Positions 1-49,618 of a stretch of DNA of 49,618 nucleotides are shown here, piece after piece. Source of the DNA: Chthoniobacterales bacterium (lineage in GTDB: Bacteria > Verrucomicrobiota > Verrucomicrobiia > Chthoniobacterales > JAATET01); contig DATCRI010000057.1 in NCBI GenBank assembly GCA_036569045.1, positions 1 to 49,618 of the forward strand, written 5' to 3'. Each line of letters begins with the position of its first letter. The first letter of the stretch is position 1. A program made the position numbers and the translations under genes. Under the pieces are notes generated by a model. It did no database searches and was not told the origin of the DNA. It saw nothing but the letters and a program-made list of their open reading frames with translations.

Positions 1-396
1 GCCGACGACACCACGAGCAACATCGTCTCGAAGTCGATCAGCATCGGCAGCGGCCAGGCCACTTACCGCGGCCTCGTCGACATCCCGCCGCACCGCAAGG
101 GCTGCAAGAACAACACCGAGTGCGACGCGCTCCTCATCAACACGCACAGCCGCACGGACACGTATCCCGCGATCGTCGCCCGCGGCAACGCGAACGCCAC
201 CCAGCACGAGGCCAGCGTCAGCAAGGTCAGCGCCGAGCAGATTTTCTACATGCAGCAGCGCGGCCTGACCGAGGGCCAGGCGATGAGCCTTGCCGTCAAC
301 GGCTTCGTGAACGACCTCGTCCGCGAGTTCCCCATGGAATACTCCGTCGAGCTCAAGCGCCTCATCGACCTTGAGATGGAAGGCAGCGTCGGCTGA
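1..396 (+). CDS. sufB: SufB, Fe-S cluster assembly scaffold (3' end only)
   Basis: The reading frame is open from the first base of the window and ends at TGA 394-396, so only the last 131 residues are visible. They match the C-terminal beta-helix and helical tail of SufB, the scaffold subunit of the SufBCD complex on which Fe-S clusters form. Family-typical segments are visible: RGLVDIPP, a Cys in NTECDALLI (the cysteine region needed for cluster assembly in SufB), [16 protein letters not shown] and the final [18 protein letters not shown]. The stop lies 19 bases before the sufD start, consistent with one suf operon; sufC and the rest of the operon would lie to the left, outside the window. 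Confidence 0.93.
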
Positions 397-415
397 TTCC
401 CGCCTCGTTCTTCAC

Positions 416-1723
416 ATGATTTCCGCACCCGAAATGCCCGAAAGCACCGTCGCGCCCCCGAGCGCCTTCCCCGCCTGGTTCCAGGCCGAACAAGCCGCCG
501 CCCTGGCGGAATACGAGTCCACCCCCGCGCCGACCCGCCGCGACGAAGCCTGGCGTTTCGCCAACCTCAAGGCGCTCGACCTCTCCGCGTTTGTCCCGGC
601 CCCGCCCGTCGCGAGCGAAGGCAAGCTCATCACCGCCTCCACGGGTCTCGGCGGCTTGGATTCGAACCCCGGCGGGGGTTGCGCCGCCCGCCTGATCTTC
701 GGCAACGACACGCTCGTTCACCGCGAGGCCGCCAGCCTTCCGGAAGGCGTGATCGTCAAGCCGCTCGCCGAGGCCGCAACGGAAAACGAAGCGCTCTTCC
801 GCGAGTATTTCATGGCGCTGCCCGTCGAGCTCGGCTCGCACAAATACGCCCAGCTCCACAAGGCCCGCCTCGCGGGCGGCGTGCTCGTCTACGTGCCGAA
901 AAACGTCGAGGTCGCCCTGCCGATCGAAATTTTCCACTGGGTCGAGGGAGAGAACAGCTCCGTCTTCCCGCACACGCTCATCGTCCTCGGCGACAACGCG
1001 AAGGCCACCGTCGTCGACCACTTCAAATCCGCCGACGGCGCCCGCGCCTTCGCCTGCGGCATCAACGACTTCCACCTCGCCCGCGGCGCGCAGCTCACCT
1101 ACGTCGCCGTGCAGGATTGGAGCCGCGATACCCTCGCATTCCACCTCAACTCCACCCTCGTCGGCCGTGACGCGAGCGCCACGGCGCTGCTCGAGAACTT
1201 CGGCGGCGCCTACGTCCGCGGCGAATCCTTCAGCAGGCTCGCCGGAGAGGGCTCCCGCAGCATCATGCTTTCGATGAATCCGCTGGACGGCACCCGTTTC
1301 ATCGACCAGCGCACGCTCCAGGACCACGTCGCGCCGAACACCTTCAGCGACCTCCTCTATCGCAACGCTCTCGACGATAAGTCACAGGCCATCTTCGCCG
1401 GTCTCATCCGCCCCGGCGTCGGCGCGGCCCGCACCGACGGCTACCAGAAGATGGAAAACCTCATGCTCAGCGAGGACGCCATCGCCCACGGCATGCCCGG
1501 TTTGGAAATTCTCACCGACGACGTTCGCTGCACCCACGGCGCGACCAGCGGCGGCGTGAGCCCCGACGAACTCTTCTACATGCAGGCCCGCGGCATCTCC
1601 GAAAACCAGGGCCGGCGACTCATCGTGGCCGGCTTCTTCAATTCGCTCCTCGAGCGCATCGAGGACGAAGCCCTTCGCGCGAAACTCGCCGCCGCGCTCG
1701 CCCAGCGATTCGGGATTTCCTGA
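416..1723 (+). CDS. sufD: SufD, Fe-S cluster assembly protein
   Basis: This 435-residue protein is SufD, partner of SufB and SufC in Fe-S cluster assembly in the cytoplasm. The N-terminus has the family's helical segment (DEAWRFANLKAL), the middle is beta-helical, and the C-terminal part has CTHGATSGG with His374, the position of the conserved SufD histidine near the SufB interface, followed by DELFYMQARGIS as in SufB. ATG 416 was chosen because it follows the sufB stop by 19 bases; an in-frame ATG at 434 is an alternative, and the frame also opens upstream inside sufB, which I discount. A strong intrinsic terminator follows, so it is probably the last gene of the operon. Confidence 0.93.
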   Translation: MISAPEMPESTVAPPSAFPAWFQAEQAAALAEYESTPAPTRRDEAWRFANLKALDLSAFVPAPPVASEGKLITASTGLGGLDSNPGGGCAARLIFGNDTLVHREAASLPEGVIVKPLAEAATENEALFREYFMALPVELGSHKYAQLHKARLAGGVLVYVPKNVEVALPIEIFHWVEGENSSVFPHTLIVLGDNAKATVVDHFKSADGARAFACGINDFHLARGAQLTYVAVQDWSRDTLAFHLNSTLVGRDASATALLENFGGAYVRGESFSRLAGEGSRSIMLSMNPLDGTRFIDQRTLQDHVAPNTFSDLLYRNALDDKSQAIFAGLIRPGVGAARTDGYQKMENLMLSEDAIAHGMPGLEILTDDVRCTHGATSGGVSPDELFYMQARGISENQGRRLIVAGFFNSLLERIEDEALRAKLAAALAQRFGIS

Positions 1724-1750
1724 ATCGCTCGCTCAATCTGGCAATCATGA

Positions 1751-1783
1751 CGGCCGCGGATTTTCCGCGGCCGTTTCTTTTTT
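1751..1783 (+). terminator. Intrinsic terminator after sufD
   Basis: A 10-bp GC-rich stem (CGGCCGCGGA and TCCGCGGCCG) closes a short T loop and is followed by TTTCTTTTTT. It sits 27 bases after the sufD stop and would end the suf transcript. Confidence 0.88.
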
Positions 1784-1997
1784 GGGATTCCGCCCTTGGA
1801 GGGTGACGACACAGTTTCGTTCCAAATCATCGGCAAAATGGTTGTTCGTGCCGTGATGACCACCTGATTTCAGACCTCGATTTCGTGGAAAAGCGGAGCT
1901 TTCTCTCTGTCATGGGTTTCTCTCTCAAGGAATATGCAAAAAGGGATTGCCTTATCGCTCATTTATTGCAAATGTGATTTCGGTTCAAAAATCCCCG

Positions 1998-2537
1998 ATG
2001 AAAACTTATTTCCTCCCCGCTTTTCTCGTAGGTGTTGTCCTCTGTCTTGCCGCCGCTCCGGCCGGCGTGGCCGCAAAAGTCACACCCTCCGAATTCAAGG
2101 GGCAGCTCAATGTCGCGCTGGGAAATAAAAAGGGCTCTGCGGCCTACAACAAAGGGGCGAAGTTTTTCCAGAAAACCCTCCGCGATAAGCGGAACAAAAA
2201 ATACGCGTCGAAATACGCCAACTTTTTGACCAAGGCCATGCGCGGCGGACGCGTCAAAATCGCCCTGCTGGGCCGCGCGACGAACACCTTCACGAAGGGC
2301 CTGCTCGCCGGCTATTTCTCTGGGAAGTCGTTCGACCTCTACGACAAGGAATACAACAAGGCCTTCACGAAGCTCGTGAAACCGCTCCCGCTTTCCCAGA
2401 AGACGGTCGCCACATCCCAGGCTCTCTATAACACGATCAAAACCTACTCGGCCCGCAAAGGTGTCGGTCAGGACGAAGTGTTCGCGTATTACATGACGGT
2501 TGATACGAAGAATCGCCTTCCCGAGCCGGTTTCGTAA
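1998..2537 (+). CDS. Exported lysine-rich protein, first of a tandem pair
   Basis: This 179-residue protein has no function I can name. ATG 1998 is chosen because it gives a clean signal peptide: MKTYFLPAFL, a hydrophobic core and an AxA-type cleavage site near APAGVAA-KV (about residue 26). Starts further upstream would only add a non-hydrophobic extension. The mature part is helical and rich in Lys and Ala (KGSAAYNKGAKFF, DKRNKKYASKYANFL). It matches the next gene along the whole length: YNKAFT, TSQALYNTIK and the ending in YYMTVDTKN line up with YNKALT, TSQAIYNSIK and YYTADVQKN. The pair looks like a recent tandem duplication. It is probably periplasmic or outer-membrane associated; the basic charge could favour binding to anionic polymers, which is inference. 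Confidence 0.8.
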   Translation: MKTYFLPAFLVGVVLCLAAAPAGVAAKVTPSEFKGQLNVALGNKKGSAAYNKGAKFFQKTLRDKRNKKYASKYANFLTKAMRGGRVKIALLGRATNTFTKGLLAGYFSGKSFDLYDKEYNKAFTKLVKPLPLSQKTVATSQALYNTIKTYSARKGVGQDEVFAYYMTVDTKNRLPEPVS

Positions 2538-2553
2538 GTTTTCGCACAATCAA

Positions 2554-2598
2554 GCCAACGCAACGAATCTGTGTGAATCACAAATTCGTTGCGTTGGC
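2554..2598. repeat. Long perfect inverted repeat between the tandem paralogs
   Basis: Arms GCCAACGCAACGAAT (2554-2568) and ATTCGTTGCGTTGGC (2584-2598) are perfectly complementary over 15 bp. The 15-base centre has a further TGTG/CACA pairing. It starts 17 bases after the upstream stop. No T tract follows, so it may be an RNA-stabilising or attenuating hairpin, or a protein-binding palindrome, rather than a standard intrinsic terminator. Confidence 0.7.
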
Positions 2599-2667
2599 GT
2601 GCGATTAATTACTGGACAACTCTGCGCGCCAAATCTAGTTCATGGACGTTACTTACAAACACTCGCA

Positions 2668-3210
2668 ATGAACTCGAATTTGCTCAAAGCCGTTGCGGCG
2701 ATCGCTCTTGCAGTGGTTGCCACCTCCCCCCTGGCCCGGGCTGCGGAAGTTTCCGTCGCCGACTTTAAAACCGAGGTCCAGGCAAAGATTGGAACCAAGA
2801 CCGGACTCAAGGCTGCGAACGCGGCAGCGAGCTACTATGGCAAGGTTCTCAAGGACAAAGACAACAAGAAAAACGCGGACAAATACGCGAAGGCCCTTAT
2901 CAAGGCTTTGAAGAAGCCATCGCTCAAGGGCGTCGGTGCTGGTGACAGCGTAAATGCCTGCGTCAAGCAGCTGATCAAGGGGTATTTCAAGGGTCTCAAG
3001 CTGGATATCAACGACAAGACCTACAACAAGGCTCTGACGACCATTCTGAAGGGTTTGCCTTCGACGGCCAAGACTGCGGTCACTTCTCAGGCGATCTATA
3101 ACTCGATCAAGGCCGGCTTCTCGAAGTCGTATAACACGGATCAGATTTACTCTTACTACACCGCTGACGTTCAGAAGAACGTGGGTAACATTCCTCCTCC
3201 GAATTCTTAA
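2668..3210 (+). CDS. Exported lysine-rich protein, second of a tandem pair
   Basis: This 180-residue protein is a paralog of the gene just upstream and has no recognised function. ATG 2668 starts a typical signal peptide (MNSNLLKAV, a hydrophobic stretch, then SPLARAAEV, cleavage near residue 26). The frame is open further upstream across the inverted repeat, but those residues do not look like a leader. The mature region is very Lys/Ala-rich (KVLKDKDNKKNADKYAKALIKALKK) and ends NIPPPNS. The two copies share spacing and motifs throughout. A strong terminator lies 22 bases downstream. No clear Shine-Dalgarno sequence precedes the start. Confidence 0.82.
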   Translation: MNSNLLKAVAAIALAVVATSPLARAAEVSVADFKTEVQAKIGTKTGLKAANAAASYYGKVLKDKDNKKNADKYAKALIKALKKPSLKGVGAGDSVNACVKQLIKGYFKGLKLDINDKTYNKALTTILKGLPSTAKTAVTSQAIYNSIKAGFSKSYNTDQIYSYYTADVQKNVGNIPPPNS

Positions 3211-3231
3211 AACGAAGGATCAACTCTCTTC

Positions 3232-3263
3232 AAAGCGCCGATCGAAAGATCGGCGCTTTTTTT
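3232..3263 (+). terminator. Intrinsic terminator after the exported pair
   Basis: A 12-bp perfect stem AAAGCGCCGATC / GATCGGCGCTTT closes a GAAA tetraloop and runs into a T tract (up to 3263). It lies between this gene and the convergent dnaJ-like gene, so it may work on both strands. Confidence 0.92.
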
Positions 3264-3311
3264 GTCTGGAATTTCCATTGCTTGCGGCAACGTGCGCACG
3301 CAGGGTGATTT

Positions 3312-4265
3312 CTACTCGCTTCCTTCGACGTGTCGGAGCTGCTCCCAGAGTGCTCTTTGCTTGTCGGAGACCCGGGTCGGTAATTTCACCGAAATCACGA
3401 CGAAGAGGTCGCCGGAGGAGGCGTCACTCTTGGGAAGTCCTTTGCCGCCCAAACGAAGCTTCTGTCCGTCCTGAGAGCCCGCGGGAATTTTGAGTTTTCC
3501 CCGGCCGCTGAGGGTTTGGATCTCGGCCTCTCCTCCCAGCACGCATTTCCATGCGGGAACCGGGATCTCCCGGTAAAGGTCGCTGCCTTCCACGTCGTAA
3601 TCCGGGTGCTTCTGGAGCTTGATGCGCAGAAAGAGATCGCCTGCGCTTCCGCCGGCTGCGCCGGCGCTGCCCTGCCCGGCGAGGCGGATGCGCTGCCCTT
3701 CCCGCACGCCTTTCGGAATCTTGACGGTGTAGGTTTGCGTTTCCGGAGAATCGCCCCGGCGAAACGAAATCTGCCGGGTTGAGCCATGAAACGCTTCCTC
3801 GAGCGTGACGAGGATGTCAGCCTCGATGTCGCCGCCGCGCTGCGGGCCGGGATCGAACCCGCCGGAGCGAAAGCCGCCCCCGCGGCGGGCGCCGAACATC
3901 TGCTCGAAAAAGTCGCTGAAGCCCGTGCCGCCGAACTCGAAATCGACGCCCTCATCGGTGCGGAAGCCGCCGCGACCGGCGCCGCCGGGAAATCCGCCCG
4001 CTTGCGACCATCCACCGCGCGGCATGCTGGCGCCGTGTTCCCAGTTCGCGCCGAATTCGTCGTATTTTCGGCGCTTTTCGGGATCGCCGAGCACTTCGTA
4101 GGCCTCGTTGACCTCCTTGAACTTTTCCTCGGCGGTCTTCTTGTCGGCGGCGGTGTCGGGATGAAATTTGCGCGCGAGTTTGCGGAAAGCGCTCTTGATT
4201 TCATCCTGGCTGGCGGTCTTCGCCACGCCGAGGGTCTGGTAATAATCGCGATACTGAACGGCCAT
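3312..4265 (-). CDS. CbpA-type DnaJ (Hsp40) co-chaperone
   Basis: This 317-residue protein is a type II J-domain co-chaperone that stimulates DnaK. The J domain covers about residues 5-70, with the HPD motif at 35-37 and KYDEFG at its end. A Gly/Phe/Arg-rich linker follows (about 75-135, with GGFPGG, GGFRSGGF). Two C-terminal substrate-binding beta domains follow (ILVTLEEAFHG, TQTYTVKIPKGV, GDLFLRIKLQKH, LGGEAEIQTLSG). The CxxCxGxG zinc-finger repeats of DnaJ itself are missing, which points to the CbpA/DjlA-like class. It is monocistronic here and convergent with the exported pair; serS is transcribed divergently 163 bases away. Confidence 0.92.
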   Translation of the reverse strand: MAVQYRDYYQTLGVAKTASQDEIKSAFRKLARKFHPDTAADKKTAEEKFKEVNEAYEVLGDPEKRRKYDEFGANWEHGASMPRGGWSQAGGFPGGAGRGGFRTDEGVDFEFGGTGFSDFFEQMFGARRGGGFRSGGFDPGPQRGGDIEADILVTLEEAFHGSTRQISFRRGDSPETQTYTVKIPKGVREGQRIRLAGQGSAGAAGGSAGDLFLRIKLQKHPDYDVEGSDLYREIPVPAWKCVLGGEAEIQTLSGRGKLKIPAGSQDGQKLRLGGKGLPKSDASSGDLFVVISVKLPTRVSDKQRALWEQLRHVEGSE

Positions 4266-4428
4266 GCGGTGAGAAATAGCAGGTTATGGCACCACGGATA
4301 ACACGGATGAAGCGGATGGCAAAAGCGCGCTTGAGCCGCTTCGTGAGATTACGATTGCGCCTCCGCGCCTTTTTATCCGTGCGATCCGTGCGATCCGTGG
4401 TTGAATTTTCGTTCCGTTAATCCGTCCC

Positions 4429-5697
4429 ATGCTCGACATCCGTCTCATTCGCGAACAACCCGACGAAGTCAAAACGCGCCTCGCCAGCCGCGGGGCGGAT
4501 TTGTCTGCCGACATCGACGCCGTTCTCGCATGCGACCGCGATCGCCGCGCGAGCGAAACCGAGCTCCAGCAGCTGCTCGCGGATCGCAAGCGGCTGAGCA
4601 AGGAGATCGGCATGCTGCGGTCGCGCGGAGAGGATTCCTCGGCGATCGAGGCCGAGGTGAAGAGCTTCGGGGACCGGATGGATGCGTTGAATCGCGTCGC
4701 CACGGAGCTGGACGAGAAACAGCGCGGCATCCTGCTGGGCATTCCCAATCTCCCCGCTGCGGATGTGCCGGCGGGCGCCAACGCTGACGCGAATCCCGTG
4801 GTGCGCGAGTGGGGGCGGAAACCCGCGCTGGAGCGCACCGAGGATCACGTCGCCATCGGCGCGCGGCTTGGCCTCTTCGATTTCGAACTCGCGACGAAGA
4901 TCAGCGGCAGCGGCTTCGTTTGCTACACCGGCGCGGGGGCACGGCTCGAGCGCGCGCTCATCAATTTTCTGCTCGATCTTCACACTGGCGAACACGGTTA
5001 CCGCGAGGTGATTCCGCCGCTTCTCGTGCGGCCGGAGATGCTCGTCGGCACCTCGCAGCTGCCGAAATTTGCCGACCAGCTTTATCACAGCGGCGAGGAC
5101 GATGTTTATCTCGTGCCGACCGCGGAAGTGCCGGTGACGAACCTGGAAAATGGGGAACTCAAGGCGCTCGCCGACCTGCCGATCCGGTATGCGGCCTACA
5201 CGCCCTGTTTCCGCCGGGAGGCCGGCGCGGCGGGACTCGGCACGCGCGGGCTCATTCGCCTGCACCAGTTCGACAAGGTCGAGCTCGTGAAAATCACGAC
5301 GCCGGAGAATTCCGCGGCGGAGCTGGAAGCGCTCACGGCCGACGCGGAGAAGGTGCTCCAGCTTCTCGGGCTGCACTATCGCGTGATCGAGCTGTGCACC
5401 GGCGACCTCGGCTTTGGCTCGCAGAAGACCTACGACATCGAAGTCTGGTCGCCCGGGCAGCAGGGCTACCTCGAGGTTTCGAGTTGCTCGAATTTCGGCG
5501 ATTACCAGGCGCGGCGCATGAACGTGCGCTTCAAGGATGCCGATGGGAAGAACCGCTTCTGCCACACGCTCAACGGCTCCGGCACCGCTCTCGCGCGGCT
5601 TTACGTCGCGCTCATCGAGAGCGGCCTGCAACCAGACGGCTCGATCCTTTTGCCCGAGCCACTCCATCGCTATTTTGGAAGCGATCGCATCGGGTGA
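4429..5697 (+). CDS. serS: Seryl-tRNA synthetase
   Basis: This 422-residue class II synthetase charges tRNA-Ser with serine. The N-terminal long-helix tRNA-binding arm covers about residues 1-105 (LLADRKRLSKEIG). The catalytic domain has motif 2 at CFRREAGAAG (260-269), then RGLIRLHQFDKVE, and motif 3 at LNGSGTALAR (381-390). The serine pocket segment VPTAEVPVTN (228-237) is also present. Length and layout are normal for bacterial SerRS. Its last codons overlap the proposed start of tilS, so the two are probably coupled. Confidence 0.97.
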   Translation: MLDIRLIREQPDEVKTRLASRGADLSADIDAVLACDRDRRASETELQQLLADRKRLSKEIGMLRSRGEDSSAIEAEVKSFGDRMDALNRVATELDEKQRGILLGIPNLPAADVPAGANADANPVVREWGRKPALERTEDHVAIGARLGLFDFELATKISGSGFVCYTGAGARLERALINFLLDLHTGEHGYREVIPPLLVRPEMLVGTSQLPKFADQLYHSGEDDVYLVPTAEVPVTNLENGELKALADLPIRYAAYTPCFRREAGAAGLGTRGLIRLHQFDKVELVKITTPENSAAELEALTADAEKVLQLLGLHYRVIELCTGDLGFGSQKTYDIEVWSPGQQGYLEVSSCSNFGDYQARRMNVRFKDADGKNRFCHTLNGSGTALARLYVALIESGLQPDGSILLPEPLHRYFGSDRIG

Positions 5698-6643
5698 TCC
5701 GTTCCTCGCGGATCTGAAGGCGGCGCTTTCCGGCCCAAAGCGCGCGCTCGTCGCCGTCTCGGGCGGCCGCGATTCCGTCGCCCTGTTGCATGGTCTGCAC
5801 GCGCTCGGTTGGAAGAAGCTGACCGTGGTGCATCTCGACCACCAGTTGCGTGGCCGGGTCTCGCGGGCGGATGCGAAGTTCGTCGAGCGGCTGGCTGCGA
5901 AGCTGGGACTTCGCTGCGTGTCTGGTCGGGCCGATGTGCGCGGCTATGCGGCCGAACGCGGGATTTCGATCGAGACGGCGGCGCGCGAGCTGCGGCACGT
6001 GCTGCTGGCCGGCGTGGCGCGGGGTGAACGGTGCCGCGACGTGTTTCTCGCCCACCACGCGGAAGATCAGGTCGAGACGTGCCTGTTCAATTTCCTGCGC
6101 GGCAGCGGCGCCGCCGGGCTGGCCGGAATGCGAGTCGAGACGACGCTCGAGCTCGGCTCCGTGAGGTTGCATGTGCGTCGACCGATGCTGAAAATTCGCC
6201 GGGCGGCGATCGACGCGTTTCTCTCCTCCCGCCGGATTCGCTGGCGTGAGGACGCGAGCAACCGAAGCCCGGAGCATACGCGGAACCGTCTGCGCATCCG
6301 CATCCTGCCCGCGCTGGCGGAGGAATTTGGGCCGTCGTTTTCCGACGCGATCCTGCGGGCGGCAGAGATCCTGGCGGTCGAGGAAGACTGGATGCGCGGG
6401 GAGGTGGAACGCGTCGATGTTTCGGGCGACCTGACCGTGCGCGACCTTGCTGCCGCGCCGCTCGCGCTGCGCCGCCGCGTAGTTCGGGCGTGGCTGGACG
6501 CCGCGGGCGTAGCGGATGTGGGATTCGCCGAAACGGAGCGGGTGCTCACGTTGCTCGATCCCGCCGGGCCGGCAAAAATCAATCTCCCCGGCGGACGCCA
6601 CGCCCGCCGGCGACAGGGGGAAATCTTTCTGGAGCCGAGATGA
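5675..6643 (+). CDS. tilS: tRNA(Ile)-lysidine synthase
   Basis: TilS modifies C34 of tRNA-Ile(CAU) to lysidine so that it reads AUA. The PP-loop ATP-binding motif SGGRDS sits at residues 29-34, followed by VVHLDHQLRG, SIETAARELRH and FLAHHAEDQVETCLFNFLRGSG, all characteristic. The motif HTRNRLRIRILPAL (NRxRxxxLP-type) is also present. The protein is about 322 residues, shorter than E. coli TilS because the last C-terminal domain is reduced. There is no ATG near the conserved N-terminus; the best start is TTG 5675, which overlaps serS by 23 bases. The upstream open frame inside serS is not credible protein. The end overlaps the next gene by 4 bases. Confidence 0.92.
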   Translation: MEAIASGDPFLADLKAALSGPKRALVAVSGGRDSVALLHGLHALGWKKLTVVHLDHQLRGRVSRADAKFVERLAAKLGLRCVSGRADVRGYAAERGISIETAARELRHVLLAGVARGERCRDVFLAHHAEDQVETCLFNFLRGSGAAGLAGMRVETTLELGSVRLHVRRPMLKIRRAAIDAFLSSRRIRWREDASNRSPEHTRNRLRIRILPALAEEFGPSFSDAILRAAEILAVEEDWMRGEVERVDVSGDLTVRDLAAAPLALRRRVVRAWLDAAGVADVGFAETERVLTLLDPAGPAKINLPGGRHARRRQGEIFLEPR

Positions 6644-7353
6644 AGTTTCGCGGGGCCTTGCGGCGAGCAGCGGAAGCGGCGCGCGAGAATTTTCTGCCCG
6701 GGCTCGTGCTGTGGGCGCTGATGCTCGTTTTTCTGGCGCTCTATTTCTGGAACGACGGCACGCGGGAGTTCCTCGGGCACGTGGCGGAGTTCAAGCAGCG
6801 CTCGGGCTATGTCTTCGCCTTTGTTTCATATGTCATCGTGGCGGCGCTGCTGCCAGAGCTGATGCGGATTGTCTTCTTCCAGCGCGGCCGGCCGATGGCG
6901 CGGAATCTGGCAAATTTCCTGACAGCGGCGCCGATGTGGGGATTGCTCGGGATGTCCGTCGATCTCCTGTATCGGCTGCAGGTCGTCTGGTTCGGTGCGG
7001 GCAGCGATCTCGGCACCATCCTCTGCAAGATGGCGGTCGATCAGTTCCTTTATTCGCCGTTTTTCAGCGCGCCGGTGATCGTGGGCTGGCTCTTCTGGCG
7101 CGATGCGGGATTCCGGGGCGATGCCTTCCGGCGGATGTTCACGGGGGATTTCGTTTTCGATCGAATTTTTCCGATCGTGGTGGCGGGTTGGTGTGTGTGG
7201 ATTCCGGGCGTGAGTCTCGTTTACTTCATGCCGTCGGCGCTGCAGTTGCCGACCGCCGTCACCATTCAGATCTTTTGGGTGCTCATCATCACCACGCTTG
7301 CCGAGCGGAAGGGTGCGCCTCCCCCGGCCGACTTGCCGCCGGCATTCACCTGA
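6640..7353 (+). CDS. Polytopic membrane protein resembling Mpv17/PMP22
   Basis: This 237-residue protein starts at ATG 6640, overlapping the tilS stop by 4 bases (ATGA). It has about five or six hydrophobic segments: near residues 18-38, 53-78, 90-112, 127-150, 170-195 and 200-220. The segment order resembles the Mpv17/PMP22 family: a DQFLYSPFF element, then a W-x(4)-P helix (WCVWIPGVSLVYFMP) and a closing aromatic helix (IFWVLIITTLAE). That family is mainly known from mitochondria and peroxisomes, with bacterial members less common. The match is by eye and partial: the expected W-x-PxQ-xxNF is changed. A neutral label would be uncharacterised inner-membrane protein. Confidence 0.6.
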   Translation: MKFRGALRRAAEAARENFLPGLVLWALMLVFLALYFWNDGTREFLGHVAEFKQRSGYVFAFVSYVIVAALLPELMRIVFFQRGRPMARNLANFLTAAPMWGLLGMSVDLLYRLQVVWFGAGSDLGTILCKMAVDQFLYSPFFSAPVIVGWLFWRDAGFRGDAFRRMFTGDFVFDRIFPIVVAGWCVWIPGVSLVYFMPSALQLPTAVTIQIFWVLIITTLAERKGAPPPADLPPAFT

Positions 7354-7392
7354 CCCGGCCGTGTCGTCACGGTCGCTCCGAGGCGGCTCCCG

Positions 7393-8775
7393 TCACTCGG
7401 GCGTGTTGTTGAACATTGCGAGCGTCTTTTCCCGCGCCTCGGCGTGGTCGACCATCGGCAGCGGATAGCCCTTTGCCAGGGCGCGACCATCGGTCGGTGG
7501 GCGCGAGAGCCTCTCCGGCGGCACGTCGCGCAGCTCGGGCAGCCATTCTTTGATGTAGCGGCCCTCTGCGTCGAAGCGGGCGGACTGCGTCCAGGGATTC
7601 TGGATGCGAAAGTAGGGTGCCGCATCGGCGCCGGTGCCTGCGCTCCATTGCCAGCCGCCGTTGTTGCTGGCGATCTCGCCGTCGGTGAGCTGCTGCATGA
7701 AGTATTGCTCGCCGAGCCGCCAGTGGAGCTGGAGGTCCTTCGTGAGAAACATCGCGACGATCATGCGGACGCGGTTTGGCATGAATCCGGTCTGCGCGAG
7801 CTGGCGCATGGCGGCGTCGACGATCGGGAAGCCGGTTTCCCCGTCCCGCCAGCGGGCGAAGTGTCGTTCGTCGCCGGTCCAGCGCATGCGGCGGAACTTC
7901 GGGCTGAAATCCTGCTCGAGCACCTCGGGCCAGTGCCAGAGGATCTGCACGTAGAACTCGCGCCAGATGAGCTCGTTGACGAAGGTGTGCACGCTTTTGC
8001 GAGCGGCTGCGGGGAGCTCGGCGGCCCGGGCTTCGCAACGTGCGAAGACTTCGCGGATGGAGAGCAGGCCGTAGCGCAGGTCCTGGGAGAGCCGCGAGGA
8101 GGTCTGGCCGGCGGGGAGGTCACGGTCCTGTGCGTAGCGGGTAATCGGGCCGGCGAGAAAACGCGTGAGGCGTTCGCGGGCGGCCCGCTCGCCGGGTTCG
8201 ATGATGGTTCCCGAGGATTCGAGGCTCCAGTCCTCCAGTTTCGGCGGCTCGCCGGATGTCGGATGTGCCGGTGTCGTGAGTTTGCGCAGTCGGCCGGAGG
8301 CGGCGGGTTTTGGCAGCTTGAGCCACGCCTTGGAATACGGTGTGAAGACGCGAAACGGTTCGCCCTTGCCCGTGAGCACCTCGTCGCCCTCGTGAATGCA
8401 GATGTCCTGAAAGCCGCGCGTCTCGAGGCCGGCGCTGGCGAGGCGTTCCTCGGTGGCGCGACCGAAGGGATCGGGATCGCGGTTGAAGTAGATCGCCTCT
8501 GCTTTCACCTCGTGCGCGAGCTTCGTCAGCTCTTCCACGGCGTCGCCCCGGCGAACGATCAGCCGGCTCCCGATGGCGCGAAGGTTGCCATCCAGCGCGG
8601 CGAGCGAACCGCAGAGAAACTCCTGCCGGTGCGGGCCGGTCCAGCGGTGCGAGCCTTTCCAAGGGCTCTGAATGTAAACCGGGAGCACGCTTTCGGCGTC
8701 GCGAGCGGCGGCGGCGAGGGCGGTGTTGTCCGTGACGCGCAGGTCGCGGCGGAACCAGTGGATGACGAGTTTCAA
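7393..8775 (-). CDS. phrB: Deoxyribodipyrimidine photolyase (class I, PhrB-like)
   Basis: This is a light-driven DNA repair enzyme of the photolyase/cryptochrome family. The N-terminal alpha/beta antenna domain begins LKLVIHWFRRDLRVTDN, and FNRDPDPFGRATEE follows. The C-terminal FAD domain has SRLSQDLRYGLLS, FVNELIWREFYVQIL, TGFPIVDAAMRQL, MPNRVRMIVAMFL, the DLQLHWRLGEQYF segment and ASNNGGWQW, all diagnostic. The ending RFDAEGRYIKEWLPEL is also typical. No ATG lies near the conserved N-terminus. TTG 8775 gives 460 residues, the usual length; the frame stays open for another 1.4 kb across two other genes, which I treat as a shadow. It is transcribed away from lpxI. Confidence 0.93.
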   Translation of the reverse strand: MKLVIHWFRRDLRVTDNTALAAAARDAESVLPVYIQSPWKGSHRWTGPHRQEFLCGSLAALDGNLRAIGSRLIVRRGDAVEELTKLAHEVKAEAIYFNRDPDPFGRATEERLASAGLETRGFQDICIHEGDEVLTGKGEPFRVFTPYSKAWLKLPKPAASGRLRKLTTPAHPTSGEPPKLEDWSLESSGTIIEPGERAARERLTRFLAGPITRYAQDRDLPAGQTSSRLSQDLRYGLLSIREVFARCEARAAELPAAARKSVHTFVNELIWREFYVQILWHWPEVLEQDFSPKFRRMRWTGDERHFARWRDGETGFPIVDAAMRQLAQTGFMPNRVRMIVAMFLTKDLQLHWRLGEQYFMQQLTDGEIASNNGGWQWSAGTGADAAPYFRIQNPWTQSARFDAEGRYIKEWLPELRDVPPERLSRPPTDGRALAKGYPLPMVDHAEAREKTLAMFNNTPE

Positions 8776-8826
8776 ATTTTGGATTTGGGTGTTTGCGTTC
8801 GGGATTGATACGAATGGGGCTTCGTT

Positions 8827-9636
8827 TTGGACACTCCCGAGACCCTCTTCCTCATTGCCGGCAGCGGCCGCTACCCGGAACTCGTCGTTCGCGCGGCGCG
8901 CAAGGCTGGCGTGGCCCGCATCGCCGTGGCGGCCTTCGAGAACGAAACCAGCCCGGAGACGACGGCCCTTGCGGACGATGTCGCGTGGATGCGTGTGGGG
9001 CAGCTCGGCAGAATGCTCGATGCCGCGAAGAAATCCGGCGCCGCGCATGCGATGATGGCGGGACAGATCGCGCCGAAGAATCTTTTCGACCTGCGCCCCG
9101 ACGTGAAGGCGCTGATGCTCCTCGCGACGATCAAGGAGCGCAATGCCGAGACGCTGTTCGGCGCCATTGCCGACGCGCTCGCGAAGATCGGCATCGAGCT
9201 GCTGCCGGCGACGACGTTTCTCGAGGACCAGCTTGCGTCCGACGGCCACATTGCCGGGCCGAAGCTCAAGGCGCGCGAGATCGAGGACGCAGCGTTCGGC
9301 CTGCGGATCGCGAAGGAGACAAGCCGGCTCGACATTGGGCAGACGGTCGTCGTGAAGAACGGCACCGTGCTCGCCGTCGAGGCCTTCGAGGGCACGAATG
9401 AGGCCATCGAGCGAGGCGGCCGGCTTGGCCGCGGCGGCGGGCTGGTCGTGAAGGTATCCAAGCCGGGGCAGGACATGCGTTTCGACGTGCCGGTGGTTGG
9501 CGACCAGACGCTGGAGCGCGCAGCTTCCGCCGGGCTGCGCGGCATCGTCGTCGAGAAGGACCGCGTGCTGTTGCTCGATCGCGAGCGCCTTTGCCGGCTT
9601 GCCGATGAGAAGCGGCTCACCATTTACGGAGTGTAA
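8827..9636 (+). CDS. lpxI: UDP-2,3-diacylglucosamine pyrophosphatase LpxI (DUF1009)
   Basis: LpxI hydrolyses UDP-2,3-diacylglucosamine to lipid X in lipid A synthesis, replacing LpxH in many bacteria. The 269-residue protein begins with LIAGSGRYPELVVRAA, has the central AGQIAPKNLFDLRPD and LLATIKERNAE segments, and the C-terminal half has TVVVKNGTVLAVEAFEGTNE, GGGLVVKVSKPGQDMRFDVP and GDQTLERA, matching the family throughout. The start is TTG 8827, since no ATG precedes the conserved start. It opens an operon with a Gfo/Idh/MocA dehydrogenase, lpxB and a HIT hydrolase. LpxB uses the product of LpxI, so the gene order follows the pathway. Confidence 0.93.
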   Translation: MDTPETLFLIAGSGRYPELVVRAARKAGVARIAVAAFENETSPETTALADDVAWMRVGQLGRMLDAAKKSGAAHAMMAGQIAPKNLFDLRPDVKALMLLATIKERNAETLFGAIADALAKIGIELLPATTFLEDQLASDGHIAGPKLKAREIEDAAFGLRIAKETSRLDIGQTVVVKNGTVLAVEAFEGTNEAIERGGRLGRGGGLVVKVSKPGQDMRFDVPVVGDQTLERAASAGLRGIVVEKDRVLLLDRERLCRLADEKRLTIYGV

Positions 9637-9639
9637 TTT

Positions 9640-10626
9640 ATGAGGATCGTCAAAGCGGGGGTCGTCGGCACGGGCAGCATGGGCATGAACCATGTGCGGG
9701 TGTATTCGGAACTGGAGGGCTGCGAACTCGCGGCCGTCTACGATGCGAATACCGCCGCCGCCGAGGCCGCCGGGAAAAAATTTCGCGTGCCCGTGGCGCG
9801 CACGCTCGAGGAGTTTGCCGACCTCGTGGACGCCGCGACGGTTTGCACGCCGACGGTCACGCATTACGAGATCGGCAAGCTGCTGCTCGAGCGCGGCAGG
9901 CACCTCCTCGTCGAGAAGCCAATCGCCGACAAGCCCGAGCACGCGCGCGCGCTTTCGGAGCTCGCGAAGGAGCGCGGCTGCGTGCTGCAGGTCGGCCACA
10001 TCGAGCGCTTCAATCCCGCGCTCCAGGCGCTCGAGGCAAAGCTCAGGAATCCGCGCTTTCTCGAGGTCACGCGGCTCTCGCCGTATCCGAATCGCAGCAT
10101 GGATGTCGGGGTCGTGCTCGACGTGATGATCCACGACATCGAGATCATCCTGCACCTCGTGCGCTCGCCGATCGTGAGCATGGACCCCGTGGGCGTTTCG
10201 GTGCTGAGCAAGGGAGAGGACATCGCGAACGTGCGCTTTCGATTCGAGAACGGCTGCGTGGCGAACGTCACGGCCAGTCGCATCAGCATGGACAAGCTCC
10301 GCAAGATTCGGGTGTTTCAGGAGGACGCGTATCTTTCGCTCGATTACCAGAAACAGGACGGCGTGATGTATCGCGTCGTGGACGGGAAGATCGTTCGCGA
10401 GGGCGTCGAGGTCGTCAAAGGTGAGCCGCTGCGCAACGAACTGGAATCCTTCCTCGCCTGTGCGCGAGACGGCCTGCAGCCGAAGGTCTCCGGCCAGGCC
10501 GCGGCCGACGCGCTCGACATCGCGCTCGAGATCACGCGGCAGATCGAGGCGGCGGACCCCCGCAAGGGGATCGAGCGGCCCGACGTGAAGCTGCCGGGGC
10601 TGCTGAACCTGCTGCGCCCGCAGTGA
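9640..10626 (+). CDS. Gfo/Idh/MocA-family NAD(P)-dependent oxidoreductase
   Basis: This 328-residue enzyme has an N-terminal Rossmann fold with the dinucleotide motif GTGSMG (10-15), VCTPTVTHYE and the family signature EKPIADKP (92-99), followed by QVGHIERFNPAL. The C-terminal alpha/beta domain has VMIHDIEIILHLV, including the catalytic-type His/Asp region. It starts 3 bases after lpxI and overlaps lpxB by 4 bases. A dehydrogenase between lpxI and lpxB suggests action on a UDP-sugar linked to lipid A, possibly a 3-dehydrogenase like GnnA. No GnnB-like aminotransferase is present here, so the substrate is unproven. Confidence 0.9.
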   Translation: MRIVKAGVVGTGSMGMNHVRVYSELEGCELAAVYDANTAAAEAAGKKFRVPVARTLEEFADLVDAATVCTPTVTHYEIGKLLLERGRHLLVEKPIADKPEHARALSELAKERGCVLQVGHIERFNPALQALEAKLRNPRFLEVTRLSPYPNRSMDVGVVLDVMIHDIEIILHLVRSPIVSMDPVGVSVLSKGEDIANVRFRFENGCVANVTASRISMDKLRKIRVFQEDAYLSLDYQKQDGVMYRVVDGKIVREGVEVVKGEPLRNELESFLACARDGLQPKVSGQAAADALDIALEITRQIEAADPRKGIERPDVKLPGLLNLLRPQ

Positions 10627-11747
10627 AGAAGCGCGTCTGGATTGTTGCCGGCGAGGCGAGTGGCGACGCCCGCTCGGCCGAGGTCATGCGCGCCGTGCAG
10701 GCGCTCGATGCGGAGGTGGAGTTCGTCGGCGCGGGCGGTCCGAAGATGCAGGCACTAGCAGCGGAGCCGTTCGACGAGTGGATTGCCGAGGCCGGCGTGC
10801 TGGGCCTGTGGGATGTGCTGAAGAACTACGGCTACTTCAAGGGCAAGTTCGACCGCATGCTGGCGGACATTGCGCGGATCAAGCCCGACGCCGTGCTGCT
10901 CGTCGATTATCCCGGCTTCAATCTGCGACTTGCGAAGGCGCTGCGGGCGCGACAGCCCGGCTTGAAGATTCTTTTCTACGTGAGCCCGCAGGTCTGGGCC
11001 TGGAACCGCGGCCGCATTCCGAAGATGGCTAAGTGGCTCGACCTGATGCTGTGCATCTTTCCGTTTGAGAAGCCGCTCTACGAACAATCCGGCCTGCGCA
11101 CGGAATTCGTCGGCCATCCCATCGTCGAGCAAATGGCGCGGGATCGCGTGCCGGCCGCGCGGGATCCTCTGCTGCTCGGGCTCTTTCCCGGAAGTCGCGA
11201 GCGCGAGGTGAATCGCATCTTTCCGGCGATGGTCGGCGCGGCCCGGGCGGTTGCGAACTCGCGGCCCGATGTGCGGTTCGAGGCGGCGGCCGCGACCGAA
11301 GCCCATGCGGAAATCATGCGCGGCATGGCTGGCGACGCGCCGATCGTGATTCACGCCGGTGGCGCGCACGAGCTGATGCAGCGCGCCGGCGTGGGCATCG
11401 TCTGCTCGGGCACGGCGACGCTCGAGGCCGCGTGTTTCGGTCTGCCCTACGCGCTCGTCTACAGGACGGCCTGGCTCACCTACGAAGTCGGTTTGCGCCT
11501 CGTGAAGGTGAAGCATCTCGGGATCGTGAACATCCTCGCCGGGCGCACGGTCGTCCGGGAATTCATCCAGCACGCGGCCTCGCCCGGAGCGCTCGCGGAC
11601 GAGGCGTTGCGACTCCTCAACGACGAGGCGGCGCGGGCTCGACTCTCCGACGAATTGTCCGCGGTGGTGGCGACTTTGCATGGCGAGCGCGCGGCCGAAC
11701 GCGCGGCGCTGGCCGTTCTCGGCGAACTCGGTAAAGTCACGACATGA
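10623..11747 (+). CDS. lpxB: Lipid-A-disaccharide synthase
   Basis: LpxB (GT19) joins lipid X and UDP-2,3-diacylglucosamine into the lipid A disaccharide at the inner membrane. The 374-residue protein starts at GTG 10623, overlapping the previous stop as GTGA. Visible motifs are GEASGD (10-15), FVGAGGPKMQA, LVDYPGFNLRLA, YVSPQVWAWNRGRIPKM, FPFEKPLYEQSGLRTEFVGHP, LFPGSREREVNRIFP, and the C-terminal SGTATLEAACFGLPYALVYRT. These cover the whole family, and the length is normal. It is translationally coupled to the HIT gene. Confidence 0.96.
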   Translation: MKKRVWIVAGEASGDARSAEVMRAVQALDAEVEFVGAGGPKMQALAAEPFDEWIAEAGVLGLWDVLKNYGYFKGKFDRMLADIARIKPDAVLLVDYPGFNLRLAKALRARQPGLKILFYVSPQVWAWNRGRIPKMAKWLDLMLCIFPFEKPLYEQSGLRTEFVGHPIVEQMARDRVPAARDPLLLGLFPGSREREVNRIFPAMVGAARAVANSRPDVRFEAAAATEAHAEIMRGMAGDAPIVIHAGGAHELMQRAGVGIVCSGTATLEAACFGLPYALVYRTAWLTYEVGLRLVKVKHLGIVNILAGRTVVREFIQHAASPGALADEALRLLNDEAARARLSDELSAVVATLHGERAAERAALAVLGELGKVTT

Positions 11748-12250
11748 GCTTTCCGAAGGATCATCTCGAATCGCTGTGGTCGCCGTGGCGCGTGGAATAT
11801 TTCCAACGCTCGCCCGATGCGCCTCGCGATTTCCTGCTCGAGGCGGCGAATGCAACCGATGATGCGGAGCACCAGGTGGTGACGCGGCGCAAGACGAGTT
11901 TCCTCATGCTCAATCGCTACCCCTACGCGAGCGGTCACCTGATGGCCGTGCCCTACCGGAAGGTGGCGGGCATGGACGAGCTTACCGAGGACGAATCGCG
12001 CGAGATCTGGGAGCTGTGCCTGCACGCGCAGCGGTTGCTGAAGCTTGTGGTGAAGGCCCAGGGGTTCAACGTCGGCGTGAATCTTGGCTCGGCCGGGGGC
12101 GCGGGCTGCGCGGAGCACATTCATTTTCACATCGTCCCGCGCTGGGAGGGCGACTCGAATTTCATGCCCGTCATCGGGGGCACCCGCATCCTGCCCGATG
12201 CGCTCGACCGGGTTTATCGCGCGCTCGTGGAGGCGCAGACGGGACTATAA
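11744..12250 (+). CDS. HIT-family nucleotide hydrolase/phosphorylase
   Basis: This 168-residue protein has the histidine-triad signature HIHFH at 125-129 within GCAEHIHFHIVPRW, and the upstream FLMLNRYPYASGHLMAVPYRK and FNVGVNLGSAGGAG segments. The N-terminus (LWSPWRVEYF) is typical of the AP4A phosphorylase-like branch (as in mycobacterial Rv2613c) rather than short HINT proteins. The likely substrate is a dinucleoside polyphosphate or nucleotidyl conjugate. It overlaps the lpxB stop by 4 bases (ATGA). Its own stop overlaps the end of the convergent glycosyltransferase-like gene by a few bases. Confidence 0.92.
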   Translation: MSFPKDHLESLWSPWRVEYFQRSPDAPRDFLLEAANATDDAEHQVVTRRKTSFLMLNRYPYASGHLMAVPYRKVAGMDELTEDESREIWELCLHAQRLLKLVVKAQGFNVGVNLGSAGGAGCAEHIHFHIVPRWEGDSNFMPVIGGTRILPDALDRVYRALVEAQTGL

Positions 12251-13378
12251 CCGGTCCAGCAGGCGCGAGATGACCTTCGCGCTGTCGAAATATTCCTCGG
12301 CCAATGCGCGAGCGGCGCGCTGCTGGGCGGGGAAATCCGCGATCACGCGCTCGCATGCGGCGACGGCCTCCGCGGGCGTGCGAAACGAATGAAAGCCCGC
12401 GCCGACGGGCAGGGCGTCGCCCACGCCCGTGTCCTGCGCGACGAGCGGGCGCCCCGAGGCGGCGTAGCAGACGGCGCGATCGCTGAACCAGCCCGCGCGC
12501 GAGAGCACATAGCCGCCCTTCGCAATGCTGAACTCGGCGGATGAGCCGCGAAGGTAGGCGCCATACGCGTCGAGCGTTGCGCAGATCGGCGCCGCCTCGA
12601 CGAAGCGCCAGCCGCCCTCGCGGAACGGGCCGAGCTCCGCCTCGTGGACGGCGACATGCGTGGCGAGTTCGATCGGACCCGAAATGGAGCGCGGCACCTC
12701 GGTGAATTTCTGGAACTCCTCGCGCTTGCCGTTGAACCATTCGCCGCGCCACTCGCTGGCCTTGTAGCCCTCCCAATGCGCCACGCTCGTGAAGCGGTCG
12801 AAGGTGGCGTGGAACTCGGCGGGCCAGTATTTGAGCACCACGGGCGGGAACGTCGGCAGCCATTCGATGCCGCAGGTGGGCGCGAAGGTATCAGGCTGGC
12901 CGAGGCGCAGGCCGGCGGTGATGAAGCGGTCGTGCGCCGCGAAATGCATGTCCACGCCGTAGCTCTCGACCCACACCTGCGTGAATGCCGGGTCGCCATC
13001 CTGATAGATCTTCAGGGCGCGAGGGAACTCGACGGCGTCGCTCTGAAAGTGGCCGGAGAGATTGAGGAACAGGTCGGTTTCCGCCGCAAAGTCGCGAAAC
13101 TCGGCAAGGTTCGCCGCGTCGTCGTCGACGAGCAATGTGGCCTGCGGGGCGAGGTCGAACCGCGTCGTGATCTCGCGCCAGTATGCGAGATTCGCGCTTT
13201 CCTCGAAGGGGACGGGTTTCCAGTTTTCGTCGATGGCGCCGGCGCTTTTGACGGCCTCGACGATCCAGAGGTCCCAGCCGAGTTCGCGGAAGCCGAGCGC
13301 CCAGTTCAGCGAGTTCCAGGTGTTGCCGGCGGCGGAAATGGGATGCGAGGCGATGCCGACGGCGACGACGATTTTCAC
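12245..13378 (-). CDS. CgeB-like glycosyltransferase, left half of a divergent pair
   Basis: This 377-residue protein begins at GTG 13378 (VKIVVAVGIASHP). It shows a two-lobed arrangement like GT-B or CgeB-type proteins: an N-terminal lobe with NTWNSLNWALGFRELGWDLW and a C-terminal lobe with EFSIAKGGYVLSRAGWFSDR, then CYAASGRPLVAQDTG, a nucleotide-sugar-binding-type segment. It is a paralog of the gene transcribed divergently 36 bases away, with the same length and the same C-terminal motifs. The frame is open upstream through that gene, but this is a shadow. Acceptor and donor are unknown. Stop positions overlap the end of the HIT gene. Confidence 0.75.
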   Translation of the reverse strand: MKIVVAVGIASHPISAAGNTWNSLNWALGFRELGWDLWIVEAVKSAGAIDENWKPVPFEESANLAYWREITTRFDLAPQATLLVDDDAANLAEFRDFAAETDLFLNLSGHFQSDAVEFPRALKIYQDGDPAFTQVWVESYGVDMHFAAHDRFITAGLRLGQPDTFAPTCGIEWLPTFPPVVLKYWPAEFHATFDRFTSVAHWEGYKASEWRGEWFNGKREEFQKFTEVPRSISGPIELATHVAVHEAELGPFREGGWRFVEAAPICATLDAYGAYLRGSSAEFSIAKGGYVLSRAGWFSDRAVCYAASGRPLVAQDTGVGDALPVGAGFHSFRTPAEAVAACERVIADFPAQQRAARALAEEYFDSAKVISRLLDRL

Positions 13379-13414
13379 GCGGCAATTTCTAGCGGACCTG
13401 CCTACGCTGGGGCG

Positions 13415-14569
13415 ATGCGGATTTTGGTGACCGGCCTCATCGGCCAATACGCCTTCGGCGGCGTGACCTGGGACTACCTCCAATACGTGCTCGGTTTTCA
13501 GGCCCTCGGGCACGACGTGTGGTATCTCGAGGATACTGCATGCTGGGCCTACGATCCGATCAAGGAGGAGCCGTCGGCCGATTGTTCCTACAACGTGAAC
13601 TACCTCGAGCGGGTGATGCACGAGTTCGATCTCGGCGACCGCTGGATCTATCGCAACGAGGCGACCGATACCTACCACGGCCCGGCCGGCGCGGCGGCGG
13701 ACGAGATCATTCGCACGGCCGATGCGCTCATCAATGTCTCCGGCGCGTGCTGGCTGCGAGATGTGACGGCCGCGGTGCCGCGCAAACTTTTCGTCGATGG
13801 CGATCCGATGTTCACGCACGTCGGTCTCACCGCCGAGGGCAAGACGCGCGACCACGTGCTTGCGCACGAGGAGCACTACACCTTCGGCCTGAACGTGGGC
13901 CAGCTGGGCTGCCGGGTGCCGACGGCGGGGATCGCGTGGAAGCCCACGGTGCAGCCGATCGCCATCGAATGGTGGCGGAAAAATCTGATGCCGGTTACGC
14001 ACGATCACGTCGCGCGCGACGCATGGACGACGGTGATGAACTGGGCGAGCTACAAGCCGCAGGAGTTCGAGGGCGAGGCCTACGGCAACAAGGATCTCGA
14101 GTTCGCGCGCTTCTTCGATCTGCCGCGACACACGAGCGAGAAGTTCGTGCTCGCGATGGGGCAGGGAATCGGCAGGAACCGCCCCACCGAGCGGCTCACC
14201 GAGGCCGGCTGGACGATCATCGAGCCCGACGTGCACCTGCCCGATTACGCGACGTATCACGACTTCCTCGCGAACTCGAAGGCCGAGTGGAGCATCGCGA
14301 AGAATGGCTACGTGAAGTCGCGCAGCGGATGGTTCAGCTGTCGCAGCGCCTGCTATCTCGCACTCGGGCGGCCGGTGGTCGTGCAGGACACGGGCTGGAG
14401 CGAGCATCTGCCGGCGGGCCAGGGCGCCCTGGCGTTCGATGATCTCGAAGGTGCCGTGAAGGCGATCGGGACGGTCGCGGCGAATTACGAGCAGCACTCG
14501 GCAGCGGCGCGGGCGTTTGCGGAGAAGTATTTCGACGCGGCGAAGGTCTGCGCCGAGCTACTCGGCTAA
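13415..14569 (+). CDS. CgeB-like glycosyltransferase, right half of a divergent pair
   Basis: This 384-residue protein starts at ATG 13415 (MRILVTGLIGQYAFGGVTWD). It is a paralog of the divergently transcribed neighbour: YLQYVLGFQALGHDVWYLED lines up with the partner's N-terminal segment. EWSIAKNGYVKSRSGWFSCR then CYLALGRPVVVQDTG lines up with its C-terminal segment. LPRKLFVDGDPMFTHV-like text in the middle also matches the partner's QDGDPAFTQV. The fold is likely GT-B or CgeB-like; the sugar and acceptor cannot be told. The two start codons share a 36-base gap, so promoters must overlap the genes or each other. Confidence 0.75.
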   Translation: MRILVTGLIGQYAFGGVTWDYLQYVLGFQALGHDVWYLEDTACWAYDPIKEEPSADCSYNVNYLERVMHEFDLGDRWIYRNEATDTYHGPAGAAADEIIRTADALINVSGACWLRDVTAAVPRKLFVDGDPMFTHVGLTAEGKTRDHVLAHEEHYTFGLNVGQLGCRVPTAGIAWKPTVQPIAIEWWRKNLMPVTHDHVARDAWTTVMNWASYKPQEFEGEAYGNKDLEFARFFDLPRHTSEKFVLAMGQGIGRNRPTERLTEAGWTIIEPDVHLPDYATYHDFLANSKAEWSIAKNGYVKSRSGWFSCRSACYLALGRPVVVQDTGWSEHLPAGQGALAFDDLEGAVKAIGTVAANYEQHSAAARAFAEKYFDAAKVCAELLG

Positions 14570-14591
14570 CCCTCCGGACGGCCGCGGGGAG

Positions 14592-16649
14592 TCAGCGATT
14601 CCGCCGGCGAAGAAGCACGCGCACGAGGGCGAAGAGAATGCCCGCCGCTACCGCCCAAGGCAGGAGGAAGGCGAGGGAGACGCCGATCATGCGGAGGCTC
14701 CACATCACGGCGCCGAAGGCCTGCGTGAAGGTGTGCCGGAGCGTGGCAAGCATGCCCGAGTCGGCGGCGACGAGCTTCGGCGGCGTGGCGAGGACGACCG
14801 AGATTTCCGCGCGATCGCTGACGGCGCCGGGCTGGCCGGTGTCGTTGCGCTGAACGGAGAGGTCGCGGGTGGTGCCGGCGGACTGCACGCGGGCGAGCGT
14901 CTCGGGATAGTTGGCGAGCGGGAACGCGAGGCGAAGGCGGGCGGTCTGGCGTCCGTCGGGAGATTGCTCGAAGGCGGAGTCCTTGATCTCGATGCCGTGC
15001 TGAGCGGCGTAGGTGCGCAGGTCGCGGGTCTTGGCTTCCACGGTGTCGGTCTCGATGCGGAGCTGTGTGCGCTGGGCGGGCGTCTCGTCCTGTGAGGCGA
15101 TGGTGACCGTGACCTGCACGCGGTCGCGCTCGGTGCGGGCGTCGGGCGAATCGGCATGGCCGTCGCGGGCGACACGCTCGGTCTCGCGACGGAAATCGAG
15201 CGGACGACCGAGCGTCCTGATCTGCGCGAGGAAGGCATCCGCCCGATCGGGCGCGAGGAGCACCCGGAGGAGGGCGCTGGCCCGCTGCTGGCCATCCACG
15301 GAAAGGCTCGACTCGAGGATCTGCGCGCCGGCCTTGTCGGCGGCGGTGCGGGCTTCCTCATAGGTGCGCGGCACGTCGACGCTGGCGAGCGCGACGGTGG
15401 CTTGCTCGCGAAGGAGGTATTTCGCAGCCTGCTCGAGATCCTTCTCGGCGAGGCGAATGGTGACGGTGGCGTAGGCGACGAGGCTGTCCCAGAGCTTCAG
15501 CTGGCCCTGGAGCTCCTCGATCTGCCCGCGCACCCGCGCCAGTTCGCGCTCGACGGCGAGCAGCTCGGAGACCTTGCCCTTGGTGGTGCGGAGGAGTTCG
15601 AGCAGGCGCTCCTCCATCTTGCGGGCATTCCGCAGGCGAGCGTCGCTGTCGAAGTAGTCCTTCGTGACGTCCTGCGTGCCGAGGGACTGGTGGCGGACCT
15701 CGCCGAGCGAACGGAGACTGGACACGAACCCATCGAGCGCGGCTGGCGGAATTTTCACGACGAGCACGCCGCGGGTCTTGCCATTGGGGAGGCGGGTCGA
15801 ATCGCGCGTCTCGAGATATCCGCCGGACTGGCGGGCGAGGTCGATGAGACCCTGCGCCGCCGGAGCGAACGCGGCGACTTCGAGATCGACGTCCGCATTG
15901 CGGATGAGCTTGCGCGCGTCGACGGCTCCCACGGGCGGGGCTGGGGACCCTGCGGATGGCTCACTCGGGAGAGACGCGCCCACGGGGAGCTTCGAGGTTT
16001 CATTCCGGGATTCTGGATCGGCCTGTGCCGGCACCTCTTTCCGGCGGGTGGATCCCCCCGCTTGCTCGCGGAGGGCAGTCTGAGCGCCCGCCAGGAGAGT
16101 CGATGGCGAGGATACGCCATCGATCCCGGTGCTGCTCGTCGGAGACTCTCCGGACGCCCCGGGGCGACGCGCTTCCCCGGCGGTCACAACGGGAGCCGAC
16201 GGGGCGGCTTCATCGGCGAGGGAGGCCCACCCGCGGGTGTCGATCTCGCGGTCTTTCCCGACCCGGGAGTTTGTGGCGGTGTGCAGCTGGGAATCGCGCT
16301 CGCCGGTGAGCAGGGCGCCGGTTTGCACCAGCGCGACCAGCACGGCGGCCGTGGCCGGAATGTAGATCGCCGGGAGGCGCAGCCACGCGGCGAGACGGGT
16401 CGAGAATCCGCGGGCCGGGGTGGATTCCGCGCGGTGCTGGCGGAAGTTGCGGACGAGGCGAGACTCGAAGTCGCCGGAGGGCCGGGCGGCCGCGAGGTGG
16501 TCGGTGAGGTGATTATGCATGGCGGCGAGGTGGGTGTGGTCGGCGCGGAGCCGGGGATCGGCGGCGAGCGCGGCTTCGAAGGCGGCCCGCTCGGCGGGCG
16601 GCAGGTCGTCGTGGAGATAGGCGGCGGAGGTGGCGGCGAAGTCCTTCAT
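14592..16649 (-). CDS. Membrane protein with anti-sigma-like N-terminus and DUF4349
   Basis: This 685-residue protein starts at ATG 16649, overlapping the sigma factor stop by 4 bases. Residues 1-50 look like an anti-sigma N-terminus (YLHDDLPPAERAAFEAALAA), but without the HxxxCxxC zinc motif. A transmembrane segment lies near 94-115, then a low-complexity Ser/Pro/Gly linker (120-245). DUF4349 follows at about 245-415 (RKLIRNADVDLEV, GGYLETRDS, GTQDVTKDYFDSDARLRN, a coiled coil at 340-385). A second half-like copy covers about 505-600, and a C-terminal transmembrane helix lies at 652-677 before a basic tail. The likely role is an inner-membrane regulator or sensor for the linked sigma factor. 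Confidence 0.85.
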   Translation of the reverse strand: MKDFAATSAAYLHDDLPPAERAAFEAALAADPRLRADHTHLAAMHNHLTDHLAAARPSGDFESRLVRNFRQHRAESTPARGFSTRLAAWLRLPAIYIPATAAVLVALVQTGALLTGERDSQLHTATNSRVGKDREIDTRGWASLADEAAPSAPVVTAGEARRPGASGESPTSSTGIDGVSSPSTLLAGAQTALREQAGGSTRRKEVPAQADPESRNETSKLPVGASLPSEPSAGSPAPPVGAVDARKLIRNADVDLEVAAFAPAAQGLIDLARQSGGYLETRDSTRLPNGKTRGVLVVKIPPAALDGFVSSLRSLGEVRHQSLGTQDVTKDYFDSDARLRNARKMEERLLELLRTTKGKVSELLAVERELARVRGQIEELQGQLKLWDSLVAYATVTIRLAEKDLEQAAKYLLREQATVALASVDVPRTYEEARTAADKAGAQILESSLSVDGQQRASALLRVLLAPDRADAFLAQIRTLGRPLDFRRETERVARDGHADSPDARTERDRVQVTVTIASQDETPAQRTQLRIETDTVEAKTRDLRTYAAQHGIEIKDSAFEQSPDGRQTARLRLAFPLANYPETLARVQSAGTTRDLSVQRNDTGQPGAVSDRAEISVVLATPPKLVAADSGMLATLRHTFTQAFGAVMWSLRMIGVSLAFLLPWAVAAGILFALVRVLLRRRNR

Positions 16650-17194
16650 GGCGTGGGGCGGACGGAGGGTGGCAGGGTGCGGCGGAGCGTCCCGAGCGCG
16701 CGGCCGAGGATGCCGCGGAGCGCGCCATTCGAGAGGCCCATGAGGTGCTCGACGGCGCGGCATTCGAGACCATCGAGGTAGCGGAGGGTGAGGGCCTCGC
16801 GGTGGTGGTCGGGCAGTTTCGCCAGGGCGGCGCGCAGGGCGGTGGCGGAGAAGGCGGTGTCGAGCTCCGTGCCGGGAGGCGCGGCGGGGTCTGCAGGGAG
16901 TTCCTCCTCGGCGGGGAGGGGCTGGCCACGGCGGCGGCGAAGGATGTCGCGGGCGCGGTTGCGGGCGAGCGTGGCGAGCCAGGCCGGGAGTTTCCCGGGA
17001 TCGGCGGGGCGGTGGCGGGTTTGCCACGCTTTCAGGAAGGTCTCCTGCACCACGTCTTCCGCCTCGGACGAGTCGTGCAACAGCGAATAGGCGACCGCAT
17101 AGAGCGTGCGGCCGTGGCGGCGGATGAGCGCCTCGAAGGCGTCGGGATCCCCGGCGAGGGCGGCGGCGGTTTGGGCGCGAAGGTCGGGGTCCAT
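16646..17194 (-). CDS. ECF-type RNA polymerase sigma factor
   Basis: This 182-residue sigma-70-family factor has region 2 at about residues 18-57 (AFEALIRRHGRTLYAVAYSL, then SEAEDVVQETFLKAW) and region 2.4 at ARNRARDILRRRR. Region 4 is at about 120-170 (LPDHHREALTLRYLDGLECR). ATG 17194 (MDPDLRAQ) is preferred over the upstream in-frame start at 17233, which adds a non-conserved extension. It is translationally coupled to the DUF4349 membrane protein (ATGA overlap), the usual sigma/anti-sigma layout. The signal and regulon are unknown. Confidence 0.93.
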   Translation of the reverse strand: MDPDLRAQTAAALAGDPDAFEALIRRHGRTLYAVAYSLLHDSSEAEDVVQETFLKAWQTRHRPADPGKLPAWLATLARNRARDILRRRRGQPLPAEEELPADPAAPPGTELDTAFSATALRAALAKLPDHHREALTLRYLDGLECRAVEHLMGLSNGALRGILGRALGTLRRTLPPSVRPTP

Positions 17195-17263
17195 GCGAAA
17201 GGTCTTCCCCGGGTTGACGCACGAACCGCCCAACGCGCGCGAATTTTTTTTCGGCGCGGCGGG

Positions 17264-17614
17264 TCAGTGCTCGGCCTGTTGGTCGAGGAGGGCCTGCAAA
17301 TCCTTCGTGCGCGTCTCGGTGAGCCGCTGGCGCACTTCGTTGACGATCAGCGGCTGCATCGTGCCGCCGCGCGCGCCCGCGTCGCCCTGGAAATCCGCCT
17401 CGGCATCGCGGAAGGCGAGCCACGCCCGCTGCGCGACCTTGAGCTTGGCCTGCGCTTCGGCGTCGAGCGTGGCCCGCACCTCGGCATAGACCGCGTTCAG
17501 CTTCCGATTCGCTTTCGCAAGATCCTCCGCGGCCTGCTGGTTCATTTCCGACTGGGTCTGGGCGAGAAGCGGCGTGGCGGCCAGCATCAGCCACAGCGCG
17601 AGGAGCGGTCTCAT
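17264..17614 (-). CDS. Exported LprI-like protein (DUF1311)
   Basis: This 116-residue protein has a signal peptide (MRPLLALWLMLAATPLLAQ, cleavage near residue 19) and a single LprI-type domain: EMNQQAAEDLAKANRKLNAVY, then LKVAQRAWLAFRDAEADF. That W-x-x-[FY]-RD segment is the family hallmark. LprI-type proteins include lysozyme inhibitors, but many members have no known target. The two Cys residues common in other members are absent. The gene is 10 bases downstream of pyrE on the same strand, so they may be cotranscribed. Confidence 0.88.
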   Translation of the reverse strand: MRPLLALWLMLAATPLLAQTQSEMNQQAAEDLAKANRKLNAVYAEVRATLDAEAQAKLKVAQRAWLAFRDAEADFQGDAGARGGTMQPLIVNEVRQRLTETRTKDLQALLDQQAEH

Positions 17615-17624
17615 CGGGAGCGGT

Positions 17625-18191
17625 CTATTTGCTGCCGGGTTTCACGGCGGGAATGGCCGCGAGGTCAGGCGGGAGGGCGTCGGCCTCGAAGGTCGCGGGC
17701 GTCATTTGCACGAGCGAGACGAACGGGCAGCCGAAGTCGGGAAGCTGGCCGCCGGAGCGGTCCACGATGCTCCCGGCCGCGACGACGATGCCGCCCGCGG
17801 CGCGGATGATGTCGATCGTCTCCTGCACGCGGCCGCCGCGCGTGACGACATCCTCGGCCACGAGGTATTTCGCGCCCGGCTCGATCGCAAAGCGGCGCAT
17901 CACGAGGCCGCCCTGGCCGTCCTTCTCGACGAAGACGTGGCGCGTATCGAGATGGCGGGCGACTTCCTGCCCCACGACGATGCCGCCCACCGCCGGCGAG
18001 ACGACGACCGTGCCCTCCGCAAACGGCCGGAGCTTGTCGGCAAGATGGCCGCACACCTCGGCGGCGATGCGCGCGTGCTGCAGCAGGATCGCGCACTGGA
18101 AAAACTCGCGGCTGTGCAATCCGCTGCGCAGGACGAAATGGCCGTGCAGCAGCGCACCGGTCTGGCGGAAGAGATCGAGGACGTCGTTCAT
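17625..18191 (-). CDS. pyrE: Orotate phosphoribosyltransferase
   Basis: PyrE converts orotate and PRPP to OMP in pyrimidine synthesis. The 188-residue protein has the type I PRTase loop EDVVTRGGRVQETI (PRPP motif at 113-120), HVFVEKDGQGGLVMRRF, and the N-terminal GALLHGHFVLRSGLHSREFFQC. ATG 18191 gives the family start; the frame is open upstream into the HAF-repeat gene, which is a shadow. A small LprI-like gene follows by 10 bases. This is the only pyrimidine gene in the window. Confidence 0.95.
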   Translation of the reverse strand: MNDVLDLFRQTGALLHGHFVLRSGLHSREFFQCAILLQHARIAAEVCGHLADKLRPFAEGTVVVSPAVGGIVVGQEVARHLDTRHVFVEKDGQGGLVMRRFAIEPGAKYLVAEDVVTRGGRVQETIDIIRAAGGIVVAAGSIVDRSGGQLPDFGCPFVSLVQMTPATFEADALPPDLAAIPAVKPGSK

Positions 18192-18259
18192 ACGCCCAGA
18201 GGCTAGGGCGAAGGAGGAACGCAGGAAACGAGGAAAGTCGCGTCGAGAGCGGAACGGGA

Positions 18260-19729
18260 TTATTTTCGCGGAAGTGTCACCGTGGCGGCCTCGGAACGTC
18301 CGCCCGGGCCGGTCGCGATCACGGTCGCCACCTTTCGGCCGCCTCGCTGCGGAACCACGAAGCGCCAGGACGTCGTGCCGTCGGCCTGACGGTAACGGTT
18401 GCCGTCGACGCGGAACAGAATGCGAGAGATAGCCCCGCTGGCGGTTCCGGTGACGATCACGCGCGAGTTGCGAAGGGTCGCCTTGATCGCTCCAAGCAAG
18501 GGCGGCGCCTCCGCGGAGGGCGTTGCTTCCGGCGTGGGCTCGGGAGTGGCCGCGGGGATCTCGGGAACCACGGGCAGATAGGCGATCCACGTCGCCGTGG
18601 GAGGACGATAGTCCGGAATGTGAGGCACGTTCATGGTCCCGCGGCCGAGGATCGTGGTGCCGTCGGCGCTGATGGCGAGCGCTTGCTCGAGAGCGACATC
18701 GCCAAGGTCCACTCCCGCGGCGGTGAGGAGATCGGCGAGCGATTGCATTCCATGGACGGCGTCCCAGCGGAAGGCGCCGGCCGGCGAAGAGCCCACCACG
18801 ACGGAACCATCGGCGGATACGGCGGCGGCAATGCTGGGCCGCGCCTTCCCGAGACGTTGAATGCCCTCCGCGGCCGTCCAGCGGAACGCACAATTTCCTC
18901 CATCGAGAATCGCGCTCCCGACGATCACCGAGCCGTCGGCGGAAATGGCCGTGGGCACACTCGGGGATCGGGAGATGCTTGGATCGAGGGCGACCACCGA
19001 GCCGTCGACCGTCCATTGGCAGGCGTGATCTCTTCCCGTGCTCCGACTGGTGCCGGCGATCGTGCTCCCATCCGCCGAGATGCAGGAGCCAAAGGAGGAC
19101 AATTCGCCTGGCAGCGGGGAGAGCGGGATTGCGCCGGCCGCCGTCCATCGAAACGCCCGGGGGAACTGGCTCCCGGGCGCCAGGTAGCTTCCCGTGATGA
19201 CCATGCCATCGCTCGAAACGCCCGTCGCCGCGCTGTAAACTTGGGCGGTCGGGAAGAGGCGCTGCATGCCACCGGCCGCCGTCCAGCGAAACGCCTCCAT
19301 CACGGCGTCCGGAGCACCGAACGTCGCGCCCGCTTCGCCGACAATGACGTCTCCGTTACCGGAAAGGCCGCGAGCCGTGCTGCTCCCGGTGCTGGCGCCC
19401 TTGAGGGCACCGAGTTCCTCCCGGGTGTCCCCGATTCGCCGAAAAGCCTTCACCGCGGCGTCCTGCGCGCTGGTGGAAACGAGGCCGTAACTCCAGAGGC
19501 GGGCGTTACCGATCAGCACCGCGCCGTCGGCTGACATCGACGCATAAATGTCGTCCACCCCGGATTTGGGCGGGTAGCTCGAGAAGTAAGGCCTCGACTC
19601 CGTGGCGGCGATCACGCGAAAGCTCGCGGCGGCTGGCGACGGATCGGCCGCATGGGCCGGAAAAATGCCGGTCGATCCCAGCACGGCCACAACGACGGGG
19701 ATGAAAACGGAGGGGAGGGCAAGTTTCAC
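18260..19729 (-). CDS. Exported HAF-repeat protein with C-terminal Ig-like domain
   Basis: This 489-residue protein has a signal peptide (MKLALPSVFIPVVVAVLGST, cleavage near PAHA-AD, residue 27). The body carries about six HAF-type extracellular repeats, recognisable from alternating AFRWTAAGG-like and ISADGSVIVG-like segments; the last ends near residue 370. A Pro/Thr/Glu linker follows (about 385-405), then a beta-rich domain of about 80 residues (LRNSRVIVTGTASG, ILFRVDGNRYRQADG) with an Ig-like look. No autotransporter barrel or anchor is visible. It is likely secreted or surface-bound; function unknown. The repeats may form a beta-propeller, which is inference. Confidence 0.8.
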   Translation of the reverse strand: MKLALPSVFIPVVVAVLGSTGIFPAHAADPSPAAASFRVIAATESRPYFSSYPPKSGVDDIYASMSADGAVLIGNARLWSYGLVSTSAQDAAVKAFRRIGDTREELGALKGASTGSSTARGLSGNGDVIVGEAGATFGAPDAVMEAFRWTAAGGMQRLFPTAQVYSAATGVSSDGMVITGSYLAPGSQFPRAFRWTAAGAIPLSPLPGELSSFGSCISADGSTIAGTSRSTGRDHACQWTVDGSVVALDPSISRSPSVPTAISADGSVIVGSAILDGGNCAFRWTAAEGIQRLGKARPSIAAAVSADGSVVVGSSPAGAFRWDAVHGMQSLADLLTAAGVDLGDVALEQALAISADGTTILGRGTMNVPHIPDYRPPTATWIAYLPVVPEIPAATPEPTPEATPSAEAPPLLGAIKATLRNSRVIVTGTASGAISRILFRVDGNRYRQADGTTSWRFVVPQRGGRKVATVIATGPGGRSEAATVTLPRK

Positions 19730-19845
19730 GGAAGGCAGATCGTTGGGAAAGGGTGGGGGAATCCGGTCGACATTCCTTCCTAGGGCAGGCCAACAGAAAT
19801 GTCACGATCGAGGATCGAGTGGCGGCCGGAAAGGTGGGTTTTCCG

Positions 19846-20451
19846 CTAGCCCTGCCGCTCGAGCGCTTCGTGAATCTTGAGGGCCGCGTAGGCATCGTTC
19901 GCCGCGTAGAGGAGCTGACCGGGGGTGAGGCGGGGCTGCGACCAGTTCGACGTCGTCGTGCTCTTGGACTTCGCAAAGCGCTGGTGCAGCAGCACGGCGA
20001 CGGCCCCGCGCACGCCGATCTGCCCGCGGTAGCCTCGTTTGCGGAAGATCTGGTCGAGATCGAGCACGCCCCTCGGCCGCACGCCGAGCTTGGCGAGGAT
20101 CTGCGTGTGGTCCGACTTCAGCCCAAAGCCGACCTTCTGGACGCGCTCGGATTCGAGCAGCTCGATCACCGCGGGGCGGGACTCGGGCCGGTGGAGCTGG
20201 AAGATGTAGGCGCAGTCGGAGAGGGCGAACTGGACGGTGTGCGGGCCGGTGCTCTTTTCGCCGACGCGGAAGGTCGGGCGCGACTCGGTGTCGAACCCCG
20301 CGACGCCCGCCTCGGAGATCCTGGCCGTGGCGGCGGCAAATTCCGCCGCGCTGGCCGGCACGAAGATGCGGTTGAGGGTCAGCCCCGGGAACGGCGGCAG
20401 GTGGGCGCTTTCGGCCTTGGTCGGGGCGACGGGTCTTGGCCGATGGCTCAT
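19846..20451 (-). CDS. Single-domain RNase D-like 3'-5' exonuclease (DEDDy)
   Basis: This 201-residue protein is a stand-alone DEDD exonuclease domain. ExoI is GFDTES (Asp54, Glu56), ExoII is around GLKSDH (Asp114), and ExoIII is YAANDAYAAL (Tyr182, Asp186), which gives the DEDDy subtype. NWSQPRLTPGQLLYAANDAY is the pattern of RNase D and WRN exonucleases. The HRDC domains of full RNase D are missing. Substrate (structured RNA or DNA) cannot be told. It has its own upstream region facing the small-ORF side and is followed after 116 bases by the HAF-repeat gene on the same strand. Confidence 0.88.
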   Translation of the reverse strand: MSHRPRPVAPTKAESAHLPPFPGLTLNRIFVPASAAEFAAATARISEAGVAGFDTESRPTFRVGEKSTGPHTVQFALSDCAYIFQLHRPESRPAVIELLESERVQKVGFGLKSDHTQILAKLGVRPRGVLDLDQIFRKRGYRGQIGVRGAVAVLLHQRFAKSKSTTTSNWSQPRLTPGQLLYAANDAYAALKIHEALERQG

Positions 20452-20823
20452 GGCCCGGAGAATCCCTGAAACGGCCGCCTGGGGAAGCTGGAAATGCCGC
20501 GCCCGGGAGGACTTTCCTCCCAGAACGAGGTGCGCCGGCTAGGGAGTCGGCGCGGGCGTTTTCGGTGCGGGCGGGGAATACGTGGTGGGAATGGTGCCGC
20601 GGATCATGTCGCCCCCGGGTTGATCGCGAAAATGCCTTCGACGTGACCGAAATTTGTCATGGCTGGCTCGGCTTTTAAAACGACTGGCCATGATCTGCAA
20701 AATCGGCAAACGCGCTGCCAGATCAAGCCGCAACCTGCGTCGAAGATTGATCCTGAAACAGCAGCAGAATCCCGGTGGGCGAGGAACAGGCATTGTGCTA
20801 AACGTTTCCCGGAGGAATCGGAA
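20452..20823. other. 372-base gap without a convincing gene
   Basis: No ORF here has protein-like composition. On the minus strand there is a frame ending at 20539 whose last 25 residues (GTIPTTYSPPAPKTPAPTP) are Pro/Thr-rich like the tail of a small exported protein, but the upstream part looks like noise, so at best it is a remnant. The last 20 bases hold a good Shine-Dalgarno sequence (GGAGGA, 20812-20817) for the small gene that follows. Confidence 0.4.
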
Positions 20824-21030
20824 ATGCGGGAGCAGATTCAAAGATTATTGCACGCGATGCCGTTCGAGCCGTTTGCGGTGGAGGTGGCGGAAGATCTCGC
20901 GTGGTCGATTCCCACTCCGGACCACGCCATGGCGGCGAAGTCCGCGCTGGTGATCGAGGATGACCAGGGGTTCGTCCATCTCGTTTCATATGCGCATGTC
21001 CGGCGCATCACGCACAAGGCCGCCGCTTAA
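20824..21030 (+). CDS. Small conserved-type protein (68 aa), function unknown
   Basis: This 68-residue ORF starts at ATG 20824, preceded by GGAGGA seven bases upstream, one of the best Shine-Dalgarno sites in the window. Its sequence pattern, RLLHAMPFEPFAVEVAEDL then DDQGFVHLVSYAHVRRI, fits a family of small planctomycete/verrucomicrobial proteins with an F-x-PF-x-V core and a beta-strand-rich body; this recall is from general memory, not a search. The frame is open to 20659 but those residues look random. It lies convergent with parA, 48 bases from its stop. No function is proposed. Confidence 0.6.
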   Translation: MREQIQRLLHAMPFEPFAVEVAEDLAWSIPTPDHAMAAKSALVIEDDQGFVHLVSYAHVRRITHKAAA

Positions 21031-21078
21031 GTGGCTCCGGTGGCGCTTCGCCCAGCGAAGCGGCTGCGGGGTGTTTTC

Positions 21079-21888
21079 CTACCCCGCCACGGAGGGCGGG
21101 ATGAAGCGGATGTTGGCTTGCTGGCGTTTGACGAATTCCTCGGCGAGGGCGGTGTAGGCCTGGGCGCCGCCGCCGGCGGGGTCGTGCTCGAAGATGGTGC
21201 GGCCGAAGCTCGGGGCCTCGCCGAAGCGGATGCTGCGGGGGATGACGGTGTCGAAGACGACCTCTTGAAAGTGCTCGCGGACGTCGCGGACGACGGCCTG
21301 GTTGAGGTTCGTGCGGCTGTCGAACATCGTGAGGACGAGGCCGGAGATGGTGAGGTCGGGGTTGTCGCCGCCGTTGCGGAGGAGGTTCATGACCTGCATG
21401 AGGAGGCCGAGGCCCTCGAGGGCGTAGTATTCGCACTGGATGGGGACGAGGAGCTCGTCGGCGGCGACGAGGGCGTTCGTCATGAGGACGCCGAGGGAGG
21501 GGGGGCAGTCGAGGATGGCGTAGTCGAATTTGTTCTCGTCGCGGATGGCGGCGAGGGCCTTGCGGATCTGCTTGTTGTGGTCGTCAAGGCGGGCGACCTC
21601 GGCCTCGGCGCCGGCCATCTCGAGGGTGGCGGGGATGGTGGAGAGGTTCTCGAAGCGGGTGGCGTGGACGAGCTCGGGGGCGGGGACGTCGCCGACGATG
21701 GTGTGGTAGAGGCTGCGGCGTTCGGCGGTTTCCTCGCCGGTGAGCATGGCGCTGGTGGCGTTGCCCTGCGGGTCGAGATCGACGAGGAGAATGCGCTGGC
21801 CGGCGGCGGCGAGCCCGGCCGCGAGGTTCACGGAGGTGGTGGTCTTGCCTACGCCGCCTTTCTGGTTGGCGACTGCGATGGTTTTCAT
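21079..21888 (-). CDS. parA: ParA/Soj-type chromosome partitioning ATPase
   Basis: This 269-residue deviant Walker A ATPase begins MKTIAVANQKGGVGKTTT (KGGVGKT, 10-16), with LLVDLDPQGNATS (Walker A'), FDYAILDCPPSLG (Walker B) and VLTMFDSRTNLNQAV, all standard for ParA/Soj. ATG 21888 is preferred over upstream in-frame codons because it begins exactly at the conserved N-terminus. ParA moves or segregates the origin with ParB. No parB follows: the downstream side meets the convergent 68-residue ORF. It could also serve another cargo (MipZ/MinD-like functions are less likely by sequence). No parS (TGTTTCACGTGAAACA) was seen in the window. Confidence 0.93.
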   Translation of the reverse strand: MKTIAVANQKGGVGKTTTSVNLAAGLAAAGQRILLVDLDPQGNATSAMLTGEETAERRSLYHTIVGDVPAPELVHATRFENLSTIPATLEMAGAEAEVARLDDHNKQIRKALAAIRDENKFDYAILDCPPSLGVLMTNALVAADELLVPIQCEYYALEGLGLLMQVMNLLRNGGDNPDLTISGLVLTMFDSRTNLNQAVVRDVREHFQEVVFDTVIPRSIRFGEAPSFGRTIFEHDPAGGGAQAYTALAEEFVKRQQANIRFIPPSVAG

Positions 21889-21969
21889 GGAATGGGACGG
21901 GGGTTGAACGGATAGCACGGATGTCGCGGAGGGGAGAGGCTTCTCTCGAGATTTCTCCGCGGGGCGCGA

Positions 21970-23202
21970 TCAATCGGTGGACGAGTAGTAGTTCTTCAGG
22001 CCGCGGACGATGCCGTCGGCGTATTCGCGGAAGATGCTGGCCTGCATCTTGCCGGCGACGGCTTCCTGCCCGTCGAAATCACCGGCCTGGATGCGGTCGA
22101 AGACGGGCTGGCTGTTCATGACGTAGGGCTCGATGTAGATGACGGGGCATTGGTAGACGCGGTTCGCCATGAGGTTCCGCGCCCAGACGTAGGGGCTGGC
22201 GCCGATTTTGAGGGCCTGGTTGGAGGTCTGGTATTGGTAGGGGGGGAGGCCGGTGACGCGGGCGAGCGAGGCGCCGACGGACTCGGAGATGGCGAGCTCT
22301 TCGCGGTGGGCGCGGGAGAGGAGCTTCGTGAGCATGGTGAAGCGCTGGTCGTCGAAGGCGAGCTCCTTGCCGCCGAAGCACCCGCTGACAAGGAGGTGCA
22401 GGTGGTTCTTGTCGGTGAGGGTGGGGTGATTTTCGTCGCCCCAGGCCTCGGCGTTGAAGTGCAGGCAGAGGACGAGATCGGGCCGGATGGTTTCGTTGAC
22501 GAGGGTGGCGCGGTGGTTGATCTCGCTGACGCGGTAGAAGAGGCGCTCGGCCTCCTTGGTGACGGCGGCCCGCGTGACGGGCTCGTTCTTCTCGGCGAGG
22601 GAGGCGGCGGCGACCTTGCGGAGGCGGTCTGGACGCACGGGGGTGACGGGCGCGGCCTTGCTGCGGACGAGATACACGGTGGCGCCGAGGGCCTGGAGGC
22701 GCGGGACGAGCAGGCGGGCGACGAGCAGAGTCATGTCGCCTTCGGTGACGGGTTTCGTCTTGCCGATCTGGAACCAGCGTTCCTCCATTTTTGCCCAGGC
22801 GCCGCCGATGTGGCCGGGGTCGATCGCGATGCGCACGCCGGCGAGCGGCCGGGCCGCGGGCCGGGCGGGGAGTTGCGAACGCTGGCGCCAGAAGCGGGAG
22901 GCGGGCCGGATGGCAGCCTGGCTCGGCGCGAAATTCAGGACAAACGGAGGCTGGCCGAGCGAGGTCTGGATGCTGGCGGAGCGATCACCGACCGTGATGA
23001 ACGGCTTCCAGCCGCCGCCGGGCGCGTAAACGGCGTTCAGCAGATAGAGGAAATCCTCGCGCGTGATCGACTGCTGATATTTCTCGAGGGAGGCCCAGTT
23101 CGGCCGGCTCGCGAGCGGGCTGAGGAGCTCCGCGCGAGCCTTTCCCAGCGGGAAGGCAAATGTCAGCGAGACCAGAATGAGGAGGGCGCGATGAAATTTC
23201 AA
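21970..23202 (-). CDS. N-acetylmuramoyl-L-alanine amidase (Amidase_3), exported
   Basis: This 410-residue protein has a signal peptide (MKFHRALLILVSLTFAFPLG, cleavage near residue 24) and an Amidase_3 zinc domain from about residue 120 to 405. The predicted zinc ligands are His131 in IAIDPGHIGG, Glu154 in VTEGDMTLL and His248 in LVLCLHFNAEAWG. Residues 30-110 form an N-terminal extension of unknown role, possibly an AMIN-like or substrate-targeting part. Such enzymes cut the septal peptidoglycan amide bond. It lies 81 bases upstream of parA on the same strand, so chromosome segregation and cell-wall splitting genes are neighbours. Confidence 0.9.
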   Translation of the reverse strand: MKFHRALLILVSLTFAFPLGKARAELLSPLASRPNWASLEKYQQSITREDFLYLLNAVYAPGGGWKPFITVGDRSASIQTSLGQPPFVLNFAPSQAAIRPASRFWRQRSQLPARPAARPLAGVRIAIDPGHIGGAWAKMEERWFQIGKTKPVTEGDMTLLVARLLVPRLQALGATVYLVRSKAAPVTPVRPDRLRKVAAASLAEKNEPVTRAAVTKEAERLFYRVSEINHRATLVNETIRPDLVLCLHFNAEAWGDENHPTLTDKNHLHLLVSGCFGGKELAFDDQRFTMLTKLLSRAHREELAISESVGASLARVTGLPPYQYQTSNQALKIGASPYVWARNLMANRVYQCPVIYIEPYVMNSQPVFDRIQAGDFDGQEAVAGKMQASIFREYADGIVRGLKNYYSSTD

Positions 23203-23251
23203 AGCCCTTGGGTTGTAACCGATCGCCGGGAGCGGATACGATCAAAAGCCC

Positions 23252-24040
23252 ATGATTCGCATTCTTTTTCTCGGCGACATTGTCGGCGAACCGGGCCGAC
23301 AGGCTGTCATTCAGCGCGTGCCGAAACTTCGCGAGGAACGCGCCATCGATTTTGTCATCGCCAACGGAGAAAATTCCGCCGGGGGACGCGGCATCACGCC
23401 GAAGATCGCGATCGATCTGCTGCGCTGCGGCGTGGCGGTGATCACCACGGGCGATCACGTCTGGGACCAGAAGGACCTGGCCGCGTGGCTGCCGACGGAG
23501 CCCCGCGTGTTGCGCCCGGCGAACTACCCGGCGGGCGCGCCCGGCTTCAGCAGCGTCGTGCTCGAGACGGCGAAGGGCAAGGTCGCGGTGCTGAACCTCC
23601 AGGGGCGCACGTTCATGCAGCCGATTCTCGAGAATCCCTTCCACGTCGCGAACGCCGAGGTGGAGAAGCTGCGCGCCGAGACGCCGGTGATCTTCGTCGA
23701 CATGCACGCCGAGACGACGAGCGAGAAGATTGCGATGGGACGGCACCTCGACGGCCGTGTCTCCGCCGTGGTCGGCACGCACACGCACACGCAGACGGCC
23801 GACGAGCGCATCTTCCCCGGCGGCACGGCATTTCTCTGCGATGCCGGGATGTGCGGACCGGATGACTCCGTGCTCGGGCGGGCGGTCGAGCCGATCGTGG
23901 GGCGATTCCTCTCGAACCTGCCCGTGAATTTCCCGATCGCGCGCGGGCCGGTGCGGCTTTGCGGAGCGATCGTCGACATCGACGAAAGCAGCGGTCGCGC
24001 GCTGGCGATCGAGCGTTTTACGGAGTTACCGACCGCGTAG
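23252..24040 (+). CDS. YmdB-family metallophosphodiesterase
   Basis: This 262-residue protein belongs to the YmdB/TIGR00282 group of calcineurin-like phosphoesterases; B. subtilis YmdB acts on 2',3'-cyclic nucleotides and affects biofilm genes. Metal-site segments are visible in order: ILFLGDIVGEPGR, ANGENSAGGRGIT, ITTGDHVWDQKD, FVDMHAETTSEK, GTHTHTQTADERIFPGG and the family tail GTAFLCDAGMCGP. Length is normal. It lies divergent from the amidase gene with 49 bases between, so promoters must be compact. Confidence 0.93.
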   Translation: MIRILFLGDIVGEPGRQAVIQRVPKLREERAIDFVIANGENSAGGRGITPKIAIDLLRCGVAVITTGDHVWDQKDLAAWLPTEPRVLRPANYPAGAPGFSSVVLETAKGKVAVLNLQGRTFMQPILENPFHVANAEVEKLRAETPVIFVDMHAETTSEKIAMGRHLDGRVSAVVGTHTHTQTADERIFPGGTAFLCDAGMCGPDDSVLGRAVEPIVGRFLSNLPVNFPIARGPVRLCGAIVDIDESSGRALAIERFTELPTA

Positions 24041-24215
24041 AGCGGCGATACGACCAGAGCCCATTGTCGACAATCGTCGTGCCGGCGACAACCAGGCGAC
24101 GGCGCTTCTGTCGAGTCCGCGTCTGCCGGCCTGGCAGGTTGAGGCGCGTTGTAAGGTCACTGGCAAGTTGGCGAAGGAGAGGCTTGAGGGTCATTTGGGG
24201 GAAGGGATTGGTCTG

Positions 24216-24254
24216 GGGAGACAAACGGAGACAGGTGCAAATAGTCTGTCTCCC
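24216..24254. repeat. GGAGACA inverted-repeat hairpin
   Basis: GGGAGACA (24216-24223) is the reverse complement of TGTCTCCC (24247-24254), and a second copy GGAGACAG (24227-24234) is complementary to CTGTCTCC (24246-24253), with 11 bases between them. One right arm could therefore pair with either left arm. Palindromes of this kind resemble REP-like elements or ends of IS200/RAYT-type remnants, but no transposase is present. Confidence 0.5.
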
Positions 24255-24296
24255 GAAAGGTGACAATAGGTATCGCAGGGGGCTTGGATTCTTCCC

Positions 24297-24325
24297 TTGA
24301 CTTCGGGCGTGACTCGCCTCAAGTT
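24297..24325 (+). promoter_or_regulatory. Candidate rpmH promoter
   Basis: TTGACT at 24297-24302 is a near-consensus -35 box. The hexamer 17 bases later (CAAGTT, 24320-24325) is a poor -10, so the call rests on the -35 box and its place 21 bases before the rpmH start. It may use a different sigma-binding variant. Confidence 0.35.
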
Positions 24326-24345
24326 CGCGGGCTCTTTTCAAGCTT

Positions 24346-24519
24346 ATGAAACGCACGTATCAACCTTCCAAGCGCACGCGCAAGCAGCAGTTCGGCTTCC
24401 GCGCTCGGATGGCCACCAAGAATGGCCGCGCCATCCTCAACCGCCGCCGCGCTCGCGGTCGCAAGCGCCTTCTCCCGAAGGGCGTCGAAGTCCACTTCGC
24501 CCGTCACACCCAGGCGTAA
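24346..24519 (+). CDS. rpmH: Ribosomal protein bL34
   Basis: This 57-residue, strongly basic protein is L34 of the large ribosomal subunit, packed against 23S rRNA. It begins [20 protein letters not shown] and continues [20 protein letters not shown], an unmistakable signature. The C-terminal extension (after GRKRLLPKG) is slightly longer than in E. coli. It opens the conserved rpmH-rnpA-yidD-yidC-jag cluster, which in many bacteria lies beside dnaA; here dnaA is 14 kb away on the same strand. Confidence 0.97.
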
Positions 24520-24540
24520 TTCCTCCGGCTCGCCGCATTC

Positions 24541-24921
24541 GTGGTCGAGCCGCTTCCCTTGGAACGCTTTCCCGCCTCCGCGCGGCTGCGCGAGACCAGT
24601 GAATTTCTCGCAGTGCGCGCCGAGGGGCGAATGGTCCAGGGCCGCTGGCTGCGTATGAGCGTGCTGCAGCGGCCGACCGAAGACTCCCCTTCGCCAGCCC
24701 GCGTGGGAATTGTCACGTCCCGCCGAGTCGGCGGAGCTGTGCAGCGAAATCGCCTGCGCCGACGTGTGCGCGAGATCTTTCGCGCCCGTCGCGGCTTGCT
24801 TCCCGACGGCATCTGGCTTGTGGTCACGGCGAAGCCGGGATCGTCCGTTGCGACCTTCGCGGAACTGCGCGAGGAATGGTTGCGCCTGGCGAAGCGGCTC
24901 TCTATTTTGCGGGACCCTTGA
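24541..24921 (+). CDS. rnpA: Ribonuclease P protein component
   Basis: RnpA assists the RNA subunit of RNase P in maturing tRNA 5' ends. The 126-residue protein starts at GTG 24541, and the N-terminal RFPASARLRETSEF is typical. The signature RNR segment is AVQRNRLRRRVREIFRARR, followed by GIWLVVTAKPGSSVATFAEL. It follows rpmH by 21 bases and precedes yidD by 6 bases, so all are probably one transcript. Confidence 0.94.
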   Translation: MVEPLPLERFPASARLRETSEFLAVRAEGRMVQGRWLRMSVLQRPTEDSPSPARVGIVTSRRVGGAVQRNRLRRRVREIFRARRGLLPDGIWLVVTAKPGSSVATFAELREEWLRLAKRLSILRDP

Positions 24922-24927
24922 CCCGAG

Positions 24928-25158
24928 ATGAAAGCTCTGCTGCTGGCGCTGCTCTTCGTTTACCGAGTGATTCTTCGCCCGGCGCTTCATTTTATCACGG
25001 GGCCGGGCGGATCGTGCCGCTACGTGCCGAGCTGCTCGCGTTATTGCACCGAGGCCATCGAACGGCACGGAGCGTGGCGCGGCGGCTGGCTGGGCGTCAA
25101 ACGCCTCTGCCGGTGTCATCCGTGGGGCGGGCAAGGCTATGACCCCGTGCCTCAATAA
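24928..25158 (+). CDS. yidD: YidD membrane-protein insertion factor
   Basis: This 76-residue protein has an N-terminal amphipathic or transmembrane stretch ([19 protein letters not shown]) and the family core [21 protein letters not shown] with its Cys residues, then [22 protein letters not shown]. YidD is a small membrane-associated factor that helps YidC insert inner-membrane proteins. It sits between rnpA and yidC, as is usual. Confidence 0.95.
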
Positions 25159-25189
25159 CTACTCGTTTTAGACTTACTGAATTTCTCGA

Positions 25190-26974
25190 ATGGATCGTAA
25201 AACCTGGCTCGCCGTTGGCCTTTCCATCGCCGGCATCATCCTTTTCCAGTGGTATTACCAGACGACCTACGGTCCCTACCTCAAGCAGCAGGAGAAACTT
25301 CGCGCTGAACAGGCGGCCGCGGCGCAGAGTGCCGCACCTGCGCCCACGGCATCCGCGACGCCCACAGGCACGCCCGTCACCGCGGCGGCCCCGGTGGAAC
25401 CGACGGGCCCGGTGATGACGGCCCGCAGCGAAACGCTGGCGGCGAAGGGCAAGAAGGACGCCGCGGATTTTGTCTTCAACAACGACGCGGGCGGGATCGA
25501 GTCCGTCGAGCTGCGCATGCATCGCAGCGAGGACCAGTCCCTCGTGAGCCTGAACCGCGATCGCCGCATGCCGATTGGCGCATTGGGGACGGATGCGCGC
25601 ACGGCCGTCGTCGGCTTCGACATGGCGACCGACCGCGCCAACAACGTGGTCACCTTCACGAAGCGCGAGGGCGATGGCCTCGAGATCGTGAAGAAGTTCA
25701 CCCTGCCCGCCGGGGATGCTCCCGAGGCACCCTACGTGGCGAATCTCGAGATCACGTTTCGCAACACCGGCACGACGCCGCTTTCGCGACCGGGCTACTT
25801 CCTCTCGGCAGGCGGCGCGGCCCCGATTCACAAGCACGACCTCCCGCTCTACACGCGCTTCGACTGGTCGCACGACGGGAAAATGAACGGCATCGACATC
25901 GGACATTTCGGCGCCAGCGGCCTGCCGTGGCTGGGCATCGAGTGGCGCAAGGCCTCCGATACGTTCTCCGAGGCTGTCGATCCCGTGCGTTGGGCGGCCG
26001 TCGCCAGCCAGTATTTTTGCACGATCGTGACGGCTCTCGATGAGCCGGGCAACTCGGTTGCCGCGGCGCAGTTCAAGGTGCCGGGGGCTCCCGCGGACCA
26101 GCCCATTCACGGACTCCAGGGCGCCATCGGCCTGAAGCCATTCACGATCGAACCCGGCGCAACCCGCACCCAGAAATTCCAGATTTACGCCGGCCCGAAG
26201 GAACTTTCGCGACTGCAGAAGCTCGGCTACGGCCAGGATGCCGTGATGAATTTCGGCTGGTTCGGGTTCGTGAGCAAATTCCTGCTCTGGGCGATGAACC
26301 TGCTGCACGGCGTGCTATTCGGCAGCTACGCGGCGGCGATCGTCGTTCTGACGCTTTGCATCAAGTTTGCGCTCTGGCCGCTTCAGAACAAGGCGACGAA
26401 CTCCATGCGCCGGATGGCGGCGCTCTCGCCGAAGATGACGGAGGTCCGCGAGAAGTATAAGGACGACCCGACCAAGCAGAACGAGGAGCTGATGAAGCTC
26501 TACCGCGACTACGGGGTGAACCCGTTCAGCGGCTGCCTGCCGATGCTCATCCAGATTCCGATTTTCTTCGGATTCTATTCGATGCTGGGCTCGGCGATCG
26601 AGCTGCGCAACAGCTCGTTCTTCTGGATCCGTGACCTTTCGCAGCCCGATACCATCGGCCACGTGCTTGGGATACCGATCAACGTCCTGCCGATCCTGAT
26701 GACTGGATCGATGGTCTGGCAGATGGCGATCACGCCGAAGACGGGAGACGCCATGCAGCAGCGCATGATGATGTTCATGCCGATCATTTTCCTCGCGTTT
26801 GCCTATAACTACGCCTCCGCGCTGTCGCTGTATTGGACAACGCAAAACCTTTTCTCTATCGTCCAGCTTTATCTGACGCGGAATACGCCCCTGCCGGTCC
26901 TCGAAAAGGTGAAGACGCCGGCCCGGAAGAAGCAGGACTTTTCCACGCCGAGGACTCGCAAAAAACGCCCATGA
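25190..26974 (+). CDS. yidC: Membrane protein insertase YidC
   Basis: This 594-residue insertase has an N-terminal transmembrane helix (LAVGLSIAGIILFQWYY) and an Ala/Pro/Thr-rich linker at about residues 35-80. A large periplasmic beta-domain covers about 85-350, and the five-helix insertase core about 360-570. Core landmarks are CIKFALWPLQNKATNSMRRM, LSPKMTEVREKYKDDPTKQN, YRDYGVNPFSGCLPMLIQIP and the C-terminal LYWTTQNLFSIVQLYL. The basic tail (TPRTRKKRP) is typical. It overlaps the jag gene by 4 bases. Confidence 0.96.
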   Translation: MDRKTWLAVGLSIAGIILFQWYYQTTYGPYLKQQEKLRAEQAAAAQSAAPAPTASATPTGTPVTAAAPVEPTGPVMTARSETLAAKGKKDAADFVFNNDAGGIESVELRMHRSEDQSLVSLNRDRRMPIGALGTDARTAVVGFDMATDRANNVVTFTKREGDGLEIVKKFTLPAGDAPEAPYVANLEITFRNTGTTPLSRPGYFLSAGGAAPIHKHDLPLYTRFDWSHDGKMNGIDIGHFGASGLPWLGIEWRKASDTFSEAVDPVRWAAVASQYFCTIVTALDEPGNSVAAAQFKVPGAPADQPIHGLQGAIGLKPFTIEPGATRTQKFQIYAGPKELSRLQKLGYGQDAVMNFGWFGFVSKFLLWAMNLLHGVLFGSYAAAIVVLTLCIKFALWPLQNKATNSMRRMAALSPKMTEVREKYKDDPTKQNEELMKLYRDYGVNPFSGCLPMLIQIPIFFGFYSMLGSAIELRNSSFFWIRDLSQPDTIGHVLGIPINVLPILMTGSMVWQMAITPKTGDAMQQRMMMFMPIIFLAFAYNYASALSLYWTTQNLFSIVQLYLTRNTPLPVLEKVKTPARKKQDFSTPRTRKKRP

Positions 26975-27423
26975 ACGAATCACCGAGGGAAATTCTGGAT
27001 ACCATCCTGGGTTACCTCGGCTTCGCCTTCGACATTCAGGAGCAGGAGCGCGACGGGCATCTCGTCCTGCAGGTCTACACCCGGGACGCCGGCCTCCTGA
27101 TCGGTCGCCACGAGCAGACGCTGGAGGATCTCCAGTTCCTCGTGAATCGGCTGTTGCTCGCGGAGGCTCCTGATGCGCCGCGCGTGATCGTCGATGTCGA
27201 ACACCATCGCGACATGCGCGACGACGCGCTGGTTCAAAAGGTGCAGCATCTTGCGGAAGCCGTGAGGAACGGCGGCCGCCCCCTGCAAACCGAGCCGATG
27301 AACGCCTACGATCGGCGCATCGTGCACCACACGTTCAAGGATGATCCGATGATCACGACGTGGAGTCCGCCCGAGGAGGCTCGCATGAAGCGGATCACCC
27401 TGCGGCTGCGGAAGAAAGCCTGA
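26971..27423 (+). CDS. Jag/KhpB-like KH-R3H RNA-binding protein
   Basis: This 150-residue protein starts at ATG 26971, overlapping yidC (ATGA). It has a KH-like part at about residues 5-70 (GYLGFAFDIQEQ, GLLIGRHEQTLEDLQFLVNR) and an R3H-like C-terminus at about 95-150 (NAYDRRIVHHTFKDDP, RMKRITLRLRKK), the arrangement of Jag/KhpB. The N-terminal Jag domain of longer members is absent. Such proteins bind single-stranded nucleic acid and influence cell-wall synthesis in Firmicutes; the role here is inferred only from family and from linkage to yidC. Confidence 0.92.
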   Translation: MNESPREILDTILGYLGFAFDIQEQERDGHLVLQVYTRDAGLLIGRHEQTLEDLQFLVNRLLLAEAPDAPRVIVDVEHHRDMRDDALVQKVQHLAEAVRNGGRPLQTEPMNAYDRRIVHHTFKDDPMITTWSPPEEARMKRITLRLRKKA

Positions 27424-27453
27424 GGGTGGAACTACCCCGGCAAGGCGGTCGAC

Positions 27454-27969
27454 TCAGGCCGCGATTTTTGGCGTTTCGATGGTCTCCGGCACGCCGCCAA
27501 ATTTCGGGTAGATGTAGCGGCCTGTCGTGGAGCGCAGGCGCACCAGGGCGGTCGCACGTTTGAGGCCGGCGTCGCGAAGAAATTCGAGCGAATGGAAGAG
27601 CAGGGCGCTGCCGAGACCGCGACTGCGGTATTCGTGCAGGATACAGGGACCGGTGAGGAGATTGGCTTCGGCGCCGTCCGTGGGATCGAGCACCGACGCA
27701 CCAATGATGCGGCTGCCGTGCTGAACGACCATGCAGGCCGGCGGCTTGAGGGCGAACGCGTCCTCGCAGCGTTTCTCGAGGTCGCGAGCGAAGCCCTTCG
27801 CGGTGCGGGTCCAGGCCCGCTCCATCATCAGGGCGCTTGCAACGACCTTGAGAGCGGTATCCCGCTCTTCTTCAAGGGCGGGGCGAAACACGAAGGGCGG
27901 CAGGGCCGGGCGCGACGCGTCCAGCCCTTTGCCGAGATCCCAATGGAATCGTTGCCAATCGTTAGCCAT
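27454..27969 (-). CDS. GNAT-family N-acetyltransferase
   Basis: This 171-residue protein has a GNAT fold: MVVQHGSRIIGASVL (beta 4), then LLTGPCILHEYRSRGLGSALLFHSLEFLRDAG, where RSRGLGSAL is the acetyl-CoA loop (motif A, R/Q-x-x-G-x-G/A type), and TALVRLRSTTGRYIYPKFGG near the end. The N-terminus (FHWDLGKGLDAS) does not match a named subfamily. ATG 27969 is used; an upstream in-frame codon extends into a region that looks non-coding. Substrate unknown. It is convergent with the yidC-jag operon. Confidence 0.85.
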   Translation of the reverse strand: MANDWQRFHWDLGKGLDASRPALPPFVFRPALEEERDTALKVVASALMMERAWTRTAKGFARDLEKRCEDAFALKPPACMVVQHGSRIIGASVLDPTDGAEANLLTGPCILHEYRSRGLGSALLFHSLEFLRDAGLKRATALVRLRSTTGRYIYPKFGGVPETIETPKIAA

Positions 27970-28171
27970 TACAAGGAATTGTGCGCTTCCGCGCGCAGCG
28001 GAGCGCAACGCATCATCAAATCAGGATACGTCCTGATCGTTTGTGCAGACCCACCAGACGCCCCCGAGGAGCGCTGCCGCCATAACTGTAAAAGCTGTAA
28101 GAGTGAACATGAACGCGGATGGAAATCCCAGACCGCCCCAGCTGAGTCAACACAAATTGGGAAATGTGACC

Positions 28172-28645
28172 TCATTCGGAGATTTCCCTGATCGGAGCGA
28201 ATTCCACGCCAAAAAAGTCGCGGAGCACCGCGCGATAGACCTCCTGCTTCATGGGAGCGACCGCCTCCAAGGGGAAATCCGCCGGATCGATCCAGCGGAC
28301 CGCCCGGAATTCCACGGTGGACGGGTCGACCAGCAACGCGCGGTCTTCGCCCAGAAAATCGGCGAGAAAATAGGTCTGCTCCTGCCCGCCGCAGCCGGCC
28401 TTCATTCGGCCGTTCGAATATTCGTAGCGATACGGTCCGCGTTTCTCGACGACGCGGTAAGCCGTGGCCGGCAGGGAAATTTCCTCCCAGACTTCGCGGG
28501 CAAGCGCCTCTTCCGCAGATTCCCCGGGGTCCACGCCACCCTGCGGAAATTGCCAGGCGCCGGCGATGTCGCTGCGCTCGCCGATGAGCACATGGCCGTC
28601 GTCGCGGCGAAGAATGAGGGCAACGTTGGGACGGTAGCGGATCAC
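28172..28645 (-). CDS. Nudix hydrolase, RppH/Ap4A-type
   Basis: This protein, 157 residues from GTG 28645 (VIRYRPNVALILRRDDGHVL), has the Nudix box at about residues 36-58 (GGVDPGESAEEALAREVWEE, matching GX5EX7REUXEEXGU). FQFPQGG before the box and EQTYFLADFLGED after it resemble RppH and Ap4A hydrolases, which remove pyrophosphate from 5'-triphosphorylated RNA or dinucleotides. GTG 28687 is an alternative start, adding 14 residues. The longer open frame runs across the divergent upstream region and is not used. It is transcribed away from the exported protein gene at 28783. Confidence 0.88.
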   Translation of the reverse strand: MIRYRPNVALILRRDDGHVLIGERSDIAGAWQFPQGGVDPGESAEEALAREVWEEISLPATAYRVVEKRGPYRYEYSNGRMKAGCGGQEQTYFLADFLGEDRALLVDPSTVEFRAVRWIDPADFPLEAVAPMKQEVYRAVLRDFFGVEFAPIREISE

Positions 28646-28782
28646 GCTTCCCGGAATACGGCCAGTTCCCCGGCAAGGGCCAGCCACAAATTTTTCGCGA
28701 GGCAACGAAAACTGGAAACCAGCCGCGGGCTGGTTATAGTGCTCGTTTCCACTCGCGGGACCATTCACTTCGCCGACCATTG

Positions 28783-29433
28783 ATGAAGCGTTTTTCTCTT
28801 CTTGCTGCGTTCGCCTTTCTTACGGGGACGACCGGTCTGCTCGCGCAGCAATCGCCCCAGGGCGGGAACAACAATGACAATGGCAATCGGCAGGCGCGGC
28901 CGGCTGCCGTTTCGATCTGGCGCGCGGAGCTTCCCGGCGGATCCTTTGCGGTGGCCCGCAATGCCATCGTCGGGATCAGCACGCAGCAATACATCCTCGA
29001 CGGCGCTGCGCGGGTGACCGAGGTCAACATCATCGTCACCGGCCCGTTCCAGCCGCGGTTTTATTATCTCGAGCCGCTTCCGGCGGCCACCGGTTCAGCG
29101 CTGCCCGGGGCCTCGGCGGCTGCCGTGGCGAAGGATCGTGCCCAGGATCTCGCGAACCGGGCCGTGCCTGGTGATCCCATCTGGGCCAAGGTCGTCAAAA
29201 ATTATCCCACCACCACGCACGCCGGCACGATCGAGTTTCGCCTTGAGACGCAGGAGCAGCTCGACGCGCTCTACGCCAGCGTCAACCGCACGTGGACGAC
29301 CGGGAAGGGCGAGACCTTCACCCCGGCGGGAACGACCCCGTATCACACCAAGAAAAAGAGTGAAGATGGCGAGAATGGCGATCAGGATGCCGCTTCACCT
29401 GATTCCGCCAGCCTCCCTGGCACCGAAAATTAA
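28783..29433 (+). CDS. Exported protein of unknown function
   Basis: This 216-residue protein has a signal peptide (MKRFSLLAAFAFLTGTTGLL, cleavage near LLAQ, residue 22), then an Asn/Gly/Arg-rich stretch (residues 26-40, GGNNNDNGNRQ) and a folded part from about 45 to 175 (AVSIWRAELPGGSFAVARNA, FYYLEPLPAATG). The C-terminal 30 residues are low-complexity and acidic (KKKSEDGENGDQDAASPDS). ATG 28783 is preferred over TTG 28780. I do not recognise a domain. It is upstream of purF with 21 bases between, so the two may be cotranscribed. Confidence 0.7.
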   Translation: MKRFSLLAAFAFLTGTTGLLAQQSPQGGNNNDNGNRQARPAAVSIWRAELPGGSFAVARNAIVGISTQQYILDGAARVTEVNIIVTGPFQPRFYYLEPLPAATGSALPGASAAAVAKDRAQDLANRAVPGDPIWAKVVKNYPTTTHAGTIEFRLETQEQLDALYASVNRTWTTGKGETFTPAGTTPYHTKKKSEDGENGDQDAASPDSASLPGTEN

Positions 29434-29454
29434 TCCATCCGCCGCGCGCCCGCT

Positions 29455-30927
29455 TTGAACAAACCCACGCATGAATGCGGCGTCTTCGCCGTTTACGGCC
29501 ATCCCGACGCCGCGATCCTTACTTACTACGGACTTTTTGCCCTTCAGCATCGCGGGCAGGAAAGCGCCGGCATCGTGACCTCCACCTCGCCGTCGACGCC
29601 GTTCCAGAGCCACAAGGGCATGGGCCTCGTCTCGCAGGTCTTCGGAAAGGGCGATCTCGATCAGTTGCAGGGCTCGAATGCGATTGGGCACGTTCGCTAT
29701 TCGACGACCGGCTCCAGCAATCTCAAGAACGCGCAACCGTTTGTCGTCGACACCGCCCGCGGGCAGATCGCCATCGCTCACAACGGCAACCTCGTGAATG
29801 CCGCCCAGCTCCGCGTGGAGCTCGAGGCCGAGGGCTCGATTTTTCAGACCACGGTCGACAGCGAGATCGCGCTTCATCTCCTCGCGAAGGCGCCGGAGCC
29901 GAATCCGCTTGCCGCGCTGCGCCGCATGGAGGGCGCGTTTTCCATCGTCATCATGGGCGAGAACGAGATCGTCGGCGTGCGCGATCCGTATGGCTTCCGT
30001 CCGCTTTCCCTCGGCCGGCTCGATGGCGCCTACGTGCTTTCCTCGGAGACCTGTGCGTTCGACCTCATCCACGCGGAATTCGTCCGCGAGATCGAGCCCG
30101 GCGAGGTCGTGATCATCGACAAGAACGGCATTCGTTCCGAGTGGCCGTTCCGCCAGGCGAAGAAGTCCTTCTGCATTTTCGAATACGTTTATTTCGCCCG
30201 GCCCGACAGCAACATCGACGACATGAACGTCAAGGAAGTCCGCGTGCAAATGGGCCGCGAGCTTGCCCGGCTGCATCCCGTCGAGGCCGATATCGTCGTG
30301 CCCGTGCCGGATTCCGGCATCTACGCGGCGCTCGGCTTCTCCGAGGAGCTCGGCATACCTTTCGAGCTCGCCTTCGTGCGGAACCACTACATTGGGCGCA
30401 CGTTCATTCAGCCCACGCAGCTCATTCGCGACTTCAACGTCCGAGTGAAGCTCAATCTCATCGGCGATGCCGTGCGCGGCAAACGCGTCGTCGTCGTCGA
30501 TGATTCCGTCGTCCGCGGCACCACGGCCCGCACGCGCGTCGTGAATCTCCGCGAGGCCGGCGCGAAGGAGGTGCACCTGCGCATCAGCTGTCCGCCGCAC
30601 AAGCACGCGTGCTACTACGGCATCGATTTTCCGGATCCCGAGAAACTCCTCGCGAACCAGATGTCCCAGGCCGAGATCTGCGAATACCTTGGCGCCGACA
30701 GCATCGGCTATCTCGACGTGGACGCCATGGTGCGGGCCACGGGGCGTGAAAAGGCCGGGTTCTGCATGGCCTGCTTCGACGGAAATTACCCGCTGCCCTT
30801 CGATGAAGCCTTTGACAAATACGTGATGGAAAATCGCCGCGGCAAGGCCCGCCTCCTCCCGCCGGAGGACTTCCAGCCGGGCCTGCTGCCGATGAATCGC
30901 GATTTCGCCGCCAATCTGAATTCATGA
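29455..30927 (+). CDS. purF: Amidophosphoribosyltransferase
   Basis: PurF makes phosphoribosylamine from PRPP and glutamine, the first step of purine synthesis. The N-terminal glutaminase starts after a short propeptide at Cys8 (THECGVFAVYG), giving the catalytic N-terminal Cys. The PRTase domain has the PRPP loop VVVVDDSVVRGTT (346-358). The pattern of cysteines at 240 (KKSFCIFEYVYFARPDS), 386 (HKHACYYGID), 437 and 440 (GFCMACF) matches the B. subtilis type [4Fe-4S]-binding ligands. The start is TTG 29455. Translation is coupled to purM by a 4-base overlap. Confidence 0.96.
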   Translation: MNKPTHECGVFAVYGHPDAAILTYYGLFALQHRGQESAGIVTSTSPSTPFQSHKGMGLVSQVFGKGDLDQLQGSNAIGHVRYSTTGSSNLKNAQPFVVDTARGQIAIAHNGNLVNAAQLRVELEAEGSIFQTTVDSEIALHLLAKAPEPNPLAALRRMEGAFSIVIMGENEIVGVRDPYGFRPLSLGRLDGAYVLSSETCAFDLIHAEFVREIEPGEVVIIDKNGIRSEWPFRQAKKSFCIFEYVYFARPDSNIDDMNVKEVRVQMGRELARLHPVEADIVVPVPDSGIYAALGFSEELGIPFELAFVRNHYIGRTFIQPTQLIRDFNVRVKLNLIGDAVRGKRVVVVDDSVVRGTTARTRVVNLREAGAKEVHLRISCPPHKHACYYGIDFPDPEKLLANQMSQAEICEYLGADSIGYLDVDAMVRATGREKAGFCMACFDGNYPLPFDEAFDKYVMENRRGKARLLPPEDFQPGLLPMNRDFAANLNS

Positions 30928-31937
30928 GCAAGAAAGCATACGCCGCCGCCGGCGTGGACGTGGACCTCGGCAACGTGGTCAAGAGTGGCATCCAGAAACT
31001 CGTGCGCGAGACGCATGGACCGGAAGTGCTGGGGAAGATTGGCGGCTTCGGCGGCCTCTTCCAGCCGAACTTCAAGGGGATGAAGGAGCCCGTGCTCGTT
31101 TCCAGCGTGGATGGCGTCGGCACGAAATTGAAGATCGCCTTCGCGACGGACCGCCACGACACCATCGGGCAGGATCTCGTGAATCACTGCATCAACGACA
31201 TCGCCGTCGTCGGCGCGCGTCCGCTGTTCTTCCTCGACTACCTCGCGAGCGCCACGCTCGAGCCGAAGGTCTTCACGCAGATTCTCAAGGGCTTCGCCAA
31301 GGCCTGCAAAGCTGCTGGTTGCGCGCTCATCGGCGGCGAGACGGCGCAGATGCCGGGTATGTATCAGCCCGGGGAATACGACCTCGCCGGCACCATTGTC
31401 GGCGTGGTGGACCGCGCGAGGATGCTCGACGGATCCCGCGTCAGGAAAGGTGACGTCCTCATCGGCCTCGCCTCGAATGGCCTGCACACGAATGGCTACT
31501 CGCTCGCGCGCAGCGTTCTTTTCGACACGCTCGGACTCGAGCCCAAATCGAAGCTTGCCGGCGTGAAGGGCACCCTTGCCGACGAGTTGCTCCGCGTGCA
31601 CAAGAACTACCAGCCGCTCATGGCCAGCCTGCCGACGCGCACGCTCAAGGCCGCCGCGCACATCACCGGCGGCGGATTGATCGACAACCTTCCGCGCGTG
31701 CTTCCGCAGGATTGCGACGCGGCGATCACAACCGGCTCGTGGAAGGTGCCGGCGATTTTCGAGCACATCGGCCGCGGAGGGAAAGTCGACCGCGAGGAGA
31801 TGTATCAGGTTTTCAACATGGGCATCGGCATGGTGCTTATCGTGAGCGAGAAGTCCGCGCCAGCCGTCCTCGAAAAGACGCACGGCTGCGTGATCGGCCG
31901 CATCGTTTCGGGCACGGGAGTCGTGCGCTTGGGGTGA
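30924..31937 (+). CDS. purM: Phosphoribosylformylglycinamidine cyclo-ligase
   Basis: PurM (AIR synthetase) closes FGAM to AIR using ATP. The 337-residue protein has AAGVDVDLGN at the start, VLVSSVDGVGTKLKIAF, DLVNHCINDIAVVGARPLFF, and the signature GGETAQMPGMYQPGEYDLAG, then GLASNGLHTNGYSLAR, ITGGGLIDNLPRVLP and YQVFNMGIGMVLIV. It is standard in length. It overlaps the purF stop by 4 bases (ATGA); the membrane glycosyltransferase begins 22 bases later. Confidence 0.97.
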   Translation: MSKKAYAAAGVDVDLGNVVKSGIQKLVRETHGPEVLGKIGGFGGLFQPNFKGMKEPVLVSSVDGVGTKLKIAFATDRHDTIGQDLVNHCINDIAVVGARPLFFLDYLASATLEPKVFTQILKGFAKACKAAGCALIGGETAQMPGMYQPGEYDLAGTIVGVVDRARMLDGSRVRKGDVLIGLASNGLHTNGYSLARSVLFDTLGLEPKSKLAGVKGTLADELLRVHKNYQPLMASLPTRTLKAAAHITGGGLIDNLPRVLPQDCDAAITTGSWKVPAIFEHIGRGGKVDREEMYQVFNMGIGMVLIVSEKSAPAVLEKTHGCVIGRIVSGTGVVRLG

Positions 31938-31959
31938 TCGCCGCTCGGCGACCGCGCGA

Positions 31960-33582
31960 ATGAAAGAGATCGTCCTTCAGCCTTGGCGGGGTGCGGCAGC
32001 AATGGCGCTGCTCCTTTTCCTGACGGCGGCAGCATTCACGGCCCTCAATGGGCAGGTTTCCGCGAAGACGGGCCGGCTGTCCACGGTGCCCAATTACGAT
32101 GACGTCGTTTATCTCAACAAGGCGTCGGAGATTTATTTTCTGGGCCGCAAGGAAGGTGCCGGATCGGCCGCGGCGAGTTTTTTTACTCAATACCTCCACG
32201 CTCCCTTCGCCGTTGCGAACGCCCTGGCGGGCTTCTTCATCTTCGGGCCGAACGTGAAAGCCATTTATCTTATGCTCACGCTTGTGGTGTTCGCTTACGT
32301 CGCGCTCGTGGCGTGGGTCGGCCGTGGGTTACCTATTCTCTTGCGCTGGGCGTTGGTATTTCTGGCGCTGGCGTTTCCCTTTGCCACGACGGCGGCCGAG
32401 CAGTTTAGGCCCGATCCTCTGTGGGCGATCGTGCTCGGCGCCGGGAGCGTGTTTTTTCTCGCGGCGGAACGGCCCTTCGAGGGGTGGAAACCTTCACTTC
32501 TTTATGGGCTTGCCCTGGGCCTCGTGCTGGTGACGAAGCCTTCAACTTTTGCGATGAGTTTTCTCGTGATGGGAGGAAGCTGGCTGCTTGCCGCGCTGGC
32601 GGCGGGGTTCTCACGCCGCGCCGAATGGGGTGTAATTTTCCGAGGCCTGGCCGTCACCGCGAGCGCGGCGCTCGTGGTCGCCGGATGGTATTGTCTGCCG
32701 CACGCCTCCGCAATTTTTAACTATTTTTACGAGAACAGCTTTGGCGCGAATCGTGAGGTGTGGGCCTATCACGGCGCGGTTTGGAATCGCTGGCTTTATT
32801 ATTTCCAAGGCGTCGCCCTGGCTTCAAATCTCGGCGGATTTCTCTTTCCGTTGGTTTTGGCCTGTGTCGCCGGGGCGATCCGGGATATCTCCTGCGGCGA
32901 TCTGTTTCAGCGGATCCGCGGGGGGGCATTTCTTTGGATGCTCGCCGGCTTGGTGCTGGTTAATTCGGCATTCGGCATGAAAAGTCCGTTTTTGGGCGGT
33001 TCGTTATACGGATTTTTGATCTTTGCGGGATTATGGCAAATCGCGCGACTCCTGCGTTGGGGCTATGAACAGGAATGGTGGAAGGCGTTTCCCCACCAGT
33101 TGCTCGCAGCGCTGGTCCTCTTGAGCATTGCGGCTTGCGGCTATTCCTACTCCGAGGTCTGTGTGATTCCCCCGGCCACGCGCAAGGCGCAAAAGGCGAT
33201 CAACCGCGGCGTTCTGAACGATCTGCTTCGTGAGACGCGCGGGCGTCGGGCGTCCGTCCTGATCACGGCGAGCAATCCCGTCGTCGGAGAGTATCTTGCC
33301 ATGGAAGCCCGCGCCCGCGGGCGGACGCTGGATATTCAAAATGCCGCCTTCGTTCGGGATAGCGCGCAGATTCTCGATCAGGCTGCGACGATGGATTTCG
33401 TGATATTGAGAGATCCGAAGACTGTGGGATCGTCCGGCGACCATATTCCGGGCGATGCGCTTCAATCCGAGTTGATCGGGCGGATCAGCGGCAGCCCGGA
33501 CTGGCATCTTGTGGGGCGCTACTCGGATCTGCAAGGCCAGTTCGCTTACCTTTACCGGAACCTCCGGGTCGTGCGGCGATGA
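31960..33582 (+). CDS. Polytopic GT-C-type glycosyltransferase (PMT/ArnT-like)
   Basis: This 540-residue integral membrane protein has about 10-12 transmembrane segments, starting with MALLLFLTAAAFTALNG (about 15-31). The first extracytoplasmic loop has VPNYDDVVYLNKASEIYF, where acidic residues sit like the catalytic Asp/Glu of GT-C enzymes. Further hydrophobic runs lie near residues 80-105 and 130-150, then at intervals up to about 400. The C-terminal 130 residues are soluble. It is followed by a GT2 gene with a 4-base overlap. GT-C enzymes use polyprenyl-phosphate sugars, which GT2 enzymes make, so the pair forms a logical two-step module. Exact family is not certain. Confidence 0.72.
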   Translation: MKEIVLQPWRGAAAMALLLFLTAAAFTALNGQVSAKTGRLSTVPNYDDVVYLNKASEIYFLGRKEGAGSAAASFFTQYLHAPFAVANALAGFFIFGPNVKAIYLMLTLVVFAYVALVAWVGRGLPILLRWALVFLALAFPFATTAAEQFRPDPLWAIVLGAGSVFFLAAERPFEGWKPSLLYGLALGLVLVTKPSTFAMSFLVMGGSWLLAALAAGFSRRAEWGVIFRGLAVTASAALVVAGWYCLPHASAIFNYFYENSFGANREVWAYHGAVWNRWLYYFQGVALASNLGGFLFPLVLACVAGAIRDISCGDLFQRIRGGAFLWMLAGLVLVNSAFGMKSPFLGGSLYGFLIFAGLWQIARLLRWGYEQEWWKAFPHQLLAALVLLSIAACGYSYSEVCVIPPATRKAQKAINRGVLNDLLRETRGRRASVLITASNPVVGEYLAMEARARGRTLDIQNAAFVRDSAQILDQAATMDFVILRDPKTVGSSGDHIPGDALQSELIGRISGSPDWHLVGRYSDLQGQFAYLYRNLRVVRR

Positions 33583-34304
33583 ATCTGTGGCTGACAATCC
33601 CTTGCTACCGGGATGCCGAGCGTCTCAGCCATTTTCTTCCGCGTCTTTGCGCCTGCCTGCAAGAGCTTCCGGGAATAGGGATTCAGGTCGTTGACGATGG
33701 CTCTGGTGCCGTCGAGGCGCGTCGTGTCGAAGAGGCGATCCGCGCTGTCGATGATGAGAAAAAAATTCTTCACCCTCCTCTTATCTTGGAGAAAAATCGT
33801 GGAAAGGGCGGGGCCGTTTATGCGAGCTGGAACGTTGCGCCGGAGGCGGAGTGGCTCGGCTTTGTCGATGCGGATGGAGCCGTGCCTCCCGAAGAAGTAG
33901 CTCGGCTGACTGAGCTGACGGTGAGGGGGGAATTGCCGACCGATGCCCTTTTGGCCAGTCGGGTGAAGATGCTCGGTCGTCGGGTGGATCGCTCGATGAA
34001 GCGTCACGTTGTTGGACGCGTGTTTGCCACGCTCGCTTCCGCGGCGATCGGCTTGGAAGCCTACGATACCCAGTGTGGCCTCAAGCTCGTGCGGCGATCC
34101 GCATACCTTGCCGTGAGGTCGCGGCTCTCCGAGTGTCGGTTTGCCTTCGATGTCGATCTGCTGGCGCAGTTGGCGAAACAGGGGGTGCGGATGCGGGAAG
34201 TTCCGGTGGACTGGAGCGATGTGCCGGGCAGCAAGGTGTCATTGGTGCGGGACAGCTTTCAGATGGCGAATGCGGTCTGGCGCTTGCGTCGGACCATTCG
34301 TTAG
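33579..34304 (+). CDS. Family 2 glycosyltransferase, polyprenyl-P sugar synthase-like
   Basis: This 241-residue protein has a GT-A fold of GT2: LTIPCYRDAERLSHFLPRL at the N-terminus, VVDDGSG (39-43) and a metal-binding DxD at Asp97-Ala-Asp99 (GFVDADGAVPPEE). LEKNRGKGGAVYASW fits the family's K-G-x-A nucleotide region. The C-terminal CRFAFDVDLLAQLAKQG and EVPVDWSDVPGSKVS are close to ALG5/DPM-like sequences that transfer glucose or mannose to polyprenyl phosphate. No transmembrane tail is seen. It overlaps the GT-C gene by 4 bases. Confidence 0.85.
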   Translation: MNLWLTIPCYRDAERLSHFLPRLCACLQELPGIGIQVVDDGSGAVEARRVEEAIRAVDDEKKILHPPLILEKNRGKGGAVYASWNVAPEAEWLGFVDADGAVPPEEVARLTELTVRGELPTDALLASRVKMLGRRVDRSMKRHVVGRVFATLASAAIGLEAYDTQCGLKLVRRSAYLAVRSRLSECRFAFDVDLLAQLAKQGVRMREVPVDWSDVPGSKVSLVRDSFQMANAVWRLRRTIR

Positions 34305-34369
34305 TTCCGCCGGCAATCCTGCTTTTGCGGCTTGCGCCCGGGTAAACATCTGCAAAGTCTTATAGGTAA

Positions 34370-35374
34370 ATGTTCTTGAGGAGCTGGCGCAAAAAACCCG
34401 TGCTGGGCGTGGGTCTGGGCGTGGGCGTCGGCCTGCTCGGCGCGGTCGCGCTCGCGGTGCGCTACGGGATGCAGCGCGCGACGCGTCAGCCGCTGCCCGA
34501 CATCATTTCTCCGGCAATTTTTGCCACGCGACTCGCGCAGACAACGCACGGCGAGATCGTTTACCATACGTCCGGAGCGGGAGAGCCGCTGGTCTTCCTG
34601 CACGGCATTTATCCCGGGGGCTCTTCGTTCGAATGGTCGCGGGTGTATCCCTATTTCGCGCTGGGCTATCAGGTCGTGGCGCCTGATCTGGTGGGCTTCG
34701 GCGAATCCGAGCGGCCGCGGCAGGGGCTCGATGCCGACGACCATGTGCGGGCGCTGGCGGATTTGTCTTTCGCGGTGTTCGATGGCCGGCCGGCCACGAT
34801 CGTCGCTTCGGGATTCGGCGCCGCGCTTGCGGTGAAGCTCGCCGTGCAGCACCCCGATCTCGTGCGTCGCCTCGTGCTGTATGCGCCGGTCGGGCTCGAC
34901 GCCTCGCTGCGGCGCATGCCCTTTGGCCTGTCCACGCTTTCCCGCACGCCGGCGCTCAACAGTTTCGTCTACCGGAACTACTTCGCCCGCCGCCCGTTCA
35001 TTCGGAGCTGGCTCACGCGCTTCGGTTACGGCGATCCGGAGCGCATTGGTGAGGATGTGACGGAAGTCCTCACGAGCTTCGCTGGCCAATACGGCGCCGA
35101 GTATGCGATGCTCGCCTTCCTGCGCGGCCGCCTGCTCTACGATATCAAGTCGCAGCTCCCGCGCCTGCTCCAGCCGGTGGGCGTGCTTTGGCCGGACCTG
35201 CCCGACCGCTTCCCGGTGGCGCAGCTCGAGCGTCTCGCGGCGGCGATTCCGAACTGCCATCCCACGCTCGCCGGTCGCACCGGCATGCTCGGCGCCCTCG
35301 AGGCGCCCGAGCTGATGCAGACCCTGCTTGACGAAGAACTCCAGCGCCCCGTTCGCCTCTCCGGCGCGGCGTAA
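34370..35374 (+). CDS. Alpha/beta-hydrolase-fold protein with degenerate nucleophile elbow
   Basis: This 334-residue protein has an N-terminal membrane anchor (LGVGLGVGVGLLGAVALAV, about 12-30), then an alpha/beta hydrolase domain (from about residue 58). It has the HG oxyanion motif at EPLVFLHGIYPGG, LVGFGESERP, and LVRRLVLYAPVGLD after the elbow. The elbow, normally G-x-S-x-G, reads A-S-G-F-G (residues 146-150), so the nucleophile position carries Gly148 if aligned to the usual strand turn; Ser147 is displaced by one. It may be a non-catalytic scaffold or use a shifted site. No operon partner is obvious; the AAK-GNAT gene starts 55 bases on. Confidence 0.8.
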   Translation: MFLRSWRKKPVLGVGLGVGVGLLGAVALAVRYGMQRATRQPLPDIISPAIFATRLAQTTHGEIVYHTSGAGEPLVFLHGIYPGGSSFEWSRVYPYFALGYQVVAPDLVGFGESERPRQGLDADDHVRALADLSFAVFDGRPATIVASGFGAALAVKLAVQHPDLVRRLVLYAPVGLDASLRRMPFGLSTLSRTPALNSFVYRNYFARRPFIRSWLTRFGYGDPERIGEDVTEVLTSFAGQYGAEYAMLAFLRGRLLYDIKSQLPRLLQPVGVLWPDLPDRFPVAQLERLAAAIPNCHPTLAGRTGMLGALEAPELMQTLLDEELQRPVRLSGAA

Positions 35375-35428
35375 TGGCCTCGGCCATTGCAATTTCGTGC
35401 GGGCGCGCCCATATATTCGCGTTCTGCC

Positions 35429-36718
35429 GTGAACGTCTCTGATCTTCGGGAAATTCTCCAATACGTGCCTCGTTTCCGCGGGCGCATCTTCGTGGTCGCC
35501 GTCGATGGCGAGATTGCGGCCTCCGAGAATTTCCACAACGTCCTGCTCGACCTCGCCGTTCTCCGTTCGCTGAGCATTCGCACCGTCGTCGTGCATGGAG
35601 CGAGCTGGCAGATCGAGGAGCTTGCGCGCAGCCGCGGCGTTGCCCTCTCCAATGCCGACGGCACCGGCGTCGCCGATGAAGCCACGCTGCAGGTGAGCAT
35701 CGATGCGGCCATCCGGCTCACGAACGAGATCATGGAAGGCCTGTCCGCCGTGGACCTGCGCGCCGCCTACCTGAACGCGATCATTGCCCATCCCGCCGGC
35801 ATTCTCGGTGGCACCGACTTTCAATTCACCGGCAAGGTCGAGCGCGTCGACGCGAAGGCGCTGAAGCTCCTGCTCGAGGAAGGCATCGTGCCCGTGATCC
35901 CGCCGCTCGGCTTCGATGGTGAAGGCCGCACGTATCGCGTGAATTCCGACAGCATTGCCGTCGAGGTCGCCGAGGCGTTGCAGGCCGCGAAGATCATTTT
36001 CCTCGCGCCCGGGGTGACCTTTGCGAATACCGCCTGGCTGCCGCGCCTGCTCTCGATCAGTGAGGCCGAGGAGGTTCTGCGCAAGCACCGCAGTGACGCC
36101 GCGATCGGTCTCCAATCGAAGCTCGAGGCCAGCGCCCGCGCCTGCCGGCAGGGCGTGCCGCGTGCGCACCTGCTGAACGGCAGCATCAACGAGGCGCTCC
36201 TTACCGAGATCTTCAGCCACGAGGGCTTCGGCACGATGGTGTATTCCAACGAATACCAGCAGGTTCGCCGCATCTTCAAAAAGGACGTCCGCAGCGTGAT
36301 GACGCTCATTCGCCAGTCGGTCCAGAGCGAGGAACTCGTCAGTCGCACCCGCAACGACATCCTTGCGCACATCGAGGACTACTGGGTGCTCGAGGTCGAT
36401 CGTCAGCCCGTCGCCTGTGTGGCGCTGCATGTTTACGCCCCGGAGAAAGCCGGCGAACTCGCCTGCCTCTACGTGAGCAAGGCGCATGAAAACCAGGGCT
36501 ACGGCCGCAAGCTCATGGCCTTCGTCGAAAATCTCGCGAAGGAAAAAGGGCTCACCCGGCTGTTCGCGCTTTCGACTCAGGCCTTCATGTTTCTCCAGCA
36601 AAAGGGCGGTTACGCCGAAGCTCCGGCCGAATCGTTGCCGGCCGTTCGCCTCGAGAGATACATGCAGAGCGGCCGGAACTCGAAGGTGCTCGTGAAAACC
36701 CTCGGCCCGACATCCTGA
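35429..36718 (+). CDS. N-acetylglutamate-synthase-like AAK-GNAT fusion
   Basis: This 429-residue protein joins an amino-acid-kinase-like domain (about residues 1-270) and a GNAT acetyltransferase domain (about 285-425), the ArgA plan. The kinase part has RTVVVHGASWQIEELARSRG, GILGGTDFQFTGKVERVDAK and GIVPVIPPLGFDGEGRTYRV. The GNAT part has YWVLEVDRQPVACVALHVYA, ACLYVSKAHENQGYGRKLM (acetyl-CoA loop) and LFALSTQAFMFLQQKGGY. ArgA starts arginine synthesis by acetylating glutamate. GTG 35429 (VNVSDLREIL) is the likely start; upstream in-frame codons give an implausible leader. No Shine-Dalgarno site is evident. It is followed 1 base later by a symporter gene, probably an operon. Confidence 0.85.
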   Translation: MNVSDLREILQYVPRFRGRIFVVAVDGEIAASENFHNVLLDLAVLRSLSIRTVVVHGASWQIEELARSRGVALSNADGTGVADEATLQVSIDAAIRLTNEIMEGLSAVDLRAAYLNAIIAHPAGILGGTDFQFTGKVERVDAKALKLLLEEGIVPVIPPLGFDGEGRTYRVNSDSIAVEVAEALQAAKIIFLAPGVTFANTAWLPRLLSISEAEEVLRKHRSDAAIGLQSKLEASARACRQGVPRAHLLNGSINEALLTEIFSHEGFGTMVYSNEYQQVRRIFKKDVRSVMTLIRQSVQSEELVSRTRNDILAHIEDYWVLEVDRQPVACVALHVYAPEKAGELACLYVSKAHENQGYGRKLMAFVENLAKEKGLTRLFALSTQAFMFLQQKGGYAEAPAESLPAVRLERYMQSGRNSKVLVKTLGPTS

Positions 36719-36719
36719 A

Positions 36720-38411
36720 ATGAATCTCGGCCTGCTCACCGACGGATTCGTTGTTCTCGCCTACTTCGTCATCGTTATCAGCATCGGCCTCTACAAGGGC
36801 CGGGGCAGCAAATCGCTCGAGAGTTTTGCCGTTGGCGACCGGAACATCCCGTGGTGGGCGGTCCTTGCCTCGATTCTCGCGGCGGAAATCAGCGCGGCGA
36901 CGTTTCTCGGAGCACCGGGTGAGGGCTACGCGACCCGAAATTTCGCCTACGCGCAACTGGCGATCGGCACGATCCTCGCCCGCATCCTCATCGCCTACAT
37001 TTTCATCAAGCCCTACTACGACTTTCGCGTCGTCTCGATCTACGAATATCTCTTCATCCGGTTCGGCCTGCGCACGAAGAATGCCGCTTCTGCGATCTTC
37101 CTGATCACGCGCGTTCTCGCGAGCGGCACCCGTCTCTACGTGGCAGCCATCGTGCTCGTGCTCGGCTACGAGTTCGTGACCGGGCGTGAACTGGAGCCGC
37201 TCGAGCAGGTGCCGATTTACCTCGCGTCGCTGGTCGCCATCACGGCCATGACCGCCGTTTACACGGCTCTCGGCGGCATCAAGGCGGTGGTCTGGACGGA
37301 TTTGATTCAGGTCGTGATCATGTTCGGCGCGCTGGGTTTCGCGATCTGGTCGATTCTCTCGCACATTCCCGGCGGACTTGCCGAAGTGTTCTCCTCGGCG
37401 CATCGCGTCGTCGTCGACCCCGCGCTCGTCGCCTCCCATGGCGAGGCTTACGCCCAGGCTGCCGCCGAAAAAGTCGCTGGCCACGCCCTGAAGTTCTACG
37501 ACAGCGGCATCGATGCGAACGCCAGCTTCTGGCAGAATGTTCGGTCCATTCTCGAAAGCGAATACACGATCTGGGCCGCGCTGATCGGATCGACCTTCAC
37601 CACGCTCGCGACGCACGGGACGGACCAGGACATGGTTCAGCGCATGCTCACGGCCAAGAATCACAGCAAGAGCCGCCTTTCGCTCATCCTGTCCGGCTTC
37701 GCCGATCTTCCGCTCGTGCTTTGCTTCCTTTTCGTCGGCCTCCTGCTCTGGAGCTACTATCAGAAACCCGGCATGACCGCTCCGTTCGCGCACTACATCG
37801 TTTACGAGATGCCGCCCGGCGTGCGCGGACTGCTCGTGGCCGGCCTCTTCGCCACCGCCATGGGCTCCCTCAGCACCGCGCTGAACGCCCTCGCGACAAG
37901 TTTCGTCGAGGACTGGTATCGTCCCTACATCAATCGAGACGCTTCGGTGGCCCACACCGTGCGAGCCGCGCGGCGGGCAACGGTGGTGTTTTCCATCCTG
38001 CTCGTGATCGTCGGCGGACTCACCGCCTACGCCGTTATCGTCCTTCACGCCCGCATCATTCCCGTCGTCCTCGGCATCTTCGGCTACACTTACGGCTCGC
38101 TCCTCGGTGTCTTCCTCGTCGGATTGCTGACCCGGAGCCGAGGCAACGAGCGCGGCAACCTCATCGCCATGCTCTGTGGATTCATCGTCGTCTCGCTGCT
38201 CAGTGGCCTCCACAACGATCTCTGGGCGCTCCTGCATCCCGCGACCGTCGACGCCGTTCTCTGGAAGCCCGACTGGCTGCCCAAGATCGAATTTCCGTGG
38301 CGGGTGGCCTTCGGCAGCGTCGTGACCTTCGTCGTCGCGCTGGGTTTTGCGACGCCTCCGGAGCAGATTGCCGCCGCCGCCGAGAAACGGCGCGCTGGCG
38401 CGGAAGCCTGA
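36720..38411 (+). CDS. Sodium:solute symporter (SSS family)
   Basis: This 563-residue inner-membrane carrier has about 13 hydrophobic segments. Its N-terminal part is FVVLAYFVIVISIGLYKGRG, then SLESFAVGDRNIPWWAVLAS, ILAAEISAATFLGAPGEGYA and TALGGIKAVVWTDLIQVVIM, and the core has THGTDQDMVQRMLTAKNHS, a typical SSS segment. GSLSTALNALATSFVEDWYR also fits. It couples sodium to uptake of a sugar, amino acid or carboxylate that cannot be told here. It starts 1 base after the AAK-GNAT stop, which suggests an amino acid or related substrate, but this is weak. The oriC region follows. Confidence 0.92.
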   Translation: MNLGLLTDGFVVLAYFVIVISIGLYKGRGSKSLESFAVGDRNIPWWAVLASILAAEISAATFLGAPGEGYATRNFAYAQLAIGTILARILIAYIFIKPYYDFRVVSIYEYLFIRFGLRTKNAASAIFLITRVLASGTRLYVAAIVLVLGYEFVTGRELEPLEQVPIYLASLVAITAMTAVYTALGGIKAVVWTDLIQVVIMFGALGFAIWSILSHIPGGLAEVFSSAHRVVVDPALVASHGEAYAQAAAEKVAGHALKFYDSGIDANASFWQNVRSILESEYTIWAALIGSTFTTLATHGTDQDMVQRMLTAKNHSKSRLSLILSGFADLPLVLCFLFVGLLLWSYYQKPGMTAPFAHYIVYEMPPGVRGLLVAGLFATAMGSLSTALNALATSFVEDWYRPYINRDASVAHTVRAARRATVVFSILLVIVGGLTAYAVIVLHARIIPVVLGIFGYTYGSLLGVFLVGLLTRSRGNERGNLIAMLCGFIVVSLLSGLHNDLWALLHPATVDAVLWKPDWLPKIEFPWRVAFGSVVTFVVALGFATPPEQIAAAAEKRRAGAEA

Positions 38412-38585
38412 GCGATTTTTCGCCGATTCGCGCGCGCCAAGGAACCATCGGCACGCAGCGTCGGGTCAAGAAAATATCCCGCGGTTTCGGGGGTTAAATT
38501 TGACGCTTCCGTAACCTTTTTTCTTGAGGGAAAAACCCCCGGTTCCTAGCCTCTCGGCAGTTGCGGCGAGCGAAAGATCCTGCCC

Positions 38586-38594
38586 TGTGAATAA
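38586..38594 (-). promoter_or_regulatory. DnaA box (TTATTCACA)
   Basis: Plus-strand TGTGAATAA is the reverse complement of TTATTCACA, a perfect match to the DnaA box consensus TTATNCACA. It lies 278 bases upstream of the dnaA start. Confidence 0.7.
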
Positions 38595-38852
38595 CTTGTG
38601 AAATGTTCCTCCGGCGGTCGTGCGCGGTGTTCCACGGCCCGCTCACAGAGAGGAATCCGTTTCAAAGTCAGGGTAAGGAGAGGCATCGACGACGCCACGA
38701 GAAAAGAATTTTGAAGATGTTGACTGACAGGAAAATACAGAGAAAAAGAGGGTTTTCAGCGAGCTTTGGGTCGTTCCGAATTTCTCTGTGGGCTTATTTT
38801 CCGGCTTGTTTCCTGCCGCACCCGGCATCCACCGAAAGCGCGGCAAATCTCT

Positions 38853-38858
38853 AAGGAG
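38853..38858 (+). promoter_or_regulatory. Ribosome binding site of dnaA
   Basis: AAGGAG lies 5 bases before GTG 38864. It is stronger than most sites in this window and fixes the GTG as the dnaA start. Confidence 0.8.
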
Positions 38859-38862
38859 CAAT

Positions 38863-38871
38863 TGTGCATAA
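38863..38871 (-). promoter_or_regulatory. DnaA box overlapping the dnaA start codon
   Basis: Plus-strand TGTGCATAA is the reverse complement of TTATGCACA, a perfect consensus match. It covers the GTG start codon at 38864-38866 and the next codon. DnaA bound here could block its own expression as a direct autoregulation; this is inference. Confidence 0.65.
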
Positions 38872-40243
38872 GTTACTTGCGACGCAGGATTTCGCGACCA
38901 TTTGGGGCACCATTTCCGCCCTTATCGCCCCCCGGGTCAGCGCTGATGGATTTCAGCGTTGGTTCCGCGATATCGAGGTCTGTGGAGACGACGGAACGAC
39001 GCTCACGCTTTCGGTCCCGAACCCCATTCACAAGTTCTTCCTCGAGAGCAATTATCTGCCCCTCGTGCAGGGCGCGGTCGCCGAGGCCTTCGACTCGGCC
39101 CGCGAGATCGTGATCGTGGCCCGGCAGGCGGACGATATGGAGGCCGGCCCGACGCTGAACGTGATCGAGGAGCCCGAGCCCGTGCGCCCGGCTCCACGCG
39201 AGAAAGGCGCCACGGCCTTCACCAGCGGGATGAACCCCCGCAACAATTTCGACGCATTCGTCGTCGGCTCGAACAATCAGTTCGCCTACGCCGCGGCCCT
39301 CGCCGTCGCGCAGGCGCCAGCCAAGACCTACAACCCGTTTTTCATCTACGGCGGCAGCGGACTCGGCAAAACGCACCTGCTGCAGGCCATCGGCCACCAC
39401 GTGCTCGCCTCCCGCAAGGGTGCGAAGGTTTTCTACGTCTCCAGCGAGCAGTTCACCAACGAGTTCATCGACGCCATTCAGCACGGCACTCTCGTCAAAT
39501 TCCGGAAGAAATACCGGCAGGCGGACGTGCTGATGATCGACGACATCCAGTTCCTCGCCGGCAAGGAGCGCTCGCAGGAGGAATTCTTCCATACCTTCAA
39601 TACCCTGCACGACGGTCACAAGCAGATCATCCTGTCCAGCGACCGCCCTGCGAGTGAGATCGAGAAGCTCGAGCAGCGCCTCGTCTCCCGCTTCGAGTGG
39701 GGGATGACGGCGGAGTTGCAGCCGCCGGACATGGAAACGCGTATCGCGATTCTCCAGAGCAAGGCCGAGAACCTCAAGATTCACCTCGAACAGTGGGTGA
39801 TCGAGTTCCTTGCCGACAAGATTCGCAACAACGTCCGCCGCCTCGAGGGCGCGCTCATGCGCGTGGCTTCCTATGGATCGCTCAGCGGTCGCAAGCTCAC
39901 CCGCGAGGACATCGAGACGCTGCTGCGCGACATCTTCCAGGAGCAGGCCCGTCGCGCCGTCACGATCGACCAGATCCAGCGCAAGGTTGCGGAGACGTTC
40001 GATCTGCGCATCGCGGACATGACGAGCAAGCGCCGCCTGGCGAGCATCGCCTACCCGCGCCAGATCGCGATGTATCTGTCCCGCGAGCTGACGAATTCCA
40101 CCCTCACGGAGATCGGTGATCTTTTCGGCGGCAAGGACCACGGCACCGTGATCCATGCGGTGAAGCTCATCAAGCGCCGCATGGAGGAAGACGAGCGCAC
40201 GCGCCACATGATCCAGTCCATCGAAACGCAGCTGCAGAGATAG
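38864..40243 (+). CDS. dnaA: Chromosomal replication initiator DnaA
   Basis: DnaA binds DnaA boxes and melts oriC as an ATP-bound filament. The 459-residue protein has domain I at about residues 1-90, then a short linker to about 125. Domain III starts near FDAFVVGSNNQFAYAAA, with Walker A GGSGLGKT at 163-170 and Walker B DVLMIDDIQFLAGKERSQEE. The DNA-binding domain IV has the signature GGKDHGTVIHAVKLIKRR. The start is GTG 38864, preceded by AAGGAG. dnaN follows after 87 bases on the same strand, the standard order. Confidence 0.98.
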   Translation: MHKLLATQDFATIWGTISALIAPRVSADGFQRWFRDIEVCGDDGTTLTLSVPNPIHKFFLESNYLPLVQGAVAEAFDSAREIVIVARQADDMEAGPTLNVIEEPEPVRPAPREKGATAFTSGMNPRNNFDAFVVGSNNQFAYAAALAVAQAPAKTYNPFFIYGGSGLGKTHLLQAIGHHVLASRKGAKVFYVSSEQFTNEFIDAIQHGTLVKFRKKYRQADVLMIDDIQFLAGKERSQEEFFHTFNTLHDGHKQIILSSDRPASEIEKLEQRLVSRFEWGMTAELQPPDMETRIAILQSKAENLKIHLEQWVIEFLADKIRNNVRRLEGALMRVASYGSLSGRKLTREDIETLLRDIFQEQARRAVTIDQIQRKVAETFDLRIADMTSKRRLASIAYPRQIAMYLSRELTNSTLTEIGDLFGGKDHGTVIHAVKLIKRRMEEDERTRHMIQSIETQLQR

Positions 40244-40330
40244 CCGATGCCGCGAGTTTTTAGTTGAGAGGCCCGCGCCCCGCGGATACCACAGCAGCTA
40301 TCGCGGCCGAGTGCCGCAGCGCCCCATTCC

Positions 40331-41440
40331 ATGAAGTTCAGCGTCACCAAAGAAAACCTTCTCGAAGGCCTCCAGAAAACCCAGAACGTCGTTAGCAATC
40401 GCACCACGCTTCCCGTGTTGTCGAACGTGCTCGTCGAGACCACCGACACCGGCGTTCGCCTCAGCACGACCGACATGGAAGTCGCCCTGCGCGTCGACGT
40501 GCCGGCGGTCATCGAGAAGCCCGGCGCCACCACGCTGCCGGCCCGTCGTTTGTTGAGCGTCGTCCGGGAGCTTCCCTCGAGCGAGATCCAGATCGAGACC
40601 GACGCGAAGAGCATCTCCGCCATTCGCAGCGGCCAGAGCTTCTTCAAGATCTTCGGCCTCGCGCGTGAGGAATTTCCGGCGTTCCCGAGCTCGAAGGACG
40701 CCCGCAGCCTCTCGCTGAAGCAGAGCGTGCTCCGCGATGGCCTGCGCAAGACCAGCTACGCGATCTCGATGGACGAGACCCGTTACGTGCTGAATGGCAT
40801 CCTCTTCTCCTTCAAGGAAAACACGCTCAAGCTCGTCGCCACCGACGGCCGCCGTCTCGCGCTTTTCGAAGAGACGATCGATGCCGAACTCGCCGGCAAG
40901 CTCGACCTCGACTTCATCGTCCCGACCAAGGCGATCAACGAGCTCCAGCGCCTCCTCAACGATGACGGTGACCTCACGCTTTCCGTGAGCGACAATCTCG
41001 TCTCCTTCGAGCTCAACGGCTCGCTGCTCGTCTCGAAGCTCGTCGACGGCAACTACCCGAACTACAAGCAGGTCATTCCCTCGAGCGAGGACGTCAAGGA
41101 AGTCGTCGCCCTCGAGCGCGAAACGTTCCTCACGACCGTGCGCCGCGTGTCGCTGCTCAGCAACGACAAGACCAGCTCGATCCGCCTCAATTTTACGAAG
41201 AACAACATCGAGGTCACCTCGAACACGCCGGAAATCGGCGAAGCGAAGGAATCCATCGCCGTCGCCTATCGCGGCCGCGATTTCTCGATCGCGTTCAATC
41301 CCGAGTATCTCATGGACCCGCTCAAGGCCCTGCCGAACGACGAGGTGAATCTTCACCTCATCGACGAGATGAGCCCCGGCGTCCTGAAGATCAACTCCGG
41401 CTTCCTCTACGTGATCATGCCGATGCGCGTCTCCGCGTAA
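40331..41440 (+). CDS. dnaN: DNA polymerase III beta subunit (sliding clamp)
   Basis: DnaN is the ring-shaped sliding clamp that tethers DNA polymerase III. The 369-residue protein starts MKFSVTKENLLEGLQKTQNV with NRTTLPVLSNVLVET, has three similar beta-alpha domains (DGRRLALFEETI in the second), and ends in GFLYVIMPMRVSA, where MPMR is the conserved C-terminal motif. Length is normal. A GC-rich hairpin lies 37 bases after the stop. Confidence 0.97.
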   Translation: MKFSVTKENLLEGLQKTQNVVSNRTTLPVLSNVLVETTDTGVRLSTTDMEVALRVDVPAVIEKPGATTLPARRLLSVVRELPSSEIQIETDAKSISAIRSGQSFFKIFGLAREEFPAFPSSKDARSLSLKQSVLRDGLRKTSYAISMDETRYVLNGILFSFKENTLKLVATDGRRLALFEETIDAELAGKLDLDFIVPTKAINELQRLLNDDGDLTLSVSDNLVSFELNGSLLVSKLVDGNYPNYKQVIPSSEDVKEVVALERETFLTTVRRVSLLSNDKTSSIRLNFTKNNIEVTSNTPEIGEAKESIAVAYRGRDFSIAFNPEYLMDPLKALPNDEVNLHLIDEMSPGVLKINSGFLYVIMPMRVSA

Positions 41441-41476
41441 TCGACTCGATCGTCGCCGGTCACCGCTATTTTCCTC

Positions 41477-41501
41477 CTCGCCCGGGCATCAACCGGGCGA
41501 G
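41477..41501 (+). terminator. Hairpin after dnaN, weak terminator candidate
   Basis: CTCGCCCGG (41477-41485) and CCGGGCGAG (41493-41501) form a perfect 9-bp stem with a 7-base loop. The following bases (CGATGGCTGTTTG) have only a weak T run, so termination may be partial or Rho-assisted. Confidence 0.4.
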
Positions 41502-41594
41502 CGATGGCTGTTTGCCTGCCGGAGTTTAGGGGATTGCCCCTCGCGTGGGATCGGGGAGCGGCCGGGACGGGGTTTTCGAGCGAAAACTGGTCCT

Positions 41595-42086
41595 ATGGAA
41601 CTCAACACCCTCAAGGATCTTTACATCCACGAACTCAAGGACCTCTACAGCGCCGAGAAGCAGATCATCAAGGCGCTCCCGAAGATGGCGAAAGCCGCCA
41701 CTCACCCGGACCTCGTCGCCGGCTTCAAGGCTCACCTCGAAGAAACGAAGGAACACGCCGCCCGGCTCGAGAAAATTCTCAAGAGCCTCGGGCAGACGAC
41801 CCGCGGACCGAAGTGCAAAGGCATGGAAGGTGTCGTTGCCGAGGGGGCGGAAATGATCGAGGAGGAGGCGGACGACGAAGTTCGCGACGCGGGCCTTATC
41901 GCCGCCGCCCAGCGCGTGGAGCATTACGAGATGGCTGGCTACGGCTCGGCTCGCACCTACGCGCAACTCCTCGGGGACAAGGAAGGCGCGAAACTCCTCC
42001 AGACGACGCTCGACGAGGAAGGCGCGACCGACAAGAAACTCACGGATCTGGCGGTCTCCGCCATCAATGTCGCTGCCGACAAGTAG
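41595..42086 (+). CDS. DUF892 ferritin-like protein (YciF/YciE type)
   Basis: This 163-residue protein has the DUF892 pattern: LKDLYIHELKDLYSAEKQII at the N-terminus, then AHLEETKEHAARLEKILKSL, AAQRVEHYEMAGYGSARTY and DEEGATDKKLTDLA. These are four helices of a ferritin-like bundle; the E-x6-Y and E-x-x-H pairs could hold a dimetal centre. YciE/YciF are stress-induced proteins of unclear role. ATG 41595 is used. The gene stands alone after dnaN and is convergent with the aldo/keto reductase gene. Confidence 0.93.
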   Translation: MELNTLKDLYIHELKDLYSAEKQIIKALPKMAKAATHPDLVAGFKAHLEETKEHAARLEKILKSLGQTTRGPKCKGMEGVVAEGAEMIEEEADDEVRDAGLIAAAQRVEHYEMAGYGSARTYAQLLGDKEGAKLLQTTLDEEGATDKKLTDLAVSAINVAADK

Positions 42087-42115
42087 CTCGCGCTCGCGCG
42101 CTTCGAGATTTGACC

Positions 42116-43150
42116 TCAGGACGTCGGAAACGGGTTCCGCTCGGCGAAGGCCATCTGGTGCCAATACGGATAGATCCTCGTCCGGGCGCTGGCCGCTTCG
42201 AGGCGGGCGACCTGGTCCGGTGCCAGGTTCCAGCCGACGGCGCCGAGATTCTGGCGGAGCTGTTCCTCGTTGCGCGCGCCAATGATGAGAGTGGCGACAG
42301 TCGGACGGTGGAGCAGCCAGTTCAGCGCGATCTGCGGGACGGATTTTCCGGTTTCCTCGGCGATCGCGTCGAGCACGTCGACGACGGAGTAAACGAATTC
42401 GTCGTCGACGGGAGGACCGTAGTCCATGCTTTGCGCATCGTTCAGGCGGGTGACAGCCGGCTTTTCCTGGCCGCGGCGAACCTTGCCGGTGAGGCGGCCC
42501 CAGCCGAGCGGGCTCCAGACCACGGCGCCGACCTTCTGGTCGAGGCCAAGCGGCATGAGCTCCCATTCGTAATCGCGGCCGATGAGCGAGTAGTAGGCCT
42601 GGTGCGCGACGTAGCGCGTGAGACCGAGGCGATCCGCCGTGGCGAGCGATTTCATGAGGTGCCAGCCGGAGAAGTTCGAGCAGCCGAGGTAGCGGATCTT
42701 GCCCGCGCGCACGAGGTCGTCGAGCGTGGCGAGCGTTTCCTCGACCGGAGTCATGGCATCGAAGCCGTGGAGTTGAAAGAGGTCGATGTAATCTGTGCCG
42801 AGGCGGCGGAGACTGCCCTCGACGGAGCGGATGAGGTGATGGCGCGACGAGCCCACGTCGTTCGGCCCTTCGCCGAGGCGAAACGTGGCCTTGGTGGAGA
42901 TCATCACGGCATCGCGGCGGCCCTTGATGGCCGCGCCGAGCACTTCCTCGGATTGCCCGGCGGAATAAATGTCGGCCGAATCGAACATGTTCAGGCCCGC
43001 CTCGAGGCAGATGTCGACGAGGCGCGTGGCCTCTTCCGGCCCCGTGGAACCCCAGGTTTTGAAAAACTCCGTGCCGCCGCCGAAAGTGCCCGTGCCCAGA
43101 CTCAGCACCGGAACCCGGAGGCCCGAACCGCCCAATTGTCGAAATTCCAT
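42116..43150 (-). CDS. Aldo/keto reductase
   Basis: This 344-residue NADPH-dependent reductase has a TIM barrel with the catalytic tetrad Asp57, Tyr62, Lys87 and His128: NMFDSADIYSAGQSEEVLG, MISTKATF and YIDLFQLHGFD. The N-terminus (MEFRQLGGSGLRVPVLSLGT) and the cofactor segment near the end (VATLIIGARNEEQLRQNLGA) are typical of the AKR group that includes YajO/YakC-like enzymes. Substrate is not predictable. It is transcribed towards the DUF892 gene; the tRNA lies 118 bases behind its start. Confidence 0.94.
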   Translation of the reverse strand: MEFRQLGGSGLRVPVLSLGTGTFGGGTEFFKTWGSTGPEEATRLVDICLEAGLNMFDSADIYSAGQSEEVLGAAIKGRRDAVMISTKATFRLGEGPNDVGSSRHHLIRSVEGSLRRLGTDYIDLFQLHGFDAMTPVEETLATLDDLVRAGKIRYLGCSNFSGWHLMKSLATADRLGLTRYVAHQAYYSLIGRDYEWELMPLGLDQKVGAVVWSPLGWGRLTGKVRRGQEKPAVTRLNDAQSMDYGPPVDDEFVYSVVDVLDAIAEETGKSVPQIALNWLLHRPTVATLIIGARNEEQLRQNLGAVGWNLAPDQVARLEAASARTRIYPYWHQMAFAERNPFPTS

Positions 43151-43268
43151 GGTGGATCACGATGCGCCGGGATCGGCAGAACGGAAGCGCCTTTCTGCAC
43201 TTTCCCGGAAAATTTTTTCTCGCGAGCCGGGAGGAGTGGCCGCAGGATGGCCCAGCATTTTCTCAAAT

Positions 43269-43340
43269 GCCGGCATAGCACAGTGGTAGTGCAACGGTTT
43301 TGTAAACCGTAGGTCATCGGTTCGAATCCGATTGCCGGCT
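43269..43340 (+). tRNA. tRNA-Thr (anticodon UGU)
   Basis: The 72-base cloverleaf is complete: acceptor GCCGGCA pairs with TGCCGGC, the D stem is GCAC/GTGC, the anticodon stem ACGGT/ACCGT encloses TTTGTAA (anticodon TGT), and the T arm has ATCGG-TTCGAAT-CCGAT. The discriminator base is T43340 and CCA is not encoded. UGU reads ACA (and by wobble other Thr codons). It stands alone, next to the type VII-like operon, whose candidate promoter begins 95 bases later. Confidence 0.95.
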
Positions 43341-43434
43341 TTCTTCTCGAAGGTCGCGAGGATTGGTCGGTCGTCTTCGGGCCGAAGCTCACTTTTCTGT
43401 GGCGCGGATTTTTTGAGGACGGCTCCCCGCGGCG

Positions 43435-43462
43435 TTGAAGAGGTCGGGCGAGGTGCTATTGT
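43435..43462 (+). promoter_or_regulatory. Candidate promoter of the type VII-like operon
   Basis: TTGAAG (43435-43440) and TATTGT (43457-43462) lie 16 bases apart, a fair sigma-70 match. It ends 43 bases before the WXG100-like start. Between them AAGGA (43493-43497) is a Shine-Dalgarno sequence at good spacing. Confidence 0.45.
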
Positions 43463-43505
43463 GGGGGCGTCAGTCCGGGTTTCGACAAGCGAAAGGAATC
43501 AAACT

Positions 43506-43778
43506 ATGGCACAGGCAATCATGGACCCGGAGGAAGTCCGCCGGTTTGCGACGGAGCTCAAGCGGTTCAATCAGGATGTCCAGGTGCGGGCGGCGTCGCT
43601 GCAGGCCCGATTTTCCGCCCTGGGAAGCAGTTGGCAGGATCAGGAGCACGAGAAGTTCGCGGAGGAGTTCGTCGCCACGATGAAGGCGCTCAAGAAATTC
43701 ATCGAGGTCTCGGACCAGCATGCGCCCTACCTGTTGCGAAAGGCGCAGCGGATCGAGCAGTATCTGGATCAACGCTGA
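43506..43778 (+). CDS. WXG100-like (ESAT-6 type) protein
   Basis: This 90-residue protein has the size and helix-turn-helix form of WXG100 proteins, the secreted or structural partners of type VII systems. Helix 1 is about residues 7-38, helix 2 about 47-88. The turn carries Trp43-Gln-Asp45 in place of W-x-G, and Phe51 lies eight positions after the Trp, as in W-x-G-x-A-x3-F. Asp replaces Gly at the third position. ATG 43506 is preceded by AAGGA eight bases upstream; the frame is open upstream but the leader looks random. It begins the four-gene operon. No signal peptide is visible. Confidence 0.8.
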   Translation: MAQAIMDPEEVRRFATELKRFNQDVQVRAASLQARFSALGSSWQDQEHEKFAEEFVATMKALKKFIEVSDQHAPYLLRKAQRIEQYLDQR

Positions 43779-43782
43779 CGGC

Positions 43783-44310
43783 ATGGCCATTCCCGCCCAG
43801 GCACACGTTACCTCGATCGATGCCCTCGGAACGTTCCGGGCAAATCTGGTGGTTTTTCGCGCCACGACCTCGCAGGCGCTCGACGAGTTGTTCGACGAAG
43901 TCCGTCGCACGCGGCAATGGATCCTCAACGACCGGCGCTTTCATTGGGAGGGCGAGGTGCGCCGGCGGCAGAAGAAGCTCGATCAGGCGCTGCAGGAGCT
44001 CATGGGCGCCCGGCTTTCCGATCTCCGGGCATCGACCGCCGCGCAGCAGAATGCCGTGACGAAGGCGCGGGCCGCGTTGCGCGAGGCGGAGGAGAAACTG
44101 CGGCGCGTGAAATACTGGGCGCGCAATTACGACCTCACGGCCGAACCTTTGGCCAAGCGACTCGGCGGGCTGCGCAGCTTTTTGGAACAGGATTTGCCGC
44201 GGGGAATTGCCGATCTGGCGGCCCGGCAGCGGGCGCTCGACGAATATGCCGGACGGCGCGCGGCGGCCAATCCAGAGCCCGCGAGCGAACCGCAGGAACC
44301 GACGACATGA
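43783..44310 (+). CDS. Coiled-coil protein in the type VII-like operon
   Basis: This 175-residue protein starts 4 bases after the WXG100-like stop. It is almost all helical: helices at about 10-50 and 56-125 (LRASTAAQQNAVTKARAALR, EAEEKLRRVKYW), then 130-160, and a Pro/Glu-rich tail. A literal Trp-Glu-Gly sits at residues 55-57 between two helices (FHWEGEVRRRQ), a WXG turn in a longer protein. This resembles long helical-hairpin substrates or chaperone-like partners (LXG or PPE-like in role, not sequence). No signal peptide or membrane segment. I do not recognise a named family. It overlaps the next gene by 4 bases. Confidence 0.72.
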   Translation: MAIPAQAHVTSIDALGTFRANLVVFRATTSQALDELFDEVRRTRQWILNDRRFHWEGEVRRRQKKLDQALQELMGARLSDLRASTAAQQNAVTKARAALREAEEKLRRVKYWARNYDLTAEPLAKRLGGLRSFLEQDLPRGIADLAARQRALDEYAGRRAAANPEPASEPQEPTT

Positions 44311-44519
44311 TTTTCAAGGGATGTGCCTCCACGCTGGCCCAGGCGGGCCGGAATCTTTCCTCCGAGTGGGAGGAAGCGCAGGCGCACTGGCGCGATGCGA
44401 AGGCCGCGGAATTTCAGCGGGAATATCTCGATCCCCTGCCGCCGCAGCTGGCGCGGGCCGTGGAGACGCTCGAGGAACTGGATCGACTGCTCGGAAAGGT
44501 GAGGCGGGAGTGTGAGTGA
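44307..44519 (+). CDS. Short WXG-like protein (70 aa)
   Basis: This 70-residue protein starts at ATG 44307 (ATGA overlap) and ends inside the ATPase gene start, so all four genes are tightly coupled. It repeats the first gene's signature: Trp28-Arg-Asp30 and Phe36 (W-x-D-x5-F, EAQAHWRDAKAAEFQRE), on a single helical hairpin with a shortened first helix. The C-terminal helix (VETLEELDRLLGKVRR) is amphipathic. It could be a second WXG-type partner forming a heterodimer with the 90-residue protein, as EsxA-EsxB do. That is inference from size and motif. Confidence 0.65.
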   Translation: MIFKGCASTLAQAGRNLSSEWEEAQAHWRDAKAAEFQREYLDPLPPQLARAVETLEELDRLLGKVRRECE

Positions 44520-47500
44520 CGTGCGCGAATTGGAAGTCGGCCGGGGCATGGAACGGCTCGAGCATTTGCGGGCGACCCTCGCGGCCTTTGCCAGCGAAGA
44601 GGCGGAACTCGGGCGTCGCCTGCGGGACCGACGTTATCGGCTGCAGCGAGCCTGCGACGATCGACTTGCGGAGGTGGACCGCCGGCTCGCGGACGCGCTC
44701 TCCGAGCGGGGCGCCGCTCTTTCCGAAAGCAAGCGGCGGCTCACCGAGCGGCATGACGCTCGCCGGCTGCGCATCCGCCGACTGCAGAGCGAGGGGCTGA
44801 GGAATCTGCCCAGGCTCGCCCGGCTCGAGCGCGAGCGCTGGCTGGGAGATCTGCAGATGCAGGAATTTCTGGTGACGCGGAAGCTCACCGCGGACCGCGA
44901 GGCTGCGGACAAGGCGTTTGAAAAAGTTTCCGCGGAGCTGGCGGCAATCGGATCCGACCTGCGGAATCTCGAGAGACGGGCGCGCGAGTATTTCACCGGC
45001 TACCTGAGCTTCCGCTGGCTGTTGCGGCGCGAGGGGGCCGTCGAAGCGGGGTCCCGGGAAAAGCTGGCGACCGTTCTGGCGCAGACGACGGAACGACTGC
45101 GCGAGTTCCGAAAGCTGCCGCTGCCGAAGGTCTTCAGCTTTCTGCCGCTGCCGGCGTTGCTCGTGTTGCTCGCGGTGGCGACCTTCCTCGTCGCGAGTTC
45201 CTTCCCGGGTATCTTCACTGGCGTGGTGCTGGCCGGAGCGCTGGTGATGATCGCGCTGATCGCGGTGCATTTCGTGAGTCGACGGCAGGCCAAGCCGCTG
45301 GCGGAAGCCGTGGCGGCGGGAATCGCCGAGGCGCGCGGGTTGCATTCCGCCTGGCGGGCGGCAGCGCTCGCGGAGCACGAGCGGGCGTGTGAACGGATCA
45401 AGGGCGAGCTCGCGCGGACGAGCACGCAGATCGAGGGGCAGTGGACGCGGGGAGACGAGATCAAGATCGATTTCGAGGCCCGTGTGCGGTCCAAACTCGA
45501 AGCGCGGGTGCCGCGCGCGCTCGCGGCGAATGACAAGGCCCTGAAGGACCGGTTGGCGCGCCTCGGCGAGACGGAGGAGACCGGCGAGGTGCGGGCTGAT
45601 TTCGAGCGCCAACGGGCGGCGATTACCGCGGAGTGCGCGACGGGGAATGCCGGGGTCGACGCCGATGAGGTCCAGCGTTGGAGCGAACTCGAGGCGCGCT
45701 GGCAACGGGAGATCGAGCGGATTTATGCGGAGGTGGCCGGATTGAATGCGCTCGCCGCGGCGGCTTTCCCGGAATGGAGCCAGGCGCTCGTGGAGGCGTG
45801 GATGCCGCCGACGGAGTTCACGCCGGCGACGAAATTCGGGCGGCTCGACGTGGAGATTCCCGCGCCGATCGGCACCGACAGATCGCGGTTGCGGCTGCCC
45901 GGGCCGGCGCGTCTTTCGATTCCGCTCGCGCTCACGTATCCGCAGCACGGCTCGTTGCTTTTCGAGTCGAGTGCTTCCGGTGGAGCGGCGGTGATCGACT
46001 GCCTGAACCACATCATCCTGCGGCTGCTGGCGACCACGCCGCCGGGCAAGCTGAGTTTCACGATCGTCGATCCGGTCGGACTTGGGCAGAACTTTGCGGG
46101 GTTGATGCATCTCGGCGATTACGAGGAGAGCCTGATCAGCCGGCGGATCTGGACGCAGGCGGACCAGATCGAGGAGCGGCTGGCGGATCTCAGCCAGCAC
46201 ATCGAGAAGGTCATCCAGATGTATCTGCGCAACGAGTATCCGACGATCGTCGAATACAACGCGCAGGCGGGGAGCACGGCAGAGAAGTTTCACTTCCTGG
46301 TGATCGCGGATTTCCCCGCGAATTTCAGCGAGGTCGCGCTGAAGCGGCTGCAGAGCATCCTGGCGAGCGGTCCGCGCTGCGGGGTCTACACGCTCATTCA
46401 CTGGGATCGGCGGCAACCGGTGCCATCGGGCTTCGTGGCGGAGGAGTTGCGCAAGAGCAGCATTTGCATCCAGACTGACACCGACGGCGTGAGCCTGGAG
46501 AGCGAGTCCTCGGCGCTCGAAGCCCAGCTCGTGCTCGATACCGCGCCGGATGCCGCGCTGGCGCTGGAGCTCACGCATCGGATCGGCGCGCGCAGCGTGG
46601 ATGCGGGCCAGGTGCAGGTGCCGTTTCGCGCGATTGCGCCGACCGAGGAGGAGCTGTGGGCCGCCGACACGACGAACGAGCTGCGCGTGGCGATCGGTCG
46701 AACGGGCGCGACGAAGCGGCAGATGCTGGCGATCGGCAAGGGCACGCGGCAGCACGCGCTGATTGCGGGCAAGACGGGCTCCGGCAAGTCGACGCTGTTT
46801 CACGTGATCATCACGAATCTCGCGCTCGCGTGCAGTCCGGAGCAGGTGGAGTTCTACCTCATCGATTTCAAGAAGGGCGTGGAGTTCAAATGCTACGCGA
46901 CGAAGCGGCTGCCGCACGCGCGCGTGGTGGCGATCGAGAGCGATCGCGAGTTCGGGCTCAGCGTGCTCCAGCGCGTGGACGACGAGCTGCGTCGGCGCGG
47001 CGATGTCTTCCGCAAGCTCGGCGTGCAGGATCTCGCCGGCTACCAGCGGGCCAGTGGCGGGAAGCCGATGCCGCGGTCGCTCCTGATGATCGATGAGTTC
47101 CAGGAATTCTTCGTCGAGGACGACGCCATTGCGCAGAGCGCGTCGGTGTTGCTCGATCGGATCGTGCGGCAGGGGCGCGCCTTTGGCATCCACGTGCTGC
47201 TTGGCTCGCAGACGCTGGGCGGGGCGTATTCCCTCGCCCGCGCGACGCTCGGGCAGATGGTCATTCGCATCGCCCTGCAGTGCAACGAGGCGGACGCGTA
47301 TCTCATCATGGACGACGGCAATGCCGCACCGCGGCTGCTTTCGCGGCCGGGTGAGGGCATTTACAACGACGCCGCCGGCGCGGTGGAGGGCAATAGCCCG
47401 TTCCAGGTCGTGTGGCTGCCGGAGGAGGAGCGCGACGCGTGCCTGGACAAGGTGCGTCAGCTCGCGGAGCAGAGGCCGGGCATGGACGCGGCGCCGGTGG

Positions 47501-48378
47501 TCTTCGAGGGCAATGCGCCCGCCGATGTCGCGGAGAATCCGTTGCTCGCCAGGGTGCTGCGGACCCGGCCGAAGTCCGCGCCGGTCGCGGCGCGGGCCTG
47601 GCTCGGCGCGCCGAATTCCATCAAGGGACCGACGGAGGTCGTCTTTCAGCGGCAGGGCGGCAACAACCTGCTGATCGTCGGCCAGCGGGACGAGGCGGCC
47701 TTGACGATGCTCGGCAACGCGTTGCTCGCGCTCGGCGCGCAGTTTCCAGCGGATGCGGCGCGCTTCGTTTTTCTGCACAATGCCGCTCCGGGCTCGGCCG
47801 ACGCAGAGTTTCTCGACCGGGTGGTGGCGGCCGTGCCGCAGGAGGTCACGGTGGCGACTGGAGCGGGTGTCGCGGAGGTGCTGTCTGATCTCGCGGGGGA
47901 GTTGAAGCGACGCGAGGAGGGGGGCGGCGCGCCGGTGTTCGTCTTCGTGCATGGATTGCAACGATTCCGGAAATTGCGCGCCGACGAGGAGTTCGACTTT
48001 TCCTTTGCCGAAGCCGAGGCCGAGCCGAAGCCGGCGGCGCGGTTTGCGGAACTGGTTGCCGAAGGCAGCGGGCACGGGATGCACCTGCTCGTGTCGATGG
48101 ACACCTTCAATAGCGTGAATCGCTTCCTGAGCCGGAAGGCGCTGGCGGAGTTTGAAATGCGCGTGGTTTTCCAGATGAGCGCGAACGACTCGGCCAGCCT
48201 GATCGATTCCCCGAAGGCCAGTGGGCTGGGCCTGCACCGCGCGCTGCTTCACAACGAGCACGAGGGCACGTTGGAAACCTTCCGACCCTACGCGATGCCC
48301 GACGCCGCCTGGCTGGCGAAGGCTCCGGGCCGGCGGACGCGGGGCGTCACGCTCGATGCCGTGCAGCCGCCGGCGTGA
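44512..48378 (+). CDS. FtsK/EssC-like membrane ATPase with three ATPase modules
   Basis: This 1288-residue protein starts at GTG 44512. Residues 1-200 are coiled coil. Two transmembrane helices follow at about 208-228 and 233-253, then more coiled coil to about 410. Module 1 (about 450-700) keeps an FtsK-like frame (LSFTIVDPVGLGQNF) but its P-loop position lacks GKS/T. Module 2 (about 720-960) is the active one: Walker A GKTGSGKST at 753-761, Walker B LLMIDEF with Asp861-Glu862, and a sensor-like LLGSQTL at 896-902. Module 3 (about 1030-1280) has the fold but no GKT (LLIVGQRDEAAL). EssC/EccC ATPases export WXG100 proteins with a similar multi-module plan. The gene ends the operon. Confidence 0.85.
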   Translation: MSDVRELEVGRGMERLEHLRATLAAFASEEAELGRRLRDRRYRLQRACDDRLAEVDRRLADALSERGAALSESKRRLTERHDARRLRIRRLQSEGLRNLPRLARLERERWLGDLQMQEFLVTRKLTADREAADKAFEKVSAELAAIGSDLRNLERRAREYFTGYLSFRWLLRREGAVEAGSREKLATVLAQTTERLREFRKLPLPKVFSFLPLPALLVLLAVATFLVASSFPGIFTGVVLAGALVMIALIAVHFVSRRQAKPLAEAVAAGIAEARGLHSAWRAAALAEHERACERIKGELARTSTQIEGQWTRGDEIKIDFEARVRSKLEARVPRALAANDKALKDRLARLGETEETGEVRADFERQRAAITAECATGNAGVDADEVQRWSELEARWQREIERIYAEVAGLNALAAAAFPEWSQALVEAWMPPTEFTPATKFGRLDVEIPAPIGTDRSRLRLPGPARLSIPLALTYPQHGSLLFESSASGGAAVIDCLNHIILRLLATTPPGKLSFTIVDPVGLGQNFAGLMHLGDYEESLISRRIWTQADQIEERLADLSQHIEKVIQMYLRNEYPTIVEYNAQAGSTAEKFHFLVIADFPANFSEVALKRLQSILASGPRCGVYTLIHWDRRQPVPSGFVAEELRKSSICIQTDTDGVSLESESSALEAQLVLDTAPDAALALELTHRIGARSVDAGQVQVPFRAIAPTEEELWAADTTNELRVAIGRTGATKRQMLAIGKGTRQHALIAGKTGSGKSTLFHVIITNLALACSPEQVEFYLIDFKKGVEFKCYATKRLPHARVVAIESDREFGLSVLQRVDDELRRRGDVFRKLGVQDLAGYQRASGGKPMPRSLLMIDEFQEFFVEDDAIAQSASVLLDRIVRQGRAFGIHVLLGSQTLGGAYSLARATLGQMVIRIALQCNEADAYLIMDDGNAAPRLLSRPGEGIYNDAAGAVEGNSPFQVVWLPEEERDACLDKVRQLAEQRPGMDAAPVVFEGNAPADVAENPLLARVLRTRPKSAPVAARAWLGAPNSIKGPTEVVFQRQGGNNLLIVGQRDEAALTMLGNALLALGAQFPADAARFVFLHNAAPGSADAEFLDRVVAAVPQEVTVATGAGVAEVLSDLAGELKRREEGGGAPVFVFVHGLQRFRKLRADEEFDFSFAEAEAEPKPAARFAELVAEGSGHGMHLLVSMDTFNSVNRFLSRKALAEFEMRVVFQMSANDSASLIDSPKASGLGLHRALLHNEHEGTLETFRPYAMPDAAWLAKAPGRRTRGVTLDAVQPPA

Positions 48379-48386
48379 GAGCGGCA

Positions 48387-49618
48387 TTACTGGAGTGAGG
48401 CGAAGAAGCTCTCGTATTTGACGCGGTCTGGAGCGCCTTCCGGCAAGGAATGCCGCGCGCCGGCCATCAGCTCGTAGGCGAGCTTCCGGGCTGCGACGGT
48501 TTGCCCGGTGTTTTTTTGCAGGGCGGCGAGGTCGTAAATTACTCCGAGGGTCGTGGGATGGGCGGAGCCGAGCGTTTGCCGCAGGCCGGTGAGGGCCTTC
48601 TGGTATTGCGCGACGGCGTCGGTATTCGCCCCGCGATCGCGGAGAATGTCGCCGAGGACGGCGACCGTTTCGAAGGTCTCGGAGTGGTTGGGACCGAGAA
48701 GGCGTTCGCGCGCGGCGAGCGTGGTGCGGGTGAGAGCCTCGGCCTCGTCGAGCGAGCGTTCCTTGCGCAGGGTGCGGGCGAGATTCAGCATCGTCGCGAG
48801 GGTCTCGGGATGATTGGCGCCGAGAACGACCTGACGCCGCGCGACGCATCTGCGATAGAGTTCCTCGGCCTCCGGAAGGCGACCGGTCTCCAGCTGGAAG
48901 GCGGCGAGATTGTTGAGGGCAAGGAGGGTTTCGGGGTGATCCGGGCCCTGGATGCGCTCGCGAATCTCGAGACAACGGGTGTAGATCGGGCCCGCGGCCC
49001 AGGGGTCGCCTTTGCGGAGGAGGAGGTTCGCGAGGTTGCCCTGGGCGGCGAGGGTTGCGGGATCCTCGGAGCCGCGGGTCCGCTCGAGAATGGCGGCGAG
49101 TTCCCGGTAGAGCGGTTCGGCGGCGCGATAGCGCCCTTCGTCGGAGAGGACGTTCGCGAGATTGTTCAGGCAGGAGAGGGTATCGAGATTCTCCGGACCG
49201 AGGGTGCGGCGCATTGAGTCCAGCGCCCGCCGATAAAGCGCCTCGGCGCCGGCGTAGTCACCTTTTGAACGAAGGACGATGGCCAGGTTGTTCTGGCTGG
49301 CGTGCGTGTGGGGATGGTCGGGACCGAGGGTGCGCTGGCGGGCCTCGAGGCAGCGGCTGTCGAGGGCTTCGGCCTCGTCGAGCTGGCCGCGATCGAGCAA
49401 AAGGTTCGCGAGGTTATTGAGGGCGGCGAGGGTGTCGATGTCCTCGGGGCCGAGGGTGCGTTCGCGTTCGTCGAGGCATTCGCGGAGGTCCTTTTCGGCG
49501 GCAGGAAAGTCGCCTTTTTCCTGGAGGGCGAGTCCGCGGGTCTCGAGATCGTTGGCGGAAAGCGGCGGCGGGGCTGGCGGCGGTGGGGGGGCCTTGTGGC
49601 AGGAGCAAAGCCCGCTGG
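48387..49618 (-). CDS. TPR protein, kinesin-light-chain type, probable lipoprotein (5' end missing)
   Basis: The frame is open to the window edge, so the start is not seen; about 410 residues are visible. It contains eight or more repeats of about 42 residues with the pattern L-G-x-x-H-P-x-T-L then LNNLA and EAExLYRR, i.e. TPR_12-type repeats. The first visible residues are SGLCSC followed by a Pro-rich run (HKAPPPPPAPPP). The LCSC could be a lipobox, implying a lipoprotein with the TPRs in the periplasm, or this could be an internal segment. It ends 8 bases after the ATPase gene on the opposite strand. Such repeats bind proteins; a structural partner of the secretion locus is possible. Confidence 0.75.
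   Translation of the reverse strand, partial: SGLCSCHKAPPPPPAPPPLSANDLETRGLALQEKGDFPAAEKDLRECLDERERTLGPEDIDTLAALNNLANLLLDRGQLDEAEALDSRCLEARQRTLGPDHPHTHASQNNLAIVLRSKGDYAGAEALYRRALDSMRRTLGPENLDTLSCLNNLANVLSDEGRYRAAEPLYRELAAILERTRGSEDPATLAAQGNLANLLLRKGDPWAAGPIYTRCLEIRERIQGPDHPETLLALNNLAAFQLETGRLPEAEELYRRCVARRQVVLGANHPETLATMLNLARTLRKERSLDEAEALTRTTLAARERLLGPNHSETFETVAVLGDILRDRGANTDAVAQYQKALTGLRQTLGSAHPTTLGVIYDLAALQKNTGQTVAARKLAYELMAGARHSLPEGAPDRVKYESFFASLQ

What the first reader, a model, noticed from the sequence alone, without database searches (positions are those of the whole stretch)
43506..48378. Minimal type VII-like secretion operon in a diderm bacterium
Four overlapping genes encode a WXG100-like 90-residue protein, a 175-residue helical protein, a 70-residue WXG-like protein and a 1288-residue FtsK/EssC-like membrane ATPase. 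Type VII systems are known from Actinobacteria and Firmicutes, with EccB/EccD/EccE or EssA/EssB partners; none is visible here. The genome also has lipid A genes, so export would have to handle an outer membrane. This could be a distinct branch of type VII systems, or an unrelated use of WXG proteins with a translocase.
Basis: partly seen in the sequence, partly recalled or inferred. Interest (0 to 1): 0.85.

Follow-up and report, generated by a model that had tools for sequence, protein, structure and literature searches.

The report
Stand-alone WXG100/EssC-like cassette in Verrucomicrobiota
A four-gene block in a bacterium with an outer membrane encodes a membrane motor distantly related to the type VII secretion motor of Gram-positive bacteria, plus three small helical partner proteins; the same block recurs, always on its own, across Verrucomicrobiota and Planctomycetota, so it can be tested whether such bacteria run a minimal type VII-like exporter.

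Summary
At 43506-48378 four tightly packed genes encode a WXG100 protein (A, 90 aa), a 175-aa protein (B), a 70-aa WXG-like protein (C) and a 1288-aa FtsK-superfamily membrane ATPase (D). The A-B-C-D cassette recurs in fixed order and orientation in Verrucomicrobiota, Planctomycetota and Lentisphaerota (64 loci with all four intact). It has no conserved neighbours. It is present in 20 of 338 sampled genomes of the phylum.

D has three FtsK-like domains; only the middle one keeps its catalytic motifs. It forms a clade with plasmid-borne 'mobile' WXG100/FtsK systems, separate from EccC/EssC and from FtsK. B is predicted as one long helical hairpin. It matches the N-terminal domain of the protein in the same slot of a Rhodococcus plasmid; in a Helicobacter plasmid that slot holds a nuclease toxin followed by an immunity gene. 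Here B carries no toxin, and 25 cassette-bearing genomes encode exactly one B each. EccB, EssB, YukD and LXG are absent from the genome.

Most likely it is a minimal, secretion-like translocase moving an A-B-C complex; secretion itself is inferred. The class was noted before (PMC3482391, PMC11090510, PMC10765036). What is new is the PVC-specific, toxin-free, membrane-anchored four-gene variant.

The parts
43506..43778 (+). Gene A: 90-aa WXG100 family protein (WQD turn instead of WXG), the most conserved of the small proteins (mean pairwise identity 69% over 64 loci)
   Evidence: PF06013 E 2.5e-10, above cut-off; only WXG100 locus in the genome over the cut-off; 74-89% identity to 7 relatives; WxD in 70 of 70 members, no [YF]xxx[DE] in the last 30 residues of any; 69%
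43783..44310 (+). Gene B: 175-aa helical-hairpin protein (helices 5-78 and 82-162) with a Pro/Ala-rich C-terminal tail; occupies the effector slot of related plasmid systems but has no toxin domain
   Evidence: No family; AlphaFold2 mean pLDDT 92.4; no PDB match better than E 0.018; profile match to residues 19-157 of the Rhodococcus plasmid slot protein, E 5.8e-6, probability 85%; exactly one copy in each of 25 cassette-bearing genomes
44307..44519 (+). Gene C: 70-aa WXG-like protein with conserved W21, W28-x-D30, F36 and a near-invariant C-terminal Cys-Glu
   Evidence: PF06013 sub-threshold E 0.027, TIGR03930 E 0.0048; profile comparison A vs C E 1.2e-4, probability 55%; WxD in 74 of 74 members
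44512..48378 (+). Gene D: 1288-aa ATPase. Coiled coil (about 1-203), hydrophobic membrane segment(s) (about 204-256), helical stalk (257-430), three FtsK-like domains (about 432-712, 713-985, 1020-1270); only the middle one has intact Walker A (GKTGSGKST) and Walker B (LLMIDEFQEF)
   Evidence: PF01580 E 4.3e-30; two or more hydrophobic peaks before residue 420 in 65 of 78 members, none in 3; AlphaFold2 mean pLDDT 79.4; structural matches to EccC, EssC and FtsK
43269..43340 (+). tRNA-Thr(TGT) 166 bp upstream of gene A; probably a coincidental neighbour
   Evidence: ARAGORN; a tRNA lies within 600 bp of only 3 of 70 cassettes

Best explanation
A self-contained, minimal translocase cassette of the EccC/EssC-like wing of the FtsK-HerA superfamily. 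Proposed working: (1) A and C (small WXG-type hairpins) pack along the long hairpin of B to make an elongated helical pre-secretion complex, analogous to LXG-Lap1-Lap2 or PE-PPE. (2) The complex docks on D, a hexameric ATPase anchored in the inner membrane by the hydrophobic segments that follow its N-terminal coiled coil. (3) ATP hydrolysis in D's single active (middle) domain drives the folded helical complex across the inner membrane. (4) B, and possibly A, is the exported product itself, acting in the periplasm or at the cell surface; no toxin is delivered and no dedicated outer-membrane part is encoded. Shown here by sequence or structure prediction: the gene set and its fixed order, a single active ATPase domain, likely membrane anchoring, the helical-hairpin shape of B, its kinship with the N-terminal domain of a slot protein in a related system, and the absence of canonical partners. 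Inferred: complex formation, hexamer, secretion, the identity of the substrate and its destination.
For: Fixed A-B-C-D order and strand; 64 loci with all four genes at expected length, in Verrucomicrobiota, Planctomycetota and Lentisphaerota. A is a true WXG100 protein. D's best curated models are EccCa, EccCb and EssC, not FtsK, and the genome has a separate FtsK with a far stronger PF01580 match. Profile match of D's active domain to EccC/EssC, best stretch at the D1 position, E 1.5e-29. Structure: model residues 612-1175 match EccC ATPases 2+3 (Z 25) and 294-609 match the EccC DUF/D0 domain (Z about 15). A (69%) and D's middle domain (77%) are far more conserved than the rest, as expected if the WXG protein and the active motor work together. 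The plasmid relatives keep WXG protein and ATPase around a slot that in Helicobacter holds a nuclease toxin with its immunity gene, and B matches the N-terminal domain of the Rhodococcus slot protein. LXG-Lap1-Lap2 complexes are established for T7SSb (PMC9600955).
Against: No secretion evidence exists for any such Gram-negative system (PMC10765036 says unconfirmed). There is no YxxxD/E export motif in A or C, no outer-membrane or periplasmic partner in or near the cassette, and the closely related CoCoNuT ATPases lack transmembrane segments (PMC11090510), so membrane secretion is not universal in this clade. Only one hydrophobic peak passes the threshold in the window's own D. The D tree cannot decide whether the clade is nearer to EccC/EssC or to FtsK (AU p 0.34 and 0.36). 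Foldseek finds only generic coiled coils for B.
Confidence: 0.5

Rival explanations
1. [quoted passage not shown]
For: The clade includes CoCoNuT/TerY-P-type neighbours: the Caballeronia plasmid locus lies among VWA, CARF, PP2C, kinase and AAA genes and the Rhodococcus locus is next to TerD genes. PADLOC models SspH (E 4.4e-27) and mad8 (E 5.5e-20) match the active domain. The ATPase fold fits FtsK as well as EccC (Z 26 against 25). Three members of the family lack membrane segments.
Against: No nuclease or sensor gene accompanies the PVC cassettes, whose flanks are not conserved. Most D proteins keep hydrophobic membrane segments. PADLOC hits cover only the shared ATPase domain.
Confidence: 0.27
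2. A toxin-delivery (polymorphic-toxin) type VII-like system, in which the cassette exports antibacterial effectors encoded elsewhere in the genome.
For: The Helicobacter plasmid relative has a WHH/colicin-type nuclease plus SUKH immunity gene in the B slot. One planctomycete B carries an extra C-terminal domain with a weak Imm33-like match.
Against: 72 of 73 B proteins found are 140-220 aa, with no room for a toxin domain. Exactly one B-type protein per genome in 25 cassette-bearing genomes, placed next to A wherever the position of A was also reported. No LXG proteins in the genome. No immunity-like gene between B and C, since they are adjacent.
Confidence: 0.12
3. A true type VII secretion system (T7SSa or T7SSb member) whose remaining parts are unlinked or too diverged to see.
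For: WXG100 plus FtsK/EssC-like ATPase are the parts common to all T7SS (PMC10765036); best NCBIfam matches are EccC and EssC.
Against: No EccB, YukC/EssB or YukD over cut-off in a genome estimated 98% complete. D scores 112 bits against a 509-bit EccCa cut-off. A clade of the PVC proteins with EccC/EssC D1 that leaves out the mobile relatives is rejected (AU p 0.005).
Confidence: 0.08

Closest known systems
Stand-alone/mobile WXG100 + three-domain FtsK/HerA ('YueA-like') systems of Proteobacteria, Planctomycetes, Verrucomicrobia, Cyanobacteria, Bacteroidetes (PMC3482391, Table 1 note 6)
   Same: WXG protein with a distinct YueA-like ATPase of three FtsK-like domains, only the middle one active; Verrucomicrobia are named; described as mobile versions of T7SS
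   Different: That note gives no gene set, no mechanism and no further components. Here a fixed four-gene cassette with B and C, a membrane-anchored coiled-coil N-terminus, and a family tree that largely follows phyla
[quoted passage not shown]
   Same: EssC-like ATPase with only the central domain active, long N-terminal coiled coil, two WXG100-type proteins of which one lacks the motif, and a coiled-coil protein
   Different: CoCoNuT versions lack transmembrane segments, the coiled-coil protein is fused to a nuclease, and the set is embedded between VWA genes in a defence operon; here stand-alone, membrane segments, no nuclease
Type VIIb secretion system (EssC, EsxA, LXG-Lap1-Lap2)
   Same: FtsK/SpoIIIE ATPase after transmembrane segments, WXG100 protein, long-hairpin protein with two small WXG-like partners
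   Different: No EssB, YukD or LXG in the genome; coiled coil instead of FHA domains; three ATPase domains instead of four; separate clade
Type VIIa secretion system (EccC, EsxA/B, PE-PPE)
   Same: WXG100 proteins; EccC-like domain folds including a DUF/D0-like match
   Different: No EccB; no YxxxD/E motif; active domain is the middle of three
FtsK/SpoIIIE DNA translocases
   Same: Motor-domain fold (Z about 26)
   Different: FtsK_gamma does not appear among the Pfam matches of D; WXG partners present; the genome has its own FtsK elsewhere; FtsK proteins form a separate clade

Membership tests
Mobile/stand-alone WXG100 + three-domain FtsK systems (PMC3482391, PMC11090510) | WXG100 protein encoded next to an FtsK/EssC-like ATPase | tested here: met
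Mobile/stand-alone WXG100 + three-domain FtsK systems (PMC3482391, PMC11090510) | Three FtsK/HerA domains, only the middle one with intact Walker A/B | tested here: met
   Only the middle domain carries GKTGSGKST and LLMIDEFQEF (alignment); three ATPase-like folds in the model
Mobile/stand-alone WXG100 + three-domain FtsK systems (PMC3482391, PMC11090510) | Active domain groups with plasmid-borne members rather than with EccC/EssC or FtsK | tested here: met
   98/94; 90/80, not starred
Mobile/stand-alone WXG100 + three-domain FtsK systems (PMC3482391, PMC11090510) | Mobility of the cassette | tested here: inconclusive
   No conserved flanks and patchy presence suggest movement, but the tree follows phyla
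Type VIIa secretion system | EccB and other Ecc membrane partners | tested here: not met
   EccB: best E 0.28, below cut-off; EccD and EccE not searched
Type VIIa secretion system | EccC equivalog | tested here: not met
   111.8 bits against a cut-off of 509
Type VIIa secretion system | C-terminal YxxxD/E export motif on a substrate of the WXG/PE type | tested here: not met
   0 of 70 A and 0 of 74 C proteins
Type VIIb secretion system | EssB/YukC and YukD | tested here: not met
   No YukC match; YukD best E 0.27, below cut-off
Type VIIb secretion system | EssC equivalog with FHA domains | tested here: not met
   86 bits against a cut-off of 778; no FHA match in Pfam
Type VIIb secretion system | ATP-dependent secretion of WXG100/LXG proteins | not testable with these tools
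   Needs secretion assays
FtsK DNA translocase | Active-domain phylogeny inside FtsK | tested here: not met
   FtsK proteins form their own fully supported clade; the order of the three clades is unresolved
FtsK DNA translocase | FtsK_gamma DNA-binding domain | tested here: not met
   Absent among Pfam matches of D up to E 10
WXG100 family (gene A) | Profile score above cut-off | tested here: met
   40.9 bits against 27.3; turn motif is WxD, not WxG
WXG100 family (gene C) | Profile score above cut-off | tested here: not met
   15.2 bits against 27.3; remote profile similarity to A only

The most novel reading that the evidence does not exclude
A PVC-superphylum secretion machine, distinct from T7SSa and T7SSb, that works in lipid-A-type diderm bacteria with only four proteins and exports a non-toxin helical complex (A-B-C) as its single product, for instance a structural or pore-forming envelope assembly.
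Probability: 0.25. Interest if true: 0.85.

Novelty: new variant of a known kind. Interest (0 to 1): 0.55.

Why it matters
Whether WXG100/FtsK gene pairs of Gram-negative bacteria secrete anything is an open question in the T7SS literature (PMC10765036). This cassette is the simplest form seen here: four genes, one product slot, no toxin and no defence operon around it. It occurs in named isolates with public genomes (Chthoniobacter flavus Ellin428, Verrucomicrobium sp. BvORR106), so a single set of deletion and secretome experiments could settle it. It also bears on how T7SS motors evolved, with and without membrane partners.

Tried and rejected
Papers on verrucomicrobial WXG100: the only relevant hit is PMC3482391. 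The 2012 TerY-P paper cited by PMC11090510 is not held.

Considered and rejected: prophage or phage origin (no phage record covers most of D); tRNA-targeted integration (3 of 70); hidden effectors sharing B's domain (one B per genome in 25 genomes).

Not done: PADLOC scan of flanking genes for defence islands; searches for EccD, EccE, EssA.
Full report
What is there. Genes A (43506-43778, 90 aa), B (43783-44310, 175 aa), C (44307-44519, 70 aa) and D (44512-48378, 1288 aa) lie on the + strand with spacings of +4, -4 and -8 bp, so they look like one transcription unit. They follow dnaA, dnaN, a DUF892 gene, an aldo/keto reductase gene on the other strand and a tRNA-Thr; a TPR-protein gene on the opposite strand follows. 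A passes Pfam's WXG100 cut-off (E 2.5e-10), C is a sub-threshold WXG100 match, B matches nothing, and D is FtsK_SpoIIIE, with EccCa, EccCb and EssC the best curated models.

It is a cassette, and it is common. Against 57 relatives D was found at full length in seven other genomes besides the window's own, at 52-65% identity, each time preceded by A, B and C. A scan of genome contigs returned 80 loci from Verrucomicrobiota, Planctomycetota, Lentisphaerota and a few oddly labelled bins. Among 86 loci examined, D was called in 85, C in 76, B in 73 and A in 70; in 64 loci all four have the expected length. Order and strand are the same throughout the listing, apart from a few cut-off loci and the odd locus L019. 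In an even sample of the phylum 20 of 338 genomes carry gene A. No flanking gene family recurs in more than 6 of 86 loci, and the top families are mostly shared by Roseibacillus-type close kin. The D tree follows phyla: Planctomycetota change once, Verrucomicrobiota at least twice. Old descent with much loss and relocation, plus some transfer within the phylum, fits; this is inference.

The motor. D has an N-terminal coiled coil, hydrophobic segments, a helical stalk and three FtsK-like domains. Walker A (GKTGSGKST) and Walker B occur only in the middle domain, whose mean pairwise identity is 77% against about 21% for coiled coil, membrane and stalk regions. A simple hydropathy count gives two or more peaks before residue 420 in 65 of 78 D proteins, one in ten (the window's among them) and none in three. 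The AlphaFold2 model of residues 89-1288 (pLDDT 79) matches EccC, EssC and FtsK structures; model residues 612-1175 align with EccC ATPases 2 and 3 (Z 25.1) and 294-609 with the EccC DUF/D0 domain (Z about 15). By profile the middle domain is nearest to the D1 position of EccC/EssC (E 1.5e-29) ahead of D2 (1.6e-19). Domain-by-domain correspondence is therefore not settled. Trees of the middle domain put the PVC proteins with ATPases from Rhodococcus, Caballeronia, Helicobacter and Deinococcus plasmids and one faecal phage contig (98/94, 90/80), apart from EccC/EssC and from FtsK; which of the two is the sister group is unresolved.

The small proteins. A and C have a W-x-D turn in every member (70 of 70, 74 of 74) and no YxxxD/E motif. 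A is the most conserved small protein (69% mean pairwise identity, against 37% for B and 40% for C). B is predicted with high confidence (pLDDT 92.4) as two helices of about 74 and 81 residues, too long for a WXG100 hairpin and in the size range reported for LXG and PPE N-terminal domains (PMC9600955 gives about 180-200 aa). In the Helicobacter plasmid locus the order is WXG100 protein, WHH/colicin-type nuclease with a helical N-terminus, SUKH immunity protein, small protein, ATPase. In Caballeronia it is WXG100, 436-aa protein, 113-aa protein, small protein, ATPase. The N-terminal part of the Rhodococcus slot protein matches the B profile (E 5.8e-6, probability 85%); the Helicobacter, Caballeronia and Deinococcus ones do not. 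So B sits in the slot of an effector, and for one relative it is homologous to the effector-like N-terminal domain. In Verrucomicrobiota it has no toxin domain, and 25 cassette genomes have just one B each.

What is missing. The genome has no EccB, YukC/EssB, YukD or LXG over cut-off. It has an outer membrane (LpxB; Omp85) and a separate FtsK.

Interpretation. The parts common to all type VII systems are a WXG100 protein and an EccC/EssC ATPase (PMC10765036); this cassette has relatives of both plus two small helical proteins that could form a composite substrate with A. I take a minimal secretion-like translocase as most likely (0.5), with an intracellular WXG-assisted ATPase second (0.27). 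Export, substrate and destination are untested. The class has been noted in print: PMC3482391 records solo WXG proteins with a three-domain, middle-active ATPase in verrucomicrobia and planctomycetes and calls them mobile T7SS versions; PMC11090510 describes the same ATPase type in CoCoNuT operons and cites an earlier remark that such operons occur as stand-alone systems; PMC10765036 says WXG100/FtsK pairs of Gram-negative species are unconfirmed as secretion systems. What this work adds is the exact four-gene content, its fixed architecture across three phyla, the hairpin nature and slot identity of B, the lack of toxins, and the likely membrane anchoring.

Noticed in passing
window 38864-41440: dnaA and dnaN lie about 2 kb upstream of the cassette, and GC skew turns from negative to positive near 42 kb, so the cassette probably sits close to the replication origin.
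   Followed up: partly
L019:15352-16320 (G017 contig 41): The same genome that carries a standard cassette (L017) has a second, different locus at a contig end: a diverged D-type ATPase fragment followed by two WXG-like proteins of 92 and 87 aa, in the gene order seen on the Deinococcus plasmid.
   Followed up: partly
L098:5957-6982: Planctomycete B protein of 341 aa with an extra C-terminal domain giving a weak Imm33-like match (E 9e-4, below cut-off).
   Followed up: partly
L102 (Caballeronia plasmid pSBC2-5): WXG100/FtsK genes embedded among VWA, CARF, PP2C, kinase and AAA genes, resembling the type III-A CoCoNuT arrangement.
   Followed up: partly
L103:3737-8139 (Helicobacter plasmid pNHP190012_1): WXG100-like protein, WHH/colicin-type nuclease, SUKH immunity protein and FtsK-like ATPase in one run of genes: a likely toxin-delivery version in a diderm bacterium.
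   Followed up: partly
L047, L057, L089 (Prosthecobacter-type bins): D proteins of 1205-1215 aa; two of them (L057, L089) show no membrane-like segment, so a soluble sub-branch may exist inside the PVC family.
   Followed up: no
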